Shown: positions 1 through 64,000 of the stretch, piece by piece
Layout: the number at the start of each line of letters is the position of its first letter
Numbering within the stretch: position 1 is the first letter of the stretch
Source of the DNA: Odontesthes bonariensis
Taxonomy: Eukaryota; Chordata; Actinopteri; Atheriniformes; Atherinopsidae
Assembly: GCF_027942865.1 (NCBI RefSeq)
Contig: NC_134510.1
Coordinates: 37,131,663 to 37,195,662 of the forward strand
Direction of reading: 5' to 3'
DNA length: 64,000 nucleotides
Position numbers and translations under genes: made by a program
The notes under the pieces: generated by a model
Seen by the model: the letters and a program-made list of their open reading frames with translations, nothing else
What the model was told of the DNA's origin: nothing
Database searches by the model: none

Positions 1-582
1 AGGAGGTGTGAATATGTGAAGTAAAAAAAAAAAAAAAAAACTGTTTACCTTTGAGTATGTCATTGTTCTGTCAATGTGACATGTTTAAATAAGAAATTTA
101 AAAATAAATTTAAAAAAACATATCGGAAATGGACCCACAGTTCTTCCTGTCTAACAAAGAAACAAAAAAAGAAACAAATATTAACCTACAAATAAACTCT
201 GTAAATAACCCCCCAAAATATAAAGTAAACTAAGAATAAATTTGAACAAAATTCAAAGTAATGGGGAATACACAGCTCCAACAATGTCTATGTTCACAGC
301 CATAGACATTATAAAGAGATAAATAAATAAATAAATAAATCTTTATATGTCTATGGGGTTCACAGCCACTCACTGGCACCAAAACCTGCAGTTCCACAGA
401 GCGTCCAGCAGGTGTCGCCATAACCCGTAAACACGCACACATGCCGAAGAAGAAGCCCCAGCTTGTTTCAGTCAGCTGTAAATACTGTGACTGCAGACTG
501 TAACTGTGGTTTATTTTCTCTCTGAGGCTCTCTGAGTCACTGTTTCCCACCTTTACGGCGCCCCCTCACTGGATGAGTAACA
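1..582. other. Upstream flank of gene A, no gene seen
   Basis: AT-rich sequence with homopolymer A runs and a short AAAT-type microsatellite near 318-341. From about 400 the base composition becomes less AT-rich, just ahead of the first exon of gene A, so the promoter probably lies at 400-580. No TATA box is obvious. Confidence 0.4.
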
Positions 583-1039
583 ATGAGCGCAGATAATAAC
601 CACAGCCTGCACACCGCGGAGGCTGCGGCCATAGAAGAAGCCATCAGGGAGCACCAGAGGACGGTGGCCGACAGGGACCAAGAGATCCGGAGGCTGGAAC
701 GCAGGCTGGAGGAGAGTGAAGGCGAGCTGAGGATGCTGCGTGTGCGGGTGATGGAGAGGAACTTTCCTGTCTGCTCACACAGGAAATCAACTCTGGTGAC
801 GCAACAAAGCAGCGATGACAATCAGCTGGGAAACGAGTCTCAAGTCAAATTCTGTGGTAAGTTGAGTCAAATCAGAGAAAAAGCTTTTTTTTTTTTTTTT
901 AAAGCGAAGTGGTTATTTTCTGTGTCGTTTTATCAGGTGTCGGTGCCACAGCACCCACGCAACGTGTTCCCAAACTCAGTGGAACTATGGAAGCTTTCCC
1001 CCTCCGACATGAATACGGTGCAAACCGGGATGCGTTTGG

Positions 1040-1140
1040 GGTTATAATAATAATAATAATTTTATATATATACCACCTTTCATACACAAAATGTAGCTCA
1101 AAGTGCTTTACAAATAAGATCAATATACAAAGTAAATAAA
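1040..1140 (-). repeat. Short LINE-like 3' tail
   Basis: Contains the 'caaagtgctttacaaataa' type of string shared with the other LINE tails in this window (near 2330, 5850, 18910 and 53770). It follows an AAT microsatellite. Only the tail is left. Confidence 0.35.
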
Positions 1141-1805
1141 GTTAAAAAAAAAAAAAAACTACAAGAATAACAAAATAGAGTACAATAGAACATGTTGGGG
1201 AGGGGGGGGTATAGTGAGGAGGAAATAGATATAAATTAAAGATAAAGTACTGAAAATAGAAAAATGAATTTACCAATAAAATAGAGAAACAATAAATGTA
1301 ATATATAAATAGTAATAATAATAATAATAGAATTTATAAAACTAGTAGACTAGTAAACACACATCTAGAGTTGTGTGTTTAGCTGCTTTTTAAAGTTTGT
1401 AATATCTGTTGACTGACGATATTGACAACTGACGGGTTGTTGGGCAGAAAAGTGGTCCAACTTCCCTCCAACAGGGGTCCAGCTTTTAGTCACATGGCTG
1501 GTAAAGTGGTAAACACGCCCGGTTGTGTTCAGACACGGGAGAAATGGTGAAGTCCTGAGTGTTTATAACTCAGAGCAGAGCATCTCGAGCTCTTCCTTTT
1601 ACGACTTCAGACTCCAGAGATGTTGTTGTTGTCATGACGACATGAAACAAGCAGCATGGTGATGCATCCGGGTGATGACTCCCCGCCCCGCTTATGAAAG
1701 TGACCGCTCGGAAGAGGTTTAAACTGCATATTTGTTGTGATGTGGTGGATAAGACGTGCCCACAGCATCAGGTGAAAAGTGTGCTTAAAAAAAGTTGATT
1801 GTTCA

Positions 1806-1945
1806 AATGTAAATGTAAATGTAAACATAAATTAACTGAAAATTAACTGTAAATGACATAAATTAACTGTAAATAACATAAATTAACTAAAAATTAACTG
1901 TAAATGACATAAATTAACTGTAAATTAACTGTAAATGACATCAAT
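1806..1945. repeat. AT-rich tandem repeat in gene A intron 1
   Basis: Irregular head-to-tail copies of a unit of about 10 to 20 bases built from 'aaattaactgtaaatgacat'. Seen by eye; no coding potential. Confidence 0.6.
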
Positions 1946-2284
1946 TTCATCCAAGCAAAACACTGTAAAACAACTTTTGTCTTTCCAGGGTGTAAAGCTG
2001 TCGCAGGTTTTCAGATCTGCTGACATATTTATTCTTATATAAGTAGAGATATACACACATTCAGGCGATAATGACTGAATTATTTGGTGAAAGAAACTGA
2101 TGTATTTATTATGACTGAGCCCGACGTCAGTAAAAGTGAATGAAGCTTAAAGCTAATTTATTAAGGCCAGAGCAGTTTTTCCAACACTGAGGGTCAGGAT
2201 TTCATCAGGGAAACTGATTTTTATCACTTTTATCTTCTTAATAAAAGAGGAAAAGGAAACACGAGATGTGTAAATATCAATGTA

Positions 2285-2515
2285 AATGTATTTTATTTAA
2301 ACAGCCCTTTACAGACAATCCTTACGGTGTACCAAAGTGCTTTACAGCAGGTAATAAATAAAGAGAAGAAGAAGTAAAAACAAATAAAAACAATAAAAGA
2401 ACAGTGAGAGCAATAAAATACAACAAAATCAAATAAGATAAAAGTGTCATCATACTACTGGGTATTAAAAGCCATCCTAAATAGGTAGGTTTTTAGTCCT
2501 TCTGAAGTGAATGGC
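2285..2515 (-). repeat. L2-type LINE 3' end
   Basis: Reads on the reverse strand as the end of an L2-like reverse-transcriptase ORF followed by a tail with 'caaagtgctttacagcagg'. A close copy in the opposite orientation lies at 25799-26058. It is 5'-truncated, as is usual for LINE insertions. Confidence 0.55.
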
Positions 2516-2655
2516 GAACAAAGAGAGGAATATCCACACAGTAATAACACGAAAGAAGCACCCAAAGCTTTAATCAGAAGGCTTTCGTATCAGGACACAT
2601 TTAAAGAATCATTTAATCCTCACCAAGTCTCAAATTAGGTAAATACAATCCCAGA

Positions 2656-3455
2656 TAAACTAAGTGAACCCCTGATCCAGCAGCTGGTAGCAGCAGTGAG
2701 TGAGAAACTAAGTGAACCCCTGATCCAGCAGCTGGTAGCAGCAGCAGTGAGAAACTAAGTGAACCCCTGATCCAGCAGCTGGTAGCAGCAGTGAGTGAGA
2801 AACTAAGTGAACCCCTGATCCAGCAGCCGGTAGCAGCAGTGAGTGAGAAACTAAGTGAACCCCTGATCCAGCAGCCGGTAGCAGCAGTGTGTGAGAAACT
2901 AAGTGAACCCCTGATCCAGCAGCCGGTAGCAGCAGTGAGTGAGAAACTAAGTGAACCCCTGATCCAGCAGCTGGTAGCAGCAGTGAGGGAGAAACTAAGT
3001 GAACCCCTGATCCAGCAGCTGGTAGCAGCAGTGTGTGAGAAACTAAGTGAACCCCTGATCCAGCAGCTGGTAGCAGCAGTGTGTGAGAAACTAAGTGAAC
3101 CCCTGATCCAGCAGCTGGTAGCAGCAGTGTGTGAGAAACTAAGTGAACCCCTGATCCAGCAGCTGGTAGCAGCAGTGTGTGAGAAACTAAGTGAACCCCT
3201 GATCCAGCAGCCGGTAGCAGCAGTGTGTGAGAAACTAAGTGAACCCCTGATCCAGCAGCTGGTAGCAGCAGTGTGTGAGAAACTAAGTGAACCCCTGATC
3301 CAGCAGCTGGTAGCAGCAGTGAGTGAGAAACTAAGTGAACCCCTGATCCAGCAGCCGGTAGCAGCAGTGTGTGAGAAACTAAGTGAACCCCTGATCCAGC
3401 AGCTGGTAGCAGCAGTGAGTGAGAAACTAAGTGAACCCCTGATCCAGCAGCTGGT
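2656..3455. repeat. 48-bp minisatellite, about 16-17 copies
   Basis: Near-identical 48-bp units containing 'gaacccctgatccagcag'. The second unit appears one base short; the others differ by a few substitutions (agct/agcc, gagt/tgtg). Because 48 is a multiple of 3, both strands carry long open frames (repeat units such as EKLSEPLIQQ on the + strand), but these are artefacts of periodicity. The array lies in intron 1 of gene A and abuts a Tc1 relic. Confidence 0.93.
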
Positions 3456-3720
3456 TTCCTGTGGGACGTCCTCAGTCTCTCTCCTGGTTGAGGAGGAATC
3501 TCGGCCCACTCTTCTCTCCGGCTGCTTCGGCTCATTGAGGTTTGCAGCTCTGGTTTCTGCAGCTCTCTGAAGGTCCCACCACAGCATCTCAGTCAGGCTG
3601 AGCTCTGGACTCTGACTGGATCGTTGAACACCTTGATTCTTCTCTTCTTCACACATTCTGCTGCAGATCTGCTGCTGTGTTTGGGATCATTGTCCTGCTG
3701 ATGATGTAAACCAGCCACAG
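3456..3720 (-). mobile_element. Tc1-like transposase relic (C-terminal part)
   Basis: The reverse strand encodes pieces of a Tc1/mariner transposase: QQDNDPKHSSRSA, which carries the second catalytic Asp, then after a frame change QSPELSLTEMLWWDLQRA, which carries the last acidic residue of the DD34E triad. The N-terminal helix-turn-helix region and a clean frame are missing. The adjoining minisatellite begins where the relic's 3' part would continue. Confidence 0.7.
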
Positions 3721-4754
3721 TTGGTCAGTCTTTTCCCGCTGTGCTCTCACCTGGTCGACACATAGATGTTTTATCTGATTCCTGGAGCTGATGCAGCCAG
3801 CACACGTTGCAGCGCACATGGGCCTGATCGGATCTGATAATCAAGATGAAAATGATCCGAAAGGTTTTTGTGGGCCACGTTTTTCTGAGAAGTGAAGGGC
3901 TGTGCTTTGCTTTTTTCTCTGAACTGTAACCTGATAAACCTGATAAACCTGATAAACCTGTTCCCTGTTGTGCTGACCCACAAAACTATCTCACTGATAC
4001 TCTAATGTAGAGTTACAGAAACAATTCATGGCTTTATGATATTTAGACACTCATTTATTTTGACTTCATTAATGTCTTATGGACATCTATTTTTTTTTAA
4101 AAAGGCTTTCCACACGTGAAAATCCAGATTTTCTTTAGTTTAGGCTGTAGTAGCTACATTCCTGCGTATGGATAAGTGGAAACAACTCCCCTTTTAATTT
4201 TAGCTAGTTTTAACTCCCCTTTTAGCGTAAACTGAGAGAAAGTTTAAATATCTTTCTTGGAAAGATGAGTCAAAGCAGCGATTTCAGCAATCAGACCTAA
4301 ACCAAAGGCTGTAGTTGTTAGTTTTAATTTGTTGTTTTTATCCATAACTTCAAAATGTAGAGAAGAAGAAGAGATATTCCTTTGTTTCTTACATTCCAAC
4401 GCTCCTTTAACCTCTGACCTCGTGCTGAATGTGGTCCGAGGTTAAAGAGATCCACAGGATTTAATTCATGTAAAGTCAAAGTAAATTACTTATCCAACAT
4501 AAAAGTAAAGATAACACACAGACAGTCGTTGTTTGGCTCTCCCAGCATCATGACACTATGATTAAACTCATTGATACGAGCACAGCTCCCCCTGGTGGTG
4601 AGAGGCCCAACATGTTGGAGCTGTTAAATACCGCTGGAGACATGATGGATGATGTCCTGGATCAATCATGAAGCATTTGATGATGGAGCTCTTAGACTTA
4701 TTTGTCGCCCTATCTGCTAATTTGTGCTAATTTATTTAATCTTTAATATTTCAG
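3721..4754. other. Rest of gene A intron 1
   Basis: No coding signal. Holds a short array of the 9-base unit 'cctgataaa' at 3930-3960 and a CTCF-like core (ccccctggtggtgag) near 4588-4602. Confidence 0.4.
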
Positions 4755-5450
4755 ACTCACGGGCTGAAAATGGGGCGAATCCTCAGCTGACTGCAGCGGG
4801 ACGAGAACACGAGCCTCCAGCTCATCTGAAAAGGAAAGGAGGGTAAAGATTTGTACAGTTTCTGAGGATAATAGTTGCTGTTTGATTATCGAAACCCAGA
4901 ATGTGTCTTTGAATGGGGGAAAAATGAAGTTTTCTTACATTAAATCCAGAGAACGGAACGGATGCTACCAGCCAGAGTGTGAAGAGGAGGAGGGCGTGGG
5001 GAAGAAAGCCTGCCTCACCCATCCACCAGCAGCTGAAGTAACTACGGCAACAGACAGTCTGGGTTCCTTCAGCTCACAGGAGCCACTGAGGCGGACTTCG
5101 AATGACTTGGTGTCATCAAACCAGCAGCAGGAGTTCCTCTCCGTGTCGGCTCCTCGGCCCACATGCGACCGTAAGAATCAAACATCAGATAAATGACACC
5201 AGGAAGTTATTCTGCTGCCACCTCGCTGTGTCAGCTGTTGTCCTCATGACCCCTTTATTTTCTACTTTTTAATCCATTCTTCTTGACGTTCTTGTTTCCC
5301 TGGAGACCATCAAACAGCAAAACGCCTCGGTTCTTAAAATGCTGCAGTCGGGAGGCTCGCTGCAGCGCTGCATTGCGATGCTCCGGATGTCGGGGCGCTT
5401 CCTCTTCCTCTGCAGGCCGTGCAGGACCTCAGAGCTCTGGAGCTCAGGCT

Positions 5451-5713
5451 CCAAGCGATTGTGAGGTCTGACTTTTTCCTGGAGAACGATTTTGTGATGC
5501 AAATGTATTACTCTTTTGAACGCATATTGTTTTGAGAAGCAAAACGCTTTATTTTTTAAACCCCAGCCAACTAGCCGGACTACCTTCATCAACACCAAAA
5601 CGAGGCTGGAACTCTGCTCACAGGACGCAGCAGGGGGTAAGAAGATGTTCATAAATGATGTCGCTAATATGGGATGTTACACAGCTTCATGTCAAAAGAG
5701 GCGAACTATCCCT
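5451..5713 (+). mobile_element. FB1 foldback element, right arm only
   Basis: Matches the right arm of the FB1 family (complete copy at 27076-27712) from 'ccaagcgattgtgagg' to the terminal 'cgaactatccct', followed by TTAA at 5714-5717. The left arm and left TTAA are missing. The left junction falls inside exon 4 of gene A, so exon end and element were joined by a deletion or a truncated insertion. Confidence 0.85.
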
Positions 5714-5805
5714 TTAACAGCAGAGAGAAGAGGAAAGCCATTTACCAAAGGTTTATAAAGTCTTTTGCACCCATCAGGCCACCATAGACTGTGCAGGGAA
5801 TGTAA

Positions 5806-6285
5806 ATCAAATCAAATTTATTTGTAGCACATTTCATGTACAGAACAGTTCAAAGTGCTTCATATAAAATAAAAGCATTGCAGCAGGGAGTGGAAGAAGC
5901 ATTAAAAATACATAAAAGAATATAAAGAGAAACAAATAAAATCATTTAAATGAATTTAAAAACAAGCAACAGTCCAGATAAATTCAAAGATATCGTGCAG
6001 ATTTCATGCATAGACACATGAGAACAGAAATGTTTTTAACCTGGATTTAAAAATGTCTCCATTTGGTGAAAGTTTAATCTCCACTGGCAGTTTGTTCCAC
6101 TTGTTTGCAGCATAACAGCTAAATGCTGCTTCTCCATGTTTAGTCTGGACTCTGGACTGGACCAGCTGACCTGAGTCCTTGGATCTAAGAGCTCTGCTGG
6201 CTTTATATTCTCTGAACAGATCACAGATGCATTCTGGGCCTAAACCCAAAATACACATCCCATGTGTGTACATGAAGATTTGCTA
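5806..6285 (-). mobile_element. L2-type LINE 3' fragment
   Basis: On the reverse strand it encodes the C-terminal end of an L2/CR1-group ORF2 (SRALRSKDSGQLVQSRVQTK, then FKSRLKTFLFSCVYA) followed by a tail with 'caaagtgcttcatataaa'. A nearly identical fragment lies at 18866-19415. It is 5'-truncated inside the reverse-transcriptase C-terminus. Confidence 0.75.
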
Positions 6286-6518
6286 TAATCTTGGATACAT
6301 GTAGTCAGCATTTCACATTTAAAGTGGCTAATCCTACACTGAGTGTAGAAAAACACTGTCTGGTGTTATTTGCATACAACTGCCCGCCTCGGGACAAAGG
6401 GGGAACATAATGTGGCATCAACTCCACAAGCTCCATCTGTGGTGGAGCTGAAATGAACAGTTTAGGAATTTAAATCCACAGTTTTATGTGTAAAAATTGG
6501 AATTTGTCATTTTTTTAA

Positions 6519-7289
6519 CCCATTGAGGGCGGGAAAGCGTTGCCGCATTTCTACCTTTGAAGCCGGGGGCGCTGTTGCGTTATTCTACCTTTAAGGCCTG
6601 GAAAGCGTACATGTCTTTTTTCATGTATAAGGTTGTTTTGCACCAATTATTGACCTCTGCGCCAATTAAATGCATTATAATAGACACGTGAGAGTGTCGT
6701 CATGTTCCTCGTGTCATTGTTTTGAAGTTAAGTTATATCGAACAAGCATGGAGGACTTTCACTGGGAAGACATTTCAGACGGGAGCGATTGTGAGGAGTT
6801 TTCTTGGCTTTGATGATGCTGATGAACGTGCTGACCAATTGATGGAGATTTATGGCTAGCACATATGTTTGAGGATGATTTTGAAGGGTTTGAATGTGAG
6901 TGGAAGACTGACAATTACCACCGTAATCGACGGAGAGATTTCAACCGCACACCAGCGGTGAAAGTCGGTTTACCTGCAGATGCCACACCGTTGCAGGCAT
7001 TTAATCATATTGAAAATAGTGCTGTTCCTGCACTTTACTTTTTACATTTTCTATTTTCGTGAAGGTGTATGTAAATCAACTCAATTTCCAAACAAAGCCA
7101 CAGGTGTAAGCTCTCAAATACTTTTTGAATTTTCTTTCTATCTGCTACAGAGGCTGAGAAATTAATCCTTTAGTAGGCGTTGACACAATTGCTGAATTTC
7201 CAGAAAAACTTCAGGTTTTAGGGGGTCTTTCTGAAATCGCCCATAGGTTTTACAGGCATTCTTTTCCAGGCGTTTTAGGCCTAAATGGG
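6519..7289 (+). mobile_element. piggyBac-type internal-deletion element
   Basis: Flanked by TTAA at 6515-6518 and 7290-7293, with ends CCCATTGAGG and CTAAATGGG. It keeps remnants of a piggyBac-like transposase N-terminus: an acidic start (MEDFHWEDISDGSDCEEF, ATG at 6749), then FNRTPAVKVGLPADATPL near 6940-7000. The catalytic core is missing, so the copy is non-autonomous. It lies in the intron before the DUF4806-like exons of gene A. Confidence 0.75.
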
Positions 7290-7801
7290 TTAAATAAAAA
7301 GCCTTCGATAATGTTGGTGAAATGCTGCATTTAGATGAAAGTACGCTGTTCCTCTGTGCAGATCTCATACCTCGACCTGTCAGGAGGCATGACGACCAAA
7401 GAGAGCGTCTGGAGGATCGTGGCCAAGCTTTTTACCAACACCCTGGCCAAAAACGTGAACTGGAGGGGAAGAAATAACAAGCAGAAGATCGAGAGCCTCA
7501 CTATCAAGAGAGTTGTCCTCAGTGAGTGTAATTAAGAACTCACTCTGAGCATACTTACCAGGTCTGTGGGACTCTTTACTCCTCTTTACGCCTTCCCTCC
7601 CCTCCTACAGATGCCGTGAGGCAGAATTCATTCTGCAAAGATGCAGCGGATGAGGAGATTGAGAGATACATGAAGCGCCGGCTGCAGCAGGCTGGAGACC
7701 GAGATGGAGGAAGCAAAAGAAGACAAGAGAAGGGCAAGGATGCGATGGGGAGCATGAGGAATTACTGCGTGGGCGAGATGTTTGCTGATGTGATCGAGTG
7801 A

Positions 7802-9052
7802 ATGGGTTTCATCCTGTGGGCCACGTTGTGGAGACGCTATCCCTGAAATAATGGTTTATCCTTCCAGGGATGGAGCAGTGATTTTAAATGTGGGGGTGTC
7901 CCAGGGATGGCACATGAGCCCATAGACACGACGCTGAAGTTGGTATACGATTCGCGAATTAAATGGATGGGCATAAAGGGCCATTTCACTGCATTTTTGC
8001 ATTTTGATCGCCCTAAACTAGGTCCTGTATGGAAGCTACAATAGTTAGACTGCTCAAATCTGGATAGAATTATTCTAAAGAGGGTGTAGATTCATTAAAA
8101 CCTTGTTTGGGATTTATGAAACCTTTTTCTGATTTGTGAAAATACAGAACAGGGCCATTTTACTGCTTTTTTTGTATTCTCATCACCCTAAACTAGGTCC
8201 TGTATGGAAACTACAATAGTTAGACTGCTCAAATCTGGATGGAATTATTCTAAAGAGGGTACAGAGTCTTTAAAACACATTGTTGGTGCACTACGAGGGT
8301 GGGCAAACCGTTAATATAATACATCCATGGGGCAAACGGGTTTACCTTTGGAAAATGTGGGGGGGTGAAATCATCTTGCTGTAAAAGTGGGGGTGTCGAA
8401 ACACCCACATCCCCCACGGGTGCGACGCCCATGTATCCTTCTGTTTCAGTAACATAAAGAGTTATCAGGAAAAAGACACTTTTTGACCTTTTTCCTGAGG
8501 TTTCTTGTGCTGTAATAGTAGCTCCATTTCTCCTTTTTTTTTGTTTTGAATTTATTATTGTTTTGATATCAGTTAGTAATCATATTTATTTCCACAACAG
8601 GAAATGTTTTCATTGTCTTTAGGTTTTGTAATCAGCTTTGTGAAAACATTTGTACGATGAATACTGTTTGAAAGGATCTCAAATATCTTTCTGTTGCATT
8701 TAACTTCCTGTTAATACCAATAAAACTCCATCTAAGAGTTTAGGTTCAACCACTTTAACCAGACAGCTGAACTGCGTGTTCCTGGAAGCAATCAGAACTA
8801 ATATCAGCAGCACAGAGATCGTTTTTCCAACAACAATCAGGACATAAGGAGTAAAGAAGCCGTAATTTGATCATAAAGATGGATCATGATGAATGATTAC
8901 ATTTAGATAAAGGATCTGGTCCTGTTTGAAAATACAACAAGTGAAACACGGTAATAAACCATTTAGACTCCTTTTAGATTATTAATCGAGTACAACTGAG
9001 TTGGGATGATTTGCTCAAAATATACTAACATCTGATCAGAATCATGGTTTTT
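7802..9052. other. 3' flank of gene A with a tandem duplication
   Basis: A segment of about 120 bp with the core 'ctaaactaggtcctgtatgg' occurs twice in direct order, about 7978-8098 and 8153-8272. A candidate polyadenylation signal AATAAA is at 8719-8724. Nothing else is recognised. Confidence 0.5.
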
Positions 9053-9270
9053 ATAGAATAGAATAGAATAGAAGTACTTTATTCATCCCAGCAGGGAAAT
9101 TACTTCACAGTTGCAGCATACAGACAAGTAAGAATAAGAGGGAGAGGGTGCTGTTTGTTGTCCATGATAGAGAACAGCTTCTTCCATGTCCTCCTCTCCA
9201 CCACGGTTTCCAGGTACTCTAGCTTTTGTCCTAGTACAGAGCCGGCTTTCCTGATGATTTTATCCAGATT
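9053..9270 (-). repeat. Rex1-like LINE 3' end
   Basis: Starts with the 'gaatagaagtactttattc' junction typical of teleost Rex1/Babar-type LINE 3' ends, followed by what looks like the end of the ORF on the reverse strand. Short and 5'-truncated. Confidence 0.5.
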
Positions 9271-9612
9271 TTATCCATATTATAGATTTGACAATCAATT
9301 TAATTTAGTCAAACCAGAGTGAGCAAGTGAAAACCTAATAGCACGTCTGTGCTCAGCAATTAGAGTCTTATTTAGTACTCTGGCTTAACCACAGGAGAGT
9401 TTTACAACAAGGACAGGTATTTTCTTAAAGATCAGACGTATTTTGACAATTCCATTCAATTTAAATAGCGCCGAACCACAACAAATGTCATCTTAAGGCA
9501 GTTCAGTTTAATTGATAGTCTCCTTTAAGACAATTTTCACATGATTTAAAAAAAAAAAAAAAGATTTTTTTCAGGTCCCTCATGTTGCTTTTTCTTCATT
9601 TACACCAACCCG

Positions 9613-9627
9613 CCACCAGGGGGCGCC
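9613..9627. promoter_or_regulatory. Candidate CTCF site upstream of gene B
   Basis: CCACCAGGGGGCGCC fits the vertebrate CTCF core consensus and lies about 105 bp before the start codon of gene B. Motif match only. Confidence 0.5.
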
Positions 9628-9732
9628 GTCGCTACCAAACCAACAAGCTCCGTTTAAACGAATAAGAAACCCTCTTAGCTGTGTTGAACGGACGGTGTCC
9701 AAACAAGCCTGTTCCAAGGTACGCTTTTAGCG

Positions 9733-12700
9733 ATGAATTCGGTAGAAAACAAAACTCTTGACTCGTACCTGCGCGACGACGAGGCTCTGGTGGTGGAAAA
9801 CGCCATCCGGTTAGCGATAGACTCCATATTAAACGTGCTGTACGCTGTAAACAGCGCGAAGACTGACGAGTACCAACGTATGGTGGCCGAGAGGGACAAA
9901 GAGATCCAGCGGCTGGAGGGCAGGGTGACGGAGATCGAGCTGCAGGCACTGAAATGCACATGTGAGCTGTTTGGATCCGAGCCCGACGGAGCCCGGATCT
10001 CCGGTGACCCACGGAGAGGCGAGCAGAGCGGGCTTGAACCTGAGATTCCGGCCGGGCCGCAGGAGCCTGAAGTGGGGCTATCCTGTGAGTAAATATGGGC
10101 TCCCACAGCTGAGCGGTTTACCCGGATTTCACAGCTTAAAGTCTGAAGTATTAACCAAGTTAATGTCATTTTATATCTTTACCAGTTCGAGTGTCTGTGG
10201 ACTATATAAAATAATGTTGGGCTCCAGGAATACAAACAAGATCTCGTAGAAAATGTCCAGAAAATTACCTCGAAATGAGGCTCAGAGTCGCTGGAGACGA
10301 TTAACATGAAACATTTATTCTTGCAGCAAGGAGACAAGTCTGCGGCGCAACATATCAGGAAGCTGGCCCAGAGTTGTCTGAGTTCAAAAAATGATGTTAT
10401 TTATGTTCCTCACCAGCCACACAATGTTATGAGAACTAAAAGATAGGAGACATAGCCCAGTACAGCTTTTTCTCATAGTATAACTTCATGTTTTTTTAAA
10501 AGATTTGTGCAGACATGTCCAAGTTTCAAAGCTTCCCTGCATGAATGTGGCATATTTTCGCTGTTTGCCCCCCCCCCCCCAAGAGCTGTGGGATGTTTCC
10601 ATCTGAACCCTGCACACGCACAGCTGTGCACTTTGATTCGTTGTCATGCTGATGCTGCTCACAAAGTGGGGTAATATTACAGGACTTAGCTGTCTTTTTC
10701 AGATTTTTGGAGGGATCTGAATGTGGCGTTGGCACATTTTATTTATCACATTTCCATGTGTTGCAAGATTGCAGAAAACACTTTGAAAGTATGCCAAATG
10801 TCAAGATTTTGGTGTGAAATTAGCTAAAAACGACTTTTACACGTTAGTCTGAAGCAGAACTGAGGAGCTAACTGAGGCTTATTTTGTGAGACAGAGGTGA
10901 TAACAATAAGGTTAAAACTTATGTTCAATCTCTGATAAATATCATAACAGGGACGGACAAACTGCTGTTGAAATATTGTGCGTTTCGTGTTAATCATGAT
11001 GTGAAACATTCAGCTTCGGTCTCCTGATTTACAGCAGACGGAGAAATGATCATCACGGTCGTGTTCTTTTCATCAGTTTAAGTCAGTGATACTCTATTTT
11101 TTTCACCAGAGCCACATTGGCAGCAAAATCAAGGGAAGAGCCACTTTTACGACAACATACTAAGTTCCCCTTTTGCAAATATGCATTTCTACATATAAAA
11201 CGTCCCACAAAAAAGAAACAACACAGCCAATACATTTTAAATTCAGACCACATTTACCTTAATACTGGGATGAGCGGAAGCTGGCGTGCATGTCCTTGAC
11301 TTTCTTCATGTTGTATTTGTAGTTTGTTGTTGTAATCATAGTGACACATTCAGGATGAGTATGGTTTTTGTGCTGGTTTTTGTCCTTTTTTAATTAAAAA
11401 CTGATCCATTGTGCCTGCATCTCGCGCTGGCTAAAGGAGCTAGCTGCTCTGCGGTCAAGTGTGAGGTGGTTTAAGCGGGCTGTGTTGCCAGGTTTAACAG
11501 TTCCCCCTTTAGGAAACACCATTAAGCCTTAATTAATACTTAATGAAAATACTTAAGACTACAAAAACACAAAATTAATAAAAATACTTAATACTGTGCA
11601 GTATTCGCTGTATGTTATTTGAGAAAATGTATCGTTATTGTTACCATATTGTTATAAGCTACTATGCGAGTGCGAGCCGCCAATTAAAGCTTGAGGAGCC
11701 GCGCAATGAGTATCTCTGTTTTAACAGTATATTTAAGTGTAATTAAAATGTAGTTACCCAAACAGTAACGAAGGCTTTCCTTTTTTCTCCACAGTGGGTA
11801 TTTTTGTACAACCTTCGTCTCATTTCTCCTCCGAAAGCCACGTTTCAGCTCTTCTATCTGCGCCCAGCGGACGGGGCTCAGAGGCTTCGGAGGAGGCCGG
11901 AAATCTACCGGCGTCTCCCTGCAACCTCGTTGTCAAAGAGGAGCCCTGTGACATCGAGACTTTCTCAATAAAGTTGGAGTTGAGTGAGGAAGGGTTTACA
12001 GAGCATGAGGAGAAGGAAGGCAACCCGAGTCGGGATGAAGAGAGTCCGAGTGCGGAAAGTAAGCCGGAATCATGCTTCTAAATACCTAAAGTATCAAAGC
12101 TTCATTCCTTTGGACTCTTTATTTAATATCAGAAGCATTCCTTCTTGGTTCTGCTGAGGCAGTGTTGTTTTTATGTGGAAATAATGTAGTGTGTGATACA
12201 GAAGAAAATGTTCATTCTCTCCAGATTCTGTGGAAAACCCGGAAATCAGGGAGGAACCTGAAGAAGAGCCAGACGGACCTCGGATCACCGAGGAGCTCCA
12301 GAGGTGAGTTATGGACACAGAAAACTAAAGAAATCATTAAAAAAGTAAATAAACTAAAGGCCCGGTCACACATCCCTCCACGGGCATATCGCGGCCGAAT
12401 CACGGCCAAAAATTTCTGCCCGTGAAGCAGACGCTGTGGAAAATGTGCAAAATTGGCTTACCCGCGGTTTACCTGTGGTATGCCCGCGGAACAGACGCCG
12501 GCGACTGTTCCGCGTCCTTATCGCGGGTGAAGCGCGGCGGTACCGCGGCCTACCACGGGTATAATAAAGCAGCCGAACCGGGCTGTAGAAATCATAACCG
12601 CTCAAGACACAGTCCCGTGAAGATGGCACCGAAGAAGAAGCAGCGTGCGAGCAAGAAGCCTTTGGCGAAGGCAGCAAATGAAGGCAGCCCAGTGCCAGTG

Positions 12701-15700
12701 GAGGCCGCCAAGAAGCCCAAGGCAGGAGTCACAGTGGAGGTGCAAGCTGTCGTCCACTCTGCTGCCGAAGTTCCGAGTGTTCGTGGCGAGGTCGAGGCCA
12801 GTCCTGCTGTGAGTCCAACAGCTGCCAGTCTAGAAGAGGAGGAAGAATCTCTTGATGGTGAGTACAATTTATGTTATAATTTTTTACATTTTTAAATCTT
12901 CGTCAATGAATGGTGGACCACTGTTCGTTCAAAATTCATTCATTTAAAGAAAAAAGTTGTTATGCATTATAGAAGATAGCAGTAGGAAATATTTTTTTAA
13001 AATTATTTTGCGTACACTATTAATTTTGAGTAACGTGCAATGCATACTGCGATTAGAAACAATTTAATGGGAGGATATTTTATCTCGTGTGCCAAATTTG
13101 GAATGAAAAGCATGTCGCTGAAGAAATGATCCCCCCCAAAAAAATTATTATTTGTATGTATATTTTTTATAAACGAATATTGTTCATTAAAAAATACTTT
13201 TATTATTCTGCCTTTTCAGGTGTTACATCTGCTGCCACCACCACTGCTGCCACCACCACCCCTGTGACCACACCCGCTGCCAACACTGGGGAGGGCGCCA
13301 TGCGAGTGGAGGAGGAGGATCCTGTGTCGGAAGAGCCTGGTTCTCCGAAATCCCCGGAACCCACCCCACGTCAAGAAGAGGAGGAGGAAGAGGAGGAGCA
13401 AGAGCCGGGTCGCAAAAAGCAGAAGGGCAAGGGCAAGGGCAAGAGGAAGGCTGATGGTGCTCCCAAGCAAGCTTGGAGTCTCCCAGACGAGGTACAGCAG
13501 GATCTGGTTGAGTGGCTTCAGGCCAACTCTTACCTTTGGCTCCGGAGCAGCAAGGATTACCATAAGAAGAAGTCAGCGTGGGAGATGAAGGCACAAGAGA
13601 TCGGGGTCACGTTCAAGCATCTGCAGAACTGGTGGAAGAACGTTAAAGATTGGTACGTAAAGCTATCCAAGAAGACGAGTGGCCAGGCAACAAAGCTGTT
13701 GACGGATAGGGACAAGTGGGTGCTGAAGAACATTGCCTTCTACAAAAGTAAGTACATGTCATTACATTTATTTGAAAAATTTTGAAATTTCAATAAAATA
13801 GTTCAATATAGTAATTTTATTGTATACATTTTTGACAAATTTTGCCTTAATTTGTTTATTTTTGTAAAGACATTTAATATATTTCTTCGCTTCTTGCGCC
13901 CTCTAGTGTTACAACAAAAACACTGCAATATCATTCATCCTGAGGACACACAGTATATTTCTCATATATATTTTAACATAAAGTTTATTAAACTTCATTT
14001 AACTTTATTCAAAAACTACATTTCAAAACTATATTCCAAAAGTATATTCCAAAAAATTGTTGAAGTGATTAAATGTATACAATGCTTTAACATGTTTTAA
14101 TGCAAACTGTCAATGCCATCATATTAAACAAACGTTTAACTTGTTTCAGGTTCCATCCCCACTGAGGCTCCAGACACCCTCGTCAGTCTGCCACGTGCCC
14201 TCTCTGCTAATGCTACTGCCTCGTCTGCTGCATCTGCTGCTGCCTCGACCTTCCATGCACTGCCCTCGCTGGAAACTCATGACTCTGTGGAAAGCCAGTT
14301 TAACATCCTGGAAGAGATGGAATTGGCAGCAGCGGAGCAGGGCTCGACCACGTCTAGTCGCCGGTGCAAGAGGAGGAGGAGGGATGAGGAGAGCCTAGAG
14401 GAGGAGAGCTGGATGCAGGAACTGCGTTCTACCATGAAGGCCAACCAGGCACTGCTGGAGAAGCTGCTGGAGGAGAGGTCTAAGGCTCAGTCAGACCGAG
14501 AGGCCTTCACCCGCTATGTGTCTGATACGCTCCGCACTGCTCCCCAGGAGCAGTACTCTGTCATGAAGGAGCTCATCACGGATATTATGCGTGAGGGAGG
14601 ACAGGGTCAACGTGACAGCAGCCGTGACACTCAAGGGCCTTCTTCATCATGGGCCAGACCGGGCCCCTCAGCGTCTGCACCAGCAGCATGCACAGCCTCC
14701 TCACAACCCTACTGCAGTCAGACCTACTACAAGCAGCAGCAGTACTACCAGCCCCAGCCCAACTACGACCAGTGGAGCAACTGGCAGTATGGTGGTGGTC
14801 AGCAGCAGGTTCTCCAGCAGCAGCACCAGCAGGTTACCCAGCAACCACTACAGACTCTCAACACCCCGAACCTTTCCACAACTTCACCTGGCCAAGCAAG
14901 ACCTTACGTTGCCTCATGGGACCAAGCCAGTCAGGTCCGTCAGGCTGATGAGACCTCCTCGGATGCTACGGAGTAGTGTGTGCTTTGTGACTGATTTGTG
15001 ATTTTGTGACTGATTTGTGATATCTTTATATTACTGTGTTTTTATGCTGTGGTTGATTGGCTATATTTATGCCTTACTGTTAACTTCACTGTTTTTGATA
15101 ACTTTGATATAATAATAAAGTTGTACTGTTGTTAAATTGTTAGCATTTGTTTGTGTTTCCTAGGTAAATAAAATAAAGTGTGTGAATTGTGTGTAATAAA
15201 AATGAAAAACTATTACAATAATAAAATATTAGTAAATTTCAAATGGCAAGAAATAAAAATTAGATTAAGACATTTATCTTCTACAAAGTACAGACGATAA
15301 TAATTTTAATCCAATTTTTTTTTATTGTTTTCTTATATTTCCACCACCCCCAACACAAACAATCAAAGAAATACAGCAATTCGACAGCACCACTCCATGA
15401 TGAGGTTCCTCTGAGCCTTGGCTCTCCTGAAATCTCTATTGTTTCCTGGTACTCGGTCAGGTCTCGTGTCGTCAAGGTTCCTGCCTGCACGCCAGGCACC
15501 AGGCACCAGGGCTCCATTTGGACGCTCGAAATCCACCAGTCTGTTCTGCATCACCGGGTAACGTGTTCTCATCAGGTTGTGGAGGAGTACACACGCCTTG
15601 ACCAGGAGCCTCACAGTGTCAGCTTCATGCATCATGTTAGTCAGGAGAATTTGAAATCGGTTGGCAAGGATGCCAAACGAATTCTCAACTACCCTTCTGG

Positions 15701-18411
15701 CTCGCGACAGTCTATAGTTGAATATCCTCTGCTTCCTGGTCATGTCCTTGCTTCCATGCGGCTTCATCATGTAGGTCCGGAGTGCGAAAGCATCATCTCC
15801 CACCAGAAAGTAAGGTATATCCTCAGTGTCACCTGGGAGAGGATCAGGCTGTGGGAACCCAATAATGTCATTGTTCTGGAGACCCTCTCTGAAATCACTT
15901 GCATTGTAGATGTCGGCATCAGACGAAGACCCCTTGCCGCTTACGTCTATCCAGAGGAACTTGTAGTCAGATGTGACGACTGCCAGGAGGATGACACTGA
16001 AGAAGCCCTTGTAGTTGAAGTAGTCGGACCCAGTGTTGGCAGGAGATTTACAGGCAATGTGCTTGCCGTCTATTGCACCAATGACATGCGGAAAGTTCCA
16101 ACTGTTCATCCAATTGTCACTAATCTGACGCCACTCTGCAGCAGTCTGTGGTGGCGCGAGCAGCTCATCACGGAACTCCTCGACGATGGCCGCACACACT
16201 TCGCGCAACACCAGACTGATGGTGTTGTGAGGGACCCTCCAGGCGTACTGCATCTCACGGTACTTGGCGCCAGAAGCAAGGTGCCTCAGGGTGAGGGCAA
16301 CCTTCAGGCCTGGATCAAGGGGTGCTCGCCACTTTGTGGTCTTCTTGGTAAGGGCTGGTGTCAGTCTCTGCACAATTTCATCGAACATGGCAGGTGGCAT
16401 TCTCATGAAATTATGGAAGGCCCTTGGATCTTCATTACGGAGCTCCACCATGAGACGATCATACAGCCCCTGCTCAGGTCTCCTGCCAATCCAGTCGCGC
16501 ACCCAGATGTTCCGGACCACCATCCTCCTCCTCCTTCGTCTTCTTCGGTCAATGAGGAGCTGATGGATCTGTAACACTTGGTTCTGATGCTGCTGGAGCA
16601 GCAAGACGAGGTCATTACTGTGACGGGGATCCATGTTCACCCCTTGACGTCTGGAGCACAACTGACGAATGCTCGGCAAATCGCGGAGAAAGGCATTTTG
16701 TCCGTGCTTACACGCGGTACACACGCTAATGCACGTGATAACAACGCGGTACAGACGCGGAACAAACGTGTTATGACCGTGCTCCACCCGCGATTACCCA
16801 CTGATCCTACCGCGTGTAACCACGTCTTAACCGCGGCCGTAGCACGTCCCAGCACGTTCGTTCCGCGTCTGTACCGCGTCTTTACCGCGTGTGTACAACG
16901 TGTACCGCCCGCGATAACCCGCGGTCTAAAGTTTTGGGCAGCCCAAAACTTTTTCGCGCGGCCAACCGCGTGTGAATTTCTTACCGCGTGTAACGACGGG
17001 TGAAGTACGGCTGTATCGCGTCTCAATCGCGACCTCAAAACGTCCAACAGCGTCTGCTTCACGGGCAGACAGTTTTGGCCGTGATTCGGCCGCGAAATGC
17101 CCGTGGAGGACATGTGTGACCGGGCCTTAAGTGAGAATTAGATGTTTATTAAAGAAGAAACTGCTCAGACACACTGGCTTGTGTTTAGCTCGTTTATTTT
17201 TCCTGATATTGTTTAGTTTCACATCCACTTCTAACCTTTTCTTACCCGTCGTTCTCCGCAGAAACAAGAGAAGGAATGTGCCGATGTCCCAGCTGCCGGA
17301 GGAGGCTCGGACGCTGAAGAGGGCCGCCTGGAGAGCCGCCTCCCGGCGGTATTACGCCCGGAAAATAGCCCGCCAGCAGACGCACTCCTCGCGCTCCGGC
17401 CCCTTTTTCCTGATCACAAACTCCCGGAAGTCTCAGCCCAACTGTTTTACGGACAAGAGAAGAAGAACTCTGATGTCATTGTTAACGGAGGAGTCTCAGC
17501 CCAGCTGTCTTATGGACAAAAGAAGAAGAACAACTCCAGTGTTACCTAAGGAGTCTCAGCCCAACTGTTTTACGGACAAAAGAAGAAGAAGAACTCCAGA
17601 GTTACCTGAGGAGTCTCAGCCCAGCTGTCTTATGGACAAAAGAAGAAGAAGAACTCCAGTGTTACCTGAGGAGTCTCAGCCCAGCTGTCTTATGGACAAA
17701 AGAAGAAGAAGAACTCCAGTGTTACCTGAGGAGTCTCAGCCCAGCTGTCTTATGGACAAAAGAAGAAGAAGAACTCCAGTGTTACCTGAGGAGTCTCAGC
17801 CCAGCTGTCTTATGGACAAAAGAAGAAGAAGAACTCCAGTGTTACCTGAGGAGTCTCAGCCCAACTGTTTTACAGACAAAAGAAGAAGAAGAACTCCAGT
17901 GTTACCTGAGGAGTCTCAGCCCAGCTGTCTTAAGGACAAAAGAAGAAGAAGAACTCCAGTGTTACCTGAGGAGTCTCAGCCCAGCTGTCTTATGGACAAA
18001 AGAAGAAGAAGAACTCCAGTGTTACCTGAGGAGTCTCAGCCCAGCTGTCTTATGGACAAAAGAAGAAGAACTCCAGTGTTACCTGAGGAGTCTCAGCCCA
18101 GCTGTCTTATGGACAAAAGAAGAAGCAGAACTCTGGAATCATTGTTAACGGAGGAGTCTCAGCCCAACTGTTTTGCGGACAAAAGAAGAAGAAGAAGTAC
18201 TCTGATATCGGAGTTACCTGAGGAGTCTCAGACGTTACGGAGGGAGGCGTGGAGAGCCGCGTCCAGGAGGTACTACGCTCGCAAAGTTGCTCGCCAGACC
18301 GAGAGCATGCAATTTGGATTCCTGTTCGAGAACTTAAACTCATCTGGGGCCATGCGGGGGCCGAACGGGGAAGGACCCCACACTAACGGCGGAGGAATCA
18401 TGTGCAGCTGA
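9733..18411 (+). CDS. Gene B: coiled-coil protein with Arg-rich 20-aa repeats
   Basis: Four exons join in one frame at consensus GT-AG sites: 9733-10084, 11795-12058, 12225-12303 and 17262-18411 (TGA), predicting 614 aa. Residues about 40-80 form a charged coiled coil (ERDKEIQRLEGR), like exon 1 of gene A. Exons 2 and 3 are Glu-rich and include VKEEPCD, a possible SUMO site typical of the N-termini of fish zinc-finger genes. No zinc fingers follow. Exon 4 has a basic motif RAAWRAASRRYYARK near residue 250, thirteen Arg-rich repeat units (about 289-554), and a second copy of the basic motif near 560. The motif recalls a bZIP basic region, but no leucine zipper follows, so nuclear or DNA binding is only inferred. 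I do not recognise the family. Intron 3 is about 188 bp once its Harbinger insertion is removed. AATAAA signals lie at 18551 and 18568. Consistent phases across four exons argue that the gene is intact. Confidence 0.72.
10085..11083. other. Gene B intron 1, first part
   Basis: No coding signal or repeat recognised apart from a C homopolymer near 10567. The donor is GTGAGT at 10085. Confidence 0.4.
11084..11718. mobile_element. Old hAT-type non-autonomous element
   Basis: Begins CAGTGATACTC and ends GAGTATCTCTG, so the ends are inverted repeats with a hAT-like CAG start. The 8-bp flanks (gtttaagt and ttttaaca) match only partly, as in an aged duplication. No ORF inside. Lies in intron 1 of gene B. 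Confidence 0.55.
12623..14976 (+). CDS. Harbinger MADF-domain DNA-binding protein
   Basis: Three exons in phase (12623-12857, 13220-13747, 14150-14976; GT-AG) predict 529 aa. The start MAPKKKQRASKK is Lys-rich and may act as a nuclear localisation signal. An acidic stretch and a KGKGKGKRK cluster follow. Residues about 168-235 resemble a MADF (Myb/SANT-related) domain with the aromatic pattern LVEWLQANSYLW, then WEMKAQEIGV, then LQNWWKNVKDWY. Residues about 335-385 are helical and probably coiled-coil. The C-terminus is rich in Gln and Tyr. In studied Harbinger transposons the Myb-like partner binds subterminal DNA and brings the transposase to the nucleus; this role is inferred here. A polyadenylation signal is near 15113. 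Not a host gene, since it lies wholly between the transposon ends. Confidence 0.85.
15363..16634 (-). CDS. Harbinger DDE transposase (HARBI1-like)
   Basis: 423 aa from the ATG at 16632-16634 (MDPRHSNDLVLLLQQHQ). The open frame extends 51 codons further upstream, but that part lies in the CCGCG-rich subterminal DNA. An Arg run (RRRRRRRR) precedes the helical N-terminal domain. The DDE_Tnp_4 core shows the three catalytic acids: D189 in VIGAIDGKH, D280 in LVGDDAF and E317 in RARRVVENSFG. No stop or frameshift interrupts it and its length is normal for the superfamily, so the enzyme could be functional. It catalyses cut-and-paste excision and integration with its MADF/Myb partner. It is transcribed opposite to gene B and to the MADF gene. 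Confidence 0.92.
   Translation of the reverse strand: MDPRHSNDLVLLLQQHQNQVLQIHQLLIDRRRRRRRRMVVRNIWVRDWIGRRPEQGLYDRLMVELRNEDPRAFHNFMRMPPAMFDEIVQRLTPALTKKTTKWRAPLDPGLKVALTLRHLASGAKYREMQYAWRVPHNTISLVLREVCAAIVEEFRDELLAPPQTAAEWRQISDNWMNSWNFPHVIGAIDGKHIACKSPANTGSDYFNYKGFFSVILLAVVTSDYKFLWIDVSGKGSSSDADIYNASDFREGLQNNDIIGFPQPDPLPGDTEDIPYFLVGDDAFALRTYMMKPHGSKDMTRKQRIFNYRLSRARRVVENSFGILANRFQILLTNMMHEADTVRLLVKACVLLHNLMRTRYPVMQNRLVDFERPNGALVPGAWRAGRNLDDTRPDRVPGNNRDFRRAKAQRNLIMEWCCRIAVFL
17431..18230 (+). repeat. 60-bp coding minisatellite in gene B exon 4
   Basis: Thirteen units with the protein pattern ESQPSCLMDKRRRRTPVLPE and the variants NCFTDK, SCLKDK and NCFADK. Seven or eight central units are nearly identical at the DNA level. 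The outer units are more diverged, and one unit lacks an Arg codon. All length changes are multiples of three, so the frame is kept. Confidence 0.95.
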
Positions 18412-18865
18412 TGGAATAACTGCAACTTTCTATATTTTGGGTGTCTTTGAACTGATTATGTTAATATTTCTTTCTCTACTGCTCGAACTAAAACAATAAT
18501 GTGTGTTTCCTTAGAGTTTTTTTATGCAAACGGCCTCCCGGATCCCTTTGAATAAACCAAAAAAGTGAATAAAAGTGCAGTTTACCTGGCAGCTGCTGTA
18601 CAGTAGTACTACAGCGCCCCCGGTGTCCAACACCTGCAACTGCAACAGTGAAACTATTTGCTTAATATCTTTGTGATGATGATGAGTATATAATAAACTG
18701 CTTATTAAATATTATTCTGGGATACATTTATCTGTGCATTTGGCTCTTTTCCAGTGTGTGAAATAAAAATATTAAATGCAGCTGTGGTATTGTCTGTTTC
18801 TGTTCAGATCCAGTGTTGTTTGGTTGGAGCTATTTTCTTTATATTAGAAGGTGTTTATATATCAA

Positions 18866-19415
18866 ATCAAAATCAAATCAAATGTATTTATATAGCACAT
18901 TTCATGTACAAAACAGTTCAAAGTGCTTCACATAAAATAAAAGCATTGCAGCAGGGAGTGTAAGAAGCATTAAAAATACATAAAAGAATATAAAGAGAAA
19001 CAAATAAAATCATTTAAATGAATTTAAAAACAAGCAACAGTCTAGATAAGTTCAAAGATATCGTGCAGATTTCATGCATAGACACATGAGAACAGAAATG
19101 TTTTTAACCTTGATTTAAAAATGTCTCCATTTGGTGAAAGTTTAATCTCCACTGGCAGTTTGTTCCACTTGTTTGCAGCATAACAGCTAAATGCTGCTTC
19201 TCCATGTTTAGTCTGGACTCTGGACTGGACCAGCTGACCTGAGTCCTTGGATCTAAGAGCTCTGCTGGCTTTATATTCTCTGAACACATCACAGATGTAA
19301 ACCATCAGCAGGCTTTTAAAATCTATTCTGTGACTGACTGGAAGCCAGAGTAAAGATTTCAGAACTGGTGTGATAAAACAATCATATATATATGATATAT
19401 AACCACAACCGTCCA
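18866..19415 (-). mobile_element. L2-type LINE 3' fragment
   Basis: Same family as the fragment at 5806-6285 but longer at its 5' side: it also encodes ITPVLKSLLWLPVSHRIDFK, the conserved segment after the reverse transcriptase in L2 ORF2. Frame is open for 114 aa. 5'-truncated. Confidence 0.8.
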
Positions 19416-20300
19416 AAAACCGTTATGTGGAAATGCTTTAAAAAAAATAGAAATGTTAAGCCCAATAAAAAGACGACACAATAAATGGGTTATTTCCATT
19501 TTTCCTTTTTATTTTATAATAAAACATTGTCGGCAGTCGTACATCATGAGGTTGTGGGTCACATGCAACACAGCGAGGAACTGTATGTACATATGTAGAA
19601 AATTAGCATTTCTGGATTGGTTTCTACCCGGTTGTGGACCTGACCCACCTGACCCTTGGTTGTGGCTCTCATCAACAACGCGCCGCACCAGCTTAAGAGA
19701 AAAACAAGCACGCCTTGCCACATAGGTTGTTTGTCACCCTGAAACCTGCACATTACGCACTCTGACCGCGGGACAACTCACAGCTGATCTTGCACAAGTG
19801 TGGTCTTTACTACTGTATCATATATGACTGAGTATTCATCCCACAACGACTCCAGTGTGAAATCTGAGCCGCTCGAACAGCTGCTGCGACAAATGCACAA
19901 AGAGAACAGGCGTGCGCCCGGATGCAGCTCCGGCTGTGCTTTGGTGCTAAATAAAGGCTTTATGTGGGGCCGTGTGCGCCACAGATTTGGATCTGAGCGT
20001 TGCTGCGTTACTCGCCTTCTTCTCTGGACAGATAAGGAAGGCTTTGTCATTTCACACAGAGAATCTCCATTTTATATTTGGATGCAGCGCAAAGCGCAGG
20101 GAGGACAGCGGCGCTGTTGTGATGCTGCAGCCTGAGGCTGGGGGTTTCAGAGCGGGGATGCGGGGGTCTGTAACCTGCTGTAGGCTTACACACTGAGACG
20201 CAGACGCCATCATTATTGCCTCTATTCGCTGTTATAACTACGCAAACAGCAGCCAGGCTGAGCAGGTTGGTCCTTTAACGCCTCGCTGGAAGCCGCCATC
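19416..20300. other. Intergenic, no gene supported
   Basis: Unique-looking sequence with only short chance ORFs. From about 20100 it becomes richer in GC and CpG ahead of the candidate first exon of rapunzel-like gene 1. Confidence 0.35.
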
Positions 20301-20303
20301 ATC

Positions 20304-20475
20304 ATTTGCATGAGGTTTGTTTTGGGGGAAACAAGTTCAACCGTCGGCGCTGGTATTCTACTAACCCAGGATTTGAGTGTGTGCTGAAGGACTGAATTTA
20401 TTTTATTTTATTTATTTCAAGCCTGAACCAGAGGACCAGCCTGTGTTTCTCTGCCGGACTTTGGCGCACTGACTG
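20304..20475 (+). promoter_or_regulatory. Candidate promoter and first exon, rapunzel-like gene 1
   Basis: ATTTGCAT (20304-20311) is the inverted POU octamer. About 160 bp later a strong donor, GACTG then GTGAGTC, ends a candidate noncoding exon at 20475. Its link to the coding exon at 26177 rests only on strand, order and the lack of another nearby gene. Confidence 0.3.
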
Positions 20476-23400
20476 GTGAGTCTACAGCTCAGGGTTTGGT
20501 TCGCTCCTGTTGGTCAGGTAGACACAGTTTTAATCTGTAATCAGTCATACATCTTTGCTTGTATAAATAAATTAATATTTAAGACAATAATATTCTTAAA
20601 TGCTAAATTAATAAACCACATTGTAAATAGTGCCGCTGCGTCTGTTGGGAGATTTTTCTGGTTCCACTTAGCTTTGTTTGGGACTTCAAATTTGACATTA
20701 TTAGAGTGCATCTTGAATTTTTTTTGTATAAATGATAAAGTTCAGACAAAGTTACTATTTTTACCTTATAAAGCAAGATGGAATCTTTCTTTTTATATAT
20801 CCTGGAGCTGTTGGAGAGTTCCCTGTGCCTTTGGATACACCTGCGCACTTTTGGAGAGCTCTATTTCATTCGCGGTTCTCTTTTTGGCGTCGTTGGATTT
20901 TCCTTCAATAAAATATTTCCCTTCCCGTTTTATCGTTCGAGTCCTCAAGAAAAGGGTCTTTTTTACCCTTAAATCTCCACACCAAAGCGTCTGCAGCCTC
21001 CCAGAGATGCTCCAGGGCTTGGAAACGCACAGAAGGCGGCTGAAAGTGGCTGGAAGTTCAGCTGCGCACTCGCTGACAATTGCCCTTCAGTGTCTACTGT
21101 ATGACTATTGGATGGAGCAGAATAAGTTTAAATTGTAGGGGGTAAGATGGAGTATTTCTGAGGAGGGGGTTTTCCTATTTTAGTTTAATTAAATGCCATT
21201 TTATAATGCCATATTGGGTATTATGTATTTTTAAGGCCCAAATGACATTTTGTGGACTTGGGGGGCCAATTGGGCTCTTTAGAAATGGTTTTGTCCAATT
21301 TGGTCACCCCTACATATTCAACATACATGGAAGTGTCCTTTTTGCAGGGATTGCTGGGAAGAAGAAGAAGGCTGTCGAGGTTGGGACTTTGGAGAGGGAG
21401 TTATAGGCAGAGCTACTCTCAAAAGGTAAGAAATCCTCTCTTCTGCTGAGGCCAATGGTTCCCAATGTTGGCTGGGAGGCACATAGAGACTCTTTCCTCA
21501 GCATTTAGATAGAAAAATTGAGGTTTTCAGATGTATTTTAAGTGCCTTTACTTTGTTAAATTCTAGGGAGGGTCAGAGCTTATGGTGTGCACTAACAAGG
21601 AAATATGGAGCGGTGGCTAGGGGGAGCCATAGCTGGGCAGGAAGGCAGCTTTGCCGGCCTGTGCTGGAAGAAGAGGGGGATGTGCTGCTTGTTATAGCAC
21701 CCACAAACAATGAAGAACTCCGGATGCAACTTCATTGTTGTGTCTTAGTTTTCATTAACAGAGTTTATGTTTAAACAGTGTTAGCCTCTGGGGTGTACTT
21801 CCTGAGAAAAGTCTCCCAACACACACACACACACACACAGCAGCTGATCTGTGTGTAGGCAACATAAACAGTCAGGAAACATCAAGAAGCACCGAGAAAT
21901 GATTCAAATAAGGCTTAAAAGTGTCATCTGTGTACCTTTTTATTTAATTCAATTTAATTTGGATTAGCTTAGCATTGCTATGACCACTGAAAACATTCAA
22001 GATGGCTTCTCCCCTGCCTGGAAACAGGTGAGAGCAGCCTGGCACTTCCTGATCAGACAGACAGGGCCGCTTTAATACAGAGTTTTAAGGTTTCTGCACA
22101 GTTCTGACACACATTTTCATTCTCCTGTGAGATGCACAGTAATGCAGAGTCACTGAGACGCAGCTTCAGACTTTCTGAGGCCTGGGAGTGTTGTGCTGTC
22201 AGTCTGTAAAAGGCCATGCTGTCACAGAGTGCTGATTGGTTCACCCACAACACGCCTGAGCTGGAATTTACCCCATTATTTCCTGCTCCTTTCTATTTTT
22301 TTCATTATATTTTCATCTAATCCAATTACTGTACACTTTTAAATCTATTAGCATTTATTTATTACATTTTTAAAAGTACAACCAATCGTCAAGTTCACTC
22401 ATTTAAGAATATTTTAAAGCCTCAAGTTGATTTAAGGATGATTTAATTAGCAGAAAGGGTTAATTCACTAACGCGGATGTGAATTCAGCCGCCACAGGCT
22501 GTTAGATTGGGCCCAAATCACCCAATTTGTGACAAATACTCCTCATATTATTAGTATTACATAAGAATTCTAAAAATCTGTAGAAGTTATGTTTCAGTGG
22601 AACATTTTTTGGCATAAATTTGTGATTAACCCTTTAATTACCTGCATCGCCTCCTGAAATGTGTTTGTTTTATGCTGACGGATGAAGTTTCTCCTCCTGC
22701 TGATGATCCTCTGTGAAAACAATGACACACAATAAAGAAATAAAAGACAACAAATAGCATCTTTAGTTGATTTACTCGCTATCAAACAACATTTATCAAG
22801 CAAATTTGCCCTTTTATCATCTGAATAATTGTAAAAAGGCAAAAAAAAAGAGCAAAACATCAGAATTAATGGCTCTCAGCACCAAAGCTGAACAGATTTT
22901 AGTCAAATAATGTCTACATTTCACAAATGAGACGTTAGAAAACACATCAGATGTAGATTTAGTTTCATTCTGTAAGATTTTGTTGAAATAAGTGAAGTGT
23001 TTCCTCGTGTTTTAGTGGATTAAATTCAAGGAAATGCATCGTTTAAAGTTAGCCTGAAGCTAAAGGGTTAACTTGTGCTGGAGTGCGTCAGTCCACAGAT
23101 GTGGTGCTGAAATCTGATGGCGGATGTTACGGCGTCTGTGTCATTGTGGGTAAACTGCTGCCCCCTCTGGTGGTCACAGGGAGTTAAAAAAGCAAAGAAA
23201 GCAAAACAAAAAGCGGACATGGTGAGGTTTATTTGGGTGCGTGTTGGGCTCAGGGGGCTCAGGGGCCTCAGCTGTGTGGCCACCGGCTGTGTGGGTTCCC
23301 AGCGCCGTCACAGCGCCGGTGGCATGATCATCTGAGCGCCTGTACTCTGAGTGGTTTGTGTCTGGAGCTCCAGTGCACGCATGCCAAGCCCATAACTGAC

Positions 23401-23953
23401 AGCTGCAGGAGTGCAAGAAGATAAGATTTTAAACACACACACACTTTGTTTTCCATTTCTGTGGAGGAGCTGCAGCTCCTGGCTGAAGCCACTGTCCTGT
23501 TTTAAGCTAGAAAAACACCCGTTTTTAATCTTGTTTTAATGAAAACAAGTTTTGGATGTCAACAGAGCCTTTAGTGCTCCCTTTATTCAACTTAAAACAT
23601 TCACAGTTCTCTTCTAAATTAGCCTGAAGTTACTCTGCACTCTGAGGAGCAGCTCCTGTTGTCTTATAAACAGGTTTTTCAGCTCAGCCAGCTCAGCTGT
23701 GGCATGTTTGCTCCTCCACTGTCCCGTGGCTTTAAGCCTTCGTCCTTTAGCTCGCCGCCGCCGCTCAGGAGCTATCTGCTGGGTCCATAGAAACACACAG
23801 AGAGCAGCCTGGTGCTGAAAGGCTGAAGTGCTCAGTGCAGAAAGCTGTTAACTCCTTCACTGCTGCTAACTGCACCCACAGAAAGTCTGTTTACTTCCTG
23901 GTTCTCAGAGAAAAAGGAATAGAAATGTAAAAAAACTCTTTCTTTTCTTTCAG
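20476..23953. other. Probable first intron of rapunzel-like gene 1
   Basis: No coding exon supported. Holds a CA microsatellite at about 21820-21838 and a candidate CTCF site at 23159-23174. Otherwise nothing is recognised. Confidence 0.35.
23159..23174. promoter_or_regulatory. Candidate CTCF site
   Basis: TGCCCCCTCTGGTGGT is, on the reverse strand, a very good match to the CTCF core (CCACCAGAGGGGGC). It lies inside the probable first intron of rapunzel-like gene 1. Confidence 0.5.
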
Positions 23954-24001
23954 GGATCAGAGTCGGTCTCCATTCAGCCAGAGTTCCAGAGGAAATTTGA
24001 T
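23954..24001 (+). other. Candidate 5'UTR exon of rapunzel-like gene 1
   Basis: A 48-bp block between a strong acceptor (tcttttctttcag) and a strong donor (GAT then GTAAGTG). It has no ATG in frame with the coding exon, so it would be noncoding. Confidence 0.45.
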
Positions 24002-25020
24002 GTAAGTGATGTGTCAGCAGACTCTGAATGTTACTGTTGGATCCGTCCTGCTTGTCGTCCTTCAGCTGATTCATTGAACTAAAAACCAGAGTCAGCCGAA
24101 CTTTCTCCAGTCACTAATTTATGTCACATTTAGGGCTCGCTATCTATCATGAGGCATAATTTACTGCTACTTTCCTCTGCTTATTATGTCTCTGAACACA
24201 TCCAAATAGATTATTTTTCCAAGTCAAAAGGAACGTTTTAGGGCACAACTGGTTACTTAATCTTAGAGATTTAATGAGAAAATGTTAATAACATGTAATC
24301 AGTCAAATAAAGATGAGAAACTATATAGTGGAAATGATGCTAAAGTGTAATAAAAGTGAGGGGAATACGATCAGTTACCTTAACTCTTACATTTACCTGT
24401 TAAAGCAGGGGTTAGATATGAGGTGCGCGGTCAACTTTGACCCCCGTATGATGGTGACTGCGTCAGAGCGCCTCCAGAACAGGCCGTACGAGATGTTTCC
24501 AGCTGGTTCCCCCCAAACGTGATCTAAAGAAGGACAAGCAGGGAATATACAAAGGATCATGGGTACCAAAAAATTAATGTGGGGGGGTGTAAAGGTTGGT
24601 CATTGTTGCACAAACTGTTGTTTTACAGTTATACATAAATGTATATAAATGTCAGCCAGTCTGACCCGTCCACCTTTTGAAAGTGAGTTAGATGGTCTAA
24701 TCCTGTTAATCTCATTCAGTCGTACTCAGATTTTTAACCGACCGTGTCCCATTACACCACTAACAGTGTTATGGAGTCAATATTTGTTGTTTTTTTTCCT
24801 CTAAATTACAGTTGGATCCTTCTTTGTTGCCGTGAAGCTGCTATAGTGAACAATCAGCTCCCTCTAGTGGCCAGAATAAGCACAGCATGACTGAAACATG
24901 AACCAGCAAATATCACTTAAATGTCCTCAAAGAGTTGAATGAGGATGCTGCGGTGAAGATTATAGAGGCTTTTCTTTAGTTCCATCTGTGAAAAAAGCGA
25001 GGCGAGGCTTCTCATCTTAA
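24002..25020. other. Intron sequence, nothing recognised
   Basis: No coding signal. A CTCF-like string (ctccctctagtggcc) lies near 24858-24872. The stretch ends at the TTAA bordering the next FB1 element. Confidence 0.35.
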
Positions 25021-26107
25021 AGGGACAGTTCGCCTCTTTTGACATGAAGCTGTATGACATCCCATATCAGCAACATCATTTCTGAACATCTTCTTCCCCC
25101 TGCTGCGTCCTGTGAGCAGAGTTCCAGCCTCGTTTTGGTGTTGATGAAGGTAGTCCGGCTAGTTGGCTGGGGTTTAAAAAATAAAGCGTTTTGCTTCTCA
25201 AAACAATATGCGTTCAACAGAGTAATACATTTGCATCACAAAATGGTTCTCCAGGAAAAAGTCAGACCTCACAATCGCTTGGCGCTATTTTCTCTCCCTT
25301 CGTATCACTGCCTGCTGTGCAGACCGAGCAGCAAACACCGTAACAGGTAAAAAGTAGTCATCCAAATAATTACTTGTGTAAGAGTAAAAAAGTGCTTGGT
25401 GAAAAAACTACTCAAGTACTGAGTAACTGTTGAGTAACGTCTGATTTATTTGTTAACACAAGCATTCAATCAGACAGACAAAAATACTAAATAATCATCT
25501 TTAGGCAAATTAGAGTTCATCCAATTGATAAAATAAATTAAAATAATCCAGGTAAATTCAGCAGGCAGTGATATGAAGGGAGAGAAAGTAGCGCCAAGCG
25601 ATTGTGAGGTCTGACTTTTTCCTGGAGAACGATTTTGTGATGCAAATGTATTACTCTGTTGAACGCATATTGTTCTGAGAAGCAAAACGCTTTATTTTTT
25701 AAACCCCAGCCAACTAGCCGGACTACCTTCATCAACACCAAAACGAGGCTGGAACTCTGCTCACAGGACGCAGCAGGGGGTAAGAAGATGTTCATAAACA
25801 TAAATAAATATTTCTGACCTGGGCCTCTTCACATCTAGGCTAAAAACTTACTTATTTAGGATGGCTTTTAATACTCAGTAGTATGATGACACTTTTATCT
25901 TATTTTATCTTATTTGATTTTGTTACATTTTATTGCTTTTATTTGTATTTACTTCTTCTTCTCTTTATTTATTACCTGCTGTAAAGCACTTTGGTACACC
26001 GTAAGGATTGTCTGTAAATGGCTGCAGAAATAAAATACATTTACATTTACATAAACGATAGTATGGGATGTCATACAGCTTCATGTCAAAAGAGGCGGAC
26101 TATCCCT
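25021..26107. mobile_element. FB1 foldback element with two inserts
   Basis: Flanked by TTAA (25017-25020 and 26108-26111), with ends AGGGACAGTTCGCC and its inverted counterpart. The left arm runs to about 25350. The loop holds foreign DNA (about 25350-25455), a widespread fish repeat with 'aaaaactactcaagtactg'. The right arm from about 25559 is split by an L2 tail at 25799-26058. It ends 56 bp before the acceptor of the rapunzel-like coding exon. Confidence 0.88.
25799..26058 (+). repeat. L2-type LINE 3' end nested in FB1
   Basis: Encodes the last LINE residues (SRLKTYLFRMAF-like) followed by the tail with 'gtaaagcactttggtacacc'. An inverted match to 2285-2515. It interrupts the FB1 right arm after 'gatgttcataaa'. 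Confidence 0.65.
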
Positions 26108-26176
26108 TTAACTGAGCCCATAAACTGGTTTGTTTGACCTCTCTCTTCCCCTCTCTGTTACAGATCACTTCACAAC

Positions 26177-26860
26177 ATGATGGAAGAGGAGATCAACGAG
26201 GACCGAACCAAGCTGAAGCAGGGCCTGGTCAAAGTGCTGCAGTGCGTGGCCACCATCTCCTCCGCAGCAGCCGTGGTCAACCCCATCTTCGGCGTGGCCG
26301 GCTCCCTGATCCGGGTGGTGCTGCACCACGTGGACGACGAAGACATCCGCACCCTGAAGCGGGAGTTTGGCTCGGTGAACCGGGCGCTGGACGAGCTCTC
26401 CAAGCAGAACCGCAACATGCTGGTGCAGATCAAGAAGGAGACGCTGGATGGCCAGTACTGCTCCGTGGAGGAGAACCTGAAGAACCAGTTCAGGAAGTTC
26501 ATGGAGATGGTGGAGGCGCGGCCGGAGCACCGCCAGCGCAAGAAGGACGACTTCGAGGAGAGCTACGGCAATGACTTGGGCGACCAGAACCTGCACACGC
26601 TGTACGACGGCGTGGTGGGCAAGCGGAAGCTGTTCAGCCGCCCCATCCTGGAGGTGTACCTGAAGCACTCGCAGGGCGACCGCCACACCATGGAGCGCCT
26701 CTGCACGCGCCTCACCTACCTGTTCTGCATCGGCCTCATCGCTCTCATGGGCTACGCCGCCGTCATCGGGGACGACGAGGAGGGCCTGAGCGAAGAGTGG
26801 GCGGAGAAGATGGAGCAGGTGCAGGAGAAGATGCAGGAAGCCCTGCGCCGCTGCACCTGA
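26177..26860 (+). CDS. Protein rapunzel-like 1 (short form)
   Basis: 227 aa in a single coding exon; the acceptor is at 26163 after a pyrimidine tract, and the ATG follows 13 bases later. The sequence fits the teleost 'rapunzel' family (zebrafish rpz cluster). The zebrafish gene was found through a fin and skeletal overgrowth mutant, and its biochemistry is unknown. Visible features are a hydrophobic helix-forming segment at about residues 17-50, the family block CSVEENLKNQFRKFMEM near 95-111, a second hydrophobic segment LFCIGLIALMGYAAVIG (182-198), and an acidic C-terminal helix. It lacks the roughly 190-residue C-terminal domain of the two long paralogs in this window. GC at third positions is high. 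The exon lies between two FB1 foldback elements. It could be an orthologue of rpz itself, but that needs a tree. Confidence 0.85.
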   Translation: MMEEEINEDRTKLKQGLVKVLQCVATISSAAAVVNPIFGVAGSLIRVVLHHVDDEDIRTLKREFGSVNRALDELSKQNRNMLVQIKKETLDGQYCSVEENLKNQFRKFMEMVEARPEHRQRKKDDFEESYGNDLGDQNLHTLYDGVVGKRKLFSRPILEVYLKHSQGDRHTMERLCTRLTYLFCIGLIALMGYAAVIGDDEEGLSEEWAEKMEQVQEKMQEALRRCT

Positions 26861-27075
26861 ACACTTTCCTTCACCTTTACTCCAGCTCTCTGTCTGCCCG
26901 CCTCTCCTTTCACCACTTCAAAGTCGCCGTGACGACGACTCCTCGCTCCGCTTTCTTTTCCCAGCTCTCTGCGGACGGCGGCGCTCTTATTCTGTCGGTT
27001 TCACGTCACGATTCGCTCCTAAATTCAGGTTATGATGGATGTTTAAACTCTACATAATCCTTTCAAAGCACTTAA

Positions 27076-27712
27076 AGGGACAGTTCGCCTCTTTTGACAT
27101 GAAGCTGTATGACATCCCATATCAGCAGCATCATTTATGAACATGTTCTTACCCCCTGCTGCGTCCTGTGAGCAGAGTTCCAGCCTCGTTTTGGTGTTGA
27201 CGAAGGTAGTCCGGCTAGTTGGCTGGGGTTTAAAAAATAAAGCGTTTTGCTTCTCAGAACAATATGCGTTCAACAGAGTAATACATTTGCATCACAAAAT
27301 GGTTCAACAGGAAAAAGTCAGACCTCACAATCGCTTGGTGCTATTTTCTCTCCCTTCGTATCACTGCCTGCTGTGCAGACCGAGCAGCAAACACCGTAAC
27401 AGGCGCGGCAGGCGCAGCAGGCAGTGATATAAAGGGAGAGAAAATAGTGCCAAGCGATTGTGAGGTCTGACTTTTTCCTGGAGAACGATTTTGTGATGCA
27501 AATGTATTACTCTTTTGAACGCATATTGTTTTGAGAAGCAAAACGCTTTATTTTTTAAACCCCAGCCAACTAGCCGGACTACCTTCATCAACACCAAAAC
27601 GAGGCTGGAACTCTGCTCACAGGACGCAGCAGGGGGTAAGAAGATGTTCAGAAATGATGTTGCTGATATGGGATGTCATACAGCTTCATGTCAAAAGAGG
27701 CGAACTATCCCT
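27076..27712. mobile_element. FB1 foldback element, complete
   Basis: 637 bp between TTAA copies (27072-27075 and 27713-27716). The two arms of about 300 bp are near-perfect inverted copies around a short GC-rich loop ('gcgcggcaggcgcag' near 27404). It starts 215 bp after the stop codon of rapunzel-like gene 1, so it may fall in the 3'UTR. No ORF of its own. The AGGG start with a TTAA target resembles the Kolobok group, but piggyBac-type is not excluded. Confidence 0.9.
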
Positions 27713-27716
27713 TTAA

Positions 27717-29224
27717 AGCTGGAGTTAATGTCGGTTTTGTGAACAGAGGAAGTTTCTGACATGATTTCTGAGTGAGTTTAGTCCAGCTTTACTGTGGAAC
27801 TTTGCCATATTTTACCATCTTTATGCACTTTCTGAAAATATTTGCCATTTATTGCACCTTTCTCTCTAAATATTACACTACATAAGAACAGGCATGTTGG
27901 GTTGGGTAACTACAGATATATAAAACAGCTATGAAAACAGTTAAAAAGTATCCCAAAGTATGCAGAACTATGAATGTAACCATGATATAAACATGTACTC
28001 CATGCAATCATACTGACGTGTGCATATTAGACAATGCGCGCTGCATACAGTATATTCAGTTTCTGCACTAATATTTCAGATGCTGCTGAGCTGAATCCTT
28101 TATTTTCTTTATTTTCTACACTAAAATCTCATTTTTCGTCAGTTTAACATCACATGAAGTGTGGTGTTTGAGTTAAATAGTGGTGATAAAGACAGTTTTT
28201 CTCTCTGATTCTGTCACATTTTGCACGGCAGCTTTTTATTACTGTCGGATGCCTGAAATGATCTGTTGGATCTGTTGGTTTATTTCCTCTGAGGCTTTAA
28301 AAGTTTGTGGCGCTCCTCGTATGACCAACGGTGCCTGAATGTGCCAATAGTTTTCTAACATTATTCACTTCCACTACTACGATGCCGGCTGACTTATTAC
28401 GTTCGCCTGTACACTACAGCTCAGATGGAAACCTGAAAGTAAATGTTGTTGTGTTTGGTTTTAGTAAACTGGGTTTGATTCTCCGCTTCAGATCCCCGTT
28501 TTTACACTTCCCGCCCAAACCGCTCACCACCTCTCAGTATATGACGGTTTTAAACTGGTTTAAACTGGTTTGTGGTTCTGTGGCAGTGTGTCAGATCTCT
28601 TGTTACTACACTAAACTGTCAAAAATGCTCTTAATATGGGGGATATATAAGTATACATATATATATATGTGGACCTCTGAAGGCTTTTTGAAATGTCATG
28701 TGAATATTTTTTGCCTTTTTTGTTATGGATGTTTGATGCTTGGTTATATGCACCATACATCATAAATAAACAAGAATAATACTGAGTCTGAGTGGTGTTT
28801 TTTTTTACTGATCTTCATTCTTTCAAAACAATAATATACATTTAAAAGTAATAATAAGATACAGTTCTGTTCCCTTAAATTCAGTTTCAGGGAACAGAGA
28901 CAAACTACTGTCGACGGTTTAGAAATACGATGTTCGTCATTCACATATTACGTTAATGATGCTCATGTTACTTGTCCAAAATCTACATGTTTTCCACCTG
29001 TTTTGTTCCAAGTTCGTCTTTTTAAAAGCATAAAGCATCCGACCGGAAGCAAGGAACATGCTGGATTACAGGGACTACTTTCTCAGAGGAGGGATACAAG
29101 TGATCGTTACCCAGTGTCAAAGCAAAACGTGTAACAGCTACGTTGGTCCACGAGGGAAAACGTAGTATTGTTCCAATTCGGCCCCCAACATTGTGACGAT
29201 ACTACGTTTTATTTGGCCCATTCA
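27717..29224. other. Intergenic, no gene supported
   Basis: AT-rich unique-looking sequence with a short TA run near 28655. Only chance ORFs. Confidence 0.35.
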
Positions 29225-29228
29225 TTAA

Positions 29229-30148
29229 AGGGGAACTCCGGGGCATTTGAAGCGTGTTTCCATTGCTAGAGGTTGTCAAATAATGATAGTAGGACACAGA
29301 GAGGTGCAAATCTGCGCTCCCTGTGTGGAGATCGCTCTGTCCGCACAGCATGTCATGCGAGGCTAATACGTGGTGGCTAAGGGGCAACTGCTAACCCTTC
29401 CACGTAAAACAACAACTTGCACACTGCAGAAACGTCACACCACTTTATAAACCATCCGACAATAAAGTCACAAGCCTTACCATCAAAACCATATGCATGG
29501 TTCTCACATTACTGGCATGGGGACGTTACAAAACAACTTTATAAACAGCATGTAACTCACCGGCTGGTTGTAGGCTCGCGCATGTGAAAGCCCAAAAGAG
29601 TCGATGGAGAATAATCCCATATACAAAACAATTATATTCTCTAGAAAAACTGCGTTCAAGTATTTAAAACATTACAACAATATTACTGGACATGTATTGT
29701 TGTAATGTTTTAAATACTTGAACGCAGTTTTTCTAGAGAATATAATTGTTTTGTATATGGGATTATTCTCCATCGACTCTTCTGGGCTTTCACATGCGCG
29801 AGCCTACAACCAGCCGGTGAGTTACATGCTGTTTATAAAGTTGTTTTGTAACGTCCCCATGCCAGTAATGTGAGAACCATGCATATGGTTTTGATGGTAA
29901 GGCTTGTGACTTTATTGTCGGATGGGTTATAAAGTGGTGTGACGTTTCTGCAGTGTGCAAGTTGTTGTTTTACGTAGAACGGTTAGCGCTTGCCCCTTAG
30001 CCACCACGTATTAGCCTCGCATGACACGCTGTGCGGACAGAGCGATCTTCACACAGGGAGCGCAGATCTGGACCTCTCTGTGTCCTACTATCAGTATTTG
30101 ACAACCTCTAGCAATGGAAACACGCTTCAAATGCCCCGGAGTTCCCCT
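29229..30148. mobile_element. FB2 foldback element, 920-bp palindrome
   Basis: Flanked by TTAA (29225-29228 and 30149-30152). The left arm 29229-29682 and right arm 29695-30148 are both 454 bp and nearly identical when inverted, around a 12-base loop. The ends start AGGGGAACTCCGGGGC. No intact ORF. A half copy (loop plus right arm) lies at 39404-39873. Confidence 0.93.
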
Positions 30149-30491
30149 TTAAATAGCCTTGCAACCAGGTCACGTGACTATCAAGTTTCCCTCAGCGTAA
30201 AAAAGAAAATGGCCGACTGTCGGCCTATTTTCTGTGAAAAACACAACATTTTAAGAAATCATCTGCATTTGTATGCATTTTGATGGCATTTCTAGCGAGA
30301 ACTATGCATAATATTTTCATAATCTTCGTTCAGGGAATGTAGACGATCTTTCGTTTTATCAGTTTCGCCGAAGATTTTAGTATCTCCTAAAAAAAAACAA
30401 GAATAAAACGTTTTCTACTGTTGTTAAGGTGGTTGCTATGGACGCTGCAGTCTACGTCACAGACCTGCGCCGACATTCCCCGTACTTTCTG

Positions 30492-30495
<4 letters not shown>

Positions 30496-30548
<53 letters not shown>
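30496..30548. repeat. (AT)n microsatellite
   Basis: About 26 AT units, followed by a second AT-rich run to 30600. Confidence 0.97.
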
Positions 30549-30552
<4 letters not shown>

Positions 30553-30639
30553 TACATCATTAAAAAAAAATATATATATATATAAATATATATATTTTTT
30601 TAGCCATGTGCGTGGCGCTATTACACGTTTTGCTGTGAG

Positions 30640-31205
30640 ACTGGGTTGCCAACCGGCAGTACGAGTCAGGAGCAAGCAAAAGAAAGAAAAGGTCTGAAGA
30701 AGACGAGGCTGGTGCTTCACCTGAAGGTGGGTATGTTGTTGAAATAAAAAAGAAAAACACCTCAGCTGCCAGCCTGCTAATCATGAGACAGCAGAGAGGG
30801 TCATTTTCCAGAGATTAAATTTTCAAGCGGCCCTGATCATCATTTATTGAATGTCTTGTTAACTACATTCACTTCTGTTGAAAAAGGAGTGGTTAATTGA
30901 CCAGTTGGTGGTCATATGTTGGCTCAGGTTTATTGCCTATTTTCAAACTATGCTATAAATAGAAGTTTTGGGCTATTTTTATGGAGGGAAAACTCTCCCT
31001 GTTGCAGTTTCCTCTGCTGAGCAAAGCTTCTCGAAACTGAAGCTCATCGAAGGTGCAAGAACACTTGAGTGGCCTGAGTATCACAAGCATCAACTCAGAA
31101 GTGCCACAGCAGTCATATGATGACCTCATTGATGACTTTGCATCCAGAAATGCAGATGTGTGCATCTGTAAAAGGCTTGTTCCATCGTTGAAAGAGACTG
31201 TTCAT
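30640..31205 (+). mobile_element. hAT relic (ZMYM-type), internally deleted
   Basis: Near 30670-30730 it reads SGASKRKKRSEEDEAGASPEG, like the N-terminus of ZMYM-type hAT transposases. Near 31000-31120 it reads LPVAVSSAEQSFSKLKLIEG and then YHKHQLRSA, the hAT C-terminal dimerisation motif, followed by a shifted piece with DDLIDDFASRNA. The centre is missing and frames are broken. Confidence 0.65.
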
Positions 31206-31489
31206 TAGATTTGTTCCTACTAATAAAAGGTTTTAAACCTAAATGGCATTTTGTGATACATCACTTGGTGATCAAAGAAAGAGCTAAACTTTTCAAGAAA
31301 GTATGGGATAATAGTTTAAACCTAAAAAAAAAGGGGGTTTAATGTTTTTATTTAAATCTTGTGGGGATTTTCATCTGTAAAATCTGAGCAAATGGCACAG
31401 TAAAAAAGCACCTTAATCTAGAAAAACAGATGGAATTATATTCAGAAATAAACGCACTCTTCATTTCACTAATTACTTTGTACATATAT

Positions 31490-31625
31490 TTTTATTATTT
31501 TATATTTTATTATATTATTATTATATATGTTTTGTTTGTTTTATTGCACCAATCAGACCAGAGCAAATTCTTTGTAATGTGAAAATTACTTGGCAATAAA
31601 ATCTTTTCTGATTCTGATTCTTATT
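31490..31625 (+). repeat. LINE-like 3' tail
   Basis: Contains 'ttggcaataaaatctttt' followed by TTCTGATTC-type short repeats, the usual end of several fish L2-like LINEs. Confidence 0.45.
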
Positions 31626-33100
31626 CTGAGAAAGAAAGACACTATTTGACTGTTGAACATATGAATCGTGCTTGCTTACTTAAAATAACAAAAGTCTGTT
31701 AAACTTTATAAATGTACTATAAACATTATTTAATCTACCAAACATTTTGCTTTAAAAAATCATAAAGAAATCAGTATCACACTAAAAGTGTGGATGATCT
31801 ACAATGAGCAAAGAAATCAAATGCGGGATGTAAAAGTGTAGTTTACTGATTTGTACGCAAGAGGGCGCCAGAACTTTGCTTTCGTCACCACTGCACCTGT
31901 TCCGTGAATTCCCCAAAGAGCCCCGAAAACCAAAGCCTCACATCATCACACCTGCGTTTCACATCTGAGAAGCAACTCAAATCAAGATTCAAGTTTAAGG
32001 AAATCGAGTTTTAAATGAAGATTTAAGTGTAAATCTTAATTCAGATGGATCCTTTTACAGGATCCGAAGCGGGCAGGAGAGTTCACCTCAGATGCAGCAA
32101 ATGGATGCATGACCGAGGTTAAGTTCCTCTGGAATGGCCCTCGTGCCTTTTTATCTAGATAAACAGGTTTGACTCAGAGTTGGGGAACCAAAACAGCAGG
32201 AAAATGTGCATTTCAGGAATTTTGTCGTGGAGACCTTTGAGCCTCTTAACCTGCTCTGCAGATTAATGAGCGTCTCTGAGCCACATCCTCCGTCACGTGA
32301 CGGAGCTTTTCTTTTTCACGTCTCCTTCAGAAGAATCCCAGGAATAAATGAATAATTTAGCAGCCTTAAACTCCAGCTGGTGTATTAAATATGAATCCTG
32401 CACATTGGGTTAAATGCATATTGATTTGTGGGTTTTTATTTTAATCTTTTTTTGGAAGGTGAGGATGTTCTGGGTGGGTGCTGTCAGGGCGCGTCGTGCG
32501 CGCACAGAAGTAGCGCCACAGGGGTTAATTCGATCATCATTAAGCCCGCTCATTAAAAATATGCTTCTTCATTAAATAGATGTCTGCATACACAGCCGTG
32601 ACAGAACAGATGAGCGTGACGCACGAAGGTTCAGCAGTTATAAATAAACAACGCGGGGCTGTCAGATTCCGCTCCGCGCACATTCAACATATTCATTTTC
32701 ATACAGACTTATGTAACAAATGGAAACGTTTGAGGGGCGTCAGGCGGCGGCTCTGTGTTCATCACATTGTCTGATTTAAGATGTGTTTGTGGTAAAGAAA
32801 AGAAAGAAAAATGATCATTTTCAGATGCCAGACACACCAAATAAAAACAGTTTAATGGTGGTCTTACCTTCTGGTTTCAGCCCTTTGTCACATCAGTTGG
32901 AAACGTGTTGGTGATGCCTTTGCGCCAAGTGCGCAAAAAGAGCTTTAAAAAAAGGCACGCCCGAGATATTTGCAAAAAAAGTTCCCAATAAAAAGTATCT
33001 CAGCTCCGTTTGGTTGAAGAAAACGAATCCTTCTTTCATGGTGACTGGAAGAAAATGGACTCACCGCAGCTTTCAGAGCTCTTTCTTCCCCCCTCTCTCT
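31626..33100. promoter_or_regulatory. Upstream region of rapunzel-like gene 2
   Basis: No ORF of note and few repeats, unlike most of the window. Holds an 18-bp perfect palindrome, CTCCGTCACGTGACGGAG, at 32288-32305, centred on the E-box CACGTG, and a CpG-rich patch near 32490-32520. It ends before the candidate first exon, whose donor (CAG then GTACAGG) is at 33307. Confidence 0.35.
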
Positions 33101-33583
33101 CACTCTCTCTCTCCATTTCGCACCCTCAGTCTCCCCCTCCATTGCAGACTTCCAGTGCGCATCTCTGAATGTGGACCCCTCTCAGCTCCGCAGCAAATGA
33201 GAGAACCGTGGGAATCTTCTTAGTCTTGAAGAGGAAAAAAAAAAAACTTGTTTGCAGCTGTTGGAGCTCATCGGGCGTGAAGGAGAAGCATAGACTCTCT
33301 ATTCAGGTACAGGAAAAAGCGCTCTTATTGTAGGAATGTGATGAATGCCTTTATCTTCCATCTGAAGGGGTATAACACTGTAAGGTGTGTCCGGTGCTCT
33401 CAGGGGATTTGTGCGTAAAAAGACTTCCGTTGCGCATTTGTTTTGGGTACGCATGCATGGCAGTTAAAGATTGCGCAGAAAAACAAGTTCTTCACTCATA
33501 AATGTATTCATTTATATGCTCATACATATTTTGATTATTGCTTATTATCATCAAAAAACATTTGACGGGTGTTTGTGACGCAG

Positions 33584-33614
33584 CATCTGGAGGACAGAAG
33601 CCTGAGCGGAGAGG
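33584..33614 (+). other. Candidate 5'UTR exons of rapunzel-like gene 2
   Basis: A 31-bp block between acceptor 'gtgacgcag' and donor GGTAAGG. An earlier candidate exon ends at 33306. Neither has an ATG that reads into the coding exon at 35884. Confidence 0.3.
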
Positions 33615-34598
33615 GTAAGGTCATTTATCCAGACAATGTCGGAGTGAAAGGAGGCATGAAGGGTGATTTTCAGACATGGTTCGGCCTTGTTCTGCTCCTC
33701 TCTGAGATGAGTCATGCACAGACTCAAGGGCATGTGTGTCGTTTTTTTCCCGTCTAACTACATCAGGCCCCCATTTTGTTTATGTGCCGACATAACCTGC
33801 ATTCTTTGGAGTTTTTTTTATCTCACATTTTACTGAATACACATTTCAAGGTGGTCATATCATCAAAGAAACTCTCACAGTGAGTGAGAAATATGCTGCA
33901 TGACTTGTTAGGGGCTGGAGGTTTTCTAGTGTCGAGCTTTATGAAAATGTGTTTTTTTTTTATGAGGAAAGAAGATTTAAATCTATCTGGAAACCAACTG
34001 AAGAGAGTTTGGAAACATGCTGTTGTGCCATTTAGAAAAACTAATGATCCCAAATGATTTTATGGTATATTTAAATGGTTGTGGGGGAACAACAACAGGA
34101 ATGGGATATAAATAAGAAAAATAAACACTCTGAGGTGTCCTATCTGTACACGGATGGTTGAGGACAGAGTGCCTTCGGTCGTTTTGGATCCAGGGTGGAG
34201 GCTTTATGGACTGGGCTTCATGCTGTGAATCCTTGATGATCAGATTGGGACCTGGGGACATTAGAGGCCCTTTGTCCAGTTGATCCTGAGCAGGTGTGGT
34301 TGGGTGCGATGTCCAGCTCGGTGGGGGGGGGGGGGGGGGGGGCACCATCATAAGAGAGTGATGCAGCAATATGTGTGTGCAGCAGTGTTTAGGTGGGATT
34401 GTACTCATTAATCTTTGCTTTTCTTGTGAAATGCTTCAGATGTGGATTTCCACTGGTCTATACGAGGGAAAGAAAACACTAACAAACTGTAAGAAGTGGT
34501 TGCATGTCGAGCATTTAAACCAGATCAGGTTTTAAAATGGGTGATGCTTCCTGAACCCGATGCTCATCAGCAACTTTTTAGAAAATCTATCTATAGAC
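33615..34598. other. Intron sequence before FB1
   Basis: Nothing recognised apart from a G homopolymer at about 34321-34342. Confidence 0.35.
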
Positions 34599-34602
34599 TT
34601 AA

Positions 34603-35780
34603 AGGGATAGTTCGCCTCTTTTGACATGAAGCTGTATGACATCCCATACTAGCAACATCATTTATGAACATCTTCTTACCCCCTGCTGCGTCCTGTGAGC
34701 AGAGTTCCAGCCTCGTTTTGGTGTTGACGAAGGTAGTCTGGCTAGTTGGCTGGGGTTTAAAAAATAAAGCGTCTTGCTTCTCAAAACAATATGCGTGCAA
34801 CAGAGTAATACATTTGCATCACAAAATCGTTCTCCAGGAAAAAGTCAGACCTCACAATCGCTTGGCCCTATTTTCTCTCCCTTCGTATCACTGTGCAGAC
34901 CGAAGTGCAGACCGAGCAGTCCCCTGCTTCCTGTCACGTTCATGTTTTTAGTTTTGTTCCATCATGTGTTAGTCATGCCTTAGTTTTTAAGTCCATGTTT
35001 AGTTAAGTTTTGCCTTTGCTTTTCCTCAGTCCCCATGTTCTGCTCATTAGTCTCACTCACGTCACCTGTGTTCATTGTCCCCAGCTGCACTCATTCAACA
35101 ATCACCCAGTTCAGTATTTAGTTTCCAGTTTTCCCCTTCAGTTTTGTGAATTCCTTCTCTGCATTCACCCTCCACGCCACGGTCATAGGAAGTCTAGTCT
35201 AGTCTAGTCTAGTCTAGTCTAGTCTAGTCTAGTCTAGTCTAGTCTAGTCTAGTCTAGTCTAGTCTAGTCTAGTCTAGTCTAGTCTAGTCTAGTCTAGTCT
35301 AGTCTAGTCTAGTCTAGTCTAGTCTTTTTGTTTTCTCACAGTTTAGTTGTTGGTATCCGGCTTAGCTGCGCTTTGTTTTGAATTAATAAATCAGTTTGTT
35401 TTTCGAAAGTCCGCATCCGTGTCCTGCCAAACCCATTACTGAGACTTCCAAGCAGCAGACACCGTAACAGGCGCGGCTGTCGGCAGGCGGCAGTGATACG
35501 AAGGGAGAGAAAATAGCGCCAAGAGATTGTGAGGTCTGACTTTTTCCTGGAGAACGATTTTGTGATGCAAATGTATTACTCTGTTGAACGCTTATTGTTT
35601 TGAGAAGCAAAACGCTTTATTTTCTAAACCCCAGCCAACTAGCCGGACTACTTTTGTCAACGCCAAAACGAGGCTGGAACTCTGCTCACAGGACGCAGCA
35701 GGGGGGAAGAAGATGTTCATAAATGATGTTGCTGATATGGGATGTCATACAGCTTCATCAAAAGAGGGGAACTATCCCTT
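34603..35780. mobile_element. FB1 foldback element with a large loop insert
   Basis: The left TTAA is at 34599-34602. The right end 'gaactatcccttta' no longer has a perfect TTAA. The arms are about 34603-34900 and 35490-35780. Between them sits another dispersed repeat (about 34918-35460) that contains the AGTCT array; part of it recurs inverted at 51150-51310. The element ends about 100 bp before the acceptor of the rapunzel-like coding exon. Confidence 0.85.
35191..35325. repeat. (AGTCT)27 microsatellite
   Basis: 135 bp of uninterrupted perfect 5-bp units. It lies inside the insert in the loop of an FB1 element. Confidence 0.98.
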
Positions 35781-35883
35781 TACTGACAAGTTTTGTCTAA
35801 CAAGCGATTTTTATTATTATTTATTTTTTTATTTTTATTTTTTTAGTTATTTATTTATTTTTTGTCCCTCCGTGTTCTAGAAA

Positions 35884-38460
35884 ATGACCAGTTCACTGGA
35901 AAAAGTCGTGGCCCAGAAGAAGGAGGCCATTGAGGCAGCGATGGATATGTTTGAGAGGGGGGCCGAGGTGTTGGCCAGTGCTGTGGGGGAGCTGTTTCCC
36001 CTCTGTGAGGCAGCCGCTCCGGTTCTGCGGCTGGCCTTGGACAACGTCCAGAGCAAAGAGGTCTTTTACGTCAAAGAGCAGTTTCTGACGGTGAGGAACA
36101 AGCTTGACGTGCTCTCCAGCCAGCTGGAGGACATCGACTGCGAGATCAAGAAGGGGAGGCTGGACTCGCAGTACTTCCTGGTGGAGGAGAACGTTAGGAA
36201 CCAGTTTCGGAAGTACATGGATATTCTGGAGGCAAAGCAGCAGTTCAGGGAGGTGAAGACGAAGCTTTTTTTGGAGCACTTTGCCAAAACTGGAGGAGAG
36301 AAGAACCTGTTTGTGCTCTATGACGCTCTGATGGGGACAAACAGCTTCGGACAGTCGATTTTAGAGGTGGTGGAGACGTAAGTTGGTGTTTTACATCATA
36401 TTTATCTGAACACTGGGCTTGTTTGGTTTATAAGCAGAGATGGGACCAAGTCACACATGTACAAGTCTCAAGTCTTAGCTTTCAAGTTTCAAGTAAGTCC
36501 CAAGTAATTTTTTTTTGATCAAGTCGTCAAAGTCAAGTCACCTTATTTTTGCATTTTACCTGCAGAATCTGATCTTAATAAAGTGAAAAGACAAGATATA
36601 AGTAACTGTCCCCCACCCCCACCCCGTATCATATCAAGCTAACTACCGACTATGCTAACAGGATAATATTAGCTAATTTGACGAGCACTTACTGGTCAGA
36701 ATGGATCTTCAAATGACGGACAAAGTTGGAAGTTGTCGTCTGGCTGTCTGAGATGTTGATGCCGCATGTCTTGCACTGTGCTGTTCGTCTTTTGCCGTCA
36801 AAATGGTAATTACGAAAGCCGAAGTCTCTCCAATAAACACGTAAGGTACGTAGAGGGGGCATGGCTGATTGACAGGGTAGGGATCCAATCATGACGCCAT
36901 TCTCAGCCTGCGCTCCTACCGGGTAATCAATGTTATTTTTTAAATTAATTAATTCTATATTCAAACTGAAAACATGCACTGAATAACACTCAAGTCATCG
37001 TGTCTCAAGTCAAGTCCCGAGTCTTTAACTTCCAAGTCCGAGTCTCAAATCATCAAAACAGCGACTCGAGTCGACTCAAGTCCAAGGCTGTGTTCGAAAC
37101 CGCATACTACTCCTACTACTCATACTGACATTAACTTTTTTTAAGTTCCCGGATGCATTCTAGATTCGCTGTAATGTTGGGTATGCATCATGAGGTCACT
37201 ACTCATACTCAAACTACCCAAGATGCAACGTAACGTGACGTCGCCGATCGTCATTTCCTGTCAAAACGGCAGTTTCAAGCTAGCTACAACGAGGGTAGGT
37301 TCAGTTCCTGTTTTCAAAACAAAACAACCTATTGTATGGTAATGGCTTTACCTCTGATAAAAGGCAACGGGTGTTTTATTTTGTGAAAATAACCGGAAGT
37401 GCGTTACTCACTGCGGCTAGCTTTAGTAGCGCCGAATTCGTGGGAACAAAACTGTAAACAGCCGGTATTTTGTCAGGTTTTCAACACGTTGGGGATCTAA
37501 ACGACTACTTTCTCACCTGAAATGTTTCAAATGTTGCTAAAGTTTACAGAGTTTAGAGCTTAAGCGAAATCAGCTTCAGGCCGGCTGATTTCGGCTCGGG
37601 CAGGAGCGAAATGCATTGTGGGTAAACGCTCTGCATACTGTCTGATCGATGAATATGTAGTAGGCGGTTTCGAACACAGCCCAGGTCACAGTGACTTGAG
37701 TCCCCATCTCTGTTTATAAGTGTCTGGATTATTGAAAATCGAAGTTACAAACGAACTGTTTTGCAGGTACGTGGCGAGGAACCGCCGTCTCCTGGAAGAC
37801 TTCTGCGTGAGGATGAAGGAGCTCTTTTGCTTGGGTTTGATCGCTCTGCTGGGCCACTGCGCCTTAACCCTGCAGAGCCAAGAGGAAGAGCAGGACAAAA
37901 TCCAAGAGTGGAGCGGCAAAATCGAAGAAGTGGAGTCCAGGATGAAGACGACTATAGAGTCCTGTGTGGCTGCCTTCCCAGAGCAAGCCAAGTTAGACGC
38001 CCAACGCCTCCTGAAAGAGAAGGAAGAGGAAAGCCTGCAGGGCACGACTCAGCAGCTCCTGGATTTCTTGGTGAAGAAGTACGACTGGGTCAGCTGGTCA
38101 GTGCGACTGATCAACCATTCGGGCAGCACCTACCGGAACTGGCGCGCCGGCGAGCATTTCCACCACGTGGCCGGACGGAACTGGTTCGAGGTGCTTCAGG
38201 TGAACAACATCAACCTGGTGGTCTCCTACAGCACCAAGCCCCAGCCGGTGCCCCGCGACTGCATCCAGCAGGTGATGGAGGGCCAGGGGAGGAAGGGCAA
38301 CGCCCCGGCCGTGGTGGAGGCGCTGGAGAAGCAGCTGTGCGGGTTCGTCGTTCACGCCGTCAGCCGCCACAAGCAGTCTGCAGCTGCGTGGAGCTTTCCC
38401 GAAGACTGTCACTACTGGGAGAGGCACAAGAATGTGGCCATTTGTGTGCACTCAGAGTAA
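35884..38460 (+). CDS. Protein rapunzel-like 2 (long form)
   Basis: Exons 35884-36377 and 37767-38460 join in phase (GTAAGT donor; ttttgcag acceptor) to give 395 aa. The ATG lies three bases after an acceptor at 35880. The N-terminal half matches rapunzel-like 1: helical start, FLVEENVRNQFRKYMDIL near 98-115, and the hydrophobic segment LFCLGLIALLGHCALTL at 184-200. The C-terminal half, shared with rapunzel-like 3, has LLDFLVKKYDWVSWSVR, NWFEVLQVNNINLVVSY, a conserved VHAVSRHK and a Cys-rich end (EDCHYW, then CVHSE). No signal peptide. Function is unknown in the family. The intron at residue 165 is absent from both paralogs and consists mostly of a hAT element. A polyadenylation signal lies at 38674-38679. 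Confidence 0.85.
36435..37712 (-). mobile_element. hAT element with BED-finger exon
   Basis: Perfect 8-bp duplication TTTATAAG (36427-36434 and 37713-37720), with ends CAGAGATGGG and CCCCATCTCTG. On the reverse strand 36689-36979 encodes a BED-type finger (AQCKTCGINISDSQTTTSNF, then RHLKIH). No catalytic hAT core remains. Another element is nested at 37086-37681. It fills most of the intron of rapunzel-like gene 2. Confidence 0.9.
37086..37681. mobile_element. Harbinger-like MITE nested in the hAT
   Basis: Ends GGCTGTGTTCGAAACCGC and its inverted copy GGTTTCGAACACAGCC, with 'catactac' repeats just inside. No ORF. A target duplication is not clear, so the superfamily is tentative. Confidence 0.7.
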
Positions 38461-38673
38461 AGCTGAGGAGTTCAGTTCTGCAGGACTCTGCAGCAGCGGC
38501 ACGCGTATAAACGTAGCTTCCACTATCAGTATTTAACTTAATTATACTGAATGTGATGTGATAAATTCATCAGGGAACACTACTTTCCATAAATCCCAAC
38601 ATTTATTATTCACTGCAGACACTTTATAAGTCAAATCATGAGTCAAAATGCTTGAAATTCTTCAGAAAAACTA

Positions 38674-38679
38674 AATAAA
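38674..38679 (+). terminator. Polyadenylation signal, rapunzel-like gene 2
   Basis: AATAAA 214 bp after the stop codon; the first canonical signal downstream. Confidence 0.5.
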
Positions 38680-38925
38680 GCCATACAAAAGTATAAATAC
38701 AAGCCGTTTATCTGAGGAATTAAAAGTGCTCATTCTCATGGAAGATAACTTACGATTGACCTCGACTTTATTAGATGATTACTGATGCCATCAAAGTGGA
38801 AGAAATGGGTAAAAAAAAAAGTGGTGTTTACTAAATGTTTCCAGCCAATGGATCATCATATGACACAGTTTAAACACAGCGATGAGATCCGGTGTTTCCC
38901 TCTGATCCTTGGAGTACTTTCTCAT

Positions 38926-39230
38926 GACGAAGGTAGACCGGCTAGTTGGCTGGGGTTTAAAAAATAAAGCGTTTTGCTTCTCAAAACAATATGCGTTCAA
39001 AAGAGTAATACATTTGCATCACAAAATGGTTCTCCAGGAAAAAGTCAGACCTCACAATTTCTTGGCCCTATTTTCTCTCCCTTCGTATTACTGCCTGCTG
39101 CCGCCTGCCAACAGCCGCGCCTGTTTTATGGTAATTTCTGCTCGGTCTGCACTTCGGTCTGCACAGTCTACACAGCAGGCAGTGATACGAAGGGAGAGAA
39201 AATAGGGCCAAGAGATTGTGAGGTCTGACT
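38926..39230. mobile_element. FB1 foldback element, truncated
   Basis: Starts inside the left arm ('gacgaaggtagaccggctag'), passes through the loop (39095-39175) and stops within the right arm at 'gtgaggtctgac'. Neither TTAA end remains. It lies about 250 bp after the polyadenylation signal of rapunzel-like gene 2. Confidence 0.85.
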
Positions 39231-39403
39231 GAAGCCCGCTTCAGAAGGGCTTTGGTCATCCTGTGATCGGCTACTTTCTATCATCATTTGTCAGTTTATC
39301 CATCCCCTGTTACAGCTGCATGCCCATTATTAGCTTAGAAAGGTTTAGACTTTATAAAAGTTATTGTTAGAACGGGTAAAACACTTAAAACTCAAAAATA
39401 AAG

Positions 39404-39873
39404 AATATTACTGGGCATGTATTGTTGTAATGTTTTAAATACTTGAATGCAGTTTTTCTAGAGAAAATAATTGTTTTGTATATGGGATTATTCTCCATCG
39501 ACTCTTTTGGGCTTTCACATGCGCGAGCCTACAACCAGCCGGTGAGTGACATGCTGTTTATAAAGTTGTTTTGTAACGTCCCCATGCCAGTAATGTGAGA
39601 ACCATGCATATGGTTTTGATGGTAAGGCTTGTGACTTTATTGTCGGATGGGTTATAAAGTGGTGTGACGTTTCTGCAGTGTGCAAGTTGTTGTTTTACGT
39701 GGAAGGGTTAGCGCTTGCCCCTTAGCCACCACGTATTAGCCTCGCATGACATGCTGTGCGGACAGAGCGATCTCCACACAGGGAGCGCAGATTTGCACCT
39801 GTCTGTGTCCTACTATCAGTATTTGACAACCTCTAGCAATGGAAACACGCTTCAAATGCCCCGGAGTTCCCCT
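39404..39873. mobile_element. FB2 foldback element, right half
   Basis: Matches the loop and complete right arm of 29229-30148 and ends at TTAA 39874-39877. The break falls just left of the loop. Confidence 0.9.
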
Positions 39874-39877
39874 TTAA

Positions 39878-40577
39878 GCTACTCCTCAGTTGGATGTAAA
39901 GTTAGCCTCACATTACTTTACAAACTGGACAAATAACAGGCTGGGACAGAAAACATCAGATACTCAAATGCACTTTTATTGACGTTCTTCATAAGTTAAC
40001 ATAACATTGTGACTGTTTAAATACTAACAACCTGCATATTGTGATTATTACTCATTTATAAATGACCAAATTAGGTGGAAAATGTCCCAGTGGTGTTCAG
40101 GTTTCCATCTCGGCTGTATTCCGGGATGACGCAGCCCACCGTGAGCATCAGCCTCTGCACCTCCAGCTCTAAAGAGGTTTCGCTGAGGCTGCATTTAAAG
40201 CGCTGCGCTCCCATTTTGTCTGTGCTCAGCAGGCTGGCCTACATAACTCTGACAGGGAACGGAGAGAGAGGTTACTTCTTCAGGCGTGAAAAACAAGGAG
40301 GTTGAGAGTTTGGCGCCGGGAGACAATGTGCCTTGTGTTTGAAAGAGGCCGAACCAAAGCCTGTGAACTCCTCTGTGCCTCCGACTGGTTTATGCTGCTC
40401 CGCTTTGAATTGCTCAGCCAGCCCGGATGGATTGCTTCTGTATTTTAGTAAAACTGCCATTTTATTCAGCCTTTTTGTTTGTGATGGATCATTTAAGGCT
40501 CCACACTTTGCTGATGTCTGTATGTCCCAGTTTTTATTGCATATTTCAAACAAACCTGAATGACTTTTACCTGAATC
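39878..40577. other. Intergenic, no gene supported
   Basis: Short chance ORFs only; no repeat recognised. Confidence 0.3.
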
Positions 40578-40581
40578 TTAA

Positions 40582-41191
40582 CACTTTGTGCGGTCTTAAC
40601 ATTGTGTTTATTCTCCTTGTCCTAAAAATAAAAAATAAAGCAACTTAATTGAATTTTAAATCCAAAATCTATTTTGTATGATGAAACCACCTGTTATCTA
40701 TCTATTCAACTCAATTCAATACATTTTTTATCATGTATTTTTTGTTACACAATACAAAAAGACAATCACCAGTTTTCAGGATTACACTTTTTGTTTTTAC
40801 CACAAACCAACTGTCAGTCGGACCAACAGTTTTCTTGTTTTCTCAGTTTTCTTTTACATAATAAAGGTTTATTATTGCTATTATATAAATGTGAAGTAAT
40901 TACTTCTGAATTAATTATATTGAAAGGGAAAAAAACAGTGAACTTTTTTCTGGTGTTTAAATCTTTTTATAATTCACGGGTCAAAAATGACCCATAAGAC
41001 AATCTTTGTACCCTAGTGGTGTACAGCCCACATGGAAACATAAACAAAAATAAAGTATGACTTTTTCTAATGATGGGGTCCCTTTAGGAAAAGTCATAAC
41101 ATTTCAAGTTGGAAAAAGATAGTTTACGGTATTTTTTTCTACAGCTAAACATGGTGGTGGGTCACTTTTGACCCGCAGGACAACAGGAGGG
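40582..41191. mobile_element. piggyBac-like element, copy 1
   Basis: Flanked by TTAA (40578-40581 and 41192-41195). Begins CACTTTGTGCGG and ends CAGGACAACAGGAGGG. Contains 'cgggtcaaaaatgaccca' near the right side. Nearly identical to 46217-46820 in the same orientation. No transposase ORF. Confidence 0.75.
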
Positions 41192-41195
41192 TTAA

Positions 41196-41861
41196 GATTG
41201 TTCCATTTATCTTTGATGTTTAATATATCCCCCCTTTTAAAGGTGTTGTGCTCAGCCAACTAACTACTGACGTGAAATGTTAATAAAAGCGGTGCATGAT
41301 CAATGGGCAGCATGGCTGTGAAGCTTTATTACAATTACTGACAAAACACCAACAGTAAATGGAAGTGTAAACACGTGTAATCTAATATCTGTCCCGCTTG
41401 TTCAGATGTGATTTACACGGTGCTGATAGTGCCCGTGCGCATTAAAACCAGGCAGTGCACCCTCAGCAACAGGGACTCCGGCTAATTTAATTGATATTTA
41501 CACATAAGTCAGCATTTCCTGACCGCAGCTCTGGTTTGATAGTCTATGAATAACCTTTGGCTGAGCTAATATCCTGCAGAGGAGCAGCAAAGTGCTTGGC
41601 TTCGCAGGACGGCAGCAGTCATAATGCTCTGTGTGGCTCATCCTTTCATATCTCAGCAGATCTGCAGGGTTTTTAGCCGCTCGGGCCTCTCCGTCGTAAA
41701 TCAAGCCTGTCAGAACAAATCCAGCGTTATTCGTTAAACACAGCGCAGTGCAGGAGGAAGCAGACTGAGTGGAAACATCTGGTTTCCATGCATTGAGTGG
41801 AAAAACAGCAGCTGGTTGAAGAGAAGATCAGAGGCATTGTTTATAAAGGGTATAAAAGTAG
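41196..41861. other. Intergenic, no gene supported
   Basis: Nothing recognised. Confidence 0.3.
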
Positions 41862-42440
41862 GGCTGGGCAACGATTAAAGTTTTTAATCTAATTAATCAC
41901 ATGATTTCCCTGATTAATCGCGATTAATCGCATTTGTACGCAAAATCCAAAAATGAATCCAAAAGTAGTGTATAGCCTTTAGCATTTAGCTTTATTTTAA
42001 ATGTGCTGCCATATGGATGAAAGTGCCATAACATTTGTTGTGCAAACACACTTTTAACATCAGCATCTTTCTGTAGTTTTTATGTAGAAGCCTCGCTCCA
42101 CTGTCTGTTTCCTTGAATGACTTGCTGCTATCAGTTGTGTGTTTTGCCTTTAAGTGATATTTTAGACTGGAACTACTACGCTGAGAAGACAATTCAACTT
42201 GGCAGTGTTTACAGATGACTTTGGTTCTGTCGACTCCGCCGTCTGGAAGAACTTTAAAATGAAAATGGCCGAGTAAAAGTTCCGTACCCTTCTCCATGTT
42301 TGGTGGATCCGCCGATTACTTTCTTTTCCTGTTCCACAGCAGACAGCAGCAGACTTTTACAAAATAAAAGCCTGTGAGCAACAGACTTTTACAAAATAAA
42401 AGCCTGTGAGCAACAGGCTTTTACAAAATAAAAGCCTGTA
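41862..42440 (-). mobile_element. hAT derivative with BED ORF, copy 1
   Basis: The right terminus (on the reverse strand) is the hAT-type TAGGGCTGGGCAACGATTAA with ATTAATC repeats. The element holds one ORF (41992-42297) and, upstream of it, three copies of a 31-bp unit with 'ttttacaaaataaaagcctg'. An inverted partner lies at 51640-52177. The far end is not defined. Confidence 0.7.
41992..42297 (-). CDS. Orphan BED zinc-finger protein, copy 1
   Basis: 101 aa. It has the BED-finger pattern of hAT transposase N-termini: C29-X2-C32 (VICKHC) and H48-X4-H53 (YHLKAKH). The rest of a transposase (catalytic and dimerisation domains) is missing; the frame stops after HMAAHLK. It differs from the copy at 51737-52042 at one residue (Phe14 here, Leu there). 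BED fingers bind DNA, so a stand-alone finger could bind hAT ends and act as a repressor; this is inference. No expression evidence is visible. Confidence 0.55.
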   Translation of the reverse strand: MEKGTELLLGHFHFKVLPDGGVDRTKVICKHCQVELSSQRSSSSLKYHLKAKHTTDSSKSFKETDSGARLLHKNYRKMLMLKVCLHNKCYGTFIHMAAHLK

Positions 42441-44639
42441 AGCTTTTATTTTGTGAAGCCTGTGAAAAATTAATTAAATATTAGTTAATTAGTATATGGA
42501 TGCAAACGCCCTGGAAATAGCCTCAAATCAAAGAGCTCTTCACCTTCGTCATCACGAACACTTCAGCACAAAAACAAAACAATGGAAAATGTGGTGTCAC
42601 TGTGGAAATACTCAGACCCGAGGACGCACCTGATACCTTTCTGGCACGAAGCCCTCCTACAATCAGAAATCCCAGACAGGTGACTAACGTGTTTACCGGC
42701 TTTCGTGCATCAGGACTTTAATCCTACGTTTAAAAAAACAGAAAATCTGAAGCCGCCAGACAGTCGGGTGCGCCAGACTGCAGCTCAGACACACATCACA
42801 GACCAGTCCCAGAAAGCAGACCACTGAAAAGCCCCAACACAATGCGACAAATAAAACCGGAAACCAGGCAAAAGCACTGTTTACTTTTGTTATTTCTGTA
42901 TTTAAGTAAAACTCAGCTGTATTTTTGGTGGAAGTTTTCTTTATTTAAACAGATTTTAACACTACAATCAGGACAGCCCTGTTTTTCCTCAGCTTGCTGC
43001 CTGTGCAGGCTGTATATCTGCACTGTGAGCCAGTGGATTCATTAGTGGTTGTGTGGGCTTTGCCTAGGTAACAACTATTGATCCAAGAGGCTCTTCTCCC
43101 ACATGAAAGACTCTGGGCTGCGGTAGCCCGTCAATCCTGACTGTCATTATGGGAAGACTGAAGCCTCTGTGCACTGACAAATATCTACCGCAGCCAGATA
43201 TGCACAGCTTTGTGGTTTGGGAAGAAGAAAAGTAAGGTTTTCAAAATCAAAGATAGAAATCCAAGGAGAAAATGGTATTGAAGGAGGTCTGCAGACAGAG
43301 GGCGCTATCGACATGCAGAACTTAAGGAAATTGTGTTCTAAAACAAACCCCAGACTTAAATAGTCCGTCTGGTGCTCCATTTTAGACTATTTTATCATGA
43401 GGATGATTTAAAAACATCAAAACGTGCTATTAAATGGTAATTAGTAGATTTACATCTCAAAGACTTAGCTAATTTAGAAGCATTAAGTGAAAGTACATGT
43501 GGGAGCAGAGCATACAGGAAGCAGTTATAGTTATTTATCTGCTGGGATTGTTTGTGTAAAGGAGGGTTTAAATTCATAAGAAAACTTTAAATGATAAAAG
43601 AAAAAACAGTCAGAAAGCCACGATGGTGCAATTCTAGAAATAAACGGATAATACCCCCACAAGAAGAAAGTCAAATCACAAGAAAAACATCTTGCTGCAT
43701 CCCCCGAATGCTCTACTTTCCATCGAGCCGAATCTCCTCATCTCCAGGAGAAGATAGCAGCCAATATCAATATTTCATAAACAAATGAAAGACTGAATGG
43801 AGGCTCGCATCAGAGAGGCCCCGGAGGGGAGAGTCGATCAATGGTAGGAGCGCTTCTGTCCGCCAACGTCTGCCAATCCCGAACCCTGCAGCATAACACT
43901 ATTACCCATCAGTCGGAGTGGACGGATCGACCAGCCCGCTGCTCTGAGAGTGGACTAATTCAATAAAAAGCATTAAAACATTTGTTCAGTGACACACTGG
44001 CTGCAGGTCTCAACCCAGGACCAGTGTCTGACTGAGTTTTTTAAGTGTAAAGTGTTTATAATACACGCTTCATGTAACTACTGTATTCGACTGGTTATAA
44101 AACCAACTAAAAGGGAACTAAGAGCATTTCTTTTGCCAAGATCAATCACATATTTAACAATAAAAAAAAAATGACCCAAATCTTTGCAAAAATTTAATGG
44201 GTTGTTCCCTTGCCCAGACTTCATCTCCCCCCTGAGGTTCATGAAATTCATTTTGGGAGGTTTTTTTTTGTAATCTTGTAGAATAAAAAAGCAAACAAAC
44301 AGCCCTTGCCTTGGCAGAGGATCAAGATTTGTTGTACTTACTTGATAAGGGTGTTGGTTGACTAATGAAATGCTTAAATTAAGCAATTTAGCACATACCT
44401 TTACATAATAATCTGACAGAGATGATGGCATACAGACGATGCAATCAAAACCCATATTTTGTGTCCTCTTATAATAAAGCGTAGATTAAAGAAAACTAAA
44501 CCAAGTTGTAAAACCACATATCTGCAGTATCTTCAACTTTATGCTAAGATAATGTATTTTTGTGGTTGTTTTGTAGCTTTAAAAAAATCAACTACATGCA
44601 GTGTTAACTGATGTGTGTTGAGGTTAGTTTGTACTAAAG
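42441..44639. other. Intergenic, mostly unique
   Basis: A segment at 42495-42557 ('caaacgccctggaaatagcc') recurs at about 47764-47818. No gene recognised. Confidence 0.35.
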
Positions 44640-44972
44640 TAATCACTGTTCCATCAGTTAAGAACACACAACTATTAGCCACATCTATCATTTGTGCATT
44701 TTGGTCAGGGGTGATTAGCTTAGCTGTTAGCAGCTAGCTTACGAGCTGATTCCATCTCAAAGAAAATCTTTTACTTGTAGTCATTTTTATGTTGGAATTA
44801 CTGTGTTTACCTCAGTTACCATCAGTTAAGAACACACAACTATTAGCCAAATTTAGCATTTGTGCATTTTTGTCATGGATGATTAGCTTAGCTGTTAGCA
44901 GCTAGCTTACGAGCTGATACCATCTCAAAGAAAATCTTTTACTTGGACTCATTTTTATGATGGATTTACCGG
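44640..44972. repeat. Tandem duplication, two units of about 170 bp
   Basis: 44640-44800 and 44812-44972 share 'catcagttaagaacacacaa' through 'gaaaatcttttacttg' with few changes. Confidence 0.85.
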
Positions 44973-46216
44973 ATTAACCTTTTGAAATGCTATAGAAGTT
45001 TGTCATGTGGTTAAACATTGTAACATTAGTTTGTTGTCACCACTACAAATGTGCAAAACATCTTCTCCACACCAACTGACTTACCGCAAAAGACTACAAC
45101 TGGTTGTTCAAACACAACACCAGCATGGTTTACAGACTGCTTAAACTGATGCCTATTTATAGTCCTCCAAGATGGCTGACTCTCCCTTTACAGTCCATGA
45201 AATGCTGCTACAACCCGAAACAGAAGAAAAATCACTCTACAACTGTCCAACAAATTGTCACTACAGATTTCCAAATAGTAACAAAACAAAAGTGTTAGAA
45301 ATAAGGATTGATTGTGTGCACAAATGGTGATAGAAAATGTTTCGAAACTTTATGTCTGAAGGTCGACTGCTGTAGCTGCTGATTTACAACCCATCCCAAA
45401 TCTGTTGTTTTTCTTTACTTAATGCCTAAAAGGTGCCCTCAATTCATCAGGTAAAGGTAAATATATTAATAAGATATTGCCCTACTTATTAGAAATGTTA
45501 AAGTTACTTATGTATTCATGTATCTGAATGAGGAATCCATCTGTCTGTAAAGCACACATGTCTGGGCCATCTGTGGTGCCTGAACATTTCCCTCAGGTTT
45601 TCCAACACTTTCTTTTCTCCTCTGATGCCCTTTCAGTCTGGCCCCCTCTTCAAGGCCCCATGAAATCTCCTCCAAACCTCCCGCGCAGACACTCAGATTC
45701 CTCTCTCCTTCATTTCCTGCAGGTCATTTGCCTGATAATGAATGTGTTCTAGTTTTTTCCCCTGAATTTCAGCTACTACATCATCTCATACCTTCTCGGT
45801 AGGATGTAAAATCTCCCAAAAGATCTACAAACTGTCAGAACTCCCACATATTTAAGTGATTAGGAAATCATTTGTAAAAGTTCTCAGACTGTCAGCAAGT
45901 TGCACAGAATGTGTTTTGTGGTACAAAAGAAAATCAGAATTATTAGATAAGAAATCTTTGGTTAATCAGTGACAGTCCCCAGAGGAGTCTGACTGTGCAA
46001 CATTAACATAATGGGAGAGGTGGAGCTGTGCACAGTTATCCCAGAGGGAGAAGGAGGTAAATGAGTGAAAGCATGAGAAAGAGGAAGTGAGGGCGGGTAA
46101 AAAACCAGGAAATACCACGTCACAGAGCCATTCCCTTCAGTTGTGTAATCCCTCCCAGTCTAACACAAATCCTCAGGAGAACATCAACAAATATGAGTAA
46201 AGACTTAATTATTCAA
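44973..46216. other. Intergenic, no gene supported
   Basis: Only chance ORFs; nothing recognised. Confidence 0.3.
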
Positions 46217-46820
46217 CCTTTGTGCGGTCTTAACATTCTGTTTACTCCCTTTGTCCTAAGCCCCAAAATAAAGCAACTTAATTGAATTTTAAATCCAAAA
46301 TCTATTTTGTATGATGAAACCACCTGTTATTTATCTATTCAATACATTTTTTATCATGTATTTTTTGTTACACAATACAAAAAGACAATCACCAGTTTTC
46401 AGGTTTACACAGTTTTTTTTTTTTTTTTACCACAAACCAACTGTCAGTTGGACCAACAGTTTTCTTGTTTTCTCAGTTTTCTTTTACATAATAGAGGTTT
46501 ATTATTGCTATTATATAAATGTGAAGTAATTATTTCTGAATTAATTATATTAAAAGAGAAAAAAACAGTGAACTTTTTTCTGGTGTTTAAATCTTTTTAT
46601 AATTCACGGGTCAAAAATTACCCATAAGACAATCTTTGTACCCTAGTGGTGTACAGCCCACATGGAAACATAAACAAAAATAAAGTGTGACTTTTTCTAA
46701 TGATGGGGTCCCTTTAGGAAAAGTCATAACATTTCAAGTTGGAAAAAGATAGTTTAAGGTATTTTTTCTACAGCTAAACATGGTAGTGGCTCACTTTTGA
46801 CCCGCAGGACAACAGGAGGG
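46217..46820. mobile_element. piggyBac-like element, copy 2
   Basis: Near-identical direct copy of 40582-41191. The right TTAA is at 46821-46824; the left border reads TCAA, one base from TTAA. It carries a longer T run near 46410. Confidence 0.72.
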
Positions 46821-47353
46821 TTAAATCACGTTTTCACCTGCTAGTTTCACCCAAAATATTTCTGAAAAATGATTTCAAGCACAGGCTTTGAAGAGGAAGA
46901 AGCATTCTGAGGCTGATTGTCCTGTTCAAAGGTCGAGAAAAGTGCAGCTCAACAATCTGCAGTAATGTCCAACCTGTTTGTGAGGCTGAATATGGAAATG
47001 CTGCCCAGCTGATGTGCATTGCATCATTTTCTGACAGTGGGAGGCGGACTGGGTGGATAATGGCTGGACAAAGTTCAGGGTGAGCACTTTGGTTGAGGTT
47101 TAAGAGCATTCTTTAACCAAATGTTCGTACGTTATGTCTAACTGAACCACACGATCATCAAAACATTGGACTTAAACACATCGGACCAGGTTCTCCGTCC
47201 CATTTCCTACCAAACGATCAATGTTGATTAATTTTAGCAAATGCAGTTTATTATCACGGTCAGCTTTATCTTATCGTGCTGGAAACACTTCTTGCAATAA
47301 ATGTGTCCCAAAACCTGCAGTTTTATCTGCTGGGAGGATCAGACCATCGGACA

Positions 47354-47480
47354 GTGGGTTCACATGGCACTGAAAGGATCAGATAATTGGCTAAATGACA
47401 ATAAGAACGAGTTGAGTAAGGGTAATTATCCTTGGATATATGGCTTGTCATACCCATACCATGAAACAACTGACACAGAA
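47354..47480. mobile_element. Relic of the CAGTGGGG element family
   Basis: Starts 'cagtgggttcacatggcact' and matches the beginning and part of the middle of the family at 48030-48776. Heavily deleted. Confidence 0.6.
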
Positions 47481-48029
47481 ATCATGGAAAACGTCTGGTG
47501 CATGACCTCTAATTGAACTGGTAACAATTTTAAGGTATTAAATTCAACTCCAGAGAGCGTTAGCACTGTGATTGTAAAAGGTCAACCAGATTTTAGTTTC
47601 CAGGCTGATCACCGGTGTGAAGAATTAACTCTACAAAATGTTGGACAGTTCCTTTTATTTTATTTTATCTTATTTGACACAGCTAACCTGTAACTGCATT
47701 GTTTTAATGTAAAAACATAGAGAAACTGTGTTGAAATTATGCAAAATCTACACTTCTCGTTAAATATGGACGCAAACGCCCTGGAAATAGCCTCAAATCC
47801 AAAAGCTCTTCACCTTCTTTTTTTTTCCCCCTTGTCCTGTCCAGCATTATGGCAGCAGAATTGTAATCTGAATACCGTTTGTGCTAAACACATTTGCTGT
47901 GCCAAGGGAAGCTTTATGGATGTAAAGCTCCCCTTGATGCCCATCAACTCCTCATTTTTATTTATTTATTTTTGTTACAATGTTTAACATGATATGATAA
48001 TAGTAAAGCTCTTCACCTTCATCATCACT

Positions 48030-48776
48030 CAGTGGGGTCACATGGCACTGAAAGGATCAGATTATTGGCTAAATTGAGTTATTAAGTGCATGTAGACACC
48101 TTAATCTGACTAAGAATTGGATCGGATCGGATTAAGACCTCGAGATAACTCGGTTGAAAGTCAAACTAAACGTGCTTTTAGACGCTGAAGCACGTGGTGA
48201 ATCAGACTGAGTTGAGCAAGGGTAATTCTCCTTGGATATATGGCGGTGAATGAATGTGATCAGAGGCACAAAGCGTGTCATACCCCGGTATGATAGGTGG
48301 CGCTTTACCCATTCCAGCTGTTGCTAATAGAGCCACTTCCTGTTGACCTCTTCACCACCAACAACAACAACAAACTCAGGCATTGGAGAAAGATGGAGAA
48401 CGCAGAGCCAGATGAAGCTACGTCCCTCTACATTTGGTCTGTGATGAGCTGCTTGTTGCACAAACGCGATGCCCAACGGAGCATTCTCCATCGCGTTGTT
48501 TGTTTCTTTCTGACGGCGACAACAACAGGAATATCGTCTCCTTTGACTTCCGGGTCACGACCCCGGGAAAACATCTGGAGCATGCGCAGAACGCAAAGTC
48601 TGATTCACCACGTCTACAAGCAGGTTTAGAGTGACTTTCAACCCAGTTATCTCGAGGTCTTAATCCGATCCGATCCAATTCTTAGTCAGATTAAGGTGTC
48701 TACATGCACTTAATAACTCAGTCTGGTTGTAATTTAGCCAATAATCCGATCCTTTCAGTGCCATGTGACCCCACTG
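48030..48776. mobile_element. CAGTGGGG element, copy A
   Basis: Ends CAGTGGGGTCACATGG and its inverse, with long inverted subterminal repeats containing 'ggatcggatcggattaag'. The centre carries a short frame (MENAEPDEATSLYIWSVMSC) conserved in all three copies (also 53333 and 57816, reverse strand). A clear target duplication is not seen, so hAT or Harbinger/ISL2EU remain options. Confidence 0.7.
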
Positions 48777-49617
48777 ACAGCCCAGCAGTAAGGAGACGTT
48801 TTGTTGTGGATCGTTGTGCGAGCTGGACCTGCAGCTGTAGTAATTGTTAGCATAATATAGCTAATGACGCTCTAAAAGATTCAGTTTACTGGAACTGCTT
48901 TCAGTTCAGTTCAGTTTTATTCACAGAGCACATCTCAAGGCACTTCAAAGATACGATCCAATTCAAGCCAATTAGAATCGATTTCATAAGAATACAATCA
49001 CAGTTTCCTGAACTCACCTGTGTCCAACACAAGGGGCGATACATTTCACAGCTTTTCTGACTGCATGTTGTTAGATAAGTGTCGAATTTTGAGTAAATTA
49101 AGGTTAGCTAGAGCAATGACACGATGCTTTTCCAACATGGTGCAGTGGGATCTTGTATTTTCTATTTCCTATTTTCAGATCTGAATAATATTTAGAGGGA
49201 TACCCATGTTGTAAGTCTCAAAAATGAAGCAAATAAAGAAGAAAAAGCTTAAAAGATGAACATGTGTTTGCAGTGTGTGCGATCATCGTAAAAGACACTG
49301 AGTTACTATCAAGAATTAGGGAGGAAGAGACCCGAATGCAAGACTAAAGGAGACAAATGCAGCCGGTTAGATGATCTGGAAGGTCTTTAATAAATCCCAA
49401 AAACACAGAGAAACCACAGGAGGCTCAGGACATGGCCGACAGAAATAGGAACAACAGAAAACCAGGAGTCTGTATGCTGAGGGAGTGATGAGGGGGTGAA
49501 AACAGGTGAGTGTAACCAGGTCTAAAACAAGCAATAGGGAGTTCTTACAAAATAAAACAGGATATATCCAGGATCAGTTACAGCTGATGTTTCATTAGAA
49601 GGTTTTTATTTATTTAT
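48777..49617. repeat. Inverted duplication, arm 1
   Basis: Matches the reverse complement of 54061-54901 along its length. It includes a LINE-like tail (48900-48970) and the segment 'ggatcagttacagctgat'. Both arms touch a CAGTGGGG element at the same base, so copies A and C probably descend from one insertion. Confidence 0.85.
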
Positions 49618-49978
49618 GTGGGAGTCGAAGGATGATGATGATGTGTTCCTCCTGCAGCTGGACTGTAAATAAACTCCAGTAAATTACCATGGTAACAGCT
49701 GTATTGATCCACATTTTAAAACAATGGACAGAATAGTGACAGATATCTTTAAATGTATTTACATGTACGTTCATCATTGTGAATTCACATTCATTTGAAA
49801 TGACATTAAGGTTATAAATGTATAAAGTTCTGAACATTCAAAGCTAATAGCATGTGCACATGCACGTGCGCAGTGTGAGCAGGTGTGTGGGTGACGCCCT
49901 GTCCAGGGTGTGCCCGTCCTCTCACCCAGTGCCAGCAGCGACAGACTCCAGCCCTCCCACGACCTTTGAAACGATTAA

Positions 49979-50442
49979 AGGGATAGTTCGCCTCTTTTGA
50001 CATGAAGCTGTATGACATCCCATATCAGCAACATCATTTATGAACATCTTCTTACCCCCTGCTGCGTCCTGTGAGCCGAGTTCCAGCCTCGTTTTGGCGT
50101 TGACGAAAGTAGTCCGGCTAGTTGGCTGGGGCAAATACATTTGCATTTGCAGTGATACGAAGGGAGAGAAAATAGGGCCAAGCGATTGTGAGGTCTGACT
50201 TTTTCCTGGAGAACGATTTTGTGATGCAAATGTATTACTCTTTTGAACGCATATTGTTTTGAGAAGCAAAACGCTTTATTTTTTAAACCTCAGCCAACTA
50301 GCCGGGACTAGTTTCTTCAACACCAAAACGAGGCTGGAACTCTGCTCACAGGACGCAGCAGGGGGTAAGAAGATGTTCATAAATGATGTTGCTAATATGG
50401 GATGTCATACAGCTTCATGTCAAAAGAGGCGAACTATCCCCT
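49979..50442. mobile_element. FB1 foldback element, shortened left arm
   Basis: TTAA on both sides (49975-49978 and 50443-50446). The left arm stops after 'gttggctgggg' and is followed by a short filler and the right arm. No ORF. Confidence 0.88.
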
Positions 50443-50446
50443 TTAA

Positions 50447-51451
50447 GCAGGAATGTAAAATGAATGAATTCATGTATGTGAGTCTGAAAGTAGAGCCGTT
50501 TTGGGGGCTTTCAGTGAATGACAGCTACAAATGTATGATTAAACTAAATGTAGTAATTAGATTTCCAATTCAGCCTGATCTTGAAGGTGGTTTGGGTCGC
50601 CTGTGTAAGGTTAAAGGATTCGCCTGCGATCGATACACCAGCTCCTCCAGCCTCTGAAGCTTTATCCGTTTCCTCAGATCTAACTCGAGTTTGTATTGAT
50701 CTGCCTGAGTGACAGACGGGCTCGTATCGAGGTGGACTATCGGCCTTCTGCTGCCACTGATGAGCATACGGATCAGGCTGTCTGATATGCAACTCAAATG
50801 AGGCAACATTCAGCCGTGTGAGGCGGGAATCAGGAGGAAATTGTGCACGGCAACTCTATAAAACAGAAACATGGAGTCATTTAGATGAGGACTTCATACC
50901 CACAGCATGAGATAACAAGTGAGCAATCAGCAAAGCCAGTTTCCATGAAACTGCAACTCAAACGGAGCTGAGGAAGCACTCTCCCTCTGTCCCTGCTCTG
51001 CCATGACTTCTATGAAAGAAGTGATCCTGAAATCTGGCTTTAGACGCCCTGTTCTCTGTGACCTGGAAACATCTGGAGAGGGAGAGGGAGAGGGTGGGGG
51101 GGGCATACTCAAAGCATAAACACCACTTTTTAAAACCCAAACTACAATCATTCTGTCAGGGTTGGGTGTAGGGAAGGACACGGATGCGGACTTTTCATGA
51201 GAAAACTGGATTTATTATACAAAAAAAACAAAGTACCAACAGACAGCACGGCTGAGCCGGATATCAAAAACTTAACTGTGGATAAACAAACAAAAAGACT
51301 TGGCATGGGTTAGAATAAATAAATATTTAACTTGGCAGGTAACGTAGAACATGGGTAAGTACGACATGTAAGGCAAGAAACGAAAGCAAAGATCTGACAA
51401 ACAGACAGAGGAGACAGGAGACTAAATAAATTTTATTAAAAAATAAAAAAA
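50447..51451. other. Intergenic; holds a dispersed-repeat fragment
   Basis: 51150-51310 is an inverted match to part of the insert at 35340-35440 ('cacggatgcggacttttc'). Otherwise nothing is recognised. Confidence 0.45.
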
Positions 51452-51616
51452 AAATGGGGGGGGGCTTTTGTGCCTTTAATGGATAGGAAAGTTCAGAGAG
51501 ACAGGAAGCAGTGGGCAGAGAGAGGGGGAACAACATGCAGCACAGGGCCAGCTGCAGCGAGGACTATAGCCTCTGTACATGGGGCGCCTGCTCAACCCAC
51601 TACGCCACGGACCCCC
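51452..51616 (-). repeat. tRNA-derived SINE
   Basis: The reverse strand starts with a tRNA-like head holding an A-box-like GTGGCGTAGTGGGTTGAGC, then 'ctatagtcctcgctgcagc', and ends with the fish SINE 3' string 'attaaaggcacaaaagcccc'. The B box is degenerate. Confidence 0.65.
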
Positions 51617-51639
51617 CCTGTTTTATTATTTATTTTATT

Positions 51640-52177
51640 TTGTAAAAGTCTGTTGCTCACAGGCTTTTATTTTGTAAAAGTCTGTTGCTGTCTGCTGTGG
51701 AACAGGAAAAGAAAGTAATCGGCGGATCCACCAAACATGGAGAAGGGTACGGAACTTTTACTCGGCCATTTTCATCTTAAAGTTCTTCCAGACGGCGGAG
51801 TCGACAGAACCAAAGTCATCTGTAAACACTGCCAAGTTGAATTGTCTTCTCAGCGTAGTAGTTCCAGTCTAAAATATCACTTAAAGGCAAAACACACAAC
51901 TGATAGCAGCAAGTCATTCAAGGAAACAGACAGTGGAGCGAGGCTTCTACATAAAAACTACAGAAAGATGCTGATGTTAAAAGTGTGTTTGCACAACAAA
52001 TGTTATGGCACTTTCATTCATATGGCAGCACATTTAAAATAAAGCTAAATGCTAAAAGCTATACACTACTTTTGGATTCTTTTTTGGGATTTTGCGTACA
52101 ACTGCGATTAATCGTGATTAATCAGGGAAATCATGTGATTAATTAGATTAAAGATTTTAATCGTTGCCCAGCCCTAT
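51640..52177 (+). mobile_element. hAT derivative with BED ORF, copy 2
   Basis: Inverted partner of 41862-42440, with the same terminus (CGTTGCCCAGCCCTA at the right end), the same upstream leader with 'aaaagtctgttgctgtctgc', and the same ORF. Fewer copies of the 31-bp leader repeat. Confidence 0.72.
51737..52042 (+). CDS. Orphan BED zinc-finger protein, copy 2
   Basis: 101 aa, identical to the 41992-42297 product except Leu instead of Phe at residue 14. It has the same C29, C32, H48, H53 BED finger and the same stop. Two intact copies of a truncated frame show that the internal deletion predates their duplication or transposition. Whether selection keeps the frame cannot be judged from two recent copies. 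Confidence 0.55.
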   Translation: MEKGTELLLGHFHLKVLPDGGVDRTKVICKHCQVELSSQRSSSSLKYHLKAKHTTDSSKSFKETDSGARLLHKNYRKMLMLKVCLHNKCYGTFIHMAAHLK

Positions 52178-52892
52178 TGTATATATAAAAGATCCCCGGA
52201 GGTCATTTAGACACAAACAGGAGCATACATCTCTGAGAAATCCCTCTCATTATCATGGAGTACATCAGGTGTGTGTGTAGCCACACATTGATTGGAAACT
52301 TTTTACAGGCTGATATATCTCAGCAGCTGACCGGAAGGACGAAACCTGCTGACTCTGGTTTGGACTTTGAAGCTTCTTGCTCGCCGAGGACTTTTACTGT
52401 AGGCTAGTAAAGTGTTTATGACATTTTAAGTGTCTTATTTTTTTTCATATGAAGCCCCATTTACGTCTGGTATCAACATGAGATCTAAATCTGGGCAATA
52501 AAGTATGAAAGTTACCTGCCTGTTTTCTGTTCAGGTTACTCATTATTAGCCATAGCCATCTGATTTATCTTTACATACCAGAGCCATCGAGATTGGGGTG
52601 GTTGAGACTACATTTGAGGCACAATTGCCTCTGTCATGGCAGTGATTAAGCAGTGACTGAACTCAAGATTTTGACCAGTTTGGGCTGAGAGATTAGATAT
52701 TTAGACAAACTCAGTTCCCTGAGTTTTAATGTTCAAAAGAAGGAAAAAAGGTCATTAAAACAGCCAAATACTATGGCATCGACTTATAGGTCTGACTCAC
52801 TTTCAGAACCAAGTTTCTGGTCAGTGATTGGACCAGTTCTGAGACTTTTCATAGGTGATTGCATCAGTCCAAGTCAGGTAAACCAAGTCACT
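52178..52892. other. Intergenic, no gene supported
   Basis: Nothing recognised. Confidence 0.3.
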
Positions 52893-53478
52893 CTGTGGGG
52901 TTACATGGCACTGAAAGGATCGGATTATTGGCTGAATTACAATCAGACTGAGTTATTAAGTGTATGTCGACACCTTAATCTGACTATAAATCGGATCGGA
53001 TCGGATTAAGACCCCGAGGTAACTCGGTTGACTTTGCGTTCTGCGCATGCTCGAGACTTTTTCCCGGGGTCGTGACCTGGAAGTCAAAGGAGACGATATT
53101 CCTGTTGTTGTCGCCGTCAGAAAGAAAGAAACAACGCGATGGAGAATGCTCCGTTGGGCATCGAGTTTGTGCAACAAGCAGCTCATCACAGACCAAATGT
53201 AGAGGGACGTAGCTTCATCTGGCTCTGCGTTCTCCATCTTTCTCCAATGCCTGAGTTTGTTGTTGTTGTTGGTGGTGAAGAGGTCAACAGGAAGTGGCTC
53301 TATTAGCAATAGCTGGAATGGGTACAGCGCCACCTATCATACCGGGGTATGACACGCTTTGTGCCTCTGATCCCATTCATTTACCGCCATGTATTCAAGG
53401 AGAATTACCCTCGCTCAACTCATTCTTATTGTAATTTAGCCAATAATCCGATCCTTTCAGTGCTATGTGACCCCACTG
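52893..53478. mobile_element. CAGTGGGG element, copy B
   Basis: Same ends and inner region as copy A, but with the centre inverted relative to it and a shorter left subterminal repeat. The right flank 'agtgttaaag' is shared with copy C. Confidence 0.7.
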
Positions 53479-53719
53479 AGTGTTAAAGCATTCTGTAATC
53501 TAATCTCAAAAGGACGGTTTGATACAGCTGAACGACCACAGGTTACACTAACATGAGGAGTACCAGCAGTTCAACACCCAGCCTCTCTGACTCCTCCTCC
53601 TCTCTGCTACTCATCATGAAACATGGTCACATTACAGCATCCAAAATCAATGACACAGAAGCCATCGAAATGCTGGAACACTGAGCGTCCTCCTTATCTG
53701 TGCTCTCCTTATATAATAA

Positions 53720-54050
53720 TGATAATAAATTTATTTGTATAGCACCTTTCACAGAAAATAAAATTCACAAAGTGCTTCACAATACGATGCAAGTCAACAT
53801 TTCATATACACATCATATACACACATAAGAAAACACAGTAAATGTAGAAAAGCATGAGGCTACAGAGCAGATGGGCACTTTAAGAACAGATAAAAGCTAT
53901 TTTAAATAGGTGGGTCTTCAGATTCTTTTTGAAAATGTCTAAAGAAGTTGCAGACCGTAGACAGAGGGGAAGAGAGTTCCAAAGAGTTGGAGCCACTACC
54001 TCAAAGGCACGATCACCCTTTGTCTTTAGACAAGAGCGGGGGACAGTCAA
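53720..54050 (-). repeat. LINE-like 3' end
   Basis: Starts 'atttgtatagcacctttcac', includes 'caaagtgcttcacaatacg', and on the reverse strand resembles the end of a LINE ORF. 5'-truncated. Confidence 0.5.
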
Positions 54051-54060
54051 TAAGCTCTCC

Positions 54061-54901
54061 TTATAAATAAATAAAAACCTTCCAGGATCAGCTGTAACTG
54101 ATCCTGGATATATACTGTTTTATTTTGTAGGAACTCCCTCTTGCTTGTTTTAGACCTGGTGACACTCACCTGTTTTCACCTCCCTCAGCATACAGACTCC
54201 TGGTTTTCTGTTGTTCCTGTTTCTGTCGGCCATGTCCTGAGCCTCCTGTGGTTTCTAGTGTTCTCTGTGTTTTTGGAAGATATTAAAGACCTTCCAGATC
54301 ATCTAACCGGCTGCATTTGTCTCCTTCAGTCTTGCATTCGGGTCTCTTCCTCCCTAATTCTTGATAGTAACTCAAGATAGTGTATTTTAAGATGATTGCA
54401 CACACTGCAAACACATGTTCATCTTTTAAGCTTTTTCTTCTTTATTTACTTCATTTTTGAGACTTACAACATAGGTATCCCTCTAAATATTATTCAGATC
54501 TGAAAATAGGAAATAGAAAATACAAGATCCCACTGCACCATGTTGGAAAAGCATCGTGTCATTGCTCTAGCTAACCTTAATTTATTCAAAATTCGACACT
54601 TATCTAACAACATGCAGTCAGAAAAGCTGTGAACTGTATCGCCCCTTGTGTTGGACACAGGTGAGTTCAGGAAACTGTGATTGTTTTCTAATGAAATCGA
54701 TTCTAATTGGCTTGAATTGGATCGTATCTTTGAAGTGCCTTGAGATGTGCTCTGTGAATAAAACTGAATTGAACTGAAAGCAGTTCCAGTGAACTGAATC
54801 TTTTAGAGCGTCATTAGCTATATTATGCTAACAATTACTACAGCTGCAGGTCCAGCTCGCACCACGATCCACAACAGAACGTCTCCTTACTGCTGGTCTG
54901 T
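54061..54901. repeat. Inverted duplication, arm 2
   Basis: Reverse-complement partner of 48777-49617; the two arms lie about 4.4 kb apart. Confidence 0.85.
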
Positions 54902-55051
54902 CAATGGGGTCACATGGCACTGAAAGGATCGGATTATTGGCTAAATTACAATCAGACTGAGTTATTAACCCTTTAGGCGCCAAGATTGTTTTTTGAAAAT
55001 ACTGGATTTTGACATTAATATTTCCAAAGGTGGTGGCTGAAAGGGTGTTAA

Positions 55052-56126
55052 AGGGGCACTAGGTAGCATTTTCACCTAAAATTATAGCCTTCAGGAGTTT
55101 ACCAAAGGTTAAACAAGTCAATAGTAAGCGAATGAAGCCTGTCTCGCTCCCAACAGGGGTCTGTATGCTGAAAATCCCATATGTAACTTCGGCAGGAGCG
55201 ACCCGCTTCTGAAGTGTCGTGATGCGTGAGAAGAGTCGTTTGTGTTTACGGCACTTAGCTAGGTACTGTATGCTAGCTGTAGTTGTAGGCTATGTGTTCG
55301 CTTGCGTTGAAGCGCCAACACCAAGCGTTTCATATTCTGCCTTTCACAGTCTGAAAATGAAACGTTCGATGTCGGCACTTCCCATCTTTGTGAAATTTCT
55401 CCAAGCGTGATCTTGTTCATCTACCATAGTGACCTGCGTTTTAGATCGTAAAGAGACAGGTGATGACGGTGCTCTAATTCCTCCTGAGTTCGAGACGTAG
55501 CCTAGCTTCAGAAATACACGGACTGACTTGATTAGAATAAGAATAGCGTTTTGATCCGAACAAGAATTGTTATCTACAAATGAAAATTGATTAATTTGTG
55601 ATTGTAATCGGAATAGTGTAGAGCTAGTCTGCGTTTATTGCGGCGTGTGTTGGTAGTGCCTGCGCGCATCTGTCTAAGATGTAACTTTTGTAAGTGTCTG
55701 CTAATACAAAGGAATCACTCCACGAATACACCATGATGAGGGAAGAATCCCATTCAAGATCAGCAAAAGTCCATCCAGACATCCATACATCCATTATCTT
55801 CCGCTTGTCCGGGGTCGGGTCGCGGGGGCAGCAGCCTGAGCAGAGAAACCCAGACGAGCTGTCCCCGGCCACTTCCTCCAGCAACAGGATTATAGCATAT
55901 TATCTTGAGTTCTCTCTACAGAAAATCTCTGATTATAGTATCTTACGTGGGCAGTCTACACTTGTGAATCAGATGACCTAACTGCACTGACTAAATAACA
56001 CAACGGCAGCATTCGCCACGATGTTTAGTTAGTGGGTGTGTACAGGTGGGGATTTTTACGACAGTGTAGAATTTCAGTTTGACCAATAGAGATCGCTATA
56101 CTGCCGCTAAACTACCTTGTATCCCT
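55052..56126. mobile_element. TTAA element nested in the piggyBac
   Basis: TTAA at 55048-55051 and 56127-56130. The left end AGGGGCACTAGGTAG and right end CTACCTTGTATCCCT are inverted matches. No transposase. Resembles the AGGG-type ends of FB1 and FB2 without sharing their interior. Confidence 0.75.
55765..55890 (-). repeat. Rex3/RTE-like LINE tail, innermost layer
   Basis: Contains the 'catccattatcttccgcttg' and 'tccggggtcgggtcgcgggg' strings typical of teleost Rex3-type LINE 3' ends, on the reverse strand. Confidence 0.6.
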
Positions 56127-57961
56127 TTAAAGATAGATGCCTACTGTACGTTAGAAAAATGTTGCCCATGATCCATAGTTTATGTGGGGTATGAAATAAT
56201 TGATCTAATTTGCATATTATGACGTCATCAGGTGGCAGCCATTTTGAATCTCATTATGTTCAGGAAATATTGGATTAAGTGATTATGAACTTGTTTTTTT
56301 AAAACTTTTTTTTCTTTTTGTCTATTTATCATCATCTATAATGATCAGGGAACAGGAAAGCAACAATAAAACAGAATAATGTAGTAAAATATTACTATAT
56401 CATCATTACCATATAGTAGGAAAACACATGCGAAAAGTTGCCTATATTTTTTCAGGAAATGGTGGATATTGACTTGATGTTTGAACTTATTTTCATTTTT
56501 CTGTCTTTTACCATCATTCATAAGGAGGAAACCAACAATAAAACAGGAGAAAGTGGTAAAATACTGTCATCATTAGGCTACCATAGAGTAGGAAAACACA
56601 TGCAAGAAGTGGAAGACATTGAATTGATTTTTTTTTTTAACCTGTTCAACCTTATTCATAATGATCAGGAATGAGGAATACAATAATAAAACAAGTGGTA
56701 AAATGTCAGGATCATTGCGCTGGCGGATAGGCGCGCCGCGGCACCGGGGGCTGGATGAAGAGAGCGCATGCTAAAGATACCAGACCCACTTCTCCCACCC
56801 CTGATTCCTCGACCACCACCTCTACGGACACTGCGACCGCGTTCCCCACTACCACCCACTCCATTGAGGTTGGATAACGGCACCGAATAAGTTGGAGTTT
56901 GTGTGTGTGCTTGGAGAACAGCCTCGCTTCGCATGCCGGCACCATTGCCTTCGGAAGTTTCACCGTGGGAAGCATGAGCGCTCGTCCGATCCTCCTCCTC
57001 ACGAGGTAAAAACTCTCCTTCGGAGTCGGAATCGGCAAATAACATGCTCAATACTTCCGCACGGTTCAACTTCTTACAAGCCATGGTGTTAAAAACTCAC
57101 TAATAGTTCGCTGACAACAAAAATTCAACTCGCACGTCTCTACAGAAAAGCTCTGAATAACTGCTTCCGTGTCTGAGCTAGCGCAGCTTTTTTGCATTGC
57201 CTTATAAAAACACTGTGAACTACAAAATGACTACAAAATGACGAGAGTTTGGTCTTGTTTGAAAGGGTAACATGTTTGCCAACTAGTGGTAGGAGGACTG
57301 AACACCTTAAAGCCCGTTTATTTTATCTACAGACTGTTTTGTTTATGCTGACGTCATGTCACAATTCTGCGACTTTGGCGGTTAGAGGGTTAAGTGCATG
57401 TAGACACCTTAATCTGACTAAGAATCGGATCGGATCGGATTAAGACCCCGAGATAACTCGGTTGAAAGTCAAACTAAACGTGCTTGTAGACGCTGAAGCA
57501 CGTGGTGAATCAGACTTTGCGTTCTGCGCATGCTCCAGATGTTTTCCCGGGGTCGTGACCCGGAAGTCAAAGGAGACGATATTCCTGTTGTTGTCGCCAT
57601 CAGAAAGAAACAAACAACGCGATGGAGAACGCTCCGTTGGGCATCGAGTTTGTGCAACAAGCAGCTCATCACAGACCAAATGTAGAGGGACGTAGCTTCA
57701 TCTGGCTCTGCGTTCTCCATCTTTCTCCAATGCCTGAGTTTGTTGTTGTTGTTGGTGGTGAAGAGGTCAACAGGAAGTGGCTCTATTAGCAACAGCTGGA
57801 ATGGGTACAGCGCCACCTATCATACCGGGGTATGACACGCTTTGTGCCTCTGATCCCATTCATTCACCGCCATATATCCAAGGAGAATTACCCTTGCTCA
57901 ACTCAGTATTATTGTAATTTAGCTAATTATCCGATCCTTTCAGTGCCATGTGACCCCACTG

Positions 57962-59475
57962 AGTGTTAAAGACTCACATAACATAACAATGGACTCGTCT
58001 CCGTCTCCCTGTTAGCATTAGCATTAGCGTCGGAGGTGCTGAAGTGGACAGCTTCGTTATCAGCCTGAATCCCGCCTTCACTACCTGCTCCTCATTCCTC
58101 CGCCGCTGGAGCAACATTGGACCCCTTTTTTTGGCGATAAATAAATATAAAGTTTTCTGCTTCCTTTTCATATTTTACATTAATTAGCAAACAACAAATC
58201 CCGCTAATAACATCAGCTTTGACCTCCAGGCTCCGTCATCTCGTGGGAGGAAGGGGGGGGCTGGGAGATACCACATTTCAAAACGGGATACAAGTGATGG
58301 GGAAGATGATACTTAGATGAATTGATTGTGTTGTTCAGAATTTCAATTGTAGTTCATTTATATGTATTGAATAATAGAATAATCAATACAAATTGACACA
58401 GAGTAATTCCATAAATTCATTTTAAAAAAAGAAAAAAGAAAAACGAACATTTCCATTTTCCCCTGGAGCCAAGGTGTGGCAGCTGCCATACCCAATTTGA
58501 GACTGGCCAACATTTAGCCTAACATGAACAATACAGAACAGAGGAGGATTGACCCCGTTTTTCCCCCCCGACTCCAGTCAAATGATAAATGAGCGAATAG
58601 TAGAGCTGAGATAAAATAAAATGCAGAACTAATGCGTCAGTCAGCTGAGACGACGTTTCCAGCCCTTCGACCTAATGTTAGCTCACGAGTCAGACAGAAT
58701 TCCCCCGTGGAGAAGAGACGCTGTCCTGAGGTTTTTATGTGTTATAAAATATCTCTCCCAACGAATCTGAGTCACACAGAACACAACTGACAACTTCTGA
58801 TGCTCGGGAAAGTGAAACATACCCTGATATCTGTAAAACTTGTCCCTGCACACTGCGCAGATTTAGTCCTCAGACGCCTACAATGCTGAGTCTTCCTCAC
58901 CTGTAGCTACAGGGATGCTCATTCCCAAGAACAACTTTCTGGGTTACTCACGAATGATGGGGCACCTGATTATGCTGTAAAATAAGGGAGAAAACTTGGG
59001 AAGATACCTTGTACTGATGTGAGAATCGGCTCTCAACATTAAACTGGTTTTAACAGCACAAGAGTGTGTTTGCCCTGCAGGGCAAATGTCACCCCCGCTT
59101 CGTAATGCGTGAATCCATCAAATGATCCGACTCGGAGGGAAGTAGGTCAAACATTTCTAAAAATCATCCCTAAAGGCCGTGTTTTGTCGGAGTTTAGAGT
59201 TTTTAAAGGATTTAAAAGCGTGCACGGCTTCAGATGGGTCGGAGGGGCCGGTGCAGTTACCGTGGCAACTTGTTGGAGCCACAACAAGAAGGGTTTTGTC
59301 CTGATGGGGGCACTTGGTTGAGCTCTGCTGTGACTGGTCTCTGTTTCATTCTTTGCCTTTCTGCATCACAGACACACACAAACCAGTCTCCCTTTTCTTT
59401 TTCTTTTTTTTTTTTTTTTATTTTTCCCAGGGTGCATGGTGTCCCTGCATGGGGGAGTGTTTACAGGATGTTATC
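57962..59475. other. Intergenic, no gene supported
   Basis: No repeats or coding exons recognised; probably upstream sequence of rapunzel-like gene 3. Confidence 0.3.
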
Positions 59476-59620
59476 TGTGTCAGTGCCGGCCCCTCATCCC
59501 TCTCTCTCGAGTAGGTTTTGGTGGAATGCTGGAACAGGATGGAGGAGTTTCAAAGGGGGAGTGACGAGATACAGACACTGAGGAAAAAAGTGAGAGACAG
59601 AAGGGAGAGAGGGAGCCAGA

Positions 59621-59677
<57 letters not shown>

Positions 59678-59758
59678 AAGAAGGCTGGTGCTCACAGGCA
59701 GAGCTGGACTACAGGGTAATTGGACTGCAGCCCATTGGATTTTTGTCTAAAAAAAAAG
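59476..59758 (+). other. Candidate 5'UTR exon of rapunzel-like gene 3
   Basis: A transcript-like stretch ending in the donor AAAG then GTGAGTTC at 59759. It would splice to the acceptor at 61219 (tctgctttcag). It contains a (TA)n run at 59622-59674, and its 5' limit is unknown. Confidence 0.3.
59622..59674. repeat. (TA)n microsatellite
   Basis: About 26 uninterrupted TA units. Confidence 0.97.
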
Positions 59759-60028
59759 GTGAGTTCTTGTCATTTTTCCCTCTACTCAGCATCTCCATCC
59801 ACTCATTTATTAGTGCTTTTGCATCATTTTCATATTCTGTAAGAGAAAGAAAGAAAGAATAAGACTTTAAGCCTCAGTTTTAGACTGCTGATTAGTAACT
59901 TTTAGGGTATTTTGATCCTTCAATTCCTTCAATTTCAAGTTGCTTAAAATGAAGAACTGCCCCTGATAATTCAGAGTTGGGGATAAGTCCTGTGGGGGAT
60001 GTGGAGTCTTGTGAAACACTCACATACG

Positions 60029-60293
60029 CAGGAGCGCCGATAGGGGGGGACAAACGGGTATTTTGTCCCGGGCCCAGGAATGGGGGGGGGGGGGGGGGCA
60101 AAAAATTAAAAATTAAATTAAATTAGAAAAAAAATAAAAATAAAAAATAGGAATATGCGCATTACTCCGCAAATATGTCCAAATGTTTCAGGCACGCACG
60201 CCAATCAGGCTGAATTTGATTTGAGAATCATCCCCGGTTCAGCCCATTCAGAGAATTTTGTCCCGGGCCCAGCCAAACCTTTCAGCGGCCCTG
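60029..60293. mobile_element. hAT MITE with perfect target duplication
   Basis: 265 bp flanked by CACATACG at 60021-60028 and 60294-60301. Ends CAGGAGCGCCG and CAGCGGCCCTG, with 'tgtcccgggcccag' near both ends. A G homopolymer lies at about 60080-60098. No ORF. Lies in the probable first intron of rapunzel-like gene 3. Confidence 0.9.
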
Positions 60294-61285
60294 CACATAC
60301 GTGGTCTTTGTCAAACCTACGTAGGAGAGCATTTCACACGCTGTGCGAGACTCGCCTTTTTTCTCTCCCTCTCACTAAATCATTTTTGCTGTGAAAAGAA
60401 GACTCTAATTTTTTCTTTTTTTTTTTGCATTTCTTTGTCTGACAAAGTGTGATTTTTTTTTTTTACCAGGATAGTTACCCAGTTAGTGTTTTTCTCCCTG
60501 TTTCTTAGAATGGAACTCTGTTATGTCGTTTTAAATTCAAATTTTGAAATATAAAGGCTGTAATGAGGAGGAAAGTGTGATTAATTTAATGAACAGGTGC
60601 ATCGGTGGAGATTTCCTTCTCTCAGACCTGGGTGTGCCTTTTTTTCTGAACTGGATATGGACTCAGGGGGAACATTAAATAAGTTAGGTCATCTCTCGTG
60701 AGCATTTTAAATAGAAAAACATACGATCGGGACTGAAGTAAAAGCCCCTTTTGCCCATGTTGTGAACATCTGTGTTTGCTTTGGTTCTTGGCTATTGTTA
60801 GTGCGTTAAAATGTCATCCCAACAGGCCAGTGCTGCAGTGTTGTGCAATAAGTGTACACAAACCATGTTTGATATTTGTTCTGTATTTGGTGTCTGCGAG
60901 GGCCTCATGGGCTTTTTTTTTTTTTTTTACATGTGCCAGTGCCACCAAAGCTTAAAAAAGGCCCTGTCATTAGCTGAAGCTGTGGGGGTACGGCATGAAA
61001 CTGGAGGCCTACATGTGCTGACATGACCTACCGTTGGCTTTATTGTAGGCTTTGTTTGTCAGGAGTACGTCAGGAGTCAGCTGATTGCTTTAACTTTGCC
61101 AAATGCAGCTGAGAACCAAAAAGCAGAGCCATACCTTTGACTGAAATTTGACAAAAAAAAAAAAATCACACTATAATGAACTTTACAAGGATTTTTTCCC
61201 GTGTATCTTCTGCTTTCAGGCATCAGCAAAAGGCTCTTTCTCTGGGGAACATTAGAGTAGTTACTGTGAAACACTTAACACCAAG

Positions 61286-62467
61286 ATGATTAGTGTGGCA
61301 GACTGGCTCATACAAAACAGGGACAAGATCGAGAAGGGTGTGGAGATCATGGGGCAAGCCTCCGAGGTGCTGGCGTCCACCGTGGGCCAGCTCCACCCCG
61401 TGCTGGAGGCCGTGTTCGTGGCCTCGGCCGAGCTGCTCAGCAACCCGGACAGCAAAGAGGCTCGCTACCTGACCCAGCAGTTCGAAATCGTCAATCAAAA
61501 ACTCGAGGGAATCCAAGATGAGATCGATAAAATCGCCCTGGAGCTGCAGAAGACTTCCATGAACAAGCAGAACTTCGACCGAGAGGCTCAGATGCTCAGT
61601 CAGTACGATAAGTTCCAGACGTTTGTCACCACCAAGCCCGAGTTCAAGGAGAAGGGGAAGAAGAAGTTTCTCAGCCACTACGAGAACACCGACGGCGACC
61701 TGAACTTGGATGCCCTCTACAATGCCGTCACTGGGGAGAACGCCTCCGGAGACCCGATGCTGGAGACGGTACTCGCCACCGAGCAGAGAAGCAGAAGGGC
61801 GGTGGAGGACTTCTGCGCTCGGCTGAAGAAGCTTTTCGTGGTGGGAATCATCGCCGTCATGGGCTACACCGCCCTTCAGGATGGCTCTGTCGGGGAGGAG
61901 ATAGTGAAGAAGTGGCAAGACCGAATGGAGGACGTGGAGAATCGAATGAAGGCGGCTGTGGACGACTGCACGCAGAACTTTGCCGAGCAGGCCAAGGAGG
62001 ACATGGAGCACCTGCTCCTGGAGAGTCCCGGCACGGTGGATCCCGACTTCACCAAATCCCTCTTGGATTCGCTCGTCAAGAAGTACGACTGGGTGAGCTG
62101 GTCCATCAGGGCCTTCGCCGACAGGGAGCGCATTTTCTTTTTCAACTGGCTGGCGGGGAAGAATTACCACGGGAGCGGAGGAGCCAATAGGTTCGAAGTT
62201 CTGGCCAAGAACAAAATCATAGTGGTGGTCTCATTCTGCGTCGACCCCAAACCCATCAACAAGAGTGAGATCCAGGAGCAGATCGAGCAGCAGAAGCTGA
62301 AGGGGAACATGATGGCGGCGGCTCTGTCTCTGAACAAGAGCTTCCCCAACTGCCTGGTCCACGCTGTCAGCCATTACAAGGCTGTGGTGGAGACCAACAA
62401 CTTCCGTGAGGATTGTTACTACTACGGGAAACAAAAAGGAGCTTACCTGTGCATCCACGCTGAGTAG
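61286..62467 (+). CDS. Protein rapunzel-like 3 (long form)
   Basis: 393 aa in one uninterrupted exon; acceptor at 61219 and ATG 66 bases later; TAG stop. The N-terminal region is predicted helical, with a weakly hydrophobic stretch at about 24-52 and long amphipathic segments (FEIVNQKLEGIQDEIDKIAL near 66-85). The hydrophobic segment LFVVGIIAVMGYTAL at 183-197 lines up with those of the two paralogs, followed by a charged helix (KKWQDRMEDVENRMKAAVDD). The C-terminal domain has LLDSLVKKYDWVSWSIR, NRFEVLAKNKIIVVVSF, VHAVSHYK and CYYYGKQKGAYLCIHAE, all mirrored in rapunzel-like 2. No signal peptide. The biochemical function of the family is unknown. An ATTAAA near 62521 may be the polyadenylation signal. 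It is not bracketed by FB1 elements, unlike the other two. Confidence 0.88.
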   Translation: MISVADWLIQNRDKIEKGVEIMGQASEVLASTVGQLHPVLEAVFVASAELLSNPDSKEARYLTQQFEIVNQKLEGIQDEIDKIALELQKTSMNKQNFDREAQMLSQYDKFQTFVTTKPEFKEKGKKKFLSHYENTDGDLNLDALYNAVTGENASGDPMLETVLATEQRSRRAVEDFCARLKKLFVVGIIAVMGYTALQDGSVGEEIVKKWQDRMEDVENRMKAAVDDCTQNFAEQAKEDMEHLLLESPGTVDPDFTKSLLDSLVKKYDWVSWSIRAFADRERIFFFNWLAGKNYHGSGGANRFEVLAKNKIIVVVSFCVDPKPINKSEIQEQIEQQKLKGNMMAAALSLNKSFPNCLVHAVSHYKAVVETNNFREDCYYYGKQKGAYLCIHAE

Positions 62468-62521
62468 GCTCAACACGGATGAATTTGAGAATGTCTTTCC
62501 AGAGACTTTAAACATCTCTAT

Positions 62522-64000
62522 TAAATTTAGATCTATATATTCCTAAATATCCTCTCTGTTGTTGTGTAATCTGCTCTGTCCGGGTTCTGCTAAGTAATTC
62601 TTTGTGTCACAGCCATTTTAAATCTTCTTCAGTCTTCAGACTTCAGGGTGTTCCAGAGGTTTCAGAGCCATAGATCTCCATGCCAGCTTTGTCTTTAATG
62701 TCGGGATAATGATCATGACCAGCCAACCTTTGGCATTATTATACCTTTATGTGGTTTTAGCATCTCAGATTTGACAGTCTGTCAGTTTTGTCAGTTATTT
62801 ACTTGCTTATACTCTCATATGGGAGCCATTTTGCACTGAAAACGATCATTTAGGTTTCTCTTCACTCCAACCCACGAGGTTCTCCTGCGCACTGCTGCCC
62901 CTACAGGCGGTGAGAGGAAACGTGACTCAGATAAGCACTGCAGGGAAACTATCAGTCCCAAGTGTTTCCTTTAACAACCCGCTGAGTCCTTTTTAAGGAA
63001 GGAAGGATTACTCACAGCGATGGAGTTCAGCACCCAGAAACAGCAACAGTTTTTTCACCCCTTGGATTTACGTTCAGTGATCACTTTACTGAAAAGCTTT
63101 TGCACTTCCTGGTTGGGTAACATCACTTTTTAAGAGTTTAAGAGATCAAAATTACTTGGGTTAGGTTTAGAAACACCATTATTTGTACTACACCTCCCTC
63201 TAACGACCTCTCACGCAGTGTTTGAACACAGTTATAACCTTATTATAAGGTTATTTGTTTTATAATACTCTGGCTTGGAGCAGTGACTTCAGAAAGGAAC
63301 CACCACTTGTCATTTGGTACATGTTTGCCTTTGCATGGCTTAAACAAACAATAGCCTCTTAGCTGGAAAGCTTTAGATGTTCTGAAGAAGGCTGTTTCCT
63401 CTTTGTTTCCACCCGTCCATCCTAGAGCACATGGTTCATATTAAGAATAAACATCTGAGGAGTGCTGACAGCAAAAACTAATGTTATTCTCAGTTGTTTT
63501 TTACAGGAAATGTACAATATTATAACTGAATTAGAAGATTGGAAATAATAGCAGAGGATTTTGTGTTCATGTGTTCCAATCCTGGGAATAATTGTATATG
63601 AAAAAGGTGCAATAAGGCGCTTTGGGGGCCATAAGGTGCTGTGGGGGCAATAAGGCGCTGTGGGGGCAATAAGGCGCTTTGGGGTAAACTTGTGAAATCA
63701 ACTACAATCATCAGAATGCTTCTGTGTATTTTACATTTATTTGTAATAAAAAGCTAAATACAGATGCTCTTGTCATCATTGGTCATAGTAAATCGAAAGT
63801 TACGGATGTACTACGGTTCTATGAATTCTGGATGACCGCCAGAGGGCGGTGCTTTCAGAACTGGATATCTCCATCTCACATATGTGCAGGTCGAGTTATT
63901 ATACCAACAAAGTCACCTGTGACCATGTGATGACGTAGGGTGCACGCCACAGTATAAGACCACCACGTCATCACGCAACCTGTTCCTACAGAATCTTCTC
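62522..64000. other. 3' flank with a short tandem repeat
   Basis: 63606-63690 holds about four copies of a 20-bp unit with 'gggggcaataaggcgct'. From about 63800 the sequence has the look of a dispersed repeat ('gaccgccagagggcggtgct'), but I cannot name it. No gene recognised. Confidence 0.4.

Follow-up and report, generated by a model that had tools for sequence, protein, structure and literature searches.

The window (the whole stretch of 64,000 nucleotides that was analysed) contains a 4770-bp element at 12358-17127 with TAA on either side. Local alignment of its ends gave inverted repeats of 83 bp on the left and 85 bp on the right, with few differences between them. We found the transposase frame open on the minus strand, 423 aa counted from the ATG, with D189 in GAIDGKH, D280 in VGDDAF and E317 in ENSFG; residues 188-353 match PF13359 DDE_Tnp_4 in Pfam (E=1.4e-28). 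The partner protein (529 aa) is encoded by three exons with GT..AG introns and consistent phases, and its exon 2 matches PF10545 MADF in Pfam (E=4.6e-5), by the slight margin of 24.1 bits against a cut-off of 22. No further Pfam domain scored above cut-off beside MADF and the transposase's own, and a search of solved structures gave no match for the transposase and one meaningless match for the partner (E = 0.94). The first-pass annotation had described a PIF/Harbinger transposon with a TAA duplication, inverted ends of about 80 bp, an uninterrupted transposase with these three catalytic residues and a three-exon MADF partner with consistent phases. All of this is borne out, the superfamily by the DDE_Tnp_4 and MADF domains together with TWA duplications and terminal inverted repeats.

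Table 1. Coordinates of the element and of the host exons around it in the window
Feature	Position	Strand	Remark
Upstream host exon, end part	12200..12303	+	phase-consistent junction
Left target site duplication, TAA	12355..12357	no strand	
Left terminal inverted repeat, 83 bp	12358..12440	+	local alignment to right end
Left arm	12358..12622	+	CCGCG/CGCGG matches 10, at 7 distinct places
Partner gene exon 1	12623..12857	+	
Partner gene exon 2, MADF domain PF10545	13220..13747	+	Pfam
Partner gene exon 3, stop codon included	14150..14976	+	
Transposase gene, 423 aa, DDE_Tnp_4, D189 D280 E317, altered C-terminal tail	15363..16634	-	
Missing-DNA point, ~164 bp (kept in L009, L010, L011)	15386..15387	no strand	
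Right arm	16635..17127	+	CCGCG/CGCGG matches 18, at 16 distinct places
Right terminal inverted repeat, 85 bp	17043..17127	-	
Right target site duplication, TAA	17128..17130	no strand	
Downstream host exon	17262..18411	+	frame open as far as 18411, phase-consistent junction

The host exon ending at 12303 and the one starting at 17262 join in phase. Hence, the element sits in a host intron, as had been proposed. Two tandem arrays lie within long open frames of the window, one of 12.7 copies of a 60-bp unit (17429-18196) and one of 16.7 copies of a 48-bp unit (2657-3455). Within the right arm, about 160 bp (16732-16891) align at about 73% to the arm's own reverse complement, forming a long imperfect palindrome that is also present in many other copies of the element.

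We searched the 945-Mb genome, probably that of a fish to judge by its size and repeats, with the transposase and found 40 candidates, all of which were scored. Four match nearly the whole transposase query or most of it at 98-100%: the window copy, L009 (C20), L010 (C21) and L011 (C13), the match in L011 covering 999 of 1101 bases. The others are four distant relatives (L053-L056, 66-69%) and 32 short overlaps from deleted copies. The partner exons gave four candidates, at the same four loci. L009 alone among the four gene-bearing copies of the assembly has both genes open and a full transposase tail; L010 has an open partner and a frameshifted transposase that ends after residue 342, and L011 is truncated (positions 1-377 and about 4142-4287 are gone), so it lacks the starts of both genes. 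The distant relatives form an older, broken Harbinger family with 66-69% DNA identity in the transposase, and L053 and L055 carry partner-related sequence near the old transposase and convergent with it, as in the window element.

The census came to 45 copies: four with genes, 39 short copies with a readable junction and two for which only the left end was found (L032 and L044). Beyond the window, 44 more copies with one end or both were thus fetched; hence, the window element is not a product of chance. The right arm gave 44 candidates, the best 40 of which were scored; all 40 were already in the census and match at 92% or more, and since the census has 43 right arms, about one copy may be missing from it. 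No old copies of the family were found among these best 40 of 44 right arms. The first-pass annotation had asked for near-identical copies at different TWA sites, and these are there, as four copies with genes and 41 that are short or one-ended, mostly at TTA/TAA targets. Its opposite case, a single old copy, does not describe a family of 45, and an old single relic is ruled out by the multiple young copies that the left-end and transposase searches returned. One short copy, L042, is flanked on both sides by a direct repeat of about 300 bp at 99.7%.

The window copy had been called complete, and this did not hold. Compared with L009, L010 and L011, it lacks about 164 bp from the 3' end of its transposase gene. 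The L009 transposase ends in NSPAGRVPWQDDMLLPRF, and the window copy has CRIAVFL in place of those last 18 residues (7 for 18). Three of the four distant relatives (L053, L055 and L056, 66-69% DNA identity) keep the tail motif NS-AG-VPWQD-M, so the long tail is most likely the ancestral form, which the window copy would have lost; the match to L054 stops at residue 390, short of the tail. Since its transposase tail is lost, the window copy is probably non-autonomous or impaired.

The window copy also has the most private substitutions. Across the positions common to the long copies we counted 35 (plus 8 unpolarised) in the window copy, 11 (plus 3) in L009 and 10 (plus 1) in L010, with L011 used to polarise; as L011 is not a true outgroup, some of the window changes could be ancestral, and nine more substitution sites are common to the window copy and L011. 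Nonsynonymous and synonymous changes against the majority number 7 and 4 in the window transposase (altered tail excluded), 0 and 2 in L009 and 0 and 1 in L010; for the partner the figures are 7 and 3, 3 and 4, and 5 and 2. Hence, strong constraint is not visible in the window transposase. In 2000 simulated trials both frames stayed open in 54% after 16 random coding substitutions and in 43% after 20, so open frames by themselves are weak evidence. Three of the four private changes in the window copy's ends occur in no other copy covering those sites, and the fourth occurs also in L038; hence, the window copy has no visible derivatives.

The short copies outnumber the long ones by about 10:1. 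The 39 with a readable junction fall into 14 junction classes of 1-8 copies each, and because one of them, L030, resembles a secondary deletion inside the 348/4218 class and is probably such, the classes record at least 13 independent deletions. Breakpoints lie near the inner edges of the CCGCG-rich arms (left 195-373, right 4040-4372), and the copy with the rightmost breakpoint (L040, 4372) has lost the innermost right CCGCG sites. Positions 1-195 of the left arm are retained at every junction, and L050 lacks 1-135. Spans are 593-1003 bp for 38 of the 39, among them L050 at 779 bp with part of its left end missing; L045 spans 1558 bp and holds a nested insertion. This 626-bp insert (oriented 1455-2080) lies in the right arm of L045, has inverted ends (first and last 40 bases, TATCGCAAGCC...) and has TAACCG repeated at its junctions. 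Being internally deleted, with the ends and the target of an autonomous-type element, the short copies fit the description of Tourist-like MITEs. In yeast, as described in PMC10288884, PIF/Pong/Harbinger elements of smaller size undergo excision and insertion more frequently, and small size is a plausible reason for the dominance of the short copies.

The arms retained by the short copies are rich in CCGCG. We found 28 matches to this motif or its complement (both strands) at 23 distinct places in the 758 bp of the arms and none in the 4012-bp body; a first-order Markov model predicts a mean of 5.7 for the arms, with a maximum of 17 in 2000 trials, and 1.9 for the body. The CGCG cores are often spaced by 11, 21-22 or 31-33 bp. 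This periodicity gave P = 0.02 with periods of 7-16 bp all allowed and 0 of 2000 trials at 10.4-11.0 bp, a range picked after the spacings had been seen, and helical spacing of the cores is suggestive only. Once inserted, copies change at CGCG sites as fast as at other CpGs (0.91% vs 0.84%). Because the partner of zebrafish Harbinger3_DR binds a 9-bp subterminal motif, as stated in PMC9710019, the array suggests, by analogy, putative sites for the partner protein.

The copies have diverged little. The left ends are identical over their first 143 bp in 24 of 40 scored places, the window included, these being the best 40 of 86 candidates. Over up to 594 end positions per copy, 126 of 25390 positions depart from the majority (0.50%); four short copies (L017, L026, L028 and L031) have no change over all 594 positions, and the most diverged, L029, has 10 in 533. 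Outside CpG the departure is 62 of 18428 (0.34%), against 0.84-0.91% at CpG. Fish mutation rates are a few 1e-9 per site per year, and at this rate the end divergence would make the family's insertions of the order of a million years old or less. Recent activity of the family is well supported by these comparisons, and recent mobility, which the first-pass annotation had suggested for the element, stands at the level of the family, with its 45 copies and its identical left ends. L009 and L010 have changes in common at positions 92 and 4749 that no short copy carries, and the changes of the window copy are largely private; hence, none of the long copies in the assembly has the appearance of an immediate progenitor of the short forms, and that progenitor may be gone. 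The lack of old copies suggests that the family may have arrived recently by horizontal transfer.

The 44 fetched copies have TTA (18), TAA (14), TAT (1) or TGA (1) duplicated at their ends, and ten are without an exact match. The ten include L011, L032 and L044, each missing an end; L013, with TAA and its last element base changed; L046, with TAA/ATA; and L009, L023, L025, L034 and L038, with a left TAA and a right TTA. With the window copy (TAA) included, L019 and L020 counted once (their flanks are 99.7-99.8% identical) and L050 taken as TAA despite its partly deleted left end, there are 41 independent two-ended insertions. Thirty-five of these have matching duplications (17 TTA, 16 TAA, 1 TAT and 1 TGA), five are TAA/TTA and one is TAA/ATA. 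Hence, 33 of the 41 have a matching TWA duplication.

The five TAA/TTA insertions exceed what mutation predicts. At 0.5%, point mutation should have given 0.41 middle-base changes of any kind, and five were seen (about 12-fold, P about 7e-5), which rules it out as the cause. All five have the same arrangement, for which the two-sided chance is 0.06. We searched for paralogues of the flanks of these five copies, of L039 and of the window copy; all five gave a repeat or paralogue match (L025 through the flanks of L039), as did L039, and the window copy gave none. The repeat hit by L025 and L039 (371 candidates) has a single TTA in 12 of the 12 empty loci fetched; 19 matches read TTA in 16 cases and TCA in one, with two not covering the site, from a query that held TTA. 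In the repeat hit by L038 (390 candidates), 10 of the 10 empty sites fetched read TTA, and switching the query to TAA, a control that covers L038 only, returned the same best 40 places with lower scores (195 and 191 vs 199 and 196 bits); hence, TTA is their true state and not an artefact of the query. For L023 (195 candidates), 10 of the 10 empty sites fetched read TAA, though the query held TTA. L009 has one paralogue, at 75%, which reads TTG, i.e. a middle T, and the L034 site lies at the edge of another repeat, with a query that itself held TTA. By these comparisons the odd end is clearly the left one in L025 and L038 and the right one in L023, and is probably the left one in L009, from its one weak paralogue. 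Read along the 5' strand of the element itself, the odd end is 5'-TAA in each of these, weakly so for L009, and L034 is uninformative. Ectopic recombination between copies is ruled out, since the flanks are contiguous in the empty paralogues of L025, L038 and L023, and weakly so for L009.

A possible reading, which we put forward tentatively, is that the mismatches are scars of donor-site carry-over, in which a base of the old 3-nt 5' overhang would be ligated in about 1/8 of insertions, always as 5'-TAA beside the element's 5' end. Carry-over with the A:A mismatch resolved in favour of the element would leave 5'-TAA at the odd end; a gap-filling error that inserts A predicts the same pattern and may equally produce TAA/TTA duplications. 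For mPing, donor-derived three-nucleotide TTA/TAA overhangs have been described at Cas9-cut targets (PMC11254759), and 5' overhangs in the duplication have been deduced from non-matching constructs (PMC4561436). In the accessible parts of the literature on mPing and Harbinger target duplications we found no description of natural non-matching duplication scars of Harbinger elements, and one could still be in print. If carry-over is true, each mismatched copy records one base of its former site. Such scars make overhang carry-over in free transposition testable from genome sequence.

L025 (oriented 811-1733) and L039 (oriented 867-1792) are different short forms that lie at exactly the same base in two copies of a high-copy repeat. 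Their left flanks are 94% identical over 341 bp and their right flanks 82% over 78 bp, and the elements themselves are at most 0.5% from the majority. The shared base may reflect a hot target or something else.

We consider it very probable that the window element belongs to a young TWA-group PIF/Harbinger cut-and-paste family, with arms presumably bound by the partner, short forms presumably moved in trans and a window copy probably impaired by the loss of its tail. The MADF partner would bind the CCGCG-rich subterminal arms and recruit the DDE transposase; a staggered cut within the 3-bp duplication would then free the element for insertion at a new TWA site. Long copies would repeatedly lose their middle with both arms kept, and the resulting short forms would be mobilised in trans. 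The window copy would have entered the host intron and then lost its transposase tail. It is unlikely that this copy is instead a fully active autonomous element whose tail change is harmless: the catalytic residues and both frames are intact, but the other three gene-bearing copies keep the tail DNA, three of the four distant relatives keep the tail itself, no copy visibly derives from the window element, and it has both more private changes and the 7 nonsynonymous to 4 synonymous changes in its transposase. Frames that stay intact within a host intron would also be expected of a host gene domesticated from a Harbinger, a reading that we regard as barely credible given the intact inverted ends and duplication, the mobile relatives and changes without clear constraint.

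At the level of the family, a recent burst may have ended in extinction, with no working transposase left in the species; this comes close to an even chance but falls a little short of it. Private changes occur in every long copy, and one of the four gene-bearing copies is left with both genes open and a full tail; against this, the transposase of that copy has no nonsynonymous change from the long-copy majority, and four short copies are without end changes. That the family is a fish member of NuwaI, NuwaII, Pangu or ISL2EU, outside the TWA group of PIF/Harbinger, is very improbable. These too have DDE transposases of the same superfamily, as described in PMC4482050, but the duplications here are TTA/TAA and not CWG (0 of the 44 fetched copies, as against NuwaI) or AT (all being 3 bp, as against ISL2EU), and a single TAT is of the ANT-like kind. 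The C (or G) that flanks the TNA target of NuwaII is not fixed, occurring at 29 of 80 symmetrised positions. The partner is a MADF protein, with no other Pfam domain above cut-off besides the transposase's own, and YqaJ had no match in the four pieces scanned.

The TWA-group reading accords with published systems. In PMC4482050, PIF/Harbinger is characterised by TWA duplications and a pair of ORFs, one DDE and one Myb/SANT, and the window element has DDE_Tnp_4, a MADF second gene, a 3-bp TWA duplication and terminal inverted repeats; its family is a TWA-group PIF/Harbinger of standard, already known architecture. The first-pass annotation had taken vertebrate Harbingers to be usually broken copies or MITEs; the same source gives a count of 88 eukaryotic PIF/Harbinger families that keep both ORFs intact and are potentially active, so that an unbroken pair of genes is not exceptional. 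PMC9179366 deals with Harbingers of fishes that have Myb-like partners, and with the expression of these elements; they and Harbinger3_DR (PMC9710019) resemble the window element in having two genes, DDE and a Myb/SANT-like partner, 3-bp duplications and fish hosts. By published description they differ in inverted ends of usually 25-50 bp (PMC9179366), against 83-85 bp here, in a partner that here scores as MADF, a term absent from the accessible part of PMC9179366, and in the CCGCG-rich arms, which set the window element apart. PIF elements with a MADF partner are already known (PMC9710019), and the insect pairs described there have a DDE transposase, a MADF protein and a 3-bp duplication in common with the window element but belong to an insect lineage and were studied as domesticated pairs. 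Rice Ping/Pong/mPing (PMC4561436, PMC11254759, PMC9921582, PMC10288884) have, by these descriptions, the same TTA/TAA target with the middle base of the duplication free, and a short derivative, mPing, that is moved by proteins of longer elements; unlike the window's family, they are plant elements with 15-bp inverted ends.

A single vertebrate genome holds a two-gene Harbinger with unbroken genes, its damaged sister inside a host intron and no fewer than 13 independent short derivatives, all of them young, and the family is good material for studying the origin of short forms and the way in which they displace the parent element.
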